From Brachypterus glaber (Eukaryota > Arthropoda > Insecta > Coleoptera > Kateretidae): a stretch of 64,000 nt of DNA. The position numbers and the translations under genes were made by a program. Below the pieces are notes generated by a model, which worked only from the letters and a program-made list of their open reading frames with translations, was not told the origin of the DNA and ran no database searches. Positions 1 to 64,000 of the stretch are shown here, piece after piece (position 1 is the first letter of the stretch; each line of letters begins with the position of its first letter). The DNA lies in NCBI GenBank assembly GCA_958510825.1, contig OY294047.1:49645365-49709364 (forward strand). The letters run 5' to 3'.

Positions 1-196
1 CATACCTAGGAATACCACGGTCCGGTCAAATAGTCCTGACTTTTTTTTTTGTAAATCTGTGTTATTTATTTAGCTTAGCTTAGCTTTAGCTTTGTTTAGC
101 TTATTTATTTATATTTTTAGTGTACATAATTCGTAAAAACCTCGGTAAAAACCTTGTCATCAAAGCTGATAATCGCCTACAATTTTCGTTCATGCA

Positions 197-301
197 AAAA
201 AAAATATAATTGCTCAATAGGTTGTTTTAAATTTAAATCCGGATTTTGATCAATTTGTTTTATTTATCGTATTTATTACAATTCGAAATTAAAAACGTTT
301 T
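197..301 (+). repeat. 105-bp direct repeat, left copy
   Basis: Identical by eye to 2037-2141 (starts AAAAAAATATAATTGCTC, ends AATTAAAAACGTTTT). Confidence 0.9.
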
Positions 302-2036
302 GTTACGTGCAAAAATCGCTTACCTTTTTAATTTTAACATTTTGTTTATTCTTTTAGTAGTTTACAGTCATTTCGAACCTTAAACAAGGGAATTTTGTCC
401 TTAAATATGCTTTGTTATTATTTTAGAAAAGTTAGGCTATATTAATCTGTCAGAGGGGTGTCGCCTTCAGCGTCAATTTCATTGAGATTTTAAAGTTGGC
501 GCGACCAAATGTCTATAGAAAAAAAAAACAGCTGCTTCTTGTTGTTGTTGACGGCAACGAGCCATTTTGTTCACAATTTTGGTATGAAGAGGTGTAGTTA
601 CTAAAGTTGAATGGTTTTTCTTTAAAGTTTATAGTAATTACTTATGTGTAGGAATTATACAGAAAAACATTCATAATTGAATTTCCAAGCCATTGCTTAT
701 GTTGATTTTGGGTTATTGGAAATTTTCCGACTTCGGGATTAAAAATAAGTAAGTACTCTTCTTCTCAAAAATTTGATCACAGCGTAACTTCGTTTTTCTT
801 GTTCCAGCTACCCTCTCATAAACTGGGCTTTGTTTAAATAGCTTAAATAAATTCAAAGTAATCTTCAAATAGAATAGCCCTTTTTATCCAAAAAGGTAAG
901 ATATTTTTGTATATGTTTATATGTTGTCCTTTAAGCTTTGGGATTGGCTTGTATTAGCATATTTCTATTATTTTTAGGGTTTTAGTTACGAGTTTAAGCA
1001 CTGGATAACAGTTTCAGTTAAGGACTTAAGTATTGGATTGCATGATAGCAAAATTTTGGTTTTGGCTTCAATTTTCAGTATCGTGGACCACAGTTGTTTG
1101 AACACTAGGCCTGTTGACCTAGTTTGATTATCGAGGTTCAGCCCCTGGACCCCTTTGGATGTTTGCTACGTCCGAGCATATTATTCTGCAGGTTTTTCAC
1201 TACAAAAACAATACATTTTAGATGCACACAGGTATTTATTAAGCTATTTACAGCACTGTAGAAGCTACAATCATACGGTATTTATTTGGATACTTACTAG
1301 ATAGCTTAGAAACTTAGTTTTATTTAGTCCTACAATTAGAAAGGGCAATTATAAGCTTTCCTTTTGTGTATTTATGTTTAAGATAGTAGGCTAAATATAA
1401 AATTATCTGTTTTGCCTTAAGTCAGCTGTTTGACATTTCCATAAAATTATTATAGGTATTTTTGGTATTAGCTGCTTGGGCTATACAATCGAATTTATTC
1501 TATTTCTGTATTAATGTATAAAATAGCGCTTTATTGTAAGTTTTCGTTTACGCATGCATGCTTGGACAAAAATATTTAGTAAATCTGACATAATTTTATG
1601 CTAGCAAGCTTATTTAGTATTTACCTGCGTGAAAATAATTCATGTTTTTTTTTTATGCCTGTTTCTGTTTAGCGTAGTAAACATTTATAAGGCAGTAAAT
1701 AACTTTGTATATTCGCCTATTTTGGTGCTGGCTGGAGTGTCCGCGCAATAAAGTTTATTGTATTACAAACTATACTGCCATTTTATTTCCATTTTAGTTT
1801 TTTTTATTCCTCAGTAGTACTTTGCCCAACTGTTATTGATGCTTTTGAGTGCCAAGGTTCTTGGTTTACTGGCACTTAATATTACCCTATCAGATCTTAA
1901 ACTAAGTGGCGCCTACTCCCATCTTTACCCACCCCGTCTCCACTCGAGCTGCAGGGGCTATAGATCTGATAAGGTTCCTAGAGGGCTTTGCTCTATCTAA
2001 TTGAAAGTACGCTGACGAATTTGGCGTAACATAAAT
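302..2036. other. AT-rich DNA, no gene recognised
   Basis: No convincing ORF. AATAAA at 1748 (CGCAATAAAGTTTATTG) could be a polyadenylation signal of a gene to the left, but nothing supports that gene. Confidence 0.5.
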
Positions 2037-2141
2037 AAAAAAAATATAATTGCTCAATAGGTTGTTTTAAATTTAAATCCGGATTTTGATCAATTTGTTT
2101 TATTTATCGTATTTATTACAATTCGAAATTAAAAACGTTTT
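2037..2141 (+). repeat. 105-bp direct repeat, right copy
   Basis: Second copy, offset 1840 bases. The enclosed 1.7 kb has no ORF or LTR-like ends that I could recognise. Confidence 0.9.
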
Positions 2142-2661
2142 AAACAAACTACATACACGGGTAACACCTAGTCATTAGATTTTATTTGTTCCAGTTTTAA
2201 TAAATAATTTAATATATTTTTAATTAAATTTGGATTAAAATTTTAACGAGTACGTACATACCTATGCAATACAGTATGTAAATTTGTTTCATGATTTATT
2301 CTAAATGACTTTTAATAGTTGTTAAGTGTTAGTTAAAAATTTTTTTATTTATAATATTTAATTTATTTACGTTAAAAATAGTTATTGAAAGTTCAAAAAC
2401 GAAAACCGCAGTTTTTTCGGACGAATGCGTGCGATGCAGGACGAGCATAAGCGAGGCCAGCTACACGCCCGAGCCCTGAGCTTAAAATATATATTTCCTT
2501 TGGTTAAAATTAAGAAAAAAAATAAAGATAAGGATCCTTTTCCTTCTAAACCACAATATATACAATAAACAGGTTTCCTTGCAGTCAAATGGTACCTACC
2601 GGCCACTCCGCGATGGTTCTTTATGAATAAAATAATTCGCTAATTCAGAATGAATACATAC
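2142..2661. other. AT-rich DNA with a GC-richer patch
   Basis: 2400-2480 is GC-rich (CGAGCATAAGCGAGG). The minus-strand 74-codon frame across it matches no family that I know. Confidence 0.4.
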
Positions 2662-2991
2662 TAGTTATTTATGGTACTAGTGGGTAAAGTAAGATATTGC
2701 CCATGAGAAAATTAACCTGCGAGGCGTCAACCAAGCAGGTTAATTTTCGAGAGGGCAATATCGGTTTACCCATGAGTGCCATACAAGGTTTTATCCAATA
2801 AATAGCTTAGGAATTCATATTTTTATTAAAAATGTTAATGACATTTACAAGAAAATAATTTGACAAGTGACAGTTAAGTGGGTTTAATAAATAATTATCC
2901 ACTTAATAAAGTAAAAGCCACGCGGGGGTTATTATTGAGTTTATTTATTTAAAATAAAGCTGGTAATTGTCTTATTATCGTATGTATTGGA
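2662..2991 (+). mobile_element. Family A element, copy 1 (hairpin-headed, no TIR)
   Basis: It begins TAGTTATTTATGG and ends TGTATTGGA. The first ~150 bp fold back on themselves (TACTAGTGGGTAAAG... with GGTTTACCCATGAG, and AAAATTAACCTGC with GCAGGTTAATTTT). A second small inverted pair, ACTCAATAA/TTATTGAGT, is present in most copies further in. This copy has lost the TAA flanks seen on the others. Confidence 0.85.
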
Positions 2992-3061
2992 AAGCTGCTT
3001 GCCATCTGTTGCCCAAATCCCTGTATCATCAAAACGTTGTGCATATAACTAGTATATCGAG

Positions 3062-3279
3062 TACCGTCAACTGGGGTGATTTCGGACGGTGTGGGCGACT
3101 TTTCGACACTTTTTCGCTAAACTCTGAACCAAAGCACGTGTGCAAAAGCTGTGGGGTTATATGCACAGGTTGTGGAATTGAAACCCACAACGTGTGCACA
3201 CATGCTTTGGTTTAAAGAGTTATTCGAAAAAGTGTCCGAACCAAACCCACACCGTCCGAAGTCACCCCAGTTGACGGTA
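3062..3279. mobile_element. Palindromic MITE (TACCGTCAACTGGGGTGA ends)
   Basis: 218 bp with near-complete inverted arms (TACCGTCAACTGGGGTGA ... TCACCCCAGTTGACGGTA) and a loop around 3160-3185. A related end, TACCGTCAAACGGGGTAAAG, occurs alone at 53268-53287. Confidence 0.88.
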
Positions 3280-4105
3280 GTAAATATAAAAATAAGGCTA
3301 TTTCTCAAACGAGTCAAGTAAGAGGACTTTACCCTTGTTCTCTTCTTCTTATCAAAAAATTAGAAACACTTCTACATGACATTTATTGGGCATATATTTA
3401 GCTCATCTGCACAAGCCAAAAAGACAAACCAACCTTACAATTTAATTAACTCCACGACCGGTCATGATTTGACTACTTCGCCCGAAGTTGCACTGACACG
3501 ACACAGAGGGAGTTTGCAGGGTCCGGCTAATTAACGTTAACGTTGATGGAAACAAAACGTCTACGACTATCACGAATACGGACGCTCACTTTCAATTGTT
3601 TTCCTCAGAGGAACAAGATATTTAAATCCTTTATGACTGGTCCTTTTCGCCTAAAATTTTAAAGAACATTTTCCCTCTTGCCTCGTAATCTACGGTTTTA
3701 CGAGAAATCTGAACCATCCGAACCTTGGTTTTCAGTCTTAATTGAAGTATTTTAAATAAAATAACACTTATCGCAGAATATCCAAACCCAGTGAAATAAA
3801 AGATAAACAAATGGATCCCTTGTTTCATTGGTAAAGTTTTCATTTTTTTAGAATAAATCATTACTAAACCTTTATTTTGACCAAGCATAATGTGATGTTA
3901 TATTTATTTTTCATCTTTTAGTATTTTTGGGTAAAGATATTGACAAATTTAACTTTCATTGTTTTTTAATTTTTGTAATAATTGTTTTTGAGAAAAAAAC
4001 TACCGCAAATCACAATCACATGTTTGGACATAATAATGTCCCATTTGCAGTTAAATAAAGAAAAATTGAAGTAGTTTAATTCAACTAAATTTGAAAAAAG
4101 ACATG
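3280..4105. other. AT-rich DNA, nothing recognised
   Basis: An 85-codon minus-strand frame (3631-3888) looks like chance translation. Confidence 0.5.
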
Positions 4106-4586
4106 GACTTAGTGCCTTTTACTTGTAGGCCCACGACGTCGGCTTACAAGTAAAGTGCACTAAGTCAATAAAATAATATAAAAAATAAGTATTTAAAGTT
4201 AAACCCTTCTATTAATTAAATAGCAAATATTTTAGCACCCGGACTACACATTTTAACTTAATTTTAGCTTGTAAAATACAAAAAGAAAACGAAAAACAAT
4301 ACTACAAAAATGCACGTTTCGGCAAACAAACAAACACTAAGTCGCTTAGTGCAGAAACATTTGAAATAATCTACAAGTAAAACGCACTAAGTGCACTAAG
4401 TGACAGTGCCAGATAAAATTTCAACCAAAATCAAATTGGTGCGTTTTGTATTGTGGGTAACTCCCTTGGCAGTCCACCTAGAAGTTAGTTCGGTTTACCT
4501 GTACATAGATCATCAAAAATTAATTACAGTGCCATTTAAATGCCGTTTTTGCAAAAAAGTGACTTAGTGCCTTTTACTTGTAAGCC
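4106..4586. repeat. GACTTAGTGC palindromic repeat
   Basis: A 61-bp palindrome at 4106-4166 (GACTTAGTGCCTTTTACTTG ... CACTAAGTC). Related motifs follow at 4372-4402, and a direct copy of the arm at 4561-4586. It is probably a small DNA element, and the LINE fragment inserted just beyond it. Confidence 0.65.
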
Positions 4587-4712
4587 GACGATATACTATT
4601 AGGCATAGTCCTAAGATCATCATCAATAGTTTGTTTGGGTCTTTAAGAGACAGGCGCAGCCTATGGCTCATTTATCTAAAAAAATATTTAATCTGAATTG
4701 AAAGTTGGGGCA

Positions 4713-4920
4713 GTGAGTCTATGCTCACTGATGCGAGTTGCATCTGTCATAAGTTGGGGGGAGTGAGTCTCTGCTCACTGATGCGAGTTGCATCTGTCAT
4801 AATTTGGCGCTGTGGAGTGGGTGGGAGGGGGATGGGGAGGGATGGGATAGGGAGAGGAGGGATGTGCGGGAGGAGTGAGACTATCTCGCTGATGCTGGGA
4901 ATGCATCTGTCCTGTATTAG
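4713..4920 (+). repeat. 50-bp tandem repeat in the LINE 3' untranslated region
   Basis: GTGAGTCT-x-TGCTCACTGATGCG... is repeated at 4713 and 4763 (offset 50). A diverged third unit follows near 4876-4915, after a G-rich stretch. Confidence 0.8.
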
Positions 4921-4929
4921 TGGGTACCA

Positions 4930-5216
4930 TTACTGGTTGAGGACGTTTTTGATCTTTTTGTGAGTGTTGTGTATTTCATGATCGTAATCTAGAAAGTTTG
5001 AAATGAGGGGGTTTGGGTGATCTAAATTGTCTTGTATAAAAGACGTGCTGTAGCGGATGATTTCCGTTTTTAGGAGGGGCATTTCGAGATCTCTGTGTAT
5101 CTGGTTGTTCCTCATGAACCAGGGGGCATCGAGGCATATTCTGAGTGCCTTGTTTTGGAAGGCCTGAAGTTTTGCTGAGAGCGCTTTGTTAAGGGTGATT
5201 TTATTCCAGGCTGGGC
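4930..5216 (-). pseudogene. Jockey-like RT C-terminal remnant
   Basis: The minus-strand frame from the element's 5' boundary reads CPAWNKITLNKALSAKLQAF, then QNKALRICLDAPWFMRNN, IHRDLEMPLLKTEI and a stop at 4930-4932. The pattern 'L-Q-x-x-Q-N-K-x-L-R ... A-P-W-x-x-R-N-x-x-I-H-R-D-L' is the usual end of Jockey-clade ORF2 in insects (family knowledge). It has no catalytic residues and is not a functional gene. Confidence 0.8.
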
Positions 5217-5635
5217 AGTCCTAAGATTATTTGGATATATGGATTAGTTGAAATAGTTATAAAAAATATTTTAAGTGGTATATTTTATGGACCAAAGTAC
5301 AATAATTGGCTAAATGTTTTATGGTTTTAATTATCGACCAAAATACAATAAAAGGTAAAACTTGGAATTTTACAATGGCTTGTAAAAAATATGGTAAAAG
5401 TGTCACTATGTGCAGAAAAAAATACGTTGTTCAGCGTAGGAAATTCAATTATAGCAGTGTAATTGGAAAAGCGTTGCATACCAACTTTAGGGACCATTTC
5501 CTGGACAGACAATGTTCGGAATATTTGTTGCACACGCAACTCATAAGGACAGCAATTAATTTTACACTGCCCACCCACCGTTTACTCGTAATTTGAGCTG
5601 CGTTCCCTAAATTCTAGACAGGATGTTGTCCTTTA

Positions 5636-5870
5636 TTTTTATACTCTTTACTAGGCTATGGTTAGAAAAGTATATATTTTTTAGCCCTCTAAGGCATCAT
5701 GTAACCCTATGGACCTAACCTAATTTAGTTGTTAGTTTTTGTTGTTGTTGTTTTTATACTTTTTACTAGGCTATGGTTAGAAAAGTATATATTTTTTTAG
5801 CCCTGTAAGACATCATGTAACCCTATGGACACAACCTAATTTAGTTGTTAGTTTTTGTTGTTGTTGTTGT
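5636..5870 (+). repeat. 115-bp tandem repeat, two units
   Basis: TACTAGGCTATGGTTAGAAA recurs at an offset of 115. Each unit ends in TTTTTGTTGTTGTTG. Minor differences (CTCTAAGGC versus CTGTAAGAC). Confidence 0.9.
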
Positions 5871-6243
5871 TTTAGTATAGTCTCATAAATATAACATTGT
5901 TTTAAACTAAAGCTCCTGCGCAATTTATTAGCGCAATGCAAAAGAAATTTTCACTATGTCGACTAACAGCTATTTGGAGTGTGGTGCAACATGTGTTGAT
6001 GCTTTGATGTTGATGATAACTTTAGTACGTGATAAGGTGAATATTTCAAGGCAAAAAAACTTATGTATGAATAATTTGGTTTATAAAAATAAAAGAATAG
6101 TTTAATAACCACCTAAAAGGTAAAAAAAAACACAAAAAATACTATTTTTTTCCATGATGGGATGGGGGAGTGGGCCACAAAATGTTAAAAAATATTGAAA
6201 GTAAAATCACGAAAACTATTATACTAATCAATAATTAATTTTA

Positions 6244-6562
6244 TCCAATACATACAGATAATAAGACAATTACCAGCTTTATTTTAAATAGATAAAAGCT
6301 CAATAATAACCCCCGCGTGGCTTTTACTTTATTGAGTGGATAATTATTTATTTTACCCACTCAACTGTCACTTGTCAAATTATTTTCTTGTAAATGTCAT
6401 TAAAATTTTTATTAAAAATATGAATTCCTAAATATATTGGATAAAACCTTGTATGGCACTCATGGGTAAACCGATATTGCCCTCTCGAAAATTAACCTGC
6501 TTGGCTCGCATGTTAATTTTCTCATGGGCAATATCTTACTTTACCCACTAGTACCATAAATA
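6244..6562 (-). mobile_element. Family A element, copy 2
   Basis: Reverse-oriented near-full copy. TTA (TAA on the element strand) flanks both sides, at 6241-6243 and 6563-6565. Confidence 0.85.
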
Positions 6563-6995
6563 TTATTGTTTTTTATGAGAAAGTGCTCTGGCTCGATCGA
6601 GAAGATTTTTTTTTTATTTTTTTTTGTAGTTTAGCATAATATCTTTTTTAGCGTAAAATTTTTTTAGTAGGAAAAAACTGCGAAGAGTGTCCTACGAAAA
6701 TCGGAGCATTGAATATTTCCACGGAATGTTTTTTTTGCCTAAACTAAGGGATAATTGTATTTGTGTTTAATGTAGGTTGGATTTGTTCAATTTGGTAAAT
6801 GAGGAAATAAATGCAGGTTGTGTTTTAGCAGAAATCCTGCAGGATAGGGGTGCTTTGTGAAATTAAGTTCACAACGATTACGGGGAATTGTTTAATCAGA
6901 TTGTTTTACCCTTGGATATTTTTAGATTTTACACAATTAGTGTAAATACTGCTGTACCATATTAACTATTGTTTATTAAAAAAAAAAACATATAA

Positions 6996-7077
6996 TAGTA
7001 ATTATATACCAAGGTAGAGAAGATATTTTTTATAGCCGAGTGCGAGGCTATAATAGTCTTCTCTACCGTAGTTTATA
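6996..7077 (+). mobile_element. Hairpin head of another TAA-adjacent element
   Basis: TAA (6993-6995) precedes TAGTAATTATATACCAAGG, followed by inverted arms GGTAGAGAAGA/TCTTCTCTACC with a GCCGAGTGCGAGGC loop. The start closely resembles the family B start. The far end was not fixed; GGAAGAAAAAAA near 7418 is one candidate. Confidence 0.55.
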
Positions 7078-9354
7078 GCACTATTTTACTATTTTTATTC
7101 AAATAATAAAATAAATCATTAACAGAAATTATATTTCCTGAAATTTTCATAAAAATTAAGTAGCCTTGGTCAATGGCATTTGCTCAAATAAATACTTTGA
7201 ACTGACGTTTAAAAATGTAGTTTTTTTTTTTCATTTTTTCATAATATTTAGCTAATTATTGATTGTGTTGATTGATAATAATTATAATTAATTATATTTA
7301 AAAATAAAAAGTAATATCGAGCAATTTTCTTGTGTTTAATTAGTAAAAACTGCACAAAGAACTGAAACATCTAAAGTGACAGAAATCAATTGTTTATAAA
7401 ATTTACTTCTACTAGGAAGAAAAAAATATTATTGCTATAGGTGAAGAAAATTTATTTCACAGTCTAAAAAAATGGTAAATAAAAAAAACTTTGTAAGAAA
7501 ATTAGAAGATTTTTTTGCTTGGTCCGTTTGATTTTTGCCATTAGTAAAGCTGGTTTTTAGAAGTGAGAACTTTTTTAATATTAGTTTTGCCAGGGGTAAG
7601 GCTTTTTAGATGTAAAGACGTTTTTTTAGTCATCAAACTAAGGTAAGGATGCTTTTTTCTGCTAGGGCTAGTTTTTTTAATTTAGAAATAAGGACCTATA
7701 TTTTTGTAGCCGTCAAAATTTCTGTCGTCGTAGAACTTTTTTTTTCATAATTTTTTACATCGAAGTACATAGGATTACCTTGAAACTACTGAAAGTACAT
7801 GGAAGTACCTGTAAGTACGTTGACGAATATGGAAGTACTTCAAAAAATTAGAAGTTCAAGTATATTGTACATAATAAGGTTTGTCTTTTTCTGATTCTGC
7901 CGTCATTATGTGTGACTTATTTTTGAATATCTCGGCTCAAATTCCCTTTTTAAGAAAATAACTCGTATTTTTAACTCAAGGTGAGGTTATTATTTACAGA
8001 TATTTTATCTAGATATCATATTTCTCATGTATTATAATTTATCAGGTTAATACTTAAAGGGAAATATTTTATTTTATTCCACAGGTATTGTTTCGCAAAA
8101 ACCTCGTTATCTTTCTCTGCGTAATTCGATATGAAGTTTAATCTCAAAAGGAAAATGGCACAAAGAAAAAATGACAAAAATACATTACCTTGAAAATTAC
8201 TCTTGATAAGATGTAGTAGATTAGCTAACAAAATGGATTTCTTATTTTAAAGGGATATAAAAAATTAAATTAATTAAAAGCAAATTAATCTTATATAAAT
8301 ATATTATACTTTATGTTATATACTTTTTAATCTTTTTCTTTTCTTTGATGATATTTTTATAATCCAGATTCTAAGTAACCTAATTTTTAGATTAAATGTG
8401 TAATGGTGTAAGACTTTCCCTTTTTATCTAGTTTAATAATGGGAAAGTAAGTAAAGTGACTGAAAAATGGTTTTTAAAACATAAGACCTGCACATTATCG
8501 GAGTCGAGTTGGTAAACAATTGGAACCATAGTTAAAAGGCCCCATACACTCTCGAATATGTTCTGCGAGCATGTTGGTAGAAGCTGTTGGTAACTGGCTT
8601 TCCCACTTTTTCTTTACCTTTGCTCACCTTTGGGGTGAGGGTGCATAGGAAAAATAGTCTATCTAACTCGCTAAGAAAGTATCATTTTCTCGCGGGTTTG
8701 CCATAAACTCAGTCGTCTTTCGCCTCGTGCATATCTACGAAATGACTTACTTTCTTAGCTTGTTAGGTAATATACTATTCTACGATCTTTACATAGGGGG
8801 CGTCATTTTTTTCAAGGATACCCTCATCTTAACATAATAGGCATGGGGGCAGCGAAAATGAAGTTGTGCCGTGCATTGTCAGAACCAGAGCCCGCTGGAT
8901 TAATTCAATGACAGTCTGTAAATTGCCTTTCACTGAAATCATTTATTATGCTCTTCACAGGGCTGTAGCTAGAAGAGTATTATCACGGTTCGGCAAAAAA
9001 GTAACCAGCCGTCTCGAATGAGCGAGAATACTTTCTCATAAAAAACAGTTATTTCCAGAAACAATTAATTACATTTTGGAGAGGGAGGTCATTGAAATGA
9101 TAATAATGTTTTGCTTTCCCATTTTGAAAATTTTTAAAATTTCAGAAAGCCTTGTATTCGTGCAAAAATTTTCAAATTTTTGCGTATTTTGGAATTTTGT
9201 GACGTTTTATGTCGATATAAATCAATTTTAAGCAAAAAAAAAATTGTCGCTCAGTCGATTGGTCGATTAAAATATTTTTAAATATTTTTAATATTTTCGT
9301 CAAAATTAGTGTACAGGGGTTTTTGATAAAAAAATAATAATATTCTGTGATTTG
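7078..9354. other. AT-rich DNA, nothing firm
   Basis: It holds a weak imperfect hairpin at 8660-8765 (CTAAGAAAGTATCATTTTCT against GAAATGACTTACTTTCTTAG). No ORF of note. Confidence 0.5.
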
Positions 9355-9789
9355 TGATAAAAACGTGTTTTGAAACGAGTGCTTTATACAATTTTTTTCT
9401 ATTTTGCTCTAAAATTAAAAAAAAAACTTACATTTAAATTGATCACTGATTTAGGGATTTTTGTTTTGGGTTGGCATTACAGTTTACACCATGTTTAAAA
9501 TTCCAAGAACAAATTATATTTTGATATATTTTATAGTCATCTCTTCTCTTTTTCACTGCAATTAACCAAGCCACAATTTTAACACGGTAAAAAATAACCT
9601 AAACACAAAATTTTGTAGAAAATTAAACTTTAAAGTGACATCGACATTTGCACAGAAAACTTCAAGCCATAGGCTTTTGTCTGTTGTCAACGCAAAAGAA
9701 AAAAAAGTAGAGACCTCTTATGGGCCTATAAGAACACGCAAAATGCGTGTAATTATGAGCTCATAAGAGTTTCAGAATAGAAAAAAAAT
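9355..9789 (+). mobile_element. Family D element, copy 1 (head lost)
   Basis: Starts inside the family at AACGTG..GAAACGAGTGCTTTATAC and runs to CAGAATAGAAAAAAAA. The tail hairpin ACGCAAAATGCGT is present. Confidence 0.75.
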
Positions 9790-12514
9790 ATAAGGTCCAC
9801 CCCTGTATACTATGGAATGCTAAGCATTACATACCTTCATGGCTTGTCTTTGTCTTCTCTCCAAAGGCGTCCACGATTTGGTGTTCAGTCCATTGTTGTG
9901 TGGTTGTTCTGTGCGTAAAGTTTTTATGCTTGGCTTGGGGTGCAACATTCAATGTAAACGTTCTTAGCATGAACGAAAGATTAATGCTCTTGCAAATTTC
10001 TTTTTAGCCAAGAGTCTTCGGCTTTGTGTACTAAGGATTCTGTTTTTTTTAACCTTAATCAAGGTTTAAATCTTTGAAAACTCATTAATTTCTTTCCCCT
10101 ATCATAACGTATAAAGGAAAAGTCCTGTAAGCTTGCGATGGAAGTATTATAAAATTAATTTAGTTCACGAAAATGAAAATCATTCGAGTTCACTAAAAAA
10201 ATTAAAATTGATTACATCGTCTTTTAATTGACAATAGAAGAAATTACTGTGACTATTTCAAAAACAATATTTAGGCAAATCAAAACCTTGCATTTTTAGT
10301 TTCTTGACCAATCAGATCAAAATGAATGTGATAATTTTTGCATATGTGCAATTATCACTTGGTTACTATGGAAACAAAAAACGGACAGTTACTGACATCT
10401 TTATAAATGTTATATTTTTGCAAAATGTGTTTTAAATTTGTGAAGCTTACCTTTAGTTAATTTATTTTTATTGATAATCAATATAAATGCTTATTTTATT
10501 ACCAAAACTTCCTAGGTATAAACCCTAATTAATTTCAGATAATATATTATATTTTTGCACTTTCATCTTAAAAGCTTTAAATCACTTATATTTATAAATT
10601 TTAATTTATTTAATTGAATGTTGGTATTAAAAAAGGCCACTCAACTCAACTTTATTAGAAACCGATCGCTAATTGTTTTTTTACGGGTGAAAACACCCGT
10701 TATTTTAATTCGTTTTAGTTGAAAACTAAACTTTTTAAATAAAAACAGCAATTATCTTTATTTAAATGCTAAAATATATGATAACAACTATTTTATTGGA
10801 ATAACCTCAAGCATAAATATACCTCAATCGAAGTTTAGACTTGGCAACATTCGCAAACAAGTGAACATTATGGTTTTAAAAAGCGCGGCAAATTTGAGAT
10901 TTAAATTTTTAATTATAGTGGTAAAGTAATATTGTTGTTTAGTTCTTAAATTTTTAATTTAAATATGAAACATCATTAAACATGGTAAAATTATATACTT
11001 CCTTATTTTGTTTGTGAAATAGTGAAAATACCATTCGTACATGTTGAATTATACAAAAATTTTTTACTGTATATAAAAAATCATTTTGCTTAAGGAAATT
11101 GTTTTCATGCATTTTTTGTCAAAAGTCCTCGACCTGCGGTCTCAGAATTTTGTAACACGAAAAATTCACTCAAAGAATTGCCTAGCAAAATATTTTTTTA
11201 ATACAGTAAAAAAATTATCGATAATTCAACATGCACTTATGATATTACTACTGAAAACTACCGGCTAGGCTTCTTTTTAATAAAAATTGTGTTGGGACAA
11301 GGCTGTGGTAAAAAAACATATAATAAATATTTCTTTATAACACTTTTCTTTTTTGAAGTTTTAGGTTAATAGGGGCTTATCTCCTTTTTTCTCGGGGATT
11401 TAAATAACCTACGTAATATTTCTACATTATATCACATTTAGACTTATTATTTGTGTATTATCTACGATAAACAGGCTTCGTTAATAAATCCCTTTGAGCT
11501 TAAAATTTATTTGTCCCTTGAGCTTTGATAATAATGAGCTTTTAAAGGCCACCGGGGCCTATATTCTGGACAAAAAATAAAGCTTTTCATCATGAAATAC
11601 ATATTTAATACTTTCGACTCTAATACAGTAACAAAAAAACTGTCAGTGGATCCGTCAGAAAAATTTGGCCATGACGTTGGTTTTTTATTAAAAATTTTAA
11701 TAAAAAAAAACGGTCAAAACTATTATTTAGCTTAAAGTTCGCATTTTATCGTATTTTTTTTCTTGATTTCTTGCAATTATTGTTCTTATTTTTTTTTTGT
11801 AAAATTTATAGGGGAAAATATTGTTTTTTTTTGTTGGTAGCAGTCTTTTTTACTGATCTTGCGAAGAACAGATTTTCCCAACTTCTTACTTGTGTGTGTA
11901 TTAAAAACTTTTTGTTTCAAAGTTTGTTTAACAAGCAAAATGATCTTGACAAAGTTCGACTTAGAAAATCTACTTCAAATGGAATGAAAATTTTCGAGGA
12001 TTTCAAGAAATAATAAGAAATCTTGGGCAAGTTTTCAATTACTTGAGTATAATATACTTATTATTTAAAATATTGTTTTAAATGAAAAAAACACCTTTTA
12101 GCTATGATTAAAAAAAATATAGACCATTAGTTTTTATTTCCGAGTCACAGTGCAAGCCTCTTCGCCAAAATTACAAAATTAGGTATTGCTTTTACTTTTC
12201 CCAAGGAAAGTCTTGCGTTAGTAAAAAAAATTCAAAAAAATGTTTGCTTGCTTGCTTTTTTTACGTTTCAGGACGTTTTAAATCCAAAAAACTTGATTTC
12301 CATCAAAAAAAAAATCTGTTTGTTGGTCTATGTTCGGGAAATTTGTGACCAACAACTCAACAACGCTTCGGACTTAAGACTTCAAATATGGACCATAGGT
12401 TTGGACCTTCGGGTTGGGTGTAAGGCGGTAGGGGTAAGGGGATAAAATGGGGTAAAAACAATTTTTTCAAAAACATTTTTTTTTTAATTTATTATTCGTT
12501 TTAAGAAAAAATAA
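9790..12514. other. AT-rich DNA, no gene seen
   Basis: Only short chance frames are present. There is a small hairpin near 10340-10368 (GATAATTTTTGCATATGTGC...AATTATC). Confidence 0.5.
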
Positions 12515-12778
12515 TAGTTATTTATGGTACTAATGGGTAAAGTACGATATTGCCCATGAGTGCCATACAAGGTTTTATCCAATAAATAGCTCAGGAATTC
12601 ATTCATTTTTATTAAAATTTTTAATGACATTTACAAGAAAATAATTTGACAAGTGACAGTTGAGTGGGTAAAATAAATAATTATCCACTCAATAAAGTAA
12701 AAGCCACGCGGGGGTTATTATTGAGTTTATCTATTTAAAATAAAGCTTGTAATTGTCTTATAATCTGTATGTATTGGA
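12515..12778 (+). mobile_element. Family A element, copy 3 (head hairpin deleted)
   Basis: Flanked by TAA at 12512-12514 and 12779-12781. The inner part of the head hairpin is missing: GATATTGCCCATGAG joins directly to TGCCATACAAGG. Confidence 0.85.
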
Positions 12779-13128
12779 TAAACTTTTTTTTTTGAAAAGA
12801 TTATATTTTTTTTATTTTTTTGTTTTTTTTTTGTTTTTGATTTTAATGAACCTAGGTCTATAGGGGAAAGTATTATTTTGTTGGCAGCAGTTTTTTATTT
12901 TTTTTTATAGCCACACAAGCCTACAAATTATTTAAGTTTTAATCGATGATTTACGTTGGTTTTTTGGACTTTTTGCTTTTTCTTAATTTTTAATGTATTA
13001 TAGAGCTTTTTAAAAGTTTAGCTTAGATTTTATCTTTAGTATGCATTTGTTATTACTGAATCTAGGTTTAAATCTTACCGGTATGATAAAACTGTTTAAT
13101 AAATTTAGTTTTCCACAGGACAACTATA

Positions 13129-13692
13129 GTCCGTCCAATTATGCAAGATAGTAGTTTAAAATTCTCGCGATTTTTAAGCTACTTCATTGGTTAAAAACTC
13201 GTATATACATACAATATTGTGACATTTTTTGTCTATGACAATGATTGACGGTCGTTAAAGGTAATAAAAGAAGAGAAAGTTACATAAAAAAATGGTTAAA
13301 CTTAATGTTATTTTGTATGGTATTGAAAAAGGTACTTTTTTGGTATATTCTTCATACACTCACACTAAATTAGCATATTCTACATATTGTACTAACCTAA
13401 ATTATATTGAGCACAAGGAAATTTTTAGGTTACAATTACAACTTAAGGCCTATCCAGAGCTTCGCATAACAACCATTACAAGATACATGACGACACATCA
13501 AGCCAATCCTGGCATCGCATTCTTATGTACTATGCTTGTTATGCGAGTCTTTGGATAGGCTCTTCCCAGGAATACAGTACCGACATCTGTTAAATTTTTG
13601 ATACACTACGATTTATGCATAATTATGCTATTTATGCGCTTTGTGGTGTAAAACGGGCCGCGTCCCTTACTATCTTGCATAACTGGACGGAG
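13129..13692. mobile_element. TA-flanked MITE with inverted ends and an inner hairpin
   Basis: Ends GTCCGTCCAATTATGCAAG and CTTGCATAACTGGACGGAG, with TA at 13127-13128 and 13693-13694. An inner inverted pair is CCTATCCAGAGCTTCGCATA/TATGCGAGTCTTTGGATAGG. TA duplication fits the Tc1/mariner superfamily (inference). Confidence 0.82.
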
Positions 13693-14907
13693 TATATTGC
13701 GTTAGTAGTAAAAATAATTCTGCAAGAAATATTCTCTTTTTCCAGAAAAAATTGTGACCACGATATTTAACTCAAGAACGCTTTAAACTAAATATTTAAA
13801 CACCCACACTAAGAAATCCATTATGTCCTGTTTTATTGTTTGAAATTCGTATTATTTGTCCTAAAACCTATAATCCGAATTTCAAAAAATATTTAACTAA
13901 TTAAAAAAATATATATTTGTTTTAATTAGTACATTTGCCCAAGAAATTAGTATTAGTATTATAATTATTTTAAATACCTAATAAATATTTACTTGTCGTC
14001 TTTCATCAAAACTCGATACAACAAATTTTGTTATTCAAACCAAGCACTTTTACTGGATTCAAGTTTTACCGCTTGGTTCAAGTAAGATACGTATTCAGCC
14101 TTAATTACGTTAAACTTTGATCTTACTTAACATGCTTGTACAAACTGTTAAGCCACTTGATCTGAATAATACGTACTTGTTTTTAGTGACTATTTTTCTG
14201 CGTGTGACATTAGAAATAACTTTATTAGGTAAAATAATGGTACTAGCTTATGGAAATTAATTATATAATTTTAAGTATCTTTTTTAGGTTCAAAATGCAA
14301 TTAGTTTGCCGTGTTCAATGCAGGCTTTTGTTTTTGTACGTCTGTATAGAGCAACGTGTATGTTTTACCTAATTCCTTCTGATTCGGATTAGTTTGTCAC
14401 TTAGTCCAGTAAAATAAGGCAAAATTCGTAGAAAATTTATTGTCATTCTATTCAGGTAGCCATATGGAAAAATCGATATATTTATTGATAACATCTTGGT
14501 TAAACAATGGTTTAATGTGGTTAAACCGGGGAAAAAAATCGTTTTTTTAGATAGTTCAGGGACTTTTTTTAGAGAAAATCGAATTTTCATTATTTTCACC
14601 TTTAAAATGGCGACTGAAAAAGTGTATTTCATCGAGCTACCTCAGATAAAAATCGTCGAAATCGGTCTATAAATAACGGAGAAACAACGAATTTTTCATC
14701 AAAATTTAATTTGAAGTAGCCAAGATCAATTTTCTGGACGTGCAGCAGTGATGACTCACGCTTCTCTCTCCTCGCCTCTCGTCAGCTACTGTCAATTTGA
14801 CATCAACTTTTACCCTTAAAAACACTGTTTTTTTCTCAGATTCAATGACAGTATGTGAACAGTAAAAACGATTTCAACCCTTAATATTTATAAACAAATT
14901 ACGAATT

Positions 14908-14910
<3 letters not shown>

Positions 14911-14950
<40 letters not shown>
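14911..14950. repeat. (AT)n microsatellite
   Basis: About 20 perfect AT units ending just before CTCGGCTCC. Confidence 0.95.
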
Positions 14951-14953
<3 letters not shown>

Positions 14954-14969
14954 GGCTCCTATTTGAGCT

Positions 14970-15520
14970 GGCAGACTAACATCTCTACTCTAAATTTCTC
15001 TACTCCCTAACATCCCTACTCCATAACATCCCTACTCCACAACAATTCTACTCCGTGACATCTCTACTCCATAACATCTCTACTCCGTAACAACTCTACT
15101 CCACACTATATGCACTTTATTAGCCACTTAATAATAAATGAGCAGTTCAAAGAACAAAGAATCTTCTTCATCTAGATTATTTTATTTTTTTCCTAGAAAA
15201 CGTTTATCTTTAAATGTAAATCTAGAACAATCATAAATGAATTATTCTAAAAGCAACTATGACCGCGTACTCTTAACATGCACTAATATGTAAGTAATTA
15301 ATAAACTGAATTTATTTTTGACAGTGACTTAGCATGACAAATATTCTTTTGAGTTAAGACAAGTGGCTAATCGGGTGTCTATAGTGTGGAGTAGAGTTGT
15401 TACGGAGTAGAGATGTTATGGAGTAGAGATGTTACGGAGTAGAGTTGTTGTGGAGTAGGGATGTTATGGAGTAGGGATGTTAGGGAGTAAAGAAATTTAG
15501 AGTAGAGATGTTAGTCTGCC
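14970..15520. mobile_element. Fold-back element with 15-bp tandem repeats in its arms and an 8-bp target duplication
   Basis: TTTGAGCT at 14962-14969 and 15521-15528 flanks a 551-bp element starting GGCAGACTAACATC and ending in its complement. Each ~145-bp arm consists of about nine imperfect 15-bp units (consensus CTACTCCRTAACATC). The 8-bp duplication fits hAT-like transposases (family knowledge), while the tandem-array arms recall Foldback elements. Confidence 0.88.
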
Positions 15521-16888
15521 TTTGAGCTAAGCCAATGTATTTTTTTTTTAATTCGTGTGAAAATACCAGCTATTAGAATATCGAAGTGGCATACCGATAT
15601 CTTTATTTGTTGCAAAGATTTTAGCAAAAAATATAACCCTAAAATGTTCCACTTTTTCAGACGCCATTTTAAAGGTGAAAATTAAGAAATTCGATTTGTT
15701 CTAAACAGATACATAAAATATAAGTCTCGACGAAAAAAATGAGCCCTGGATGAGCCTTCTTTGACAACTGGGTCAATTTTTAATAAACATTGTCCCCTTT
15801 TTCAATAAATAAATTAAATTTTTTGAAAACTAATTAATATTTTTTAACAAAATGTTAATGGTAACTTAAGGGTCATAAAAAGCTTATTTTCTGAAAGTTT
15901 AAACTGCGCATGTGACATAGTTTCTGAACTATCTCAAAAAAACGATTTTTTCCCGGTTAAACCATTATTTAAACAATGTACCGCCCTTTCAAATTTGGAT
16001 CCCTTAAAATCCCAAATATGTTATCAATAAATATATAGTTTTTTCCATACGGCTACCTGAATCGAATTACAATATGCATTTTGTCTAATTTTACTGGACT
16101 AAGTAGGACGGGCCGAAAAAGGCCAAAAATTTTTTTTTTTGGGAAAATCCAGGACGACTAGTTAAAAAAAGGTGGATTATGTTTAGAGCAACTCACCTGC
16201 AAAAATTGAGATTTTTGAAAAAATGTTGAGCCGGTAAAAAAAGTTTAAATTTAGGTTCCGTTGGGATATAATTTTCTTATAACCCACCCTTATATTCGCC
16301 CTTAATTTATTTTTCTGGTAGATAACAAGGCATTTACACATTTAACCATGTTCTAAGAATAATGAATTACGGTAATAAATGTAGCATAAAACAGGGTAAA
16401 TAATTTATCAAAAAGAGTGAAACTCTATTTACTATTCACCCTTGAATGTGTGTAAAATACGACTATTTCGTTGCAGAACGCCCTCTATTAAATCATACCT
16501 AGAAAAAATGCATTAGAGGGCATTTTTTGACAATGGACAAAAGGAGAAAATCCATGTGAATAGCAGACATGTCACGGTGCTTGTTTAGGGGTATTTTTTG
16601 TTTGTTTGGAAACCCTGAAATTTCTTTACCATTCGATAGTACCGTCCATTTATATGATTTTCAGTGAAAATTAAAAATTTTTTTTTATTAAAAAAAAATG
16701 CTAAACGAGCTGCGAAGAGTAAGAGTGTTTATGTTTTAGTTAACATAACATATGACATACATGCGATGTTCAATGTACCTAAATGTTTATCTTTGATTAA
16801 TCCCAAATATTTTAATTTTATATTAATATCAGTTGATCATTTAAATCAGTTTATTTAAATTCTTTACTACCTACTTCCAACGAAATAA

Positions 16889-17110
16889 TAGTTATTTATG
16901 GTACTAGTGGGTAAAGTAAGATATTGCCCAAAAGTCCAAACGAGGCGTCAGCCAATCAGGTTAATTTTCGAGAGGGCAATATCGGTTTACCCATGAGTGC
17001 CATACAAGGTTTTATCCAATAAATAGCTTAGAAAATCACGCGGGAGTTATTATTGAGTTTATCTATTTAAAATAAAGCTGGTAATTGTCTCATTATCTGT
17101 ATGTATTGGA
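16889..17110 (+). mobile_element. Family A element, copy 4 (internal deletion)
   Basis: TAA at 16886-16888 and 17111-17113. The head hairpin is largely present, but about 100 bp between AATAGCTTAG and CACGCGGGAG are gone. Confidence 0.85.
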
Positions 17111-17617
17111 TAAAAATATTTTTTGTCCAATTTGATAATTTAATTTAATTTTAATCTTATATCCACAAATACTTAATTTAACTGTCATTTTTTACCACTT
17201 ACACTTGTGGATTGATCCATCCGGAATAACATGGCTTGGGGACCATTACACCCGGATAACATGCAATCTAAAAACTTAAAGTGAGCAAATAAATAAGCCA
17301 GTAAAAAGTCCAGGGGAGTTTTTTAAAGAACTTGCCCAAAAACTGGGAAAAAAAGTGTACTCACACCAAAAGAGGTATTGTTGGATGTTATATTTTAGGA
17401 GAGGATATACAAGTGATTTTACAACATACCCGTAAACTGGGCAAAAATTAACATATGAAATTATGTGATTTCTAGAGATCTTTGATCGCTAAATTTAAGT
17501 CAAGAAAAACAGTGTCAAAAACACGAAAAATTACAATTTTTGTACGTTTCTGAGTTCATATTTCTCGAAACCCTAAGCTGAAAGAGAACCGCAACCGCAA
17601 CCCAAAAATCAAATTAA

Positions 17618-18280
17618 AATATTTATAATACGAAGGCAAAAAGTTAAATTTTTCGATTAAGTAACATAAAACATAAAACATAAATTGAAATTTTGTGTTT
17701 GTGATTTATTTTAGAGGATGAATACGGATTAACTGGTTAACCATATGTTTTGAGGTTATGTTATAGAAGAAATTTTTATTTATATGAAACGATTATAATA
17801 CTTGTATCTGGTCAAAAAGAACATAAGACCAAAAGTGACCAAAAGGTCATATTCCTTTATAAATATTACAGTAAAGGTAATAGTTATTTATAGTACTAGT
17901 GGGTAAAGTAGCAAGCAAACCTAGCGAGAGGGCAATATCGGTTTACCCATGAGTGCCATACAAGGTTTTATCCAATAAATAGCTTAGGAATTCATATTTT
18001 TATTAAAAATGTTAATGACATTTACAAAAAAATAATTTGACAAGTGACAGTTGAGTGGGTAAAATAAATAATCCACTCAATAAAGTAAAAGCCACGCGGG
18101 GGTTATTATTTAAAATAAAGCTGGTAATTGTATTATTATCTGTATGTATTGGATAAAGCATCTTATTTTAAAAAAGCTCAAAAATAACAAGTTTTGGCCC
18201 TAGGTTTGGCAACAAAGTGCAACTTTTCGCCCGCAAAACATGAACAAAAAGTTACGCTTTTGGAATCAATCGAATAAAAA
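17618..18280 (+). mobile_element. Family C element, copy 1 (split by family A)
   Basis: Matches 56421-57080 on both sides of the family A insertion at 17881-18153. Shared text includes TTGAGGTTATGTTATAGAAG and AAAAGTGACC-x-AAAGGTCAT. The head is truncated and starts at about TATTTATAATACGAAGGC. Confidence 0.78.
17881..18153 (+). mobile_element. Family A element, copy 5, inserted in a family C copy
   Basis: TAA at 17878-17880 and 18154-18156. The host family C copy reads GTAAAGGTAA|element|TAAAGCATCTT, while the uninterrupted family C copy at 56931-56948 reads GTAAAGGTAAAGCATCTT. This proves both ends of the element and a 3-bp TAA duplication. Confidence 0.92.
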
Positions 18281-19365
18281 ACTATTTAAAACGCTAAAAA
18301 TAGTCTATTTTTCTACCTCGTCAATACTAATGCTTACAATTCCCTTTTTTGGCAGAATACACAAAATGTAGTAGTCCTGCTTTACAGGCGCCACCAAGTT
18401 CAAGAGGGCGGTTAACATGTCTTCGGGGGGTATATTCTCGACAATTTGTTAAACAGAAGGGGACAATAAGTCAATATATCAATGCCCGGGAGCGACAAGA
18501 CTTGGGGAAAGTAATTTTTATGCAAATTTACTTTTGGCATACGGGCAAATACGGATGAATTTTCCACACAAATTAAATTAAAAATTGGGAAAGAAGATAT
18601 TTCGAAGGACCATAAATATACGAAAACAGATATAGCAAAATTGGGTGGGCCAGAAAATAAGTCTTTTAATAAACAGTAATCTAATTCATTTGTACAGAAA
18701 GAAGTGATTACTAAAAACGAGTACGTATTATTTAGATCAAATCCTTCAAAAGTTTGTATATCAGCAAATATGTAAAATACTTAAATTTTTAGCTTAAAAC
18801 CTAAATTACTAAAAAGGGCTTGGTTTGAATAATATAATTTCTTGTATTGAGCTTTAACTCTTGTTATTTTGAAATTAAATTTTTATTAGAACCAAAAATA
18901 CAAAAGTGGATTTGCCACTATTAATAAAATTTGGTGGAAATACGCTTCAAGTAACCAAGAAAAACCCTTAAATAATTTTACAATATAAATTGGAACTTGC
19001 AGTGCAAAAGGCAACTTGAAACAGAGTGGGACATATATATTTCACCGGGTCTCAAAGGGTTAAAGTAACTTGAAAGATGGCAACTAATTATTTATAAATT
19101 ATTTAAAATACTAAAAATAATAAAAATAATAACGATAAATAATTAATTCTTGGAAATAAGTTCTAAATCAACTTAAGGCAAATTTTTGATTATTTTCAGT
19201 ATCGCAGGTACTTCATAAATATCTAATATTAGATTTTTTTTTTCTGCGTTAACTAAAATATAAAATCCCTTTCAAATGAAAAGAAAAAAATGGGGTGCGA
19301 TGAATATATTTTACGCACGAGGTACAAAAATCCCATAAACCATAAATTAAAAAAATATGTTAAAA
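18281..19365. other. AT-rich DNA with a repeat relic
   Basis: 18706-18740 (ACTAAAAACGAGTACGTATT) is a reverse-complement relative of 14165-14195, a low-copy repeat. The GC-richer stretch 18375-18440 (GGCGCCACCAAGTTCAAGAG) is unexplained. Confidence 0.45.
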
Positions 19366-20210
19366 CTAGATGAAACGTTTCAAGCACCCTGTCAAAACAT
19401 CGGCACTATTGGGAAAGCTAATAAAATGCTATTAGAACAGGGTATCATAACATAATTAAAATTTTACTACTACTCCTCACTGCACAAACTAACTTGTATA
19501 ATATTTATATTAAACTTTAGCTTTTCTTGTACACTTAATATATAATTAAAATTAATAATAAAAATATGATTTAACTTGGATGCAAGTTGAACTTATTAAT
19601 TACAATTTTTGATTGATTTTAAAAACAAATGATTGGAAACTTTAAATTTGTACACTAGAGCCATCTAGTTTGCAAATTTCAAACTAGGTGTTTTGTTTGA
19701 TTTTAAATTCTGTATCTTTAAAACATTATATTCTAGCAAAAAACTGTGTATAACATTTTTTATAGGGCCTAAAAAGAGCTTTTATATAAAATATAATTTT
19801 TTGAAATCGGGTTATAAATATGTGAGATATGCTAAAAAAACCTTTTACTGCTTTAAACGCCAATATCTCGAAAACAATGCGTTTTAGGAAAACGTTGTTT
19901 ACAACATTTTTTGACCAATTTAAAATTATCTTTTATATAAGTGCTAAATTAAACAAATACAATAATAATTGCCTTAATTATAAACAAAAAACTAAACTAA
20001 AAATAGGAGTTTTACCCTATTTTTACCCCCTTACCCCCAATCGTTTACCCCCAAAATGTAATCAGCTCTTTGGAATACGCAAAAATTTTTTTACTGATTT
20101 TCGAATGGTCTAAAACGTCGAGAAATGTGAAAAAAACGTGGTCAAAGATTTTGACTTTTCGGCGAAGATTTCAATACATCGGCACTCTTAGTAGCACTAA
20201 GTGCCGATTT
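19366..20210 (+). mobile_element. Family E element, copy 1 (with a ~240-bp insertion)
   Basis: Starts CTAGATGAAACGTTTCAAGC, then ACATCGGCACTATT, is interrupted at about 19414-19650, and resumes at ACACTAGAGCCATCTAG. It ends GCACTAAGTGCCGAT. The motif ACATCGGCACT is near both ends in inverted orientation. Confidence 0.8.
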
Positions 20211-21937
20211 AATATATTAAAAGAATAATTATAAATGGTGCGAGACAGCGCCTATAATATGTCACATTTTCTTGACAGATCAGACGAGAAATAAATTATC
20301 TCGTAGTTTAGTAGTTAAAACCCAGCTTTGATCTGTCCAAACAGATCCGTATATTTCCGTGAACATAACAGATCAAAAAGGATCAAAGAAAACCCTCCCC
20401 TTATTACGATATGCATTTCATTCATTCGGTTTCCACGAAGTTTTCCACTGATGCAAAATGGGGAGGCCTGTAATTTTCTCGATTAAGGCAAAACGGGATA
20501 TTTTGAAAAAAATATAGCCGTTATACCTGTTTCGACTGTTGCTAACGAAACAGTATATTATTTACAAAAAAAAAAAAAATAAACAAAACTTAAAAAAAAG
20601 AAAAGTTAACTCATTAGAGATTGAATCAATAACACAGGCCCACCAAAAAAAAATATTTTTGTGAGTCTTGGATTCCAACATGATATTCCTATGTATTTTT
20701 TCCCGCTTTAACTGAATCCGCAATCCGTTTGACGACTACACGTCAGGATTTTGACATAACCTCCGAGTTTTACCACAAATAACACAGGTCTACAAATACC
20801 GGGTCATATAAGTTGTTGAAAAGCTGAGTGTCATTTCCAAAGTAGTTTTCTGGGTAGAATCCGAATCCGGGGTCAGAATTGACCCATCACGTCAGGATTT
20901 TGAGATATTTGAGGTTATGCACCCGAGAAACGGCGTTTTTTCCTACTTTTGAGGTTATGTACAGGGTGTAAAAATTTTGTGTGGTCTGTCTCTCCAGTTA
21001 CATAATTTAGTACCACTCTTACCCTTTAATTTAAGACTTCAAGAGATCAATTACGATTTTTTTTCGCACTAAGTGCCGATTTAATATATTAAAAGAATAA
21101 TTATAAATGGTGCGAGACAGCGCCTATAATATGTCACATTTTCTTGACAGATCAGACGAGAAATAAATTATCTCGTAGTTTAGTAGTTAAAACCCAGCTT
21201 TGATCTGTCCAAACAGATCCGTATATTTCCGTGAACATAACAGATCAAAAAGGATCAAAGAAAACCCTCCCCTTATTACGATATGCATTTCATTCATTCG
21301 GTTTCCACGAAGTTTTCCACTGATGCAAAATGGGGAGGCCTGTAATTTTCTCGATTAAGGCAAAACGGGATATTTTGAAAAAAATATAGCCGTTATACCT
21401 GTTTCGACTGTTGCTAACGAAACAGTATATTATTTACAAAAAAAAAAAAAATAAACAAAACTTAAAAAAAAGAAAAGTTAACTCATTAGAGATTGAATCA
21501 ATAACACAGGCCCACCAAAAAAAAATATTTTTGTGAGTCTTGGATTCCAACATGATATTCCTATGTATTTTTTCCCGCTTTAACTGAATCCGCAATCCGT
21601 TTGACGACTACACGTCAGGATTTTGACATAACCTCCGAGTTTTACCACAAATAACACAGGTCTACAAATACCGGGTCATATAAGTTGTTGAAAAGCTGAG
21701 TGTCATTTCCAAAGTAGTTTTCTGGGTAGAATCCGAATCCGGGGTCAGAATTGACCCATCACGTCAGGATTTTGAGATATTTGAGGTTATGCACCCGAGA
21801 AACGGCGTTTTTTCCTACTTTTGAGGTTATGTACAGGGTGTAAAAATTTTGTGTGGTCTGTCTCTCCAGTTACATAATTTAGTACCACTCTTACCCTTTA
21901 ATTTAAGACTTCAAGAGATCAATTACGATTTTTTTTC
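20194..21937 (+). repeat. Two 872-bp tandem units
   Basis: The sequence from 20194 recurs at 21066. By eye the two units look almost identical throughout. Each unit begins with the last 17 bases of family E (GCACTAAGTGCCGAT), so the duplication arose after that element inserted. Confidence 0.92.
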
Positions 21938-22917
21938 GCAAAGTTATGGCTATTCGAAGTTACGAAATATATCCGTTCGACGTCATTAGCATTTTCATTA
22001 AGCCTTTGAGACAATAATTTTTTACTGTGTAATTTCTCTTGAAAATTTTCACTTTGAGGTCGCTGAGAACGAATATAAAGTCGGAAAATTAAAATTTGCA
22101 TTTCCAATATGGCGTATTCAAAATGGCGGATTAAGATTTGCAAAAAACATATATATATAATTATATAATTGTTGGCGATAAAAAAAAAAATAAACAAAAC
22201 TTAAAAAAAAGAAAAGTTAACTCATTAGAGATTGAATCAATAACACAGGCCCACCAAAAAAAAATATTTTTGTGAGTCTTGGATTCCAACATGATATTCC
22301 TATGTATTTTTTCCCGCTTTAACTGAATCCGCAATCCGTTTGACGACTACACGTCAGGATTTTGACATAACCTCCGAGTTTTACCACAAATAACACAGGT
22401 CTACAAATACCGGGTCATATAAGTTGTTGAAAAGCTGAGTGTCATTTCCAAAGTAGTTTTCTGGGTAGAATCCGAATCCGGGGTCAGAATTGACCCATCA
22501 CGTCAGGATTTTGAGATATTTGAGGTTATGCACCCGAGAAACGGCGTTTTTTCCTACTTTTGAGGTTATGTACAGGGTGTAAAAATTTTGTGTGGTCTGT
22601 CTCTCCAGTTACATAATTTAGTACCACTCTTACCCTTTAATTTAAGACTTCAAGAGATCAATTACGATTTTTTTTCGCAAAGTTATGGCTATTCGAAGTT
22701 ACGAAATATATCCGTTCGACGTCATTAGCATTTTCATTAAGCCTTTGAGACAATAATTTTTTACTGTGTAATTTCTCTTGAAAATTTTCACTTTGAGGTC
22801 GCTGAGAACGAATATAAAGTCGGAAAATTAAAATTTGCATTTCCAATATGGCGTATTCAAAATGGCGGATTAAGATTTGCAAAAAACATATATATATAAT
22901 TATATAATTGTTGGCGA
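21439..22917 (+). repeat. Overlapping 739-bp tandem units
   Basis: From the poly(A) at about 21439 the sequence recurs 739 bases later (for example AAGTTATGG at 21941 and 22680, and GGCGATAAAAA near 22175 and 22914). The second unit ends near 22917. The two tandem periods overlap, which implies two successive events. Confidence 0.9.
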
Positions 22918-23330
22918 TAAAAATTCAGTCAACATCACTCTTCGTTTACGTTGGTCGGCTACTCAAAGGCTTAATGCAAATTCTAATGACGTCGAAGGGA
23001 TATATTTCGTAATTTCGAATAGCCATAACTTTGCGAAAAAAATCGTAATTGATCTCTTGAACTCTTAAATTAAAGGGTAAGAGTGGTACTAAATGATTTA
23101 ACTGGAGAGACAGACCACAAAATTTTTTTGCACCCTGTACATAACCTTAAATGTAGGAAAAACGCCGTTTTTCGGGTACATAACCTTAAATATCTCAAAA
23201 TCCTGACGTGATAGGCCAGTTCTGACCGGATTCGGATTCTACGCAGTAAATTACTTCGGATATGACCCTTAGCTTTTCAAAAACTAAGCCATGTTGACCT
23301 GTGTAATCAAGGCCGAGAACTTTAGGTAAA
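22365..23330. repeat. Palindromic repeat whose left arm is amplified
   Basis: The stretch 22962-23330 is a diverged reverse complement of 22365-22745. Examples are AATAGCCATAACTTTGCGAA against TTCGCAAAGTTATGGC, and CTGACGTGATAGGCC against ACCCATCACGTCAGG. The centre is near 22900. The tandem units above are extra copies of the left arm only. Confidence 0.8.
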
Positions 23331-25206
23331 AGCAAATAAATAAAAAAATATATATTTTATAATAATTAAATTATTCTGAGCGGTCCCTAAGATATTATCC
23401 CACTTTTTCTTCCAGCCCCAGAATTGAAAAGTCCAATTTTCTGCTAGACACTCTGCACATGACATGAAGGAAATGGGTATTTTAATAAATAATATGATAA
23501 TAAAAATGGCTTTTAATAATTTTTAATTGATTTAAAAAAATGTCCAGGCATTTAAATAAATCTTTTGCATAGACCAAAAAAAAAAATTAATTAATTTTGA
23601 GCTGGTGATCGCCTTTATTTTATTGGTGCCTAAAATTCGTTGACTTTATAAATAAATTTATAATATTAACGAAATTTTATTAATTAAATCAATTTAACAC
23701 TAATATGTATATTAATTTTTAAGCATTGATGGAATAAGAAGAATAAGAAATATTTATCGGCTTAAAATTAAAATATTAATTGTTTCTCGGGTAATATACA
23801 CTATTTTTCGTACGACAGTGATACGCGTAGGATAATAATATTTTAAAGTAAGCAACTTTAAAGTTTTCAAATTTCTAACTTTTTTCTTCTGAAAATTAGC
23901 ACCAAAATGTTATTTTTACCCATTTCCAATCAAAATATTCATTAAAAATTCAATTTCGTATTTTGTACAGTTTTCCTCTAAATATTTAATATAATAGTGA
24001 TTAAAACAATGTATTTATGGGTTTATAAAAAGGAGAAGTGCACAGTGGCTGCTTATTACATTTTTTCAAATTAGCCAAAAACTTTTAAGTTCATTGACTT
24101 TTTATCTATAAATAAATTTTTAATTTTAAAAGCTTTCATAATGTAAAAAAAACAAACATATTTCAAACAAAAAAAAATTAACAAAAACAACAAAAATTAA
24201 TATTTTCCCTCAAATTAATTTTGCTCAAAAAATAATTTCAACCAAAAAATAATTTTGACCAAAAAAGTCGACAAAAAAATAATTCAGCAAAAAATCGGCG
24301 TTACGGAAAAAAGAAATGAATTAAATTTTGCTAAACTGCTTAATTTTTGGCAATGATTTAGCAATTCCTAGTATCTAGTGTATTGATTAAACCACTGTGC
24401 GCCGATGGAAATAACGTTAAAAATTCAAAACATTGATACGCCAATTTCAAATTTGAACACCGACCCCTCTTAAAGTTAAATTTTCCAATTTGCGATTATT
24501 TGCCAATTTAATTTTTATGACTGGCGTTTTTAGTAGAGTCCCTGAATTTTTAGTGATCCTCGACAAACAATGAATAATCTCTATGGATGAATTTAGTTAT
24601 TAAACAAGTAACCAAAATAAAAAGAAAAGTATAATTGCGGAAAAATAATTGATTTATTCATTTTTTGCTCTTAGGGCAAATTATAGTATAATATATTACG
24701 CGATCTAAGTCTTCAGTGTTCGAGACTGATTTTTTTTTTGCTGAGACGGAGTCGAGGCAAAAAAAATCAGTCAAGAAGTGTTCAATATGGAAACAAATAA
24801 AAACAGTCCAGTGCACTAATAATTTTTAGCTGAATCCATCATAACTAACCAACAAATAACTAGAAGACTCCTAGCGCACCAAAAAAGAACTTTATTTTAA
24901 GTAAGGCAGTTTTTTTGATTAGTATACTAGTATAGTAGCAGGTCAACTGTGAGTGTATAGCTATAACTTTAGGCCCAACCGCCATCTAGTTATGGATTTT
25001 ATGGCTTGTTGGATTGGTTCCCTGTTCGTTAACTAAATCCAAATTACCATAGTCAAATATTAAATTGTACCCTGTATAATTCAGTTTTAGTAACCATAGG
25101 AAACAAACCGCGAAGATATCATGCTTCGCATTCAAAAGTCACTCTTCACAAAAAAAAGTTTGGTGTAAAAAAGGCGCCTCGTTTCGCAAGCCCCTTAAAA
25201 TAAGTA
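23331..25206. other. AT-rich DNA, nothing recognised
   Basis: Poly(A)-rich, with no ORF over 60 codons apart from chance frames. It contains the short hairpin listed at 24721. Confidence 0.5.
24721..24774. repeat. Short hairpin
   Basis: GACTGATTTTTTTTTTGC ... GCAAAAAAAATCAGTC around GAGACGGAGTCGAGG. A related but decayed hairpin (GAAACGGAGTCGAGA) lies at 51645-51690 in a timeout intron. Confidence 0.6.
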
Positions 25207-25380
25207 CAGGTCGTCAAACTTAGGAAGAAACGTAGAAATAAAAGAGAAAGTATTCGGAGGAAGAAAGATAGGCGGTACGCGTACTACTAATAACTGGTGA
25301 TTTCAGCCACTGTCCAATGCGCACTAGGGGGGCGTGTCCATATTCAAAAACTCACGTCTCATCCTAAGTTTGACAAGCTG
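25207..25380. mobile_element. 174-bp MITE, TA-flanked
   Basis: CAGGTCGTCAAACTTAGGA ... TCCTAAGTTTGACAAGCTG, with TA at 25205-25206 and 25381-25382. Confidence 0.78.
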
Positions 25381-25899
25381 TACATGAAAATAACAATGTA
25401 TCATAGGCCTTATTAAGGTTAGATTATATACTAAACCTTGTTGCTATAGCTCAAAAGGTACCAGATTTATTAAATAAAAATATTTTTTTTTTGGAGACGC
25501 GTACGCGCGTATTTTCTTTACGACCCGTTTTTGGTTATGTTTATAGGAACTTTTTTTTTTGATATTTTAAATCTACAATTCTAAAATCACGCTCTAAAAA
25601 AAGAGTTAAATAGATTTATCTTGTTCATGATTGTCAATCAAACGTTCAAGGACTTTTACCAGAAATTAACCCCTCGCACAGTGACTCCGGAATGAAAATA
25701 ACCAAAATTTCCCGTTCCATCAACCAATCAGGATAATTCGTGTTTAGGGACCTAATGCGAGTAAAAAGACCCAAAAATGAAAAAAAAATCTGTCATTTTG
25801 GGAAACTTTTTCCAATCGGCCTGAAATTTGCTATTTGTGCTAGTTGGTATAAAAATCACCCTATTTTTCCAAGACCCCCAAAATGGGTTTAAACGCCAA

Positions 25900-26140
25900 A
25901 AACTTATGAAGCTAAAGTTTGCAACGTTTTTTTGCGTCGAAAATTCAAATAGTATATTAAAGCACTTATTCCATAACACGTTTTTAGCGCACTAGTGCTT
26001 TAGAAAACTCGCCGCAAGCGGCTTGTTTTCTAAACTTGTACTCGTGCGTTAAAAACGTATGTTATGAAACTAGTACTTTAATATACCATTTGAATTTTTG
26101 TTGCCAAAAAACGTTGCAAACTTCAGCTTCATAAAAACTT
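25900..26140. repeat. 240-bp palindrome containing a family D head
   Basis: TAGTATATTAAAGCACT...(centre near 26020)...AGTACTTTAATATACCA forms long inverted arms. The flanks are inverted too: GAAGCTAAAGTTTGCAACG on the left against CGTTGCAAACTTCAGCTTC on the right. It is therefore larger than the family D head hairpin alone. Confidence 0.8.
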
Positions 26141-26345
26141 GACATTTTTTTAATTTTTGACATTTACTGACTTAACGGTACATTTTTAAGAAGATGAAAA
26201 ATCAATCATCATTTTACAAGCTTTAATTTTTAAAATCAGTTAATAAATAAAACAGTTATGTCATCACAATTATAGAATTATCATGATCGGTTTATGGAAC
26301 GGTAAATTTTGGTTATTACCCTTCTAGGGTCATTGTGCTTGAGAA

Positions 26346-27059
26346 TAGTATATTTTATAACTAGTATGGAATAGACCATATTCCGCGCGAGCGGAAAGTT
26401 TGTCATACGAGCCGGCAGGCGAGTATGACGGTCCCGCGAGCGCGGAATGACTGTTCCATACGTGTTGTAGACTATACTTTTTCTTCGACTGCAAATATGA
26501 AACACTGTATAGCTTTAAACTGCGGACAAGGTTAAAAACAATGTTTTTTGTGAGTCGACATTTTAAATGCAACAAAACACATATTTTTAAATAAAGCTAT
26601 TAATGTTATTTAATAATTTTATCAAATCAGTACTTAAAAAAGATTTTTATTCAATTTTAGCACATATTTACAAATTATAATGCAAAAATTGAAGGTTTTG
26701 TCAGATTGTTGTGACAGATATCGGGTTTAAATATTTAACAATAGATGGAGCAGTTTTAATTTTTTGAATTAAATTGATAAAAAACTGGTCAAATATTAAG
26801 AAAAACCAATAAACTTTATGTAATTTTAGCACAAAACTTTAAATTGCATGAAATTATTTAATATTTCATGGTAAAATATATATATTTTTGCTAATTTTGC
26901 TACAGTTTTCTTTACTTCTATAAACAAGATATGGCATTACATGTGCTCATTCTAACACTTGATACGGAATATTCATACCGTATCTAGAGCTAGAATGGAT
27001 TCATTCTGTGTTTAAAAAGTGTGTGTATTTGCTTACATTCTAAAGCAGTCGTAGAAAAA
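26346..27059 (+). mobile_element. Family F element, copy 1
   Basis: A ~714-bp repeat shared with 40641-41349. It starts TAGTATATTTTATAACTAG and has a GC-rich head hairpin (GTATGGAATAG... against ...CTGTTCCATAC) with a CGAGCCGGCAGGCGAG loop region. A short hairpin GATACGG...CCGTATC lies near the end, and it stops at GTCGTAGAAAAA. No target duplication was found. Confidence 0.82.
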
Positions 27060-28612
27060 CGCTTTTCTAGTTCTTGGGCTTTGAAGAGTTAATAATAGGG
27101 TAGCTAATGAAGATTTTCCATCAGAATAAGTCTAAGAGCCCCAAAGGCCTCGGACCCTCTTTCTGCTTTCTAATAACTGACACACATCAAACGACTTGAT
27201 CTTAAAATATAATTATAAACATGAACCACACTTTTGACAAGCGTTTCGCACAAGATTTTTCTACAAAAGGAAGGATGATAAACTTGTTGTAAATATATGG
27301 AGAATTTACAGCGATTCAGGGGCACACAGTGGGGCAATCCAGAAGGATAAAATTCTAAAAAATTAGTTTAGAATAATCTGTTTGGAACGAGAAAAATAGT
27401 TTTAAAAATCTAAAGCTGAAGGAGGTCAGTTTATAAGGAGTTAAAACATGTAAATTTTAATAAAAAAAATCTAAAAAATAATGCCAAGAATAAATATACT
27501 GCTGATAACTTAAAAAATAATTGGAAAAATTTAAAGCTTAGGGGAGTCTATTTTAGGGGGTTTTAATATTGTAAATTTCAGTAAAAAATCTAAAATATGT
27601 ATATTTTTTTAAATTTTGACCGAAAATTCTTAACCTATGACCCCAAAAACTCCCCTGTACCGATTTTGAGTCGGCATGGTTCATAAATGCCAGAATTCTC
27701 CATATTGGCGCCGCCATTTAGAATTTGTTCAATTTTGACCAAAAAATTGTAATATTTGACCCTGAAAACCCCCGATACCGATTTTGGGCCGATGTTTGTT
27801 TGTTTAACCTCGTACTATTCTACTTAATTAAACATCCCCTAAGTCCAGGACTTGTGAAGGCTAGTAGTAGAGGGAACCACCGGCTTATACTGACTTTCGA
27901 ACCAGTTTTTATAGGGAGTGTCCGCTTTACTTATGCCTTCGTCAAATTTCAATTATTAGTTAACTGAAAAAGGCAAATCGGCGCCAGTGAAAATCGAAGT
28001 AGTAGACTTCTCATGTACAGACACGGTAGACCACTACATCAATCCTCCCACAACACCAATCCTCCCACAAATGTAAAAGCGTTACTTTAAAATCTACATT
28101 TTGACGCTAATATAAGTTTTCGCTCGATCACGCACCTATAATAAAAGCGTGTAAAAATAAAATGTAACTTTATGCGGCTAAATTTGGTATGGTTTTATAG
28201 AGTTTTAAATAAGCTATCTGAGGGTTAAAAATTTATTAGCGGAATCAACAGGAATGAAACTGTAGATCAAGGAAAATAAAATATTTTGATAAAGGAGGGT
28301 ATCGCATTTTGGGCTGAATCGCCTGCAATGATAATACTTAACATGCTTATAGATACATAAAAAATAAATACTTAGCCAAAATTTCAGCCCTTTTTACATC
28401 CCGGAACGTACTTTAATTAATTATTTTTAATTAAGAATTTTGACATATGTCAATGTACGATTTGGCAACATTGCACGAAACTTCAAGTGTTAAATGTCAT
28501 CTCGTCAAAATAAAAATAACTTTGCACATTAACTACTACAGTGGGCCAAAAGAAAGGGCCTGTGTCGTGTTCACTGCTCTTCCTTATAATATTAAAATAT
28601 TTTAGTAAGGAC
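27060..28612. other. AT-rich DNA with weak tandem structure
   Basis: Apart from the diverged tandem repeat listed separately, I see nothing. Confidence 0.5.
27615..27790 (+). repeat. Diverged tandem repeat, ~117-bp period
   Basis: TTTTGACC-x-AAAA ... GTACCGATTTTGAG-TCGGCATGG near 27615-27680 resembles ATACCGATTTTGGGCCGATG near 27733-27795. Weaker related text lies at 27420-27600. Confidence 0.5.
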
Positions 28613-28956
28613 AGAAATTTTTAATTTTAAATAAAATTATAAAAATATTAATTTATTATTCTATCAATCTATTTTCTAATCATCGTACAGAGTAATATTG
28701 GTAGACTGACAGTTTCGGGCTGCTGGCCCTCTTCAGTACCAAGAGTCAACTCTGCACGCTGATTAAGAAAACGTTTTTAGACTTTACTCGCAAAAGGAAT
28801 ATAGCCATTAGATTGATGTAGACTTGTGCGCCATCTATTTCTAGATTTAGACAACTACTCATACCTCTCCTAATCTGGAGACTTTGAATGGTAGCAAGTT
28901 GAAGACTTGTGTGTCTCAAGCACATAGTACCACTAACGGGTGGTTAGACGTAAAAT
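28613..28956 (-). mobile_element. Hammerhead-bearing repeat unit 1 (retrozyme/Penelope-pLTR-like)
   Basis: TAGTAAGGACAGAAATTTTT at 28613 recurs at 28957. The unit (~344 bp) carries a complete hammerhead on the minus strand and a unique stretch (28743-28956). No long ORF is present. Confidence 0.65.
28698..28742 (-). ncRNA. Type I hammerhead self-cleaving ribozyme
   Basis: Minus strand, in order: stem I strand TTGGTA; core CTGAAGA; stem II GGGC-CAGCA-GCCC; core GAA; stem III A-CT-GTC-AG-T; C17; then stem I partner TACCAA. All invariant hammerhead core residues are present (C3 U4 G5 A6 N G8 A9, G12 A13 A14, the A15.1-U16.1 pair, H17=C). Stem I is 6 bp, stem II 4 bp and stem III 3 bp with a 3-base loop. 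Cleavage would fall between the complements of 28704 and 28703. Stem III of this size is typical of minimal hammerheads in Penelope-like elements and metazoan retrozymes (family knowledge). Confidence 0.85.
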
Positions 28957-29165
28957 TAGTAAGGACAGAAATTTTTAATTTTAAACAAAATTATAAAAAT
29001 ATTAATTTATTATTCCATCAATCTATATTCTAATCTATTTTCTAATCATCTAATTGGTAGACTGACAGTTTCGGGCTGCTGGCCCTCTTCAGCCCGAAAC
29101 TGTCAGTCTACCAATATCACTCTGTACGATGATTAGAAAATAGATTGATGGAATAATAAATTAAA
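28957..29165 (-). mobile_element. Hammerhead unit 2, rearranged, with an inverted third piece
   Basis: 28957-29092 repeats the start of unit 1, up to and including the CTGAAGA core at 29086-29092 on the minus strand. At 29093 the sequence flips: 29093-29165 is an inverted copy (CCCGAAACTGTCAGTC...). The stem I 5' strand next to the core is replaced, so this ribozyme should be impaired. Confidence 0.75.
29054..29092 (-). ncRNA. Hammerhead core, broken stem I
   Basis: It has the same CTGAAGA / stem II / GAAA / stem III / GTC as the 28698 ribozyme, but the base before CTGAAGA belongs to the inverted piece (...TTTCGGG) and cannot pair with TACCAA nearby. Confidence 0.6.
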
Positions 29166-29811
29166 ATATTTTGTTGTGTTTCATTAGTTTTTACGGATTT
29201 AATATACTATAACTCAGTAGTTACTCTACAAAAATCAAACAATTTTTTAAAAGTTACTAATTTCATGATGAAAAAACTTAAATTATACTTTTAACTAAAT
29301 TTAATTGACATAAATAAAAATTTACAAAAAAAAACTTCAAAAATCACATTTTTTAGCACAAAAAATTAAAGAATCAAAACCTTAAAAAAATTGTTTAAAA
29401 AATTAAAAAATATACAGTCCAATAGAGAATTTTATTTGCTTTAAAATGATGTATCACACGGCCCCCCCTTTCCATTTAAAAAAAAACTCCCCCCCGTGCC
29501 CTCCTGCCCACATTTTGAGAGCTAAAAGTATCAAATATATGCTAAAAGATAGCTTAAGTTGTCTAATTTAAGATGGTTTTCGCAGAACTTGATTATCTCT
29601 TTCAGTTTTCGAGAAAATCGCTGGGTAAATAGAGTTGGGACACCCTGTATAAAGTTGCTTAGGGTTTCATATATACAACATCTTTTATATATTTAATACG
29701 GTACCAAATTCTCAGTTATTTTATGTGTAAAATTTTACAATATTTTCTCAGTGCAGACGTTAGTTGAAAATGAACTGTTGAATTTTAAAGTAATTGAAGC
29801 CAAAATTAAGT

Positions 29812-30958
29812 ACACTAGGCAACAAATCGCAACTTTTTTTTTGCCCCGATCGGAAAGTAAATTTTTCTTACTAATTCGAGGGCGTAGAATCCGAATCTGA
29901 CATTAGAAAAATTCCGGCACCTAAAATTTTTGAGGTATAAGTTCAGGTAATAATGACGTTTTTTTCAAAATCTTAAAAAAAAAGAGTAGAATTTTGAAAA
30001 TTTTAGTGTATATTAAAAAAAATACGAGGAATTCAAAAATCTATATGTCAAGAACCTACTGTCAGAGTAAGTACGCGAAAAAAAAATAAAAAGGTTAAAA
30101 TGAAAGTGCAGAGTTTACTTAATTGCTCATTTGTGGCAAAACTATCAATTTTTTTAAAAACTTTATAGAACTTAATTTGTAGATTATAAAATTCTCTACA
30201 AAATTATTTATACAAATATTTTTTTATTTTGCTTAGTTTGTTCTTAAAAAGTAAATTAATGAAAAAGATATAAAATTAAAGTACACAGTGTAAACTTTGT
30301 TCCCGATCCCAAAAAATATATTTTTCTTATCAATTTAAAGGCGCAGAATCCAAATTTGACCTAAAAAAAATTCAGCATGTCTTATTTTTTAAATTTTAGT
30401 ACATGCAATTATGCCAATTTAAAAATAATTTGTGTATTTTTTTTTGTTTTTTTTAATGGTTCTACATCATAAAAATGTTACTTTATTACATAAGAACCAT
30501 AATACGTAACATTTGTTTAGTTCATTTTTGACCCCCTAGTAATGAGTTTTGACAATTTTTAGCATGAGTACGTGGCGATAAGATTATCCCCTTATGCACC
30601 CTTCTTCTTACCCTCCACCCCTACTTAGTTTTGTCACATTGTCCATTTTTTTTTAATTTTTTTTTTCATAATATCCCTATTTATTCTACCTATGAATTTA
30701 AAGTTTCTATGTTTTAAGTTGAGTATTTTTTAAAAATATTGAGTCGCCGAATCCAAATTTGCCCTTGGAATATTTTTGTCTCCCATGATTTTAGAACAAA
30801 AGAGGGATAAAATAATGATTTTTTAACATTTTTATCTTATTTTTCTCAGAAAACTTAGGTAATAGAAATATTCTGAGGCCAGATCCGGTTTCAGCGACCC
30901 AAAATTAGTTAAAAAACATATGACTCCAATCGGGGCAAGAAACCGTGTTGCCTAGTGT
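29812..30958. mobile_element. 1.15-kb element with ACACTAGGCAACA inverted ends
   Basis: Left ACACTAGGCAACA, right TGTTGCCTAGTGT, each followed inward by a CCCCGAT block (GCCCCGATCGG / CCAATCGGGGC). The interior is AT-rich, has repeated 'cgtagaatccgaat' type phrases and no ORF. The target duplication is not clear. Confidence 0.75.
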
Positions 30959-31585
30959 TATTAAACCTCATAGGTTTCCAAAAAAAAATATTTTCCCAAG
31001 AAGGCTTATCCCGTATCGTTTTAATTACATTAATAAAGTTAATTAAAAGTAAATTTAATATGAACCTCCCGTACCGAAAATAATACTTTGGCTTGGTTTA
31101 ACTTGCAATTAACTAATTATAGTAACTCCTCCAACTTACTAAAATATATATTATGTGTGTTTTCAATAAACGGTCATGATGAGACGTCAAGCGGTCTTAC
31201 CTAAAACTCTCTACAAAGGTATTTTTTTGATGCATCTGAGAAATGCGACTATGATCATCCTTTCGTGGTACTTTCATTTCATTTAAAATTACGCTAGTAA
31301 AATTTTTGCAATTTCATTTTTACTAAATGTAGGTGAGCAATTCATCATGATGTATGTTATTTATTGTCACAATTTTTTTTATGCGACTTTGATTGTTTCC
31401 CCCGCAGTCTTTATACATAGTTTATTACATAGTTTTTGTTGTTTGAATTTATGTAATATAAAATTGTTATTTATTAGTGTTCTTTTATGCTCCGCGGATC
31501 CGATTTACCTATAAAAAATTGTGTGGGTATACAGCGAATAGGTCTTTCCTAACTGTAAAAATAACCTTGGCCGCTAAGAAAAAAG

Positions 31586-32260
31586 TACACGGTAAAAATA
31601 AATTACATTAAATTACATAGTCCGTAAATGGTAATATTTTGCCATAGTCCAGAATGGTTTGGACTTGAAATTTGAAAAAAAAATATTTAAAATGTTTGTT
31701 CCAAATTACAAGTCTCTGTGTCAAAGCTTTTTTGAAATATCGTAAAGTTCATTTGGTTTAATAAACCAAACGATTTGCACCCTTAATACGAGTATAAACT
31801 GTTTTCATCTTCCTTGAAAGATCTATTGGTTGATAAAGATCGTAATTTATAATGAACGTAAATTTTAGGCCACAAATAAAGCATTTAAATATCGTACATA
31901 AATAATATTTACCTTTTTTACACTTTTAACACTTTAACCTAGCAGCATGCGTCGCTATCTCTCTAACAATAACAATATTAAACGGTCCGTCTCATAATGC
32001 GACACCTTCTTTTTTATTGTCCAAAGCGCACGCGCGTCTTAAAATAACATAGCCCGACATTAAAATCATTAAAATCATGTAAAAATATGTAAATCAATGT
32101 AAATATATTTTTTTACATTATTTTACATTCTTTTACATTATTTTACATTCTTTTACATAAATTCATGAATTATGCATAGTCCAGAATAGTAAATTTACTA
32201 TTCCGTACTATGTAAATTCATGTATTTTTACATTATTTTACATGAAGTTTTTACAGTGTA
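31586..32260. mobile_element. 675-bp fold-back element with TACAC(G/T)GTAAAAA ends
   Basis: TACACGGTAAAAATAAATTA at the left, TTTTTACAGTGTA at the right. The arms share CATAGTCCGTAAATGGTAA/TTTACTATTCCGTACTATG-type sequence. The right arm is rich in ACATT-ATTTT repeats. Confidence 0.72.
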
Positions 32261-33075
32261 ATACTTTGTATTAAATATAAAAAGTACCTGTTTAAAATAT
32301 ATACCCATTACAGATAATATACTTATTTTTTAACGTATAAAGAAAATAAATATGTTGGAATGAAGTATTTTAAATGTCACCAAAGCATTAGGATTATATT
32401 CGTCTTCTTTATGAAAGTACATAAAAACTCGAAACCTAATTCCTTCACGGGTCATTTACTTCCTCATGCATTAACGAATTGCAATTTGATATTTTCGCAC
32501 TAGTGTTTTTTTCGCTTCCATTGTTTATGAATTTCGTCACGAGTTCGTCTGGCTCATAAGTAAATTAACGACAAACTTTGTTAGGTTGGCACTTAAATTC
32601 TGTTTTTTTTTTGGAAAAACAGAATTTAAGGACTGTGAAGTCCTCAATACTCGGCGTAACCACATTTTTATAAAATGTTACGTGTTGGTTAAGAAGTCCG
32701 CAGGTGAACTTAATATTATAATATATAATTAAAAATAAAAGTGTTTATAGTTCTATGATGTTTCGACCCTGATCTACCAGGATAAATTACAGATAATAAA
32801 CTTATTTTTTAACGAAAAAGACCAACTATTTGATCCCTTTCCTAACGAGTTTTTTCATAAGACACTTTTCCCCAATTTTCTCCAATGCGCTCTCTTTTTT
32901 ATGTTTATCTGACCATATTATATTCTCCCTCATAGCACAACATTTTAAGGAATCATCTCCATTCACCAATGTCCCACCGTACAGCTATTATATTATGTTG
33001 CCCAATATCCTTTAACTTTTAATAAAATATTTTATTATTTTATTCCACCATAATACTGCCCTGCTAAGAAAACGC
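32261..33075. other. AT-rich DNA, nothing recognised
   Basis: One short hairpin is listed separately. The 61-codon frame at 32830-33015 has no family features. Confidence 0.5.
32593..32629. repeat. Short perfect hairpin
   Basis: TTAAATTCTGTTTTT ... AAAAACAGAATTTAA with a short loop, unassigned. Confidence 0.7.
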
Positions 33076-33549
33076 GTCCTATCTGCAAAAATTCGCTTTT
33101 TGAGATAAGTACACCATTGTATTGCTTTACACTAGCCCCATGTGCCTACTAAAAAGAAATGTCCTATTTAAAACCCAAATCCTAAAAATTAGCCTAAGAT
33201 GTTTGTCCTAATTGGCAAATTTTCAATGTTTTCCTAATAAAATTGTCCTAACTAGTCTTTACTAGACCAATAAGTCAGGACTAGGACTAACTTTACAGAT
33301 CTTAGTAATTTAATTGGACTTTTTAGATCATTTTGTCCTAACTTTCTCAGACAGAACAAATGCATTTAGTATAACAATTTATTTTTCTGACAAAAAAATA
33401 TATATATTTATTTTTTCAAAGAATATTACGTTTTTTTGATTTAAAATAAAGCAGAACCCAACCCCATATTTATTTAAATATGTTTTCAAAGTGCAAACAA
33501 AAACAATAAAAGTGGCTATATATCAAAACGTCTAATTTGCAGATAGGAC
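33076..33549. mobile_element. 474-bp element with GTCCTATCTGCAAA ends and GTCCTAA subrepeats
   Basis: GTCCTATCTGCAAAAATTCG at the left and TTTGCAGATAGGAC at the right. Within it TCCTAA recurs many times in both orientations, possibly as transposase-binding repeats (inference). Confidence 0.7.
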
Positions 33550-33909
33550 AACTGGTCGTAGAGGGCATAATAATCATGGTGTGTTTAGAAGATACACTTC
33601 GTCTTAGTCGTGACGATGTTTTGATATCAAACACAGTTGATGTGTAAAATGGGGGCGAGTTTAGCTAATTTAATCCTTTAGCAAAAGGGGAGGTGCATCT
33701 TGTATATCTTGTAATTAAAATTTACACGTCTTAAGCGATGGTGCAACGTCAGGAAAACAGCGTGACTCCTGTCAACTGAGCCTCATTACTCCCGGGAATA
33801 TTTACCAAGAAAACCGTTTATTTCTAATTAAAAACAAATATTTTATTTATATATTTACTTGTTTAAGTCTTAACATCGGGAAAAGTAACAGACATGTTCT
33901 TAAGTTGAT

Positions 33910-34535
33910 CTAGATGAAACGTTGCAAGCACCCTGTCAAAACATCGGCACTATTATACACTAGAGCCATCTAGTTTTCAAATTTCAAACTAGGTGTTTTG
34001 TTTGATTTTAAATTCTGTATCTTTAAAACATTATATTCTAGCAAAAAACTGTATATAACATTTTTTATAGGGCTTAAAAAGAGCTTTTATTTAAAATATA
34101 ATTTTTTGAAATCGGCTTATAAATATGTGAGATATGCTAAAAAAACCTTTTACTGCTTTAAACGCCAATATCTCGAAAACAATGCGTTTTAAGAAAACGC
34201 TGTTTATAACATTTTTTGACCAATTTAAAATTATCTTTTATATAAGTGCTAAATTAACCAAATACAATAATAACTGCCTTAATTATAAACAAAAAACGCT
34301 AAAAATAGGAGTTGTACCCTATTTGTACCCCCTTACCCCCAATCGTTTACCCCCAAAATCTAATTAGCTCTTCGGAATACGATAAGAAACAATATGCAAA
34401 AAAGCGCAAGACAGACCCAGACCCTTTTTTACTGGTCTAAAACTTCGAGAAATGTAAAAAAAAACGTGGTCAAAGATTTTGACTTTTCGGCGAAGATAAT
34501 ACGTCGGCACTCTTAGTAGCACTAAGTGCCGATGT
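33910..34535 (+). mobile_element. Family E element, copy 2
   Basis: Uninterrupted copy: CTAGATGAAACGTTGCAAGC ... GTAGCACTAAGTGCCGATGT. A CCCCCTTACCCCCAATCG stretch is shared with copies 1 and 3. Confidence 0.82.
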
Positions 34536-35188
34536 AAAATGTTTAAATTATGTCTCAAAAAAAAAACTTGTATCCGGCTCGAAAATCCAAACTTTGTTCC
34601 ATTTTTCTGCATTAAAATATTTATTATTTTTATATTATATATATTTTAAAAATTTCTTTTGACTTTTAACTTCGGCGCAGCTTGGTTTGACATAAACTTT
34701 AATCAAAGCTTCGCCTTCACAATGCAAGCGACATCATATATTAGACAGAAAACCACTCAAATCCAATGTCAATGCCCTGCCCGCCACTTCTAGCCGTAAG
34801 TGCCATTATTGCCTAGCTATTCATCACCATACCAACAACATACCGCACGTCGTTGACTAATGATGAACACACGGGGCCCCCACGCTAAGCTACGGGGGGT
34901 TAAAATGGAAGCGCACCAAGGAGGAGGTGGTGCAACGTAAACTATGTCTTTATCATCGTATATAATGATAAAAGCTGTCTGTATGTCATATTCGATGGGG
35001 TGAGTGATAAACGGAAAACATCTGTAATGCTATATATCCGCTTTGTTTATTTTTTTGGGTTTATTAGATGTTTATGATACAAGTTGCATGAGGGTAAATG
35101 TGACATGTTTTTTTTAATACTTGAATTCAACTGAATAACGAATGTTGTAGGCATAAATTAGTATTTAAATAAAAAATTCTGAAATATA
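34536..35188. other. GC-richer single-copy-looking stretch
   Basis: 34690-34990 is less AT-rich than its surroundings (CACACGGGGCCCCCACGC) and shares no repeat with the rest of the window. A hairpin TTTATCAT...ATGATAAA lies at 34950-34973. The function is unknown. Confidence 0.4.
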
Positions 35189-35920
35189 CAGCCTGTTCCA
35201 GAACTCGCGTACCGAAATTTAAGAGGTGATTCTACATCCAAAAATATGAAAAAAAGTTTCTATAAAGGTTGGTCCGGAAATGAGCCCTAAGGGAGCTACG
35301 GCCCTTCGAAGATGACGTATTGAATGGGGAACAAAAAAAAGCACCAATAAAATTTTAATGCTGCAGGGTGATTCTTCATTTAAAACTGAGCAAAAAAGTA
35401 TTATACACCAAAACACCTAAATTTAATATTAAAGGAGTAATAGCCTTTTAAAAAGTAACGTTTTTGGTGGCACAAAATGTTACTTCCTCTTAATTGCATT
35501 TTTTTTTGATAACGGTTGCTCCTACAGTGTTACACTATATGATATTTTATATGTATTTTTACTCTAGAAATCTATATTTTTTACAACAAATCCAAAAAAC
35601 ATACACATAGAAAAGTTTGGGGCAAAAATGTTTTAACCCTCATATATTTTGTCCGTCTGGGCACGCCTCTGGATAAATTAAAAAAATAAATTAACATAAA
35701 CTTATTGCCCTTATTAATACTAGTATACATGCAAAAGCTCGCCGCTCTAGCTTAAACGGTACCCGAGTTATTAATTAAAAACCTTATTTTTATTACAATT
35801 TTAAAGGGCCCTAGATCCCTTAGGGCTCATTTCCGGACCAACCTTTATAGGAACTTTTTTTATATTTTTGGATCTAGAATCACCTCTTAAATTTTGGCAT
35901 GCCAGTTATGGATCACCCTG
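35189..35920. mobile_element. 732-bp fold-back element, TA-flanked
   Basis: CAGCCTGTTCCAGAACT ... AGTTATGGATCACCCTG with TA flanks. ~120-bp arms (AAGAGGTGATTCTACATCC... against ...GATCTAGAATCACCTCTT). A decayed relative of the right half lies at about 25430-25680. Confidence 0.78.
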
Positions 35921-35964
35921 TATAATTGTAATACTGGCAATTTTTATTTGATTTACAATTTAAA

Positions 35965-36420
35965 ATTATAGTATATTAAAGTACTAGTTTCATAACATAC
36001 GTACTAGTGCGCTAAAAATGTGATGAATGATGAAACGAGTGCTTTATAAAAAATTTTCTATTTAAATTGATGACTGATTTAGGGATTTTTGTTTTGGATT
36101 AGCATTACAGTTTACACCATGTTTAAAATTCTAAGAACAAATGATATTTTGATATATTTTATAGTCATCTCTTCTCTTTTTTACTGCAATTAACCAAGCC
36201 ACAATTTTAACATGGTAAAAATAACCTAAACACAAAATTTTGTAGAAAAGTCCAAACGAAAATTCAACTTTAAAGCGACATTGACATTTGCACCGAAAAC
36301 GTCAAGCGATAGCCCAGGTCTGTTGCCAACCCAAAAGAACAAAAAGTACAGATGGGCCTATAAGAACTCGCAAAATGCTTGTGATTATGAGCTTATAAAA
36401 GTCGCAAAATAGAAAAAATA
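35965..36420 (+). mobile_element. Family D element, copy 2
   Basis: Begins TAGTATATTAAAGTACTAG with a partly deleted head hairpin and ends AAAATAGAAAAAA before TAA. The body matches 49411-49936. Confidence 0.78.
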
Positions 36421-37077
36421 AATTAAGTAACTCTTAATTATACTACAGTTTTTAATTCTCTAATACCGCACTATTTTTGGAGTGTATGATAAATTCAACA
36501 AAATTTGACACCTAAATTAAATGCAAAGTTCTTACTAATTAAATTAAAGCTTCCTCGTATCCTTTTAATTAACGTTTTTAAGGTCAAGCATAAAGACTAA
36601 AATGACTGTGGTTATAGGTCGTTTAAATTCCTAGACGTATAATAAAACAACCCATTTGTAAAACATTTTTACTATAACAGAGGTATACACTGACATACCA
36701 AACAAGAAAGCCATATCTAAGGACATTCCACCTTTAAACCTCAGTTTTCCCAGTAAACATATTTTTTCTACGACCTAGTTAGTAGGTATTGCTTTTTTTC
36801 CACCCGTTGCCATGACAGCAGTCGGAAAATGACAGTCAGCTGATCTTACATATCTGCCGTCAGAAAACAAGTGAACGTCTAGAGCTTTTTTTACACGGCT
36901 CCGCCTTGTAAAAAAGAAACCGCCCTCTGCACTGAAAACTAGGTTTGCGTACTCGGTGCCTAAAATACTATAGTGTCTTGACAATAACAACCTAAAAGAA
37001 GCTTTTTTATGACTTTTTTTAATAAATGAAAGGGCCATAGCGTAAGAGCACAAGCATATGCTTGGTGGAAGCTAAAC
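36421..37077. other. No gene recognised
   Basis: The minus-strand 92-codon frame at 36775-37053 has no motif. A small hairpin, CTTTTTTTACACGGCTCC...TTGTAAAAAAG, lies near 36886-36918. Confidence 0.45.
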
Positions 37078-37138
37078 TAGTAGTAGTAGTAGTAGCAGAA
37101 GTGGTAGTAGTAGTAGTAGTAGTTGTTGTAGTAGTAGT
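37078..37138 (+). repeat. (TAG)n microsatellite, left flank of the R1-like element
   Basis: Imperfect TAG/GTA repeats with a GTTGTTG interruption near 37122-37128. This is the left copy of the presumed duplicated target. Confidence 0.9.
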
Positions 37139-38653
37139 AATCCCACGGCATACAGACCACTCTGCCTGCTAAACACAATGGGAAAATTATACGAATCACT
37201 AATCCGGAAAAGACTTGAGGATGAAATTGATAGGTCGGGAGGCCTATCGGACAGACAATTTGGGTTTAGAAAAGGAAGGTCTACGATCCAAGCAGTAGAG
37301 CTAGTAAAAAACACTAAAAGAAAAAGGGGAAAGTGGTGTGTTCTGGTCACACTGGACGTTAAAAATGCCTTTAATACAGCGTCCTGGTCAAAAATTTTAA
37401 GAGAGCTTCAAAAAAGGAGAATACCTAAATACCTAATAAATATTATAAGAAACTACTTTAAAAATAGAAACATTGAGGTCAACAAGGGGGAAAAATTTAA
37501 AGTGACTACCGGAGTTCCACAGGGCTCAGTCTTGGGACCAACTCTATGGAACATCTTATACGATGGTGTTCTCTGTTTAGACTTGCCAGAAGGGGTTGAA
37601 ATAATAGGCTATGCAGATGATTTGGCTATAGTCATAATTGCGGATAATTTGGAGGACCTTATCTTTAGGACAAACGAAGCGCTGAGGAGGATTAGCGTAT
37701 GGATGAACTATTATTCTTTAAAACTGGCTCCTGATAAGACGGAAGCGGTGATTTTAAAAGGACCAAGAAACAGAAGCCAGGTAAAGTTTATGCTAGGGGA
37801 AAGGGAAATCCAACCGACCAAACACATTCGATATCTAGGAATAGTGATGAGTGAAAATGGCTCTTTTAGGGAGCACATTAAACGGGCTGCCAAAAAAGCA
37901 GACGAAAGAGTTAGAATGCTAACAGGGATAATGCCAAATATAGGGGGGCCGAGAAGCAAGAAACGAGAAATGCTATGTGGTGTGGTGCACTCCATAATAC
38001 TGTATGGAGCACCCATATGGTATGAAACCCTAAAGTTTAAGTGGTATAAAGAAAAACTGCAAAGCGTACAAAGGAAAATGCTGATAAGGATGACCAGCGC
38101 ATATAGGACGGTATCTGCCGAGGCCTTGCAGGTAGTATCCGGTATAGTGCCCATAGAACTTATGGTGGAAGAGCGCAGGCAACTCTATGAGCGAGCAGAT
38201 GGACATAGGGCCGAGATCAAAGAGGAGATAAGAAGATACACACTAGAAAGATGGCAGAATTTGTGGGAGAATAATGACAGAGTAGGAGCATGGACTAAAA
38301 CCCTGATACCAAGAGTGAAGGAGTGGACTAACTGCGGTCACCGCAGTGTTGATTATTTCATGACCCAGGTAATGACTGGACATGGCTCTTTTAGAAGTTA
38401 TACAAAACGTATAAAGAAAACCCCGGATGATAAGTGTATATACTGTGGAAAAATAGACACAGCAGAACACACATTCTTTGAATGCACGCGATGGAGTGAA
38501 TATAGAGAAGAGGCCCAAGCAGATACTGGAATACTAACCACGGAAAACCTAGTGACGTTTATGGTTCAAAATAATAAAAACTGGCACCTAGTACAAAGCC
38601 TTATGAAGAAAATAATGGAAGAAAAGGAAAGAGAGGAGAGACAAAATAGGTAA
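37139..38653 (+). CDS. R1-like reverse transcriptase, 5' truncated, otherwise open
   Basis: The frame is open from AAT 37139 to TAG 38651-38653, with the first ATG at 37178 (491 codons from there). Counted from that Met: fingers region GFRKGRSTIQAV at about 29-40; catalytic Asp60 in VTLDVKNAFN; GVPQGSVLGP at 112-121; YADD at 145-148; thumb and C-terminal domain; and a C-terminal zinc knuckle C420-x2-C423-x7-H431-x4-C436 (CIYCGKIDTAEHTFFEC), typical of the R1 clade. It is a polymerase for target-primed reverse transcription. The catalytic core has no stop or frameshift, so the insertion is probably young, but it lacks the endonuclease domain and cannot move by itself. Confidence 0.88.
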   Translation, partial: NPTAYRPLCLLNTMGKLYESLIRKRLEDEIDRSGGLSDRQFGFRKGRSTIQAVELVKNTKRKRGKWCVLVTLDVKNAFNTASWSKILRELQKRRIPKYLINIIRNYFKNRNIEVNKGEKFKVTTGVPQGSVLGPTLWNILYDGVLCLDLPEGVEIIGYADDLAIVIIADNLEDLIFRTNEALRRISVWMNYYSLKLAPDKTEAVILKGPRNRSQVKFMLGEREIQPTKHIRYLGIVMSENGSFREHIKRAAKKADERVRMLTGIMPNIGGPRSKKREMLCGVVHSIILYGAPIWYETLKFKWYKEKLQSVQRKMLIRMTSAYRTVSAEALQVVSGIVPIELMVEERRQLYERADGHRAEIKEEIRRYTLERWQNLWENNDRVGAWTKTLIPRVKEWTNCGHRSVDYFMTQVMTGHGSFRSYTKRIKKTPDDKCIYCGKIDTAEHTFFECTRWSEYREEAQADTGILTTENLVTFMVQNNKNWHLVQSLMKKIMEEKEREERQNR

Positions 38654-38791
38654 AATAAGGCAGGCCCCATTTTGATGTATGCTAGACAGCGGTTCCAAAA
38701 TGTGTGCTGAAGAGGAAGGGGTTTTTAGTGGGTAAAAATCCCACACTATGTCTTTTGAAGATTTTCCCCTTCCGAAAAAAAAAAAAAAAAA

Positions 38792-38793
<2 letters not shown>
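37139..38793 (+). mobile_element. 5'-truncated R1-like non-LTR retrotransposon in a (TAG)n microsatellite
   Basis: The element starts inside the reverse transcriptase (NPTAYRPLCLLNTMGKL) directly against a (GTA)n tract and ends in a 19-A tail (38775-38793) directly before another (GTA)n tract. The two tracts share the same interruption (GTTGTTG followed by TAGTAGTAG), so they look like duplicated target sequence, 36 bp or more. ORF1 and the endonuclease are absent. R1-clade elements are known for inserting at defined sequences, including simple repeats in some lineages; use of (TAG)n here is inferred from this one copy. Confidence 0.85.
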
Positions 38794-38822
<29 letters not shown>

Positions 38823-38840
38823 TGTTGTAGTAGTAGTAGT
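38794..38840 (+). repeat. (GTA)n microsatellite, right flank of the R1-like element
   Basis: Nine GTA units, then GTTGTTG and more GTA. It matches the left tract including the interruption, directly after the poly(A) tail. Confidence 0.9.
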
Positions 38841-39049
38841 TTCAAGTGGGGAGTCAAGCCTGGCAATTGCAGTCTTTGGTACTTTTTGCCTTACTCCGGA
38901 GATACTATTTTTCTAGTATAACCAGGATTTTCGTTGATATACCCCCCGGGACCTACCGTTTAACGCGGAATCCGAACTTCAATTGTCGGCATTTTTAGGC
39001 ATTTGATCCTCTCGGTTGGCTGCATTGAATGTGACCGGAAATTCGCACT
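38841..39049. other. DNA between the two LINEs
   Basis: Nothing recognised. It may include decayed upstream LINE sequence, but no frame supports this. Confidence 0.4.
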
Positions 39050-40375
39050 TTTACTGCGTCGTTTAAGCATCGCCCTATTACAATACTTTCCAATTTCTCC
39101 AAAGTGTTTGAAATGATTATCTACAACTACATATACAAGTCTGTGAAGAACCTAATTTCTATAAACCAACACGGCTTTATGACTAAACGGTCTACTGTCA
39201 CTAATTTAACTGAATTTTCTAATTTTGTTGCTCACACTGTTGATAACAAGGGTCAAGCCGATGTAATCTATACTGATTTTATGAAGGCGTTCGACCGAAT
39301 CGATCATTATATTATTATTAAAAAACTTAAACAGAGATATGGTTTTAGTAGCAGACTAGTTAAACTTTTTTTGTCATATTTGTTAGATAGATATCTTTAC
39401 GTCTTTTATAATGGATTTGGTTCTGATCTATTTCTAGCAATGTCAGGGGTACCTCAAGGTTCTAACCTTGGACCTTTGCTATTTTTATTATTCATAGATG
39501 ATCTTAGTGAGTTAATTGAATGCCTGCATTTATTTTTTGCTGACGATTTGAAACTATTCATGCAAATAATTTGCATCAATGACTGCATTAGATTACAGAG
39601 GGTCTTGGATGCACTGCAACAATGGTGCGAATATAACTGTCTCAATTTAAATGTATCTAAATGTAAAATTATCTCCTTCACGCGTAAAAAAAACCCAATA
39701 CTTTATAATTACTCAATAAGTTCTTTCTCCTTGGAGAGAGTATATTCCATTAAAGATTTGGGTGTCACATTTTCTAGTGATTTTTTATTCAGAGAACATT
39801 TAGATAGTATTGTATCAGCCTCATTAAAAATGTATGGTTTTATAATAAGAAATTGTAGTAAATTTACCAGTGTACTTGCTTTAAAGACCCTTTACAACTC
39901 TTTTGTTCGCTCTAGACTGGAATATTGTTGTACCATTTGGAATCCGTTTTATGAAGTTCACAGACAACAGGTAGAGAAAGTGCAAAAAAAGTTTCTTAAG
40001 TGTTTATATTTTAAAGTATTTGGTATATATCCAGCCAGAGGTTATGATTATGACGTCCTACTGTCTCAATTTGAGTATCAATCCCTAGAACTCCGCAGAA
40101 CAATAACCAGTATTAAAATGCTATGTTAAGTATTGAATGGTAGAATGGACTCACCATTTATTTTATCAAAGCTAAATTTTTGCGTTCCAGCTAATTGTAC
40201 AAGAACTTCTACCACTTTTTATAATCAAGTTGCCAGAACGAATACTCTACGCACTGAACCAATTTTCAATATGATGTTTTGTTATAATAGATATTGTAAG
40301 AGTTGCGATATCCACTTTGATTCAGTGAGTAGAATAATTAATTGTATAGTTCTAGAGTATTGGCCAAAATGTTGA
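39050..40375 (+). pseudogene. Jockey/CR1-like reverse transcriptase with one in-frame stop
   Basis: From GTG 39104 the frame reads HGFMTKRSTVTNL, catalytic YTDFMKAFD (Asp58), SGVPQGSNLGPLLF at 114-127 and FADD at 145-148, then the LN-x2-KCK thumb motif, KDLGV and YNSFVRSRLEYC. TAA at 40127-40129 interrupts the frame after KMLC. The same frame then continues as VLNGRMDSPFILSKLNF to a stop at 40375. The continuing similarity to LINE C-termini shows that the TAA is a later nonsense change in a dead copy. Family placement (Jockey or CR1) needs a tree. Confidence 0.8.
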
Positions 40376-40575
40376 TTTTAATTTCTACCATTTCAGTGAT
40401 ATATCGTATCTGTATTTGTTATATTGTTATAATATTAGATATTTTATTACATTGTTAATTAACTTTAAACCTTTATTTTGTAAACTTTAATTTTGTAAAT
40501 TTTCAAATAATATTGTCCTGTAATTGGTTTTTCTGTTGGGCAATAAAGATATTATTATTATTATTATTATTATCT
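39050..40575 (+). mobile_element. Jockey/CR1-like non-LTR retrotransposon, 5' truncated, (ATT)n tail
   Basis: The element holds a reverse transcriptase frame, a short 3' untranslated region with GCAATAAAGAT, and a terminal (ATT)n run at 40549-40573. The 5' end fades within the RT (FTASFKHRPITILSNF) near 39050. No endonuclease was seen upstream and no clear target duplication could be fixed. Confidence 0.75.
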
Positions 40576-40640
40576 TTATTTGCTGCGACATTTGATCATT
40601 TCCTTTCTGTATCTAGAATCAGTTTTAGACGCCGCCAGAT

Positions 40641-41349
40641 TAGTATATTCTATAACTAGTATGGAATGGACAATATTTCGCGCGAGCGAAAAGTTTGTCA
40701 TACGAGCCTACAGGCGAAAATGACGGTCCCGCGAGCGCGAAATGACTATTCCATACGTGTTGTAGACTATACTTTTCCTTCGACTGCAAATATGAAACAC
40801 TGTATGGCTTTAAACTGCGGACAAGATTATATACAATGTTTTTTGTGACTCGACATTGTAAATGCAACAAAACACATATTTTTAATTAAAGCAGTTAATG
40901 TTATTGAATAATTTTATGAAATCAGTACTTAAAAAAGATTTTTATTTAATTTTAGCACATATTTAAAAATTATAATGCAAAAATTGAAGGTTGTATCAGA
41001 TTGTTGTGACATCAGGTTTAAATATTTAACAATAGATGGAGCAGTTTTAATTTTTTGAACTAAATTGATAAAAACTGGTCAAATGTTAAGGAAAACTAAT
41101 AAACTTTATGTAATATTAACGCAAAATTTTAAATTGCATTAAATTATTCAATATTCCATGGTAAAAAATTTACATATTTTATAATTTTGCTTCAGTTTTC
41201 TTTACTTTTATAAACAAAAGATGGCACTACATGTGATCATTCTAACACTTGATACGGAATATTCATACCGTATCTAGAGCTAGAATGGATTCATTGTGTG
41301 TTTGAAAAGTGTGTGTATTTGCTTATATTCTAAAGCAGTCGTAGAAAAA
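40641..41349 (+). mobile_element. Family F element, copy 2
   Basis: The same repeat as 26346-27059, with scattered substitutions and small indels throughout. It sits about 65 bp after the (ATT)n tail of the LINE. Confidence 0.82.
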
Positions 41350-41651
41350 GAGTATTTTATACTTACGTATGCATGGTTTTAGCAAAAATACAAACCACTA
41401 CACTGTAGATATGTACGGTTGAATAGTTAAAAATTGCCACACACTGCAATGCACTGTAAGCCTAGATATCTAGACTTACCCTATAGACTTGATCCTGTTT
41501 TGTACAATCAATACCACCAGAGATTTATTCTAGAATTATGGCTCCCCAGACGTTTAATATAAAATACAATTCCTGAAGTTACACTCGTTTGAAGTAAAAA
41601 AACTACAACATATATTTAGTTTGTTTGTTTAGTTGTCTACACAAACAGTAA

Positions 41652-42256
41652 AATATTTTTTGCACGACCAAGACTAAAACCTAATTTTACGCTTTCATTT
41701 TCGGGACTAAACTTGCCGTTTTTCTCCCTAGGGAATAAAAATCACTGCAACCTTGATAATATTAAAATATTATACTTACTATGTGCTTTGCTGGTTTAAA
41801 AATTAGGTTTGGTGGTGTTTTGTAATAAATTAGCGATTCAAACCAATTTATTTGATTTTAACAAAGAAAACCATTAAAAATAACATTGTTATAACAATTT
41901 ATACATAACTTAAAATTTATCATCTTCGTCCATTTTTTTGACGTTTGTGTCAACCATATTAAAAAACAATTGAAATCGCGATAGCCGTGAAACTGACTTT
42001 TCGCTTTTTACTGGCATCTTGATTAAATTACGAAAATAAAACAACCGATTTTAGACGCGTGGTTTTAAATTTTAATTTTATCGACCTACCTAAATTATGT
42101 TTGGTCCTGCAAAAAATAGTGTATATACCTAAGGACTAAACTTGGCTGTTTTAGTCTCTTGCATTTTTGTTTCCCTCGCTCGCTACGCTCGCTCAGGAAA
42201 CACTAATGCAGCGGGACTAAAACAGCCAGTTTAGTCCCTTGGTATATAAATAACTA
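41652..42256 (-). mobile_element. Family B element, copy 1
   Basis: On the minus strand it begins TAGTTATTTATATACCAAGG after TAA. Its first ~130 bp form a hairpin (GGGACTAAACTGGCTG with its complement) whose loop carries CTCGCTCGCTACGCTCGCTC on the plus strand. It ends near GGTCGTGCAAAAA. The second copy is at about 55071-55672. Confidence 0.8.
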
Positions 42257-42627
42257 TTATAATTTAAGTCCGAATAATACGTCATTCGTTTGAAATGCAT
42301 TGCATGCTTGTTTGCGAATTAAGCCTTAAGCATTCCTTATTTTGGTAATCACTAAGTTAATTTTTAATTCTGTTTCTACGTAATTCAATTTAAATAGGTA
42401 TATAGTTAATTTTAAAACGATGTTAAAATTAAATTTTCATGCAAAATATTAATTAACATGTGAATTCAGTTAACTGGAAAAGTTCTCTTTGATTTTGAAT
42501 ACAAGTTAAAAAAAAAACTTCCCATTTGTACTAGGTACCATCAAGTGGAATGACTTTTTTTAGGACTGATAAATTTGTGTTAAATTATTCAAGATTAATT
42601 TAGATTTAGATTAACCATTTTAACTTA

Positions 42628-43061
42628 TTTTTTCTATTTTGCGACTCTTATAAGCTCATAATCACACATATTTTACCTATAAGAGGTTTGTACTTTTTTC
42701 TTTTATGTTGCAAACAGGACAAAACACTATCGCTTGATGTTTTCCGTGCAAATGTCAACGTCGCTTTAAAGTTTAATTTTCTACAATAATTTGGGTTTAG
42801 GTTATTTTTTACCGTGTTAAAATTGTGGCTTTTTTGTGTCAGTGAAAAAGAGAAAAGAAAACTATAAAATCCCTAAATCAGTCATCAAATTAAATGTAAA
42901 TTTTTTTAAATTTTAGAGCAAAATAGAAAAAATTGTATAAAGGACTCATTTCATAACACGTTTTTAGCGCACTAGTACTTTAGAAAACCGCAAGCTCAAG
43001 ATCTAGACCTGTACTTATGCGCTAAAAACGTTTGTTATGAAACTAGTGCTTTAATATACTA
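42628..43061 (-). mobile_element. Family D element, copy 3
   Basis: Minus-strand copy with TTA (TAA on the element strand) on both sides, at 42625-42627 and 43062-43064. It has the head hairpin and the tail GCGACTCTTATAAGC. Confidence 0.82.
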
Positions 43062-43208
43062 TTATAAGTGCTAATGTAGGCGCCTTCGCCATAATTGTAA
43101 AAATAAAATAAATTTGGTTAAAAAACGACCAGATTTGACCAAAACCATTTATTTCGTGTAGTAGAATTATTTTAAAATTAAGAAATTACTTTCATATCGT
43201 CCGTTTCT

Positions 43209-43463
43209 TTATGAAAATGAGTTTTTTGCATAATTATATTCCTCTGTAACAAAAATTTTGGGATCGGTCCCTTCGTAATCCAAACGATATGTTTTTCGAC
43301 TTATTAGAACCTTGCCATTGATATGTTGGTTTTCATAATACCCGTGCTTGAACCCAGTGATACATTTTTGCGGAAAAATATTTTTTTTCCAATATTGCTT
43401 TTTCATCAACTTCTGTTGCTTTTCCCCTAACAATATATCGTCTGCTGTTCTATCATAGAAAAC
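43209..43463 (-). CDS. Possible exon or gene remnant of unknown function
   Basis: The minus-strand frame has 84 sense codons: VFYDRTADDILLGEKQQKLM, a Lys/Trp/Tyr-rich middle (KKQYWKKNIF), GKVLISRKTYRLDYEGTDP, then a stop at 43209-43211. Composition is more protein-like than neighbouring chance frames (mixed charge, few Leu/Phe runs). AG precedes GTT at the proposed exon start, but the tract before it is purine-rich, so the splice acceptor is poor, and a good upstream donor (GTAAGT near 43568-43573, minus) does not join in frame. I do not recognise the family. It could equally be chance coding in a repeat. Confidence 0.3.
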   Translation of the reverse strand, partial: VFYDRTADDILLGEKQQKLMKKQYWKKNIFPQKCITGFKHGYYENQHINGKVLISRKTYRLDYEGTDPKIFVTEEYNYAKNSFS

Positions 43464-43995
43464 CTTTAATTACTTTTTTTTTCTTTCATTTGTTTCCTTC
43501 ATATATAAAATTAATCTGTTCCATACAATATCTTATCTGAGGTTGATATGGCCAAATATTTAATATGGACTTACCCCCTTTTAGTCTTCTGAGATAGATA
43601 CATTATTTCTCCATCTCATGTTAGCTTTTTAAAGCTAATAAGCCTAAAATTTAAATTCTGAGAAATTTATCACCAAAGATAATAGCAAAGCCTTACAAAG
43701 CCATTAAAGTACTTTTTTTTAGATATTTCACAGGTTAATGTAATGCAATTTTAAGTTAAGGATTTTTTAAAAGAATGATTCTAGGTACCTATGCAAAATT
43801 TTGAAAGTGGTTAGAACCAGTAGTTAAATGTTCGTAACATACTCTCTAAATTTGTCCGTCAATCTTTCAGTAGTATTAACCGTAATAATTAAAGCAAATT
43901 AAAGCAAATTCACCATGTCAGAATGTGAATTAACAATATTTATTAAATTAACCACAATATTACTCGGTTTAGTAAAATCTCAGCTTTTTTCTTGT

Positions 43996-44463
43996 CGGTA
44001 CAATAATTTTGCATTAAAATTAATGTATGTGGTCCAAAAACCCGGCACTTTTACAATATTGGTTGAAAATTACCATAATTATAGCTTACATTCCACAAAA
44101 GATAGTAGTAAAATTACCAAAATAAAAATTCACATTTTTACAGATAAATAAATTTACCACTTTCTTTGCTGGTAACATATGACCTACTTTATTTGCTGTG
44201 AAATTACCATAATTTAATTTACAGTGCGGTACAATAATTTTGCATTAAAATTCATGCATGTGGTCCAAAAAGCCGGCACCTTTACAGATAGTCCCGAAAA
44301 TTACAAGAGCCCGTAATACTGCTTAAGTTACTGTGAAATCACATTTAAAAATTCACATTTTTACAGAAAACAGTGAATTTACAGTACTGATTTAAATTTA
44401 CCACTTTCTTTGCTGGTAACATATGACCTACTTTATTTGCTGGGAAATTACCATATTTTCATT
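43996..44463 (+). repeat. Diverged 231-bp tandem duplication
   Basis: CGGTACAATAATTTTGCATT at 43996 recurs at 44227. Both units contain ACCACTTTCTTTGCTGGTAA and end ATTTACAGTG. The second abuts the TA-flanked MITE. Confidence 0.85.
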
Positions 44464-44472
44464 TACAGTGTA

Positions 44473-44737
44473 CACTGAGAATTCGTTATAATAATAATAA
44501 TAATAATAATCTTTACTGACCAACAGTATACACCATGACAGGACTTTTTATCGTAGACAATACTAAACGTTTTTGCCTATTTGGAACTCCAAGCAACATT
44601 TATTATTAATAACAAGTAAAACATAATAAAACAACGTTATGTTTTACTGTAACAACTTGTAGTTAATAACAAATGTTGCCTGGGGTTTAAAATAGGCAAA
44701 AACGTTCAGTATATACTAAGCTATCGAATTCTCAGTG
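44473..44737. mobile_element. 265-bp palindromic MITE, TA-flanked
   Basis: CACTGAGAATTCG ... CGAATTCTCAGTG with TA at both flanks. Inner arms are TTTTTGCCTATTTGGAACTC and a matching reverse complement. An (AAT)n run lies at 44486-44510. Confidence 0.82.
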
Positions 44738-45320
44738 TAACGAATATATTTTGTTAAAATAATACATTTTGTGCATATTACCCTAATTCGCCCTACAATC
44801 CATTATCTCCACATTTCGTGGTGAGATGATAGATTGAGATTAATTATGACCGTAACGCAACACAAAATTAACAATAGATGTAACTAAATCCTGGTCAGTT
44901 AGGGTCGAAATAACACCTTGCCTTTCTGCAATTGTTATGTACGTGTTGTATAAAAAGAAAGAAAATAATTGGATCGGATTTTATTTCACGCAGGGAAAAA
45001 ACGAGATCCCAACTTAAAAACAAAAGCTTTTTAGTTTTAATATAATTCGACTTTCTTATAAATTAGAATTTTGTTTATATTTGGTGATTTCAATTTTTGT
45101 GAATTCTTTAAATAAAAGACCCTCGATATTTTGTCACCGGTTAGTTCTGTAATCTTGACAAAACTGTCATAATATGAAGGGTCTCAACTTAAAATAAGTT
45201 GATTTAAACAAAAAAAAAAAAAAATAAAAAAAAAATGTTTTTTTTATTCAATACTTTTTTTTATGAGAAAGTAAAAAAACTGCGTAAATTCACCTACAAA
45301 AGTGTTAAATAGGCCTAATT

Positions 45321-45461
45321 AATTGAAGATTACACGACAAAAACGCGGAGGATCAAAATGCGAATAAGGTCAACTTTCGGACGGTAAACCGTCCTTATTT
45401 ATGTGGAAGTCGACCTTATTCGCATTGGAGCCTCAGCGTTTTTGTCGTGTGGTCTTCAATT
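45321..45461. mobile_element. 140-bp hairpin element
   Basis: AATTGAAGATTACACGACAA ... TTGTCGTGTGGTCTTCAATT with a nested AATGCGAATAAGGTC/GACCTTATTCGCATT pair. Confidence 0.75.
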
Positions 45462-48319
45462 GTTATGCTTTACGTAATATTTTCTGTTTAAAGGGTCCAC
45501 TTTAAGGGTACCTATGACTGACATGATGTAACGATATAAATCGTCACTTTGTAATATAGCAAGGGTTAATTAAACTATTCGTTTACTTACGTTATAATTT
45601 ATGTTTATTTTGTATATAAATAGTTACGTACGTACAGAACTATTTTGTATCTGGGACTATTTTGTAGCAGGAACTGAATTCTAACCATATAAGTCTCTAT
45701 TCCATAGTTCTACCTGAAAATAACATAGAGAAAACATAATTAGAATATGATTTTTAATAATAAAGAATCATATGACTTATTTCTCTATAGTGCATTTGTC
45801 TATGGACTTACCTGGTTTTTATATGTTTCAGAGTCTATTGAGGGTTGGATTTCACTGGCTTTCATCTGTAGCTTGTTTCTCCTGGAAAGTTTCGTATGCT
45901 TATTCCTTCGGGATAATCCAGAATTTGTTGAAAATAGTTTGCTGGAACTGCTCACTTAGATTCAGTATTTTGTTTATACTTAGTTCACAGGACACTTAGT
46001 ATTCTGTTCGTATTTTTATTAGTTTTGCTGATAAACAATAAGTATTGTTTATATTTGTTTCTTAGAGTAATATTTTGAGGTTAGATATCACTAATACGGA
46101 TTTATTAGGAAATATTCTTTTGTTATTATCTTTGATGTAGTTTTCGTTACCTTTATTAGGAATCCTATACGGTAAAACTGTAGTTGATAATGACTTGCAT
46201 AGATGTCGCTAATAGTTCAGAAATAGGATTTTATTTACCTGAAGGGTTCATACTAGTGAATAAGGTCGATTTTCGCTCCTTCTTGAAGCAACTCGAATAC
46301 AATGGTGGTGTCATTTTGACGAGTGTTTATTTTCTGTAATCATCGAAGTAATCCTTCATGTATTTTTATTTAAAGTTAGTGAAAATGAATATTTAAACAA
46401 TGCGGAAGATATTGTAACTGTTATTTTCTACAATTACGCATTTATAACGTTTCGATGGACATCGAAGACTTAGTATGACATGTAAGTTAAGTTTTTCTGT
46501 TTCTTAGAATATTTCTAAGATATAATTATTGTTTTAGCACCATTAATTAATTAATCACCATTAAGCACCATTATTACTACATTACTAGACCATTAATTAA
46601 TTACCATTTCTATACCATTAATATGGAATTACATTAATTTAAGTTGAAGTTTATTTTGGTATATTTGATATACAAGTTCTCCGCATGGAGTGATGTTCTG
46701 TTGGAACATGGTTCTGTATTTTTCGGCATAGATAAATTCTATATGACCGTCTAGCAGACAATTTTACATTGGACATAATTTTCAAAAGTATATTTTATCC
46801 CGGACAACATTTTCAATCGTACATTTTATCCTGGAAGATGATTTTTCCAAAGTAGATGGGACAGCCTATATTTTTTTTTCTTTCCTTTGAGAAATGAATT
46901 CATCAGCATAGGGGAGACTTGTACAGATGGAGACGATGGAATTCATACCTCATGGATTTTGCAGAAACCAGCTAAGTACTCATTCTGAAAACTTTTGAAA
47001 GCAATATTTCATATTTTTAAATTCTTTTATTTCAATATTCTTATAACTGTAAACTTTATCAGATCTGATATAGTATTGATTGATACTATATACCCTTCTG
47101 GCTTTTGTTCATTTTTAGGTACTTATTTTTTTTTAAAACATTTAATCTCATTTATTAATTATTAAATATCATACTTTTGATTAAATGATTTCTAATTTAA
47201 GCATGACTTTTATACACTGCAAGAAATGATTGTTGTTTACATACATTTCTTGGTGCTTGCTGAACTTCATGTTTTCTTTATACATTTAAGTCGAATGATT
47301 TCTGAATTTAGTAATTTTTATTAAGATTTCTTTAATTATATCTTAATATAATTACACATATTTTTTATATATATTAATACATTACTTGATGTGCTTTCAT
47401 TAAGTTTATTTATAATAAATTTCTCAAATGAATTATCTTATTTTATTTAGGGGTTATATTTTCTCAAACTGAAAAGCTTAAGTATTTACACTAGGTTGTT
47501 ACTTACCTGAAGGAGTAAAAGCTAAAGTAACTGGCGCCCCTAACAACATTAATCAATTCTTTCTATTTTTCCCTTGCCCATACCCATTGCTCCGCTGTCA
47601 AAACTAGCCGTTGGCAGTGAACGTATTAATTACGGTACAATGATAAAATGGGTAAAACAAATGTTAATTCAAAGGTCAAGGTTGTTTCGATCCTTCCTGT
47701 GATAATATTTGTCTTTTAAGCGCAACCTGTCGCAATAAAGATGGTCCTTGATAAACAGAATTAATTATAAACAATGTCAAATAATTAAGGCGCTGTAGAA
47801 TAAATATAAGGCCTAATATGATTTAGTTTACACTAAGGTGAAGTCCGTAAAAAAGGTTACTATACGCAATCCCCATCCCCTGTTTCTTTTGTTTTCAGGA
47901 GTTTCCATATAGGAAAGTGTAAAGTATCATAAATCGATGAGTTTAAAATTTAGTTACCTTTAGAAGTTACTAAAAAATCGGTTTTTAGCTTTAGCTTAAC
48001 TGTTTTCCACTCGTAACCCATTGGGGCAGCTTATAATATTTCCCCGACTTTTTTCTCATAACTTCATAGTAATATTATTATTATTATTAGAGCACCAGGA
48101 ACACAAAACTTTTTATATGTCAAAAACTTTATTAATTAGAACTGAAAAACGAAGTGTCCCACCCGTAAATATGTAAATAACCATAATATAAGGTTATGTA
48201 AATGTAAATAGAATGTGAGAGTTTCTTGTTACTGGTATGTAAAAGCTCGTCACGGGTGAATAACCACAACTCGTCATAAATAGTGACACAAGTTGATTCG
48301 AAACTTAGTTTCAGATTAG
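45462..48319. other. AT-rich DNA, no gene recognised
   Basis: Overlapping 70-75 codon frames at 45747-45999 lack family features. TGGCGCCCC at 47532-47540 resembles an LTR-retrotransposon primer-binding site, but no LTR pair is visible. (ATT)n lies at 48072-48088. Confidence 0.4.
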
Positions 48320-48362
48320 TCCCTGAAGATGTCTCTAGTAGTAAGAGACGAAACGTCGGAAA
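48320..48362 (+). ncRNA. Degenerate hammerhead-like motif
   Basis: CTGAAGA, an extra T, stem GTCTC...GAGAC, then GAAACGTC. Stem I is only about 3 bp (TCC/GGA), and ACGT leaves no loop for stem III. It is probably a relic or a related motif in a retroelement 3' end. An (ATT)n run lies at about 48072-48088. Confidence 0.4.
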
Positions 48363-48776
48363 GTGAAAATCCATTAACACGGTCTAAACCCGAAAGTGAA
48401 AGTTCTTTATATACTATTAAAATTTTATATTTATGTAAAATATGTGTAAAAATGTATGATTTTTTTTTTCAGTGTAGTGCACAAATCAATACTCTTAACA
48501 AATAATCCTCAAATTCCAGATTAAAATTATTTCGTTTATACCTAAGCATTATCTTTAATTGACAACGTCAAAATTAATGGACTTTAATGGAGAATGTCCC
48601 TTTTTAGTCCATTTTAACATAATTGACATATTGTACAGATATTTCAGATTTTATGACAGATGAAAAGTTTTTGTTAGGTATTTTGCTATTATATAATAGC
48701 AAGATATAATATAATTATAGCTATGTATATTTATGAATACCTAATAAACTAATCAATTTCTAAATATAATTATATA

Positions 48777-49252
48777 TTTTTCTATTTTGCGACTCTTATA
48801 AGCTCATAATCACACGCATTTCGCGTGTTCTTACAGGCCCATAAGAGGTCTCTACTTTTTTTTTCTGTTGGGTTGGCAACATACGTTTTGCGTGCAAATG
48901 TCAATGTCGATTTAAAGTTTAATTTTTTACAAAATTTTGTGTTTGGGTTATTTTTTACCGTGTCAAAATTGTGGACTGGTTAATTGCAGTGAAAAAAGAA
49001 GAGACTGTAAAATATATCAAAATATCATTTGTTCTTAGAACTTTAAACATAGTGTAAACTGTAATGCCAACCCAAAACAAAAATCCTTAAATCAGTCATC
49101 AATTTAAATGTAAGTTTTTTAAATTTTAGAGCAAAATAGAAAAAATTGTATAAAGCACTCTTTTCATAACACGATTTTAGAGCACTAACTCTCACTAACT
49201 TGGACTCGTGCGCTAAAAACGTATGTTATGAAACTAGTACTTTAATATACTA
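48777..49252 (-). mobile_element. Family D element, copy 4
   Basis: Minus-strand copy. ATA occurs on both sides (48774-48776 and 49253-49255), so the 3-bp duplication here would be a TAA variant. Confidence 0.78.
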
Positions 49253-49410
49253 ATATTTTTTTAATGTCGCTTAAATTATACGGAGTTAAAAAATCGTACT
49301 TTTTATGGCACCAGAACGAAGAAAAAAAATTGAAAAGTGGTTTAAAAAAAGTTATTTTTGTATTGAGAGCGGCGTTCTTATAGCGTTTTATTTAATCATT
49401 TATTTTATAA

Positions 49411-49936
49411 TAGTATATTAAAGTACTAGTTTCATAACATACGTTTTTAGCGCACGAGTACAAGTTTAGAAAACGAGCCGCTTGCAGCGAGTTTTCTAAA
49501 CTACTAGTGCGCTAAAAACGTGTTATGAAACGAGTGCTTTATACAATTTTTTCTATTTTGCTCTAAAATTTAAAAAAAAGTTACATTTATATTGATGACT
49601 GTTTGGGGATTTTTGTTTTGGATTGTAATTACAATTTACACCATGTTTAAAATTCTAAGAACAAATGATATTTTGATATATTTTATAGTCATCTCTTCTC
49701 TTTTTTACTGCAATTAACCAAGCCACAATTTTAACATGGTAAAAATAACCTAAACACAAAATTTTGTAGAAAATTCAACTTTAAAGCGACATTGACATTT
49801 TCACGGAAAACGTCAAGCGATAGGCCAGGTTTGTTGCTAACCCAAAAGAACAAAAAGTAGAGACCTCTTATGGGCCTATAAGAACACGCAAAATGCGTGT
49901 GATTATGAGCTTATAAGAGTCGAAAAATTGAAAAAA
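49411..49936 (+). mobile_element. Family D element, copy 5 (most complete)
   Basis: TAA at 49408-49410 and 49937-49939. The head is TAGTATATTAAAGTACTAG plus a ~110-bp hairpin with GAGCCGCTTGCAGCGAG at the tip. It ends CGAAAAATTGAAAAAA. The two ends are not complementary to each other. Confidence 0.87.
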
Positions 49937-50229
49937 TAAATTTGTACTCAGAACTTGTTAAATAAAATTTAATCTAGATTAAAAAAAAGCTTTAAGGTTA
50001 TCTAGTTTTAAGCTTTTCAATATATTGAATTATTTTGAAGCGGAATAAAATTCAATTCAATTTACACTGAAACAATAGCTGCACAGCTACTATCTGTACA
50101 TTTCGAATTAAAATATTCCTAGTCTAGCACAGTGAACCAAATTTTTACTAGAGTTAAAAATCTACCGGCGGTTTTGGGGAACCTGCTCCTGTATGGAGTG
50201 GTGCTAATGTGTTAACTTGCTATTATAGC

Positions 50230-50395
50230 ATAATAGTTCATGTAAAGATGCTTGGAAAACAACTTTACACTACGATATTTCAATAACACTTTGACATAGA
50301 GACTTGAAATTTGAAAATTTGAGTCAAAGCGTATTTGAAATATCGTAGTGCTAAGTTGTTTTGCAAGCGGCTTGCATCTTTACACGGACTATAAT
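50230..50395. mobile_element. 166-bp palindromic MITE
   Basis: ATAATAGTTCATGTAAAGATG ... CATCTTTACACGGACTATAAT in inverted arms. The central part (GACTTGAAATTTGAAAATTTG) is related to 31666-31760. Confidence 0.78.
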
Positions 50396-51348
50396 GCCTG
50401 AAAACGCATGAGTCCCAAATAAAATATTTTTGGTTTTAAGGTTATTGAACAGTTAATAAGTAAAGAAATACCAGTGCGATACGTATATAAGTGATTTGTG
50501 TAAAAAAAGCTCAGACTCGACGACTCAACTCGACTCGATAACTCTACTCGACTCGACTCGACTTTAGTCTAGCTAGTAGTTACATAAGGACAGATTTTAA
50601 AAACGACTCTCGAGGCGGGGAGTTTTTTTTTTATTATGAAATGAATCCGTTTGGGTGTTGTAATATAATTATTACGATACAGAAATAGAAAAAAAGACTT
50701 CTCGGGATCAGTCATGAAAATTTAAATTTTATTAAATCAATAAAAACCTAAATTTTAACTTAAAAATATTTGTGTAATTTCCTTGAAATCTTTTCATTTT
50801 TAAAACAAGTTCAATGTGCGTTTTCCAGAAAAAGCAGGAATGATCATCGCCTATTTCTGCGTTCCTGCTGCATTGGGTCACGGGGGAAATACCTGCGGGA
50901 TTTTCAATTCACAGTTGCGCCATGGCGCGCAACTCAATTTGCATTTTTAACATACCTCAAATTATTCGATTAGGTATTGTTTATTCTATTTTCCTCTGAG
51001 CTAAATACGCCGCAATGGACAGCAGTCCAATACGTTAGGCAACATAAATTTAGGTCTTCAATACCAACCCAAAAATAAAATTCCCTAAAAATATTATATT
51101 TCGATTTGATTACAGTGCAACAAAAAATGTGCATGATATGCAAAATTATTAAAGAATACATAAAACCTTATTAAACAGAAAAACAAGTACAAAATCTTCA
51201 CACACAACGGTGTATTATCATTGACTGTCAAATTATAAAGTAGTCGGGCGTTTAATCGTCCATCCTACCCAGGACAGAGCGGAAATGAATACCAAAAGTC
51301 TGGCCTCTGATAATTATAATTACTACCTATCTTATTTTTTTTTTTCAG
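50396..51348. other. Intron or upstream DNA of timeout
   Basis: Includes the CTCGA repeat and a GC-richer patch at 50818-50940 with small inverted pairs (GCGCCATGGCGC). No further timeout exon was found here. Confidence 0.45.
50514..50570 (+). repeat. CTCGA-rich short tandem repeat
   Basis: Imperfect 5-bp (GACTC/CTCGA) repeats. Confidence 0.75.
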
Positions 51349-51567
51349 CTCGTGGAGATCAATCAGATTCGGACAGAAGCTCCAGTGCAAGCGGAAGTGA
51401 TTCAGACAACGGCGATAATGTCGCAGGAAGTTCCGCTCCTGCTCCTGCACGAAAGCCCAAGAAGACAAAAAGCTTGAAAAAAGCTCCGCCGAAGAAGAAA
51501 AGACCGGCTATCGTTCAAGTATCTGGAGCGCAAATGGCCAGAAATGTGATAAAGGTCGTTGAGTCAG
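51349..51567 (+). CDS. timeout: timeout exon n-3
   Basis: The exon follows a long pyrimidine tract and AG at 51347-51348 and ends at the donor GGTAATTG (GT at 51568). It starts with the last two bases of a codon and ends with the first base of a Gly codon. It encodes a low-complexity Ser/Asp stretch (DSDRSSSASGSDSD), an Ala/Pro/Lys linker (PAPARKPKKTKSLKKAPPKKK, possibly a nuclear localisation signal), then the better-conserved IVQVSGAQMARNVIKVVES. The preceding exon was not found anywhere upstream in this window. Either the intron is very long or the earlier exons are too short or divergent to see by eye. Confidence 0.8.
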
Positions 51568-54500
51568 GTAATTGTAGTTGTAAGTGTAGCTTTAAGTACA
51601 CACACATAAAAATAAGATTTTACTACTACTTTATTGTTTGAGACTGAAGTTTTTTTGCTGAAACGGAGTCGAGACACAACTGATTGATATATCAGGAAAT
51701 AAACACAACTTCTCAAAGTCTTCTCCACAATTTTTTTATTATTATTATATTTGGCTTTGGCTACATGTTTCGTCCCTAATTCAAGTGGGACATCTTCAGG
51801 CCGTATAGGTTCTAAAGAAACTGTCTAGAAATGTTACATCTATTGTAGATTATAGAAAAACGTTCACAAAACAATACTAGACGTCATTAACATTAATAAA
51901 TAACAATTAAATACCATTTTTTAAAACAAATTATTACATTTTTCTGTCAAATATCATATTGATATTGATTGATATATTAATAATTTTAATTTTCGCAGTT
52001 CAGCGGAATTTAATTTAACGCACAAATAAGCAAAATACTCTTAAATCTTTGACACAACCTATACATTGCAGAAGTTATATTGCCAAATAAAGTTGTACAT
52101 TGAAAGAAACGAAATAAAAAAGTCTAAAGATATCCTTTATTTTTAGATTCTATGAGGTGCTTCTGTCAAAAATGCATTTTTTGTTTAAAGAAAACGTACC
52201 TTTTACAATTTACTACTATAGTTATATAGCTATACTTTACAATACACTACTTTTTTGTAATTTGGCTGATCCTATTAGTTTTAAATAGGGGAAGTCGGGG
52301 TTAACTGGGCCGCTTTTTTTCATATCTAGTTTTTGAAAAACCTGTAAACAATTTTCAAATATTTTCTGTAGCAAAAGGTAGATTAATACTACAGTTAGAA
52401 CATATTAATACTTCAGACAAATATTATTTATATAAAAAAAGTTATTAAAGATAAACCAATTGACCCCGCTGGACCAGTTAACCCCATAGGGCAGGGTTAA
52501 CTGGACCACTACTCAGAGTTAACTGGTCCACTAATTATTGTGAATAAAAACGATTTGAAATAAAATAAAATTTAATTCTAACATAAAAATAGACAACATA
52601 TTATGTTAAATATTATATATATATATATCTGAGGGTTAACTGGTCCGGGGTTAACTGGACATGGCCCAGTTAACCCCGAACTAATTAATATTGACATAAG
52701 TGGTCCAGTTAACCCCGAACCAGTTAACCCTGAGTGACACCACTGAATAAAATCATAAAATTTTATTACTTAATAAGATATTAGAAGGCGGAAATTATGC
52801 AGAATAATTAACAAAATACTCAGTATATTAGGTAAAATATTAGTCTAGATCCTCCTATTAATAAAAAAGTATTAATTAAAAAATAAAAGTTAAGGTAAAT
52901 ACCCACTTTTCATCGACAAAAATTTACTTTCTTTACTACAACTTACACGTAGACAATACGGTCCGTCATAATACTTTTTGTTGTTGATAAAATCCAGGTG
53001 GACCAGTTAACACTGTGGCCCAGTTAACCCTGACTTCCCCTATAATCTCTTTTTTAGTGAAAATTCAATTTATCTAAAAAAATTGGGTATTTTATTTGCT
53101 TTCATGATTTTTTTTAGGAATGGAAGAGGCGCTGGAATGGCTAAAAGAAAGTTTATCCGACGCTATAGAAGACTTCGACGACGGAGATAATGAAGGTAGG
53201 TAGTTATTATTAATTTTCTGCGCGGATTCGAAAAATTATTTTTTCTGGACTGCCTTTAGGTCAGATACCGTCAAACGGGGTAAAGTTATTTAGTTTTAGC
53301 AGCTCGGAAGAAAAATATCCTTGTCAATTGTTTTTTTGATAAAAATCAAAAGGTCCAAAACAGGATTAAAATCGATAAAACCGCCAGAAATAAGAAAAAC
53401 AACTCATAGGGACTTCTTCGGGCGCTGGAGCTCGTTTAGGATGTGTGATGTGTCATTAGTAAAACTATAATTTCTTATCACGAGAATCACTACACAGATT
53501 TTTAAAAACAAAAAAATGTTGAATAAAAAAAAATGAAACTGGAATTAAAAGACCTTTCAAATGAGGTATCACTTATATGCCCTTATTTTAATTTATAATT
53601 AAGTCAAGTCAATTTGGGGACCCTAAGGATTCCAAAATCGCGTTTGTTCAAAAATGAACCCTAGGTTAATTTTTAATTAAAGTCAGTTTTTTCACTTTTT
53701 CTTAGTTTTAATGTATTTTTCTCCGTGTTTCAGGTATTCCACTGGTACCTATTATGGAATATTCCGTATCTGCAATGGAAAATAGCGACTTTCAGCGTAT
53801 GCTAAAGGGTTTTAGCATTACCGAGCCGTTTGACGAACAGGTACGTATTTTAGTTTTAAAAATTATTTTAAAATACTTTTTTAGAAAAAAATAATACCCT
53901 TTTTGACCCCACCTTAATTTTTATCAAAAACAGTTCTAGCTTAGAACTTAGTATGAAAAAATTATTTTCCAAATTTAAAGACTTTAGCGTTCTCGAGTTA
54001 TAGTGGTCACAATTTTTTTCAGTCCGACTGACTGACAGATTTTTTTTTGGAGAAATAATCCTTTTTGAATATAAAACATCGAGAATTGTAGAAAAAAACA
54101 ATAAAAATAACTATTTTCACAAACTCAGGACTTTCCTAGGGGAAAGTTAATCTTAAGTATATACTCTAAATTCTTGTTTCAGAAGCAATGGTTTCGATCC
54201 ATCAGTTCAAATCCATATCTGTTACGGTTTTATACTGAAAAAGGTTTTATGCCATAACTTTAAATATTTAATTAAAAAAAAACATGGATTTTGTGGCTTT
54301 ATATTTACTACCATTTAGAACATGAACCTATCAAAGTTTGCAAAAAGTAAAACTTAAACAACTCTTTAAAATTTTATGATTTATTTTGGTCATGTATTAT
54401 ACAGTGCGTGCATTAAGTCTGGAATCACCCGAATAACTTTTTAGTTACAAGTAAAATACAAAAATCCTCAGACAGGTCGATTTATATTTTTAATTCTGCA

Positions 54501-57500
54501 AATTTTGGTCTAAAAAAAGTTATCAAAATTGGCACCCCCTTGCACCCTCACCCCCCAACTTTTTTTTTCAAATAGCAACCTACCCCTTGTGATACATCAT
54601 TGGAAAGGTAATTTAATAAGCTTTCCAACAGTGTATGATAAAGCCTAATTTGTTAAAGGGTCTATGAAAAAACGCGTGTTTTATTTAAACATTGTTTGTG
54701 TGAAATATTATTAAAAATAAAAATCGACCTATCCGAGGGTTTTTGTGTTTTACTTGTAACTAAGAAGTTAATCGGGTGATTCCAGACTTAATGCACGCAC
54801 TGTATATGATTATTTATTGCATTTAGACTTCTATAAATCGGTTTTATTTTTATTAGTTTAACTCTAAAACCGCACGATAAATTTTGAAATAAATCAAAAT
54901 AAGTTTACAAGTTTCGTTTCTGTAATAGCCTCTTTTGGAATTTATATCAAATATTAAATATTAAAAAAAAAACGAATCATAGAAAATATTTAAACATAAA
55001 CTCCTCGCAGAACCTATCCGAGCAAAAAATTTGATCAAGCCAGCTATGAATATTTATAAATGAATTTTAATAATATTTTTGCACGACCAAGACTAAAACC
55101 TAATTATACGCTTTCATTTTCGGGACTAAAGTTGCCGTTTTTCTCCCTAGGGAATAAAAATCACGGCAACCTTGATAATATTAAAATATTATACCTACTA
55201 TGTGCTTTGCTGGTTCAAAAATTAGGTTTGGTGGTGTTTTGTAATAAATTAGCGATTCAAACCAATTTATTTGATTTTAACAAAGAAAACCTTTAAAAAT
55301 AACATTGTTATAACAATTTATACATAACTTAAAATTTATCATCTTCGTCCATTTTTTTGACGTTTGTGTCATATTAAAAAAACAATTGAAATCGCGATAG
55401 CCATGAAACTAACTTTTCGCAATTTACGGGCATCTTGATTAAATTACGAAAATAAAACAACCGATTTTAGACGCGTGGTTTTTAATTTTAATTTTATCTA
55501 CCTACCTAAATTATGTTTGGTCCTGCAAAAAATAGTGTATATACCTCAGGACTAAACTTGGCTGTTTTAGTCCCTTGCATTTCTGTTTCTCTCGCTCGCT
55601 ACGCTCGCTCAGGAAACACTAATGCAGCGGGACTAAAACCGCCAGTTTAGTCCCTTGGTATATAAATAACTATTAAATTTATTACCCTTTGTGCTTTTAA
55701 TATTTTTTGACATTTAGTTTAATTTTACGTCTTACAAATAAGTATAAGAAAATGTTATTCATAATGTCCTAATAGAAGATCTTACATTGCTTGAGCTTTT
55801 AATACTTTTATATTTTCCAATATATTCCAAGCACTGCGTTATATTGTTTCATTTTAACAAAACATTTGTAGTTTGATGCTTTAGTTTTTTTAAGTCTTTA
55901 TTGGTTTTCTTGCTTTTCAAAATGAAAAATTGGACTTTTTTAATCTCAAAACAATATTTTAATTGACAATGTAACACAAGATAGCATAGGTAATTAAAGT
56001 TATGCAACCGTAAAACAAGAAATAAATCAGCGTCAACTCAGGGGGGTCTATTCTGGTTTCTGGCGGATTTTTTCCGTCTGATATTTCAGTGAATATGGGC
56101 GGAGCTAAACGGTCTAGGACAATCACTTCATCAGAAGAACTACCATGAAGATGGCTTTGATCAGTGAATAAAAATCACCGAAATGAGAATAGTTACCCTG
56201 ATCGATTTAGAGCGGAGTTTGGCTTTTTATATATTTGAACAAATAAAGCACAACTGTAATTTTTTAGATATTACACACTAAAGTAGTAAAAAAAGTATTA
56301 GTTTGACAATAACTTTATTTACTATTTTAAGTCTTAGGTTATTATTAAGTATTTTAAAAATAACCTATAAACTGCAAAACCTGAGATTTTACAAGTTTGA
56401 AGCATTATTTAAAATAGCAATAGTTATTTATAATACAAGGGCAAAAAGTTAAGTTTTTTGATTGAGTAGGTTTTTAGAAGCCGAGGACCGTCCGAAATCG
56501 AAATTTAACTTTTTGCCCGTGTATAATACAAAAAGTATTTCTTTTTATTATCTTATTACTTATCTAGTTATCCATGACAAATTGCTATCCAATCAAATCG
56601 CTAAAAAAACAATTGAATCGTTTCTTTTGTGTGCGGTTTCATTTTCAAATTAAAAATGCTATAGCTTGGTGATTAATTTGTGTTAAAATGTGTCTGTTAT
56701 GTTATGTTCTATGAATATTATAAATATTGAAATTGATTTTACAATTGAAATCTTGTGTTTTTAATTTATTTTAGTGGATGAATACAGATTAATTAGTTAA
56801 CATATATTTTGAGGTTATGTTATAGAAGAAATTTTTATTTTGTATGAAATGATTATAATAACTGTCAAAAAGAACAGTTAGTTCAAGACCAAAAGTGACC
56901 TAAAGGTCATATTTCTTTATGAATATTACAGTAAAGGTAAAGCATCTTCTTTTAAAAAGCTTAAAAATAACTAGTTAGCGGGCGAAAAAAACTTTTTGGC
57001 CCTAGGGCTATAAAGTTCAACTTTTCGTCCGTAAAACATGAACAAAAAGTGTTTTTTTTAGAATCAATCGAATAAAAAGTATTTTGTTAAATAGGTTTCA
57101 AGTTTAAGTTTCTAATTACATACTAACTTTGTAAACTTAGATTTTAAAATATAAAACAATTTTTAAATAAAATTGAAATTCTAAAATGTAAAATAAAACT
57201 TGTTCTTAGTTTACTAAATATTTAAACATTATTATAATTAATTAAAAGTCCTTTTACTACATTAATTTCTATTATTTCTGTTTCTAATACTTATATCGCC
57301 ATCTATTCTCGGTATTTAGTATTAAATTTAAAAGGAAAATGAAACCTTTAATCTATTCAATATAGTTCGTTCTATTTTCCCAAGTCAGACTTTTCTGCAC
57401 CTTCACCAGTATTTCAAATTTTATTTCAAAATATAAAATAGTTATCTAAAAATGTTGATTATTTTTAAAATAATTTTGTTCCACTATACAAATAAAAACA

Positions 57501-60041
57501 TCCTGCTGTATAAAGCAGTATAAAGTTGTAGCCCTAGGGCCCTTGTTATGTTAATGTGTGAGACCCTTTTGCACCTATGTTTTTTAGTCTAAAATAATTG
57601 AATACCGTTAAACGAAAGGGAACCAAGCGACATATCTAACGAAATGTTCTTAGGCATGGGAATATTTTGTGCTTAAAGAACCTATTCCCATGCCTAACAA
57701 AATTTCGTTAAAAATTTCGCTTGGTTTCTTTTCGTTTAACGGCATCCAATTGTCCTCTGAAATTTATTTATAATCAAAACGAATTTTTGGTGCTTTTATT
57801 AAAAAGAAAGGAATTATTACATCGGCACTTACTGCTACTAAGAGTGCCGATGTATTTAAATCTTCGCCGAAAAGTCAAAATCTTTGACCACGTTTTTTTT
57901 CACATTTCTCGACGTTTTAGACCATTCTGAGTAGAAATCAGTAAAAAAAAATTTGCGTCCGTCTGTCTGTCTGTCTGTCTGTCTGTCTGGGTGTAAACTC
58001 TCTAACTCCATTTCTACATGAGATATTGACTTGCGGTTTTTTGTATATTGTTTCTTATCGTATTCCGAAGAGCTGATTAGATTTTGGGGTTAAACGATTG
58101 GGGTAAGGGGGTAAAAATAGGGTAAAACTCCTATTTTTAGCGTTTTTTGTTTATAATTAAGGCAATTATTATTGTATTTGGTTAATTTAACACTTATATA
58201 AAAGATAATTTTAAATTGCTCAAAAAATGTTATAAACAACGTTTTCCTAAAACGCATTGTTTTCGAGATATTGGCGTTTAAAGCAGTAAAAGGTTTTTTT
58301 AGCATATCTCACATATTTATAACCCGATTTCAAAGAATTATATTTTAAATAAAAGCTCTTTTTAAGCCCTATAAAAAATGTCATATACAGTTTTTTGCTA
58401 GAATATAATATTTTAAAGATACAGAATTTAAAATCAAACAAAACACCTAGTTTGAAATTTGCAAACTAGATGGCTCTAGTGTACAATAGTGCCGATGTTT
58501 TGACAGGGTGCTTGCAACGTTTCATCTAGTTTATATATAAATACCTATTGATAAAATCAAATGCACAGAAAACAGTAAATATTACCATTTCATCCTTTTT
58601 GGGAATCATCAGCACTCTGTATCCTGTATGTTGTTAATATTTATTTTTGTTACAGGAAGCATATTGGAGAATCCCAGGTAGCATCACTGTGGACAAACTT
58701 AAAAATTACTGCGAGATTATAAAAAAAGGCCTCGAAAAAACCCTAGAAGTTCCCTCAGAGAACCCAGAGCCAAGCGAAGAAATTCTAGAAAATAAAAGCG
58801 AAAACGAAGAAGAATCAGCACCAGCCGAATCTTCGGATGATGAAGATGTATTTAGTAAAATTCGAACCATTGTCAAAGAAAATAAAATCAAGGAAAAAAT
58901 CAAAGACAGCATAAGAGCATCTAAAAGTATGTCCTTATCTATTCTTATGAATCCAGATGGTGGCGAAAATGAAGATAGTGATGATAATCAAGAATCTGAT
59001 GATCACCAAGAACCTGGACCATCAGTTCCAAAAAATAAGCCCAAAAACAAGACCAGAATTGTAGATAGTGACGACGAAAGTAATGATAAATTCAGCAAAA
59101 AAGAAAATAGTAGCGTTGGTCAAAGAAAGATTGTAAGAATTGAAGATAGTGATGACAGTAGTGATGTTTCACAGCTTATTTCACAACAATCTAATAATGA
59201 TCAAGAAGGTTTAAGAAGTCAATCAAAAAATAAAAGATTTAGTCAATTTGAAGACAGTGACGAGAGCAACAATGTTCCTGAAAGTCAAAAATCTTCAAAC
59301 CCAAATAAAAAACGAAAAATCATTCAGATTGTAGATAGTGATAACAGTAATGATGTCCCTGAGCGTATTTCACAAGAATCATCCAACAGCCAAGATATGT
59401 TGAGTAGTCAAGATATAAACAAAAGGTTTAACCAATTTGAAGATAGTGATTTAAGCAACGATGTTCCCGAGAGCCAAAAATCTTCAACTTCAAAACAAAA
59501 GAAAAAAAAGAAAGTTAATCAAATTGAAGATAGTGATAACAGTGATGATGTTCCCGAGCGTATTTCACAAGAATCATCCAACAGCCAAGATATTTTGAGT
59601 AGTCAAGCTATAAACAAAAGATTTAACCAATTTGAAGATAGTGATTTAGGCAGTGATATTCTTAAAAGACAGAATAATTTAACTATGAAACCAAACAAAA
59701 AGAAGAAAATTAACCAGATTGAAGATAGCGATGAAGAAAATTCTGATAATCCTGAAGTAAGTCAAGGAAATAAAGATATTGGAGATATGCAAAATAAAAA
59801 AGACAAACCTAATCAACATTTAGAAAATGAAAGTGATTTGGAGGATGATTTTGCTACCGAAAAATCTTCTAAGAGAAAGAGTAATGTTTTAGACAGCGAT
59901 AGCGAAAGTGAAAAGGAAAATTCTAGTGTTAACGTCACTAAAAATGAAACAGGAGATAAAAGAATGAGATCCGGCTCTAGTTCTGATTCTGAGAAACAAA
60001 AGGCTAAGAAAAGTAGGGTTATTGATAGTGATGAAAATTAG
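51349..60041 (+). CDS. timeout: TIMELESS/timeout-family protein, C-terminal part (four exons, 5' exons outside view)
   Basis: Four exons (51349-51567, 53118-53195, 53734-53840, 58656-60041) join in one open frame through GT-AG introns with matching phases (1, 1 and 0) and end at TAG 60039-60041. They give about 595 C-terminal residues. In order these are a Ser/Asp-rich, basic linker; a short helix with GMEEALEWLKESL; the block IPLVPIMEYSVSAMEN; an AYWRIPGSIT motif; and a long acidic tail of repeated DSD units. The IPLVP...WRIP arrangement matches the C-terminal region of animal TIMELESS (Drosophila timeout), the region that binds PARP1 in vertebrates. TIMELESS is a nuclear replication-fork protection factor that partners TIPIN and supports S-phase checkpoint signalling and cohesion; that role is family knowledge. 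The N-terminal TIMELESS domain is not in view. I prefer timeout to the clock gene timeless because this C-terminal block and the DSD tail are typical of the TIMELESS/timeout lineage. Confidence 0.85.
51759..51802 (-). ncRNA. Hammerhead-like motif in a timeout intron
   Basis: Minus strand: GGC-CTGAAGA-T-GTCCC...GGGAC-GAAACATGTA-GCC. The core and stem II are present with a bulged T at position 10.1. Stem I is GGC/GCC, 3 bp. (ATT)n lies beside it at 51737-51748. Confidence 0.45.
52288..53040. mobile_element. 753-bp TIR element with GGTTAACTGG subrepeats, in a timeout intron
   Basis: GGGGAAGTCGGGGTTAACTG ... CAGTTAACCCTGACTTCCCC, with TA at 52286-52287 and 53041-53042. The motif (A/G)GTTAACTGG(T/A/G)CC occurs about ten times inside, in both orientations, clustered at both ends and the middle. 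No ORF is present, so it is non-autonomous. Confidence 0.85.
53118..53195 (+). CDS. timeout: timeout exon n-2
   Basis: This 78-base exon lies between TTTTTTTTTAG (ending 53117) and the donor GTAGGT at 53196. The phase 1 entry completes a Gly codon. The reading is G-MEEALEWLKESLSDAIED-FDDGDNE, an amphipathic acidic helix followed by an acidic stretch. The frame continues without interruption into the next exon. Confidence 0.82.
53734..53840 (+). CDS. timeout: timeout exon n-1
   Basis: The exon follows the acceptor CTCCGTGTTTCAG (ending 53733) and stops at CAG|GTACGT (53841). The phase 1 entry completes Gly, giving GIPLVPIMEYSVSAMEN, then SDFQRMLKGFSITEPFDEQ. The IPLVP and AMEN residues are the strongest family match. 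The exon leaves in phase 0 before a 4.8-kb intron. Confidence 0.85.
54402..54802. mobile_element. 401-bp TIR element, TA-flanked, in a timeout intron
   Basis: CAGTGCGTGCATTAAGTCTG ... CAGACTTAATGCACGCACTG. The arms extend ~80 bp (to AAAATCCTCAGACAGGTCGA and its complement). TA lies at 54400-54401 and 54803-54804. Confidence 0.87.
55071..55672 (-). mobile_element. Family B element, copy 2, in a timeout intron
   Basis: About 600 bp, highly similar to 41652-42256 along its length. It again has TAA (TTA at 55673-55675 on plus) next to TAGTTATTTATATACC, and the same GC-looped hairpin. Confidence 0.8.
56421..57080 (+). mobile_element. Family C element, copy 2, in a timeout intron
   Basis: It starts TAGTTATTTATAATACAAGG and carries a head hairpin (GGGCAAAAAGTTAAGTTTTT near 56440 with AAATTTAACTTTTTGCCC near 56500-56518). 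It is the uninterrupted version of the family A target site. Confidence 0.78.
57596..57752. mobile_element. ~157-bp palindromic element in a timeout intron
   Basis: AATTGAATACCGTTAAACG ... CGTTTAACGGCATCCAATT. The arms run almost to the centre near 57675 (AGGCATGGGAATA/TATTCCCATGCCT). Confidence 0.82.
57819..58529 (-). mobile_element. Family E element, copy 3, in a timeout intron
   Basis: Minus-strand copy. It opens with the small palindrome ACATCGGCACT...AGAGTGCCGATGT (57819-57853), includes a (GTCT)n tract at 57959-57988, and ends ...CGTTTCATCTAG. Confidence 0.82.
57959..57988 (+). repeat. (GTCT)n microsatellite
   Basis: About seven GTCT units inside the family E copy. Copies 1 and 2 lack this expansion. 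Confidence 0.9.
58656..60041 (+). CDS. timeout: timeout terminal exon, WRIP motif and acidic DSD-repeat tail
   Basis: The acceptor TTTTTGTTACAG ends at 58655 and the frame runs 461 codons to TAG. It opens with EAYWRIPGSITVDKLKNYCE, the end of the conserved C-terminal region. The remainder is disordered, acidic and Ser/Lys/Asn-rich. DSD occurs about ten times, usually preceded by I/V/F plus E/V (for example QIEDSD, QFEDSD, QIVDSD) and followed by acidic or Ser residues, which suits casein kinase 2 phosphorylation (inference). Between 59139 and about 59717 the protein is a three-unit repeat with periods of 63, 65 and 65 codons. Basic clusters (KKKKKK, KKRK) alternate with the DSD blocks. Confidence 0.85.
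   Translation, partial: EAYWRIPGSITVDKLKNYCEIIKKGLEKTLEVPSENPEPSEEILENKSENEEESAPAESSDDEDVFSKIRTIVKENKIKEKIKDSIRASKSMSLSILMNPDGGENEDSDDNQESDDHQEPGPSVPKNKPKNKTRIVDSDDESNDKFSKKENSSVGQRKIVRIEDSDDSSDVSQLISQQSNNDQEGLRSQSKNKRFSQFEDSDESNNVPESQKSSNPNKKRKIIQIVDSDNSNDVPERISQESSNSQDMLSSQDINKRFNQFEDSDLSNDVPESQKSSTSKQKKKKKVNQIEDSDNSDDVPERISQESSNSQDILSSQAINKRFNQFEDSDLGSDILKRQNNLTMKPNKKKKINQIEDSDEENSDNPEVSQGNKDIGDMQNKKDKPNQHLENESDLEDDFATEKSSKRKSNVLDSDSESEKENSSVNVTKNETGDKRMRSGSSSDSEKQKAKKSRVIDSDEN
59139..59717 (+). repeat. In-frame tandem repeat coding for the DSD tail
   Basis: Codons for I(E/V)DSD start at 59139, 59328, 59523 and 59718, so the spacing is 189, 195 and 195 bases. Each unit has two halves: an I(E/V)DSD half with DVPERISQESSNSQD in the two best-matched copies, and a QFEDSD half after SSQ-x-INKRF. 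The nucleotide match between units two and three is high, which suggests expansion by recent unequal exchange. Confidence 0.85.
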
Positions 60042-60150
60042 ATTTTGGTATGTTTAGTTATGTTTTCGTTATTTTTTCTTTTTCGTTTATTTTTTACTAC
60101 TTTTAAGGCGCATTATGTTATGTATTATGGTTAGTTATGCGATCTTAAGT

Positions 60151-60156
60151 AATAAA
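60151..60156 (+). promoter_or_regulatory. Polyadenylation signal of timeout
   Basis: AATAAA lies 110 bases after the stop codon. Further AATAAA-like hexamers follow near 60184 and 60220, so the exact 3' end is open. Confidence 0.5.
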
Positions 60157-60175
60157 ACAAGATTTAAACTACCTA

Positions 60176-62451
60176 TTTAAATTAATAAACAGTTATTTTA
60201 ACCCGTTAATAAAAATATAAATAATAAAACATGATTTAAACTAAAAAAAATAACAGTTATTTAACCAAGACTTTATTTATAGTATATTTATAACCTAATA
60301 AGAAAATGAAACATTTCTAACTCGAGAGTGGTCATTTTCTTATGTGGTTACATAATTTTATTCACAAGCATAAATAAATAACACATTACCTAGTAAAATT
60401 CGCCATTTTAAATGATCTTCTACAGAAATTTTGCAGATTTCTAACGTCAGTGTAATTTCAACAAAATAATAATTTAAATAAGTGGCTCGTTGTTATTTTC
60501 TATTATTCGTCTCAGTATGAACCATATAATATATAAATAAATATTATTTCTTTCTGTTGTTCGTAGAAATAAACAAAAAAGTTAGGTTATTTTATTCGCA
60601 AACCACAGCTGTTTACAGACACGGCGATAGTTTCGCCATCTATGAGGTATAACCAAAAGCCAAAACACAGGTTATATATGAATTCATATCTAACCTAGGT
60701 TAAAAATGAAAAGCTTTTTTAACTTTTAAAGAAACAGACAAAAATTATACATTTTAAAACTTTTTATAATGCAGTTAAAGAACGTTTTTCTGTATGCTTG
60801 TGGATAAACAGCTGCAGTTCAGAAAAATAAAAAATAAAAAATGTTACAAGTTTTATTTTTTAAACGCACAAGTTATTTATTATTATTATTAAAGCAGTTA
60901 AATTAATTTTAACTATATGTTTTTACTTTTATTCATTTTACTTATAAATGTTTCATTTTAAAATAAGAAATCTAGTTTAAGACATTTTAATCCTTAATTT
61001 ATATTTAGAAGTTTTTTAAGTTTTTATTGTATTTCAATAAATATTTTTAAGATAAAAAACTTTTTATTTTTATCCCGTAATTTAATATTGTTATCTAATA
61101 CATAAAAAAAATATGATGAGTCTTCGGTTAATAAACTTTTTAGCCAAAACCAATAAACTTTTTCTTTTTTGAGATTTTATTTAGTGCTTTAAATATAAAA
61201 TCGTGTTCAAGGAAAATATTTTTTTTATGTTTTTGTAATATTATTTATAATTATAGTTTTTTAATCTATTTTATTCTTTTTTGCGTTCTAAAAATAATTT
61301 CCAGGTATTTTCGTTTTTAATTGCATTTTATATGTAATATTTTTTTGATAATATATTATGGACTTTTGATTAATTGTTTTAATGTTAACAAAAATTGTAA
61401 AATAATAATTTTCACGTTTTTTTTTTTATCTTTTGTTGTATATAAATTTATATAAAATACATGTAATTTTTTTGATTAATTGCTTTTTATTTTTGATAAA
61501 AGACATAAACTAGGCGACAGTCAATAATATTATGCAGGTATAAATAATAGTAGTGAATCATTAAAATGCATTAACACTGATAAGAAATACATTATTCCAT
61601 ACTAGCCGTTAGCCCGTTTTTAGTCTGGTGATCTGCAATATAATATTTTATAGCTTGACTTGAGCCAAATATTTTCAAATAGATAACTTAATATTAAAAA
61701 AATTGTTTCTTTAAATATTTTAGGAGTAAATTTAAAAAAAAACATTGTCAAATTACAAATACTTCAAATATGTAACGCAAAATTTTGACTTCCTCGTCTC
61801 CCTTAATACTGAGACTGACCCCTCATAAATAAGCTACACCCATCCCCTTATAAAAAAATGTATGGATAAAAAACAAACTGTTTTATTTGTTTAAAAAATA
61901 ATAAAGAGCATTACGTAACGTTAAATAGGCCCCCCAAGCCCAGGACAATCCAACAGCTTAAGCCAGACATCTTAAGAGTCATGGAAAATGACGTGAAAAA
62001 AGCCCGTGCTTGCGAAGCGGAAAATGGTCATTTAAAAAAAATTATTTTCATACATAGTAAAAAAAATTCATTTCCTGTAAAAAAAAATAAAAAAAATTGA
62101 CAAACTAAACTTGTTCAATTTTTAAATGGTAAACCGACTTAAGGGCCACCCTGGTTTTTAATAAATACGTAGATTTACCTTTGCAAATGAGATTAAATAT
62201 ATTAAAAATATAAACAGTATAATTAAATAGAAAAATATTAAATTCATCAAATATTTCACAAATAATGTAAATACGTTATTTTCTAGAGGATTTATTTTCT
62301 TGTTCTGGAAAATATGGTGCAACGTATAAATAAAATACAGAGTAGATTTTTAATTTTAGGGAACATATTTAAAAAAAGGTAACATGATAATATTTATTTA
62401 TTTAAAAATTTATTTTCCATGATTCTGTGCTACTATAAACTAAATAGATAA
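60176..62451. other. AT-rich intergenic DNA after timeout
   Basis: A small hairpin AGAAAATGA...TCATTTTCT lies at 60300-60344. No ORF is seen. Confidence 0.5.
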
Positions 62452-62762
62452 TAGTTATTTATGGTACTAGTGGGTAAAGTAAGATATTGCCCATGAGAAA
62501 ATTAACCTGCGAGGCGTCAGCCAAGGCAATATCGGTTTACCCATGAGTGCCATACAAGGTTTTATCCAATAAATAGCTTAGGAATTCATATTTTTATTAA
62601 AAATTTTAATGACATTTACAAGAAAATAATTTGACAAGTGACAGTTGAGTGGGTAAAATAAATAATTATCCACTCAATAAAGTAAAAGCCACGCGGGGTT
62701 ATTATTGAGTTTATCTATTTAAAATAAAGCTGGTAATTGTCTTATTATCTGTATGTATTGGA
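62452..62762 (+). mobile_element. Family A element, copy 6
   Basis: TAA at 62449-62451 and 62763-62765. It lies 2.4 kb downstream of timeout and has a small deletion in the head hairpin. Confidence 0.87.
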
Positions 62763-63967
62763 TAAATAAATATTTTTGTAGTTTTTACTCGGCTCCGGCC
62801 TTTGCATTTCGGCGCCCTGAAGCAAGCTTCTAGTTTGAAGCCCATATTTTTAATAACAAAAAAAATAGAGCGAATTATTTTTTTAAAACGCCCCTCGACG
62901 GCATCCCTCTGAGCTGGCTCCCTGAAGTAGGGGGCTCACAATGAGCCGCTCACTTGACTCATGCAAAAACCGGCACTGCTCCTAACCCGACTTGACTCGT
63001 CTCAAAATCTTTGGAGGAAATCTTGAAAGTAATCCCTAGGGAATACCTAGAAAATCTTATCTTTAGCAAAGTGGGACCTATTTTTAGGAATTTTCAAGAC
63101 TTTTCAAGGTCATTTTAAAGGAAATTATGATAAAATATTAGGGGATTACCTACCTTTTAGAAGAAGTTTCATTGTATTTTTTTAAGCTGATCGACCGTTA
63201 AACCTAAGAAATTTTAATTGTTATTAGTGGTTGATTGTATTGTATTTATATTGTATTTATACAACAGAATTAAAGAGTCCCTATAAGCTTAGCTTGAAAT
63301 ATAGAGAATAACCCAGGAGACTAAGGATGGTTTTGGGGGGCTATTGTGTAAATATCGTTCTCTTTTTTTAGGCAATTTTATGTAAAATGGTATCTAGAGG
63401 TTAAAGGAACTACGAAAACATTTTAAGAAAAAAATCTTCAGGCTCATTCGTGATAGATACCCAGTAAACACAGAGGTTTATTTTGTGTCGGAATTCTTAA
63501 ATTGTATTTGTAAGAAAAAGTTAGTTTTTCTGCACCTTTCCTACACCTAGCAAAGGGAGTTGTAAGGTAGCGAAAAAAAAAGGACCCATTTCCTTTATAT
63601 AAAACGACCAAGAAGGCTTTAAAATGACTACAGCCTAGTTTTTATATGATAAAAAAGTATCTATTTATGACTGATTACCTTAGTACGTCCCTGGTAATTT
63701 AATATTATATTCTGTTGAATTTAAAATTTCATCGCACTCATCGCAACCTTTTTGTTTTTGTAAATTCAGTTGGTACTAGCAGATAGTTCTGCATTGATAA
63801 TTTTTAAAACAACCTTTTAGAAAAAACATTAATATTGTCATTTAATGGTAACAATAAAAATTATCGTTTTTGATTGATTTTTTAATACATATATGTATTA
63901 CGTGATAGCTAGTACTATACTACCTATATAACAGATCATTTTTGCATTTAGTTTAATTTTTTTGCAG
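62763..63967. other. Intergenic DNA or intron before a possible exon
   Basis: 62795-63000 is GC-richer (CGCCCCTCGACGGCATCCCT) and unexplained. The rest is AT-rich and ends in the strong splice acceptor. Confidence 0.45.
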
Positions 63968-64000
63968 TATGAGGTGTTCATGTTTGTTGGTGGTGCTATC
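63968..64000 (+). CDS. Possible start of an exon of the next gene (cut by window edge)
   Basis: A pyrimidine-rich acceptor TTAATTTTTTTGCAG ends at 63967. The remaining 33 bases are more GC-rich than the surroundings and open in two frames (YEVFMFVGGAI, or MRCSCLLVVL from an ATG at 63969). Too short to identify. Confidence 0.35.

Follow-up and report, generated by a model that had tools for sequence, protein, structure and literature searches.

Metazoan retrozymes have units of about 170-400 nt, a GC content below 45-50% and type I hammerheads. Their duplications, when present, exceed 4 bp, and they occur in insects among other phyla (Cervera and de la Pena 2020, PMC7229834; published statements are given throughout as they stand in the parts of the cited papers available to us). 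Penelope-like elements (PLEs) are candidate helpers of retrozymes (PMC7229834; PMC7761336), and the two were reported to co-occur (PMC7229834). PLE hammerheads are described in reviews as minimal variants without helix III or loop-loop interactions (PMC7761336). Dimeric constructs of axolotl retrozymes cleave much better than monomers (PMC7229834), and newt hammerhead motifs have been described as dimeric. In Aedes aegypti, where loop III is palindromic, a dimer was proposed, and the RNA was tested without cleavage (Perreault et al. 2011, PMC3088659). For the Dolichopoda repeat pDo500, both a single and a double hammerhead were proposed (PMC2837043).

The DNA analysed here is one stretch of 64 kb (the window). 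At 28698-28742 its minus strand reads TTGGTA CTGAAGA GGGC-CAGCA-GCCC GAAA CTGTCAG TC TACCAA. When the letters were re-read directly, the core was as a preliminary description had written it. At the level of sequence the hammerhead is real, and the invariant core CUGANGA...GAAA...UH, with stem II and an open stem I, places it in type I. Stem III, which had been given as 3 bp, is 2 bp plus the A15.1-U16.1 pair, with a loop of 3 nt. The core, the stems, the duplication, the inversion and the length of the element are read directly from the DNA, and their coordinates are collected in Table 1.

Table 1. Features of the retrozyme-like insertion, in window coordinates.
Feature	Position	Strand	Remark
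Retrozyme-like insertion, 556 bp	28604-29159	- (sense)	Edges given by the 13-bp duplication
Left target-site duplication ATTAAAATATTTT	28591-28603		Exact 13-mer
Right target-site duplication ATTAAAATATTTT	29160-29172		Exact 13-mer
Element 3' part, 100 nt downstream of the predicted cut	28604-28703	-	Ends in TGTCCTTACT
Helix Ib, 3' strand ACTCTGTACG	28684-28693	-	
Loop 1, 3' side TATT	28694-28697	-	
Complete type I hammerhead	28698-28742	-	From sequence and descriptor
Hammerhead U16.1, C17	28705, 28704	-	Predicted cut 28704/28703
Hammerhead helix III CTGTCAG	28706-28712	-	
Hammerhead GAAA	28713-28716	-	
Hammerhead stem II	28726-28729/28717-28720	-	
Hammerhead CTGAAGA	28730-28736	-	
Hammerhead stem I	28737-28742/28698-28703	-	
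Loop 1, 5' side TGACTC	28743-28748	-	
Helix Ib, 5' strand CGTGCAGAGT	28749-28758	-	
One full unit, 356 nt, 34.6% GC	28704-29059	-	Bounded by the two predicted cuts
Single-copy middle of the unit	28737-28957	-	No recognised gene
Second core, same as the first	29060-29092	-	Without the 5' strand of stem I
Inverted copy (part of stem II, helix III, cleavage site, 3' flank)	29090-29159	+	5' inversion

We searched both strands of the 64 kb with a strict type I descriptor (CTGANGA; Watson-Crick pair 10.1/11.1; stem II of at least 3 bp; loop II of 3-20 nt; GAAA; stem III of at least 2 bp; UH; stem I of at least 5 bp). It matched at a single place, 28698-28742, in two parses, and 100 dinucleotide shuffles gave 0 matches. 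The loose pattern CTGANGA-N(8-30)-GAAA occurred 9 times (one overlapping pair included) against 2.2 expected. The preliminary description had also called for a covariance-model search, and at the Rfam gathering scores the outcome went against it. No match reached its gathering score anywhere in the 64-kb window, and 28001-29700 gave no hammerhead at E≤10. When 86 bases alone were used, the best of three matches was the RAGATH-1 hammerhead (RF03152), aligned over the core at 21.3 bits (gathering score 56.3, E 0.065), a score too low to be conspicuous in a search of the whole window.

The hammerhead had been called minimal. This was refuted by an internal loop of 6/4 nt in stem I, beyond which the stem is prolonged by a 10-bp helix (helix Ib) with one G-U pair. 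The 3' strand of helix Ib is retained in the inverted copy (29119-29128) and is absent from copy 2, the upstream copy of the repeat. In a test devised after the helix had been seen, 1037 of 200000 random anchors in the AT-rich window could be extended by 10 bp or more (loops of 0-6 nt, G-U pairs included), so that helix Ib alone is suggestive (0.5%) and not conclusive.

The core is present twice. The cores at 28704-28736 and 29060-29092 are identical and 356 nt apart, and 40 of 40 bases are equal between 28697-28736 and 29053-29092. The repeat noted earlier at 28730 and 29086 was thus confirmed for the cores, but only one hammerhead is complete. In the upstream core CGGG precedes CTGAAGA at the position required for TTGGTA, which leaves it without the 5' strand of stem I. 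For the repeated TAGTAAGGACAG, the copy at 28957 was found as described, whereas the other starts at 28603 and not at 28613. The repeats are spaced by 354-356 nt. About 135 nt are present twice at 89% identity, and the 219-221 nt between the repeated parts are single copy. The claim of tandem units, each carrying a minimal hammerhead, is therefore wrong, and an arrangement of complete tandem hammerheads was rejected for the missing upstream stem I. The locus at 28604-29159 holds about 1.4 units and not two or more tandem units with a hammerhead in each. With its upstream core incomplete, the locus would not be expected to release a circle of 356 nt, and for the making of circles this copy is probably a dead end. 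Copies 1 and 2 agree at 77 of 80 bases over 28602-28681, and the stretch between this block and the matching core is poorly alignable. Substitutions and an indel block separate the two copies, which are therefore not necessarily successive laps on a single template.

Besides helix Ib, the preliminary description had overlooked the inverted arm at 29090-29159, where the upstream core adjoins an inverted copy of itself, and the 13-bp duplication at the edges. The chance of such a duplication was estimated in two tests, both devised after it had been seen: random pairs of 60-nt pieces shared a stretch of at least 13 nt in 5 of 4974 cases, a figure that the true chance should somewhat exceed because the flanks compared were 76 and 81 nt long, and an exact 13-mer at the boundary, with 13 offsets allowed, occurred in 7 of 286917 random boundary pairs. 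The first 5 bases of the right duplication, ATTAA, also prolong the homology of the inverted arm. At the other joint the inverted piece (29159-29093) and the core have CAG/CTG in common at 29090-29092, and microhomology is present at both joints (ATTAA; CTG).

The inverted arm is complementary to 29053-29078 at 26 of 26 bases. Over 29090-29160 it is identical to copy 1 at 69 of 71 bases. The arm is closer to copy 1 than to the present copy 2. This points to another unit as the site of priming, or to indels that copy 2 acquired later, although the three copies alone (copy 1, copy 2 and the inverted arm) cannot polarise the changes. Read along the minus strand, the order is inverted piece, core, 3' flank, single-copy middle, complete hammerhead and 100-nt 3' flank. 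The direct part measures 489 nt, or about 1.37 units, and runs across the uncut junction 28704/28703. The TGTCCTTACT end of the 3' part (28604-28703) is presumed to be the start of reverse transcription. Matches to the Rfam family mir-196 on the two strands of 29053-29115 (35.9 and 29.0 bits, gathering score 55.4) were rejected; we took them to reflect only the 26-bp hairpin that the inverted copy creates.

The block had been said to contain no ORF. Stop-to-stop frames of 65 (minus), 60 (plus) and 57 (plus) amino acids are present, and the 65-aa frame at 28749-28943 (minus), the only one scanned, was rejected as a gene for want of a Pfam match. Within the 64-kb window there is no further copy of the element, the next best match being 51 nt at 74.5% (E 0.10). 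Exact and degenerate core patterns matched 0 stretches in the viral_contigs and 0 in the genome_contigs collections, and the plasmids collection gave no match; these collections are not of insects. A literature search, made by description rather than by sequence, found no paper on the 28604-29159 element, which says little.

Taken together, the retrozyme reading fits best. The locus resembles metazoan non-LTR retrozymes in its type I hammerhead, whose helix III is short and whose helix I contains an internal loop, an arrangement that is canonical for them. Its unit also lies within the range of about 170-400 nt, at low GC and non-coding (356 nt, 34.6% GC, longest frame 65 aa, no recognisable gene), and its duplication exceeds 4 bp. 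It differs from them in having 1.4 units, one complete hammerhead and a 5' inversion. The sequence at 28604-29159 is therefore probably a truncated member of the retrozymes. We consider it likely that it is a single, fairly young insertion of the metazoan non-LTR type, with its sense on the minus strand, made through the RNA/cDNA cycle proposed below. The earlier interpretation, which offered a retrozyme or a Penelope-like repeat, is best supported for the retrozyme and fails for the tandem units with minimal hammerheads.

A second reading is an internally deleted PLE, whose repeats would be pLTRs and whose 219-nt middle would be a remnant after loss of the ORF. Such a derivative is possible and, in our judgement, unlikely. 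Inverted terminal repeats, which count for it, were reportedly described in Drosophila Penelope by Evgen'ev in 1997. PLEs resemble the locus in their hammerheads and in their tandem or partial-tandem repeats with pLTRs, and they prefer AT-rich targets (PMC11167929), a weak point because the whole region is AT-rich. However, their hammerheads are minimal and accompanied by coding sequence, whereas the motif here possesses helix III, though a short one, and its stem I is extended and looped, so that by its sequence it appears not to share the PLE trait of a minimal hammerhead without helix III or loops. The ORF of the Anolis PLE starts at stem II (PMC11167929), where 28604-29159 has no ATG. Between the supposed pLTRs there is no frame for RT plus GIY-YIG, for which the 219-221-nt middle is too short, and the 65-aa frame of the middle, the sole frame scanned, has no Pfam match.

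In a third reading the hammerhead belongs to an unrelated repeat and is dead or chance-like, its core being accidental or no longer functional. This would agree with the weak best Rfam score below gathering and with the predicted folds. For the monomer the minimum-free-energy fold is a misfold in which CUGA is paired with UCAG, and the active fold lies 6.3-6.4 kcal/mol higher (-14.6 against -8.2 kcal/mol for the 45-mer, -30.8 against -24.5 kcal/mol for the 79-mer). The helix III C-G pair had a computed probability of 3e-5. The CUGA/UCAG misfold recurs when the 356-nt circle is folded, and the circle is only mildly stable given its composition (66% paired; z -1.8 relative to 100 shuffles). In the model, then, the active fold is not the most stable monomer fold. 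We regard this preference of 6 kcal/mol as a warning and not as a disproof, because the hammerhead core is not represented in the energy model. Against a dead or accidental core stand the 0 descriptor matches in 100 shuffles, the looped helix Ib, and the two cores that are equal at 40 of 40 bases while the adjoining flank differs; we consider it highly improbable. Least probable of all is a satellite DNA fragment that carries a hammerhead, like the pDo500 family of the cave cricket, and owes its spread to unequal crossing over or DNA repair, since, although insect satellite DNA with a hammerhead has been published (PMC2837043), just 1.4 copies, an exact 13-bp duplication and an inverted end point to a retrotransposed insertion rather than an array.

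The helix III stretch ACUGUCAGU, which is part of the misfold, is near-palindromic. Two copies of it are predicted to pair over 8 bp with one U-U mismatch (-8.3 kcal/mol). The nearest-neighbour estimate for a dimer, made of two open active cores plus the ACUGUCAGU duplex, was -58.1 kcal/mol, a rough sum because a true dimer is not a nested structure. Two active monomers gave -49.0 kcal/mol with helix III formed (2 x -24.5) and -49.8 kcal/mol with helix III open (2 x -24.9), and two misfolded monomers gave -61.6 kcal/mol, still below the dimer estimate. The near-palindromic helix III in these models suggests dimeric cleavage. The motif is similar in this respect to the hammerheads of newt and axolotl satellites and of Aedes aegypti, with a helix III or loop III that is nearly self-complementary and suits a dimeric hammerhead. 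Unlike their palindromic loop III, the 8-bp dimer helix here contains the U-U mismatch. The locus is also similar to Dolichopoda pDo500 as an insect repeat with a hammerhead. However, pDo500 is a satellite of about 500 bp that makes up about 5% of one species' genome, compared with one insertion here, and its proposed double hammerhead has stems I and II in common, not stem III (PMC2837043).

The transcription, cleavage, circle, helper enzyme and cDNA direction that we infer for a retrozyme insertion would be as follows. Source copies elsewhere in the genome would be transcribed, and cleavage by the hammerheads would yield RNA units of 356 nt, a step that probably works best in dimers joined by the near-palindromic helix III. 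The units would be ligated into circles or would persist as uncut multimers. An enzyme supplied in trans, from a PLE or a LINE, would nick AT-rich DNA. The cDNA would begin about 100 nt downstream of the cleavage site, cover about 1.37 units, cross the intact junction and end just past stem II of the second hammerhead. A linear RNA cut at 28704/28703 would template only 100 nt, and therefore, if the cDNA began at the 3' end of the element, the template would have been a circle or an uncut multimer. The 5' end would be completed by twin priming from the other target strand (ATTAA) or by snap-back, in which the cDNA primes itself (CTG), and either may have produced the inverted arm. The outcome would be the inverted 70-nt fragment and the 13-bp target-site duplication. 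In LINE-1, target-primed reverse transcription with twin priming leaves the same marks, namely a 5' inversion, microhomology of the ATTAA type and a duplicated target. Whether the locus is a frozen record of integration in every one of these details, with a fixed internal start about 100 nt past the cut, 1.37 laps of a circular RNA, twin priming and an AT-rich target, is a tentative proposal that we hold to be less probable than not.

The window is AT-rich (23-37% GC in 2-kb steps) and has many dispersed repeats. A tRNA search of the window found none. In these respects the window has a eukaryotic look. Two stem-loops of the form CTGAAGATG-stem-CGAAAC lie at 48323-48354 (plus) and 51767-51799 (minus); they are hammerhead-like, except that an additional U precedes stem II and that stem III is largely or wholly missing, and from their letters they may be minimal PLE motifs. 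In Rfam the first reached no more than 13.1 bits (E 2.3) with Hammerhead_3, and the second drew no hammerhead at all. The presence of two PLE-like motifs in the window, by resemblance only, agrees with the reported co-occurrence of PLEs and retrozymes (PMC7229834).

Several other repeats were observed. A direct repeat at 20194-23285 has a spacing of 872 bp and 100% identity over 300-nt blocks. The spacing of a third copy (98%) is 739 bp, and 22962-23285 holds inverted fragments (87-95%); the whole is a tandem duplication of a repeat. Inverted 160-nt arms at 14970-15129 and 15361-15520 are 95% complementary and each contain about eight 16-bp tandem units, so that 14970-15520 resembles a terminal-inverted-repeat element whose arms carry repeats. 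A repeat of 345-448 nt has three dispersed copies (96-97%) at 33910-34357, 58082-58529 and 19648-19992. Repeat pairs were found at 41657-42260/55076-55676 (96-98%) and at 26342-27054/40637-41344 (88-92%).

Two long reverse-transcriptase frames lie in a row on the plus strand at 37076-38650 and 39035-40126 (Pfam RVT_1, E 2e-38 and 2.2e-28, respectively). The first had 1143 relatives at E≤1e-30 among 7962 scored candidates. Among the best 120 of these 1143, the first six with a named organism were beetles (five Callosobruchus and one Tribolium); wasps, psyllids, aphids, moths, flies and more beetles came lower among the matches listed, and some relatives were named R1-type elements. A beetle is thus the likely source of the window, short of proof because the gene is a mobile one. 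At 58638-60041 (plus), a frame of 467 aa is acidic and serine-rich and has an internal tandem repeat of 189-195 bp. The protein search with this frame gave no homologue at E≤0.001 among 7990 scored candidates, and the Pfam scan gave no match at E≤0.01.

The feature at 28604-29159 is real, interpretable and of a kind already known. Its value lies in the readable ends of the insertion and in a palindromic helix III that predicts dimer-dependent cleavage. How retrozymes return to DNA, and from where they obtain their reverse transcriptase, is open in the literature (Discussion of PMC7229834; PMC7761336, in the parts available). Ends of this type, with a start point, a length above one unit, microhomologies, a duplication and an inversion, turn it into a question that can be counted: do other copies in this genome begin at the same internal base, exceed one unit and have end signatures in common with PLE or LINE copies? 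If the proposed record is true, dimer-dependent cleavage together with the predicted misfold would keep single circles intact, and the locus would provide evidence at the DNA level that circles serve as templates when animal retrozymes integrate by target-primed reverse transcription.
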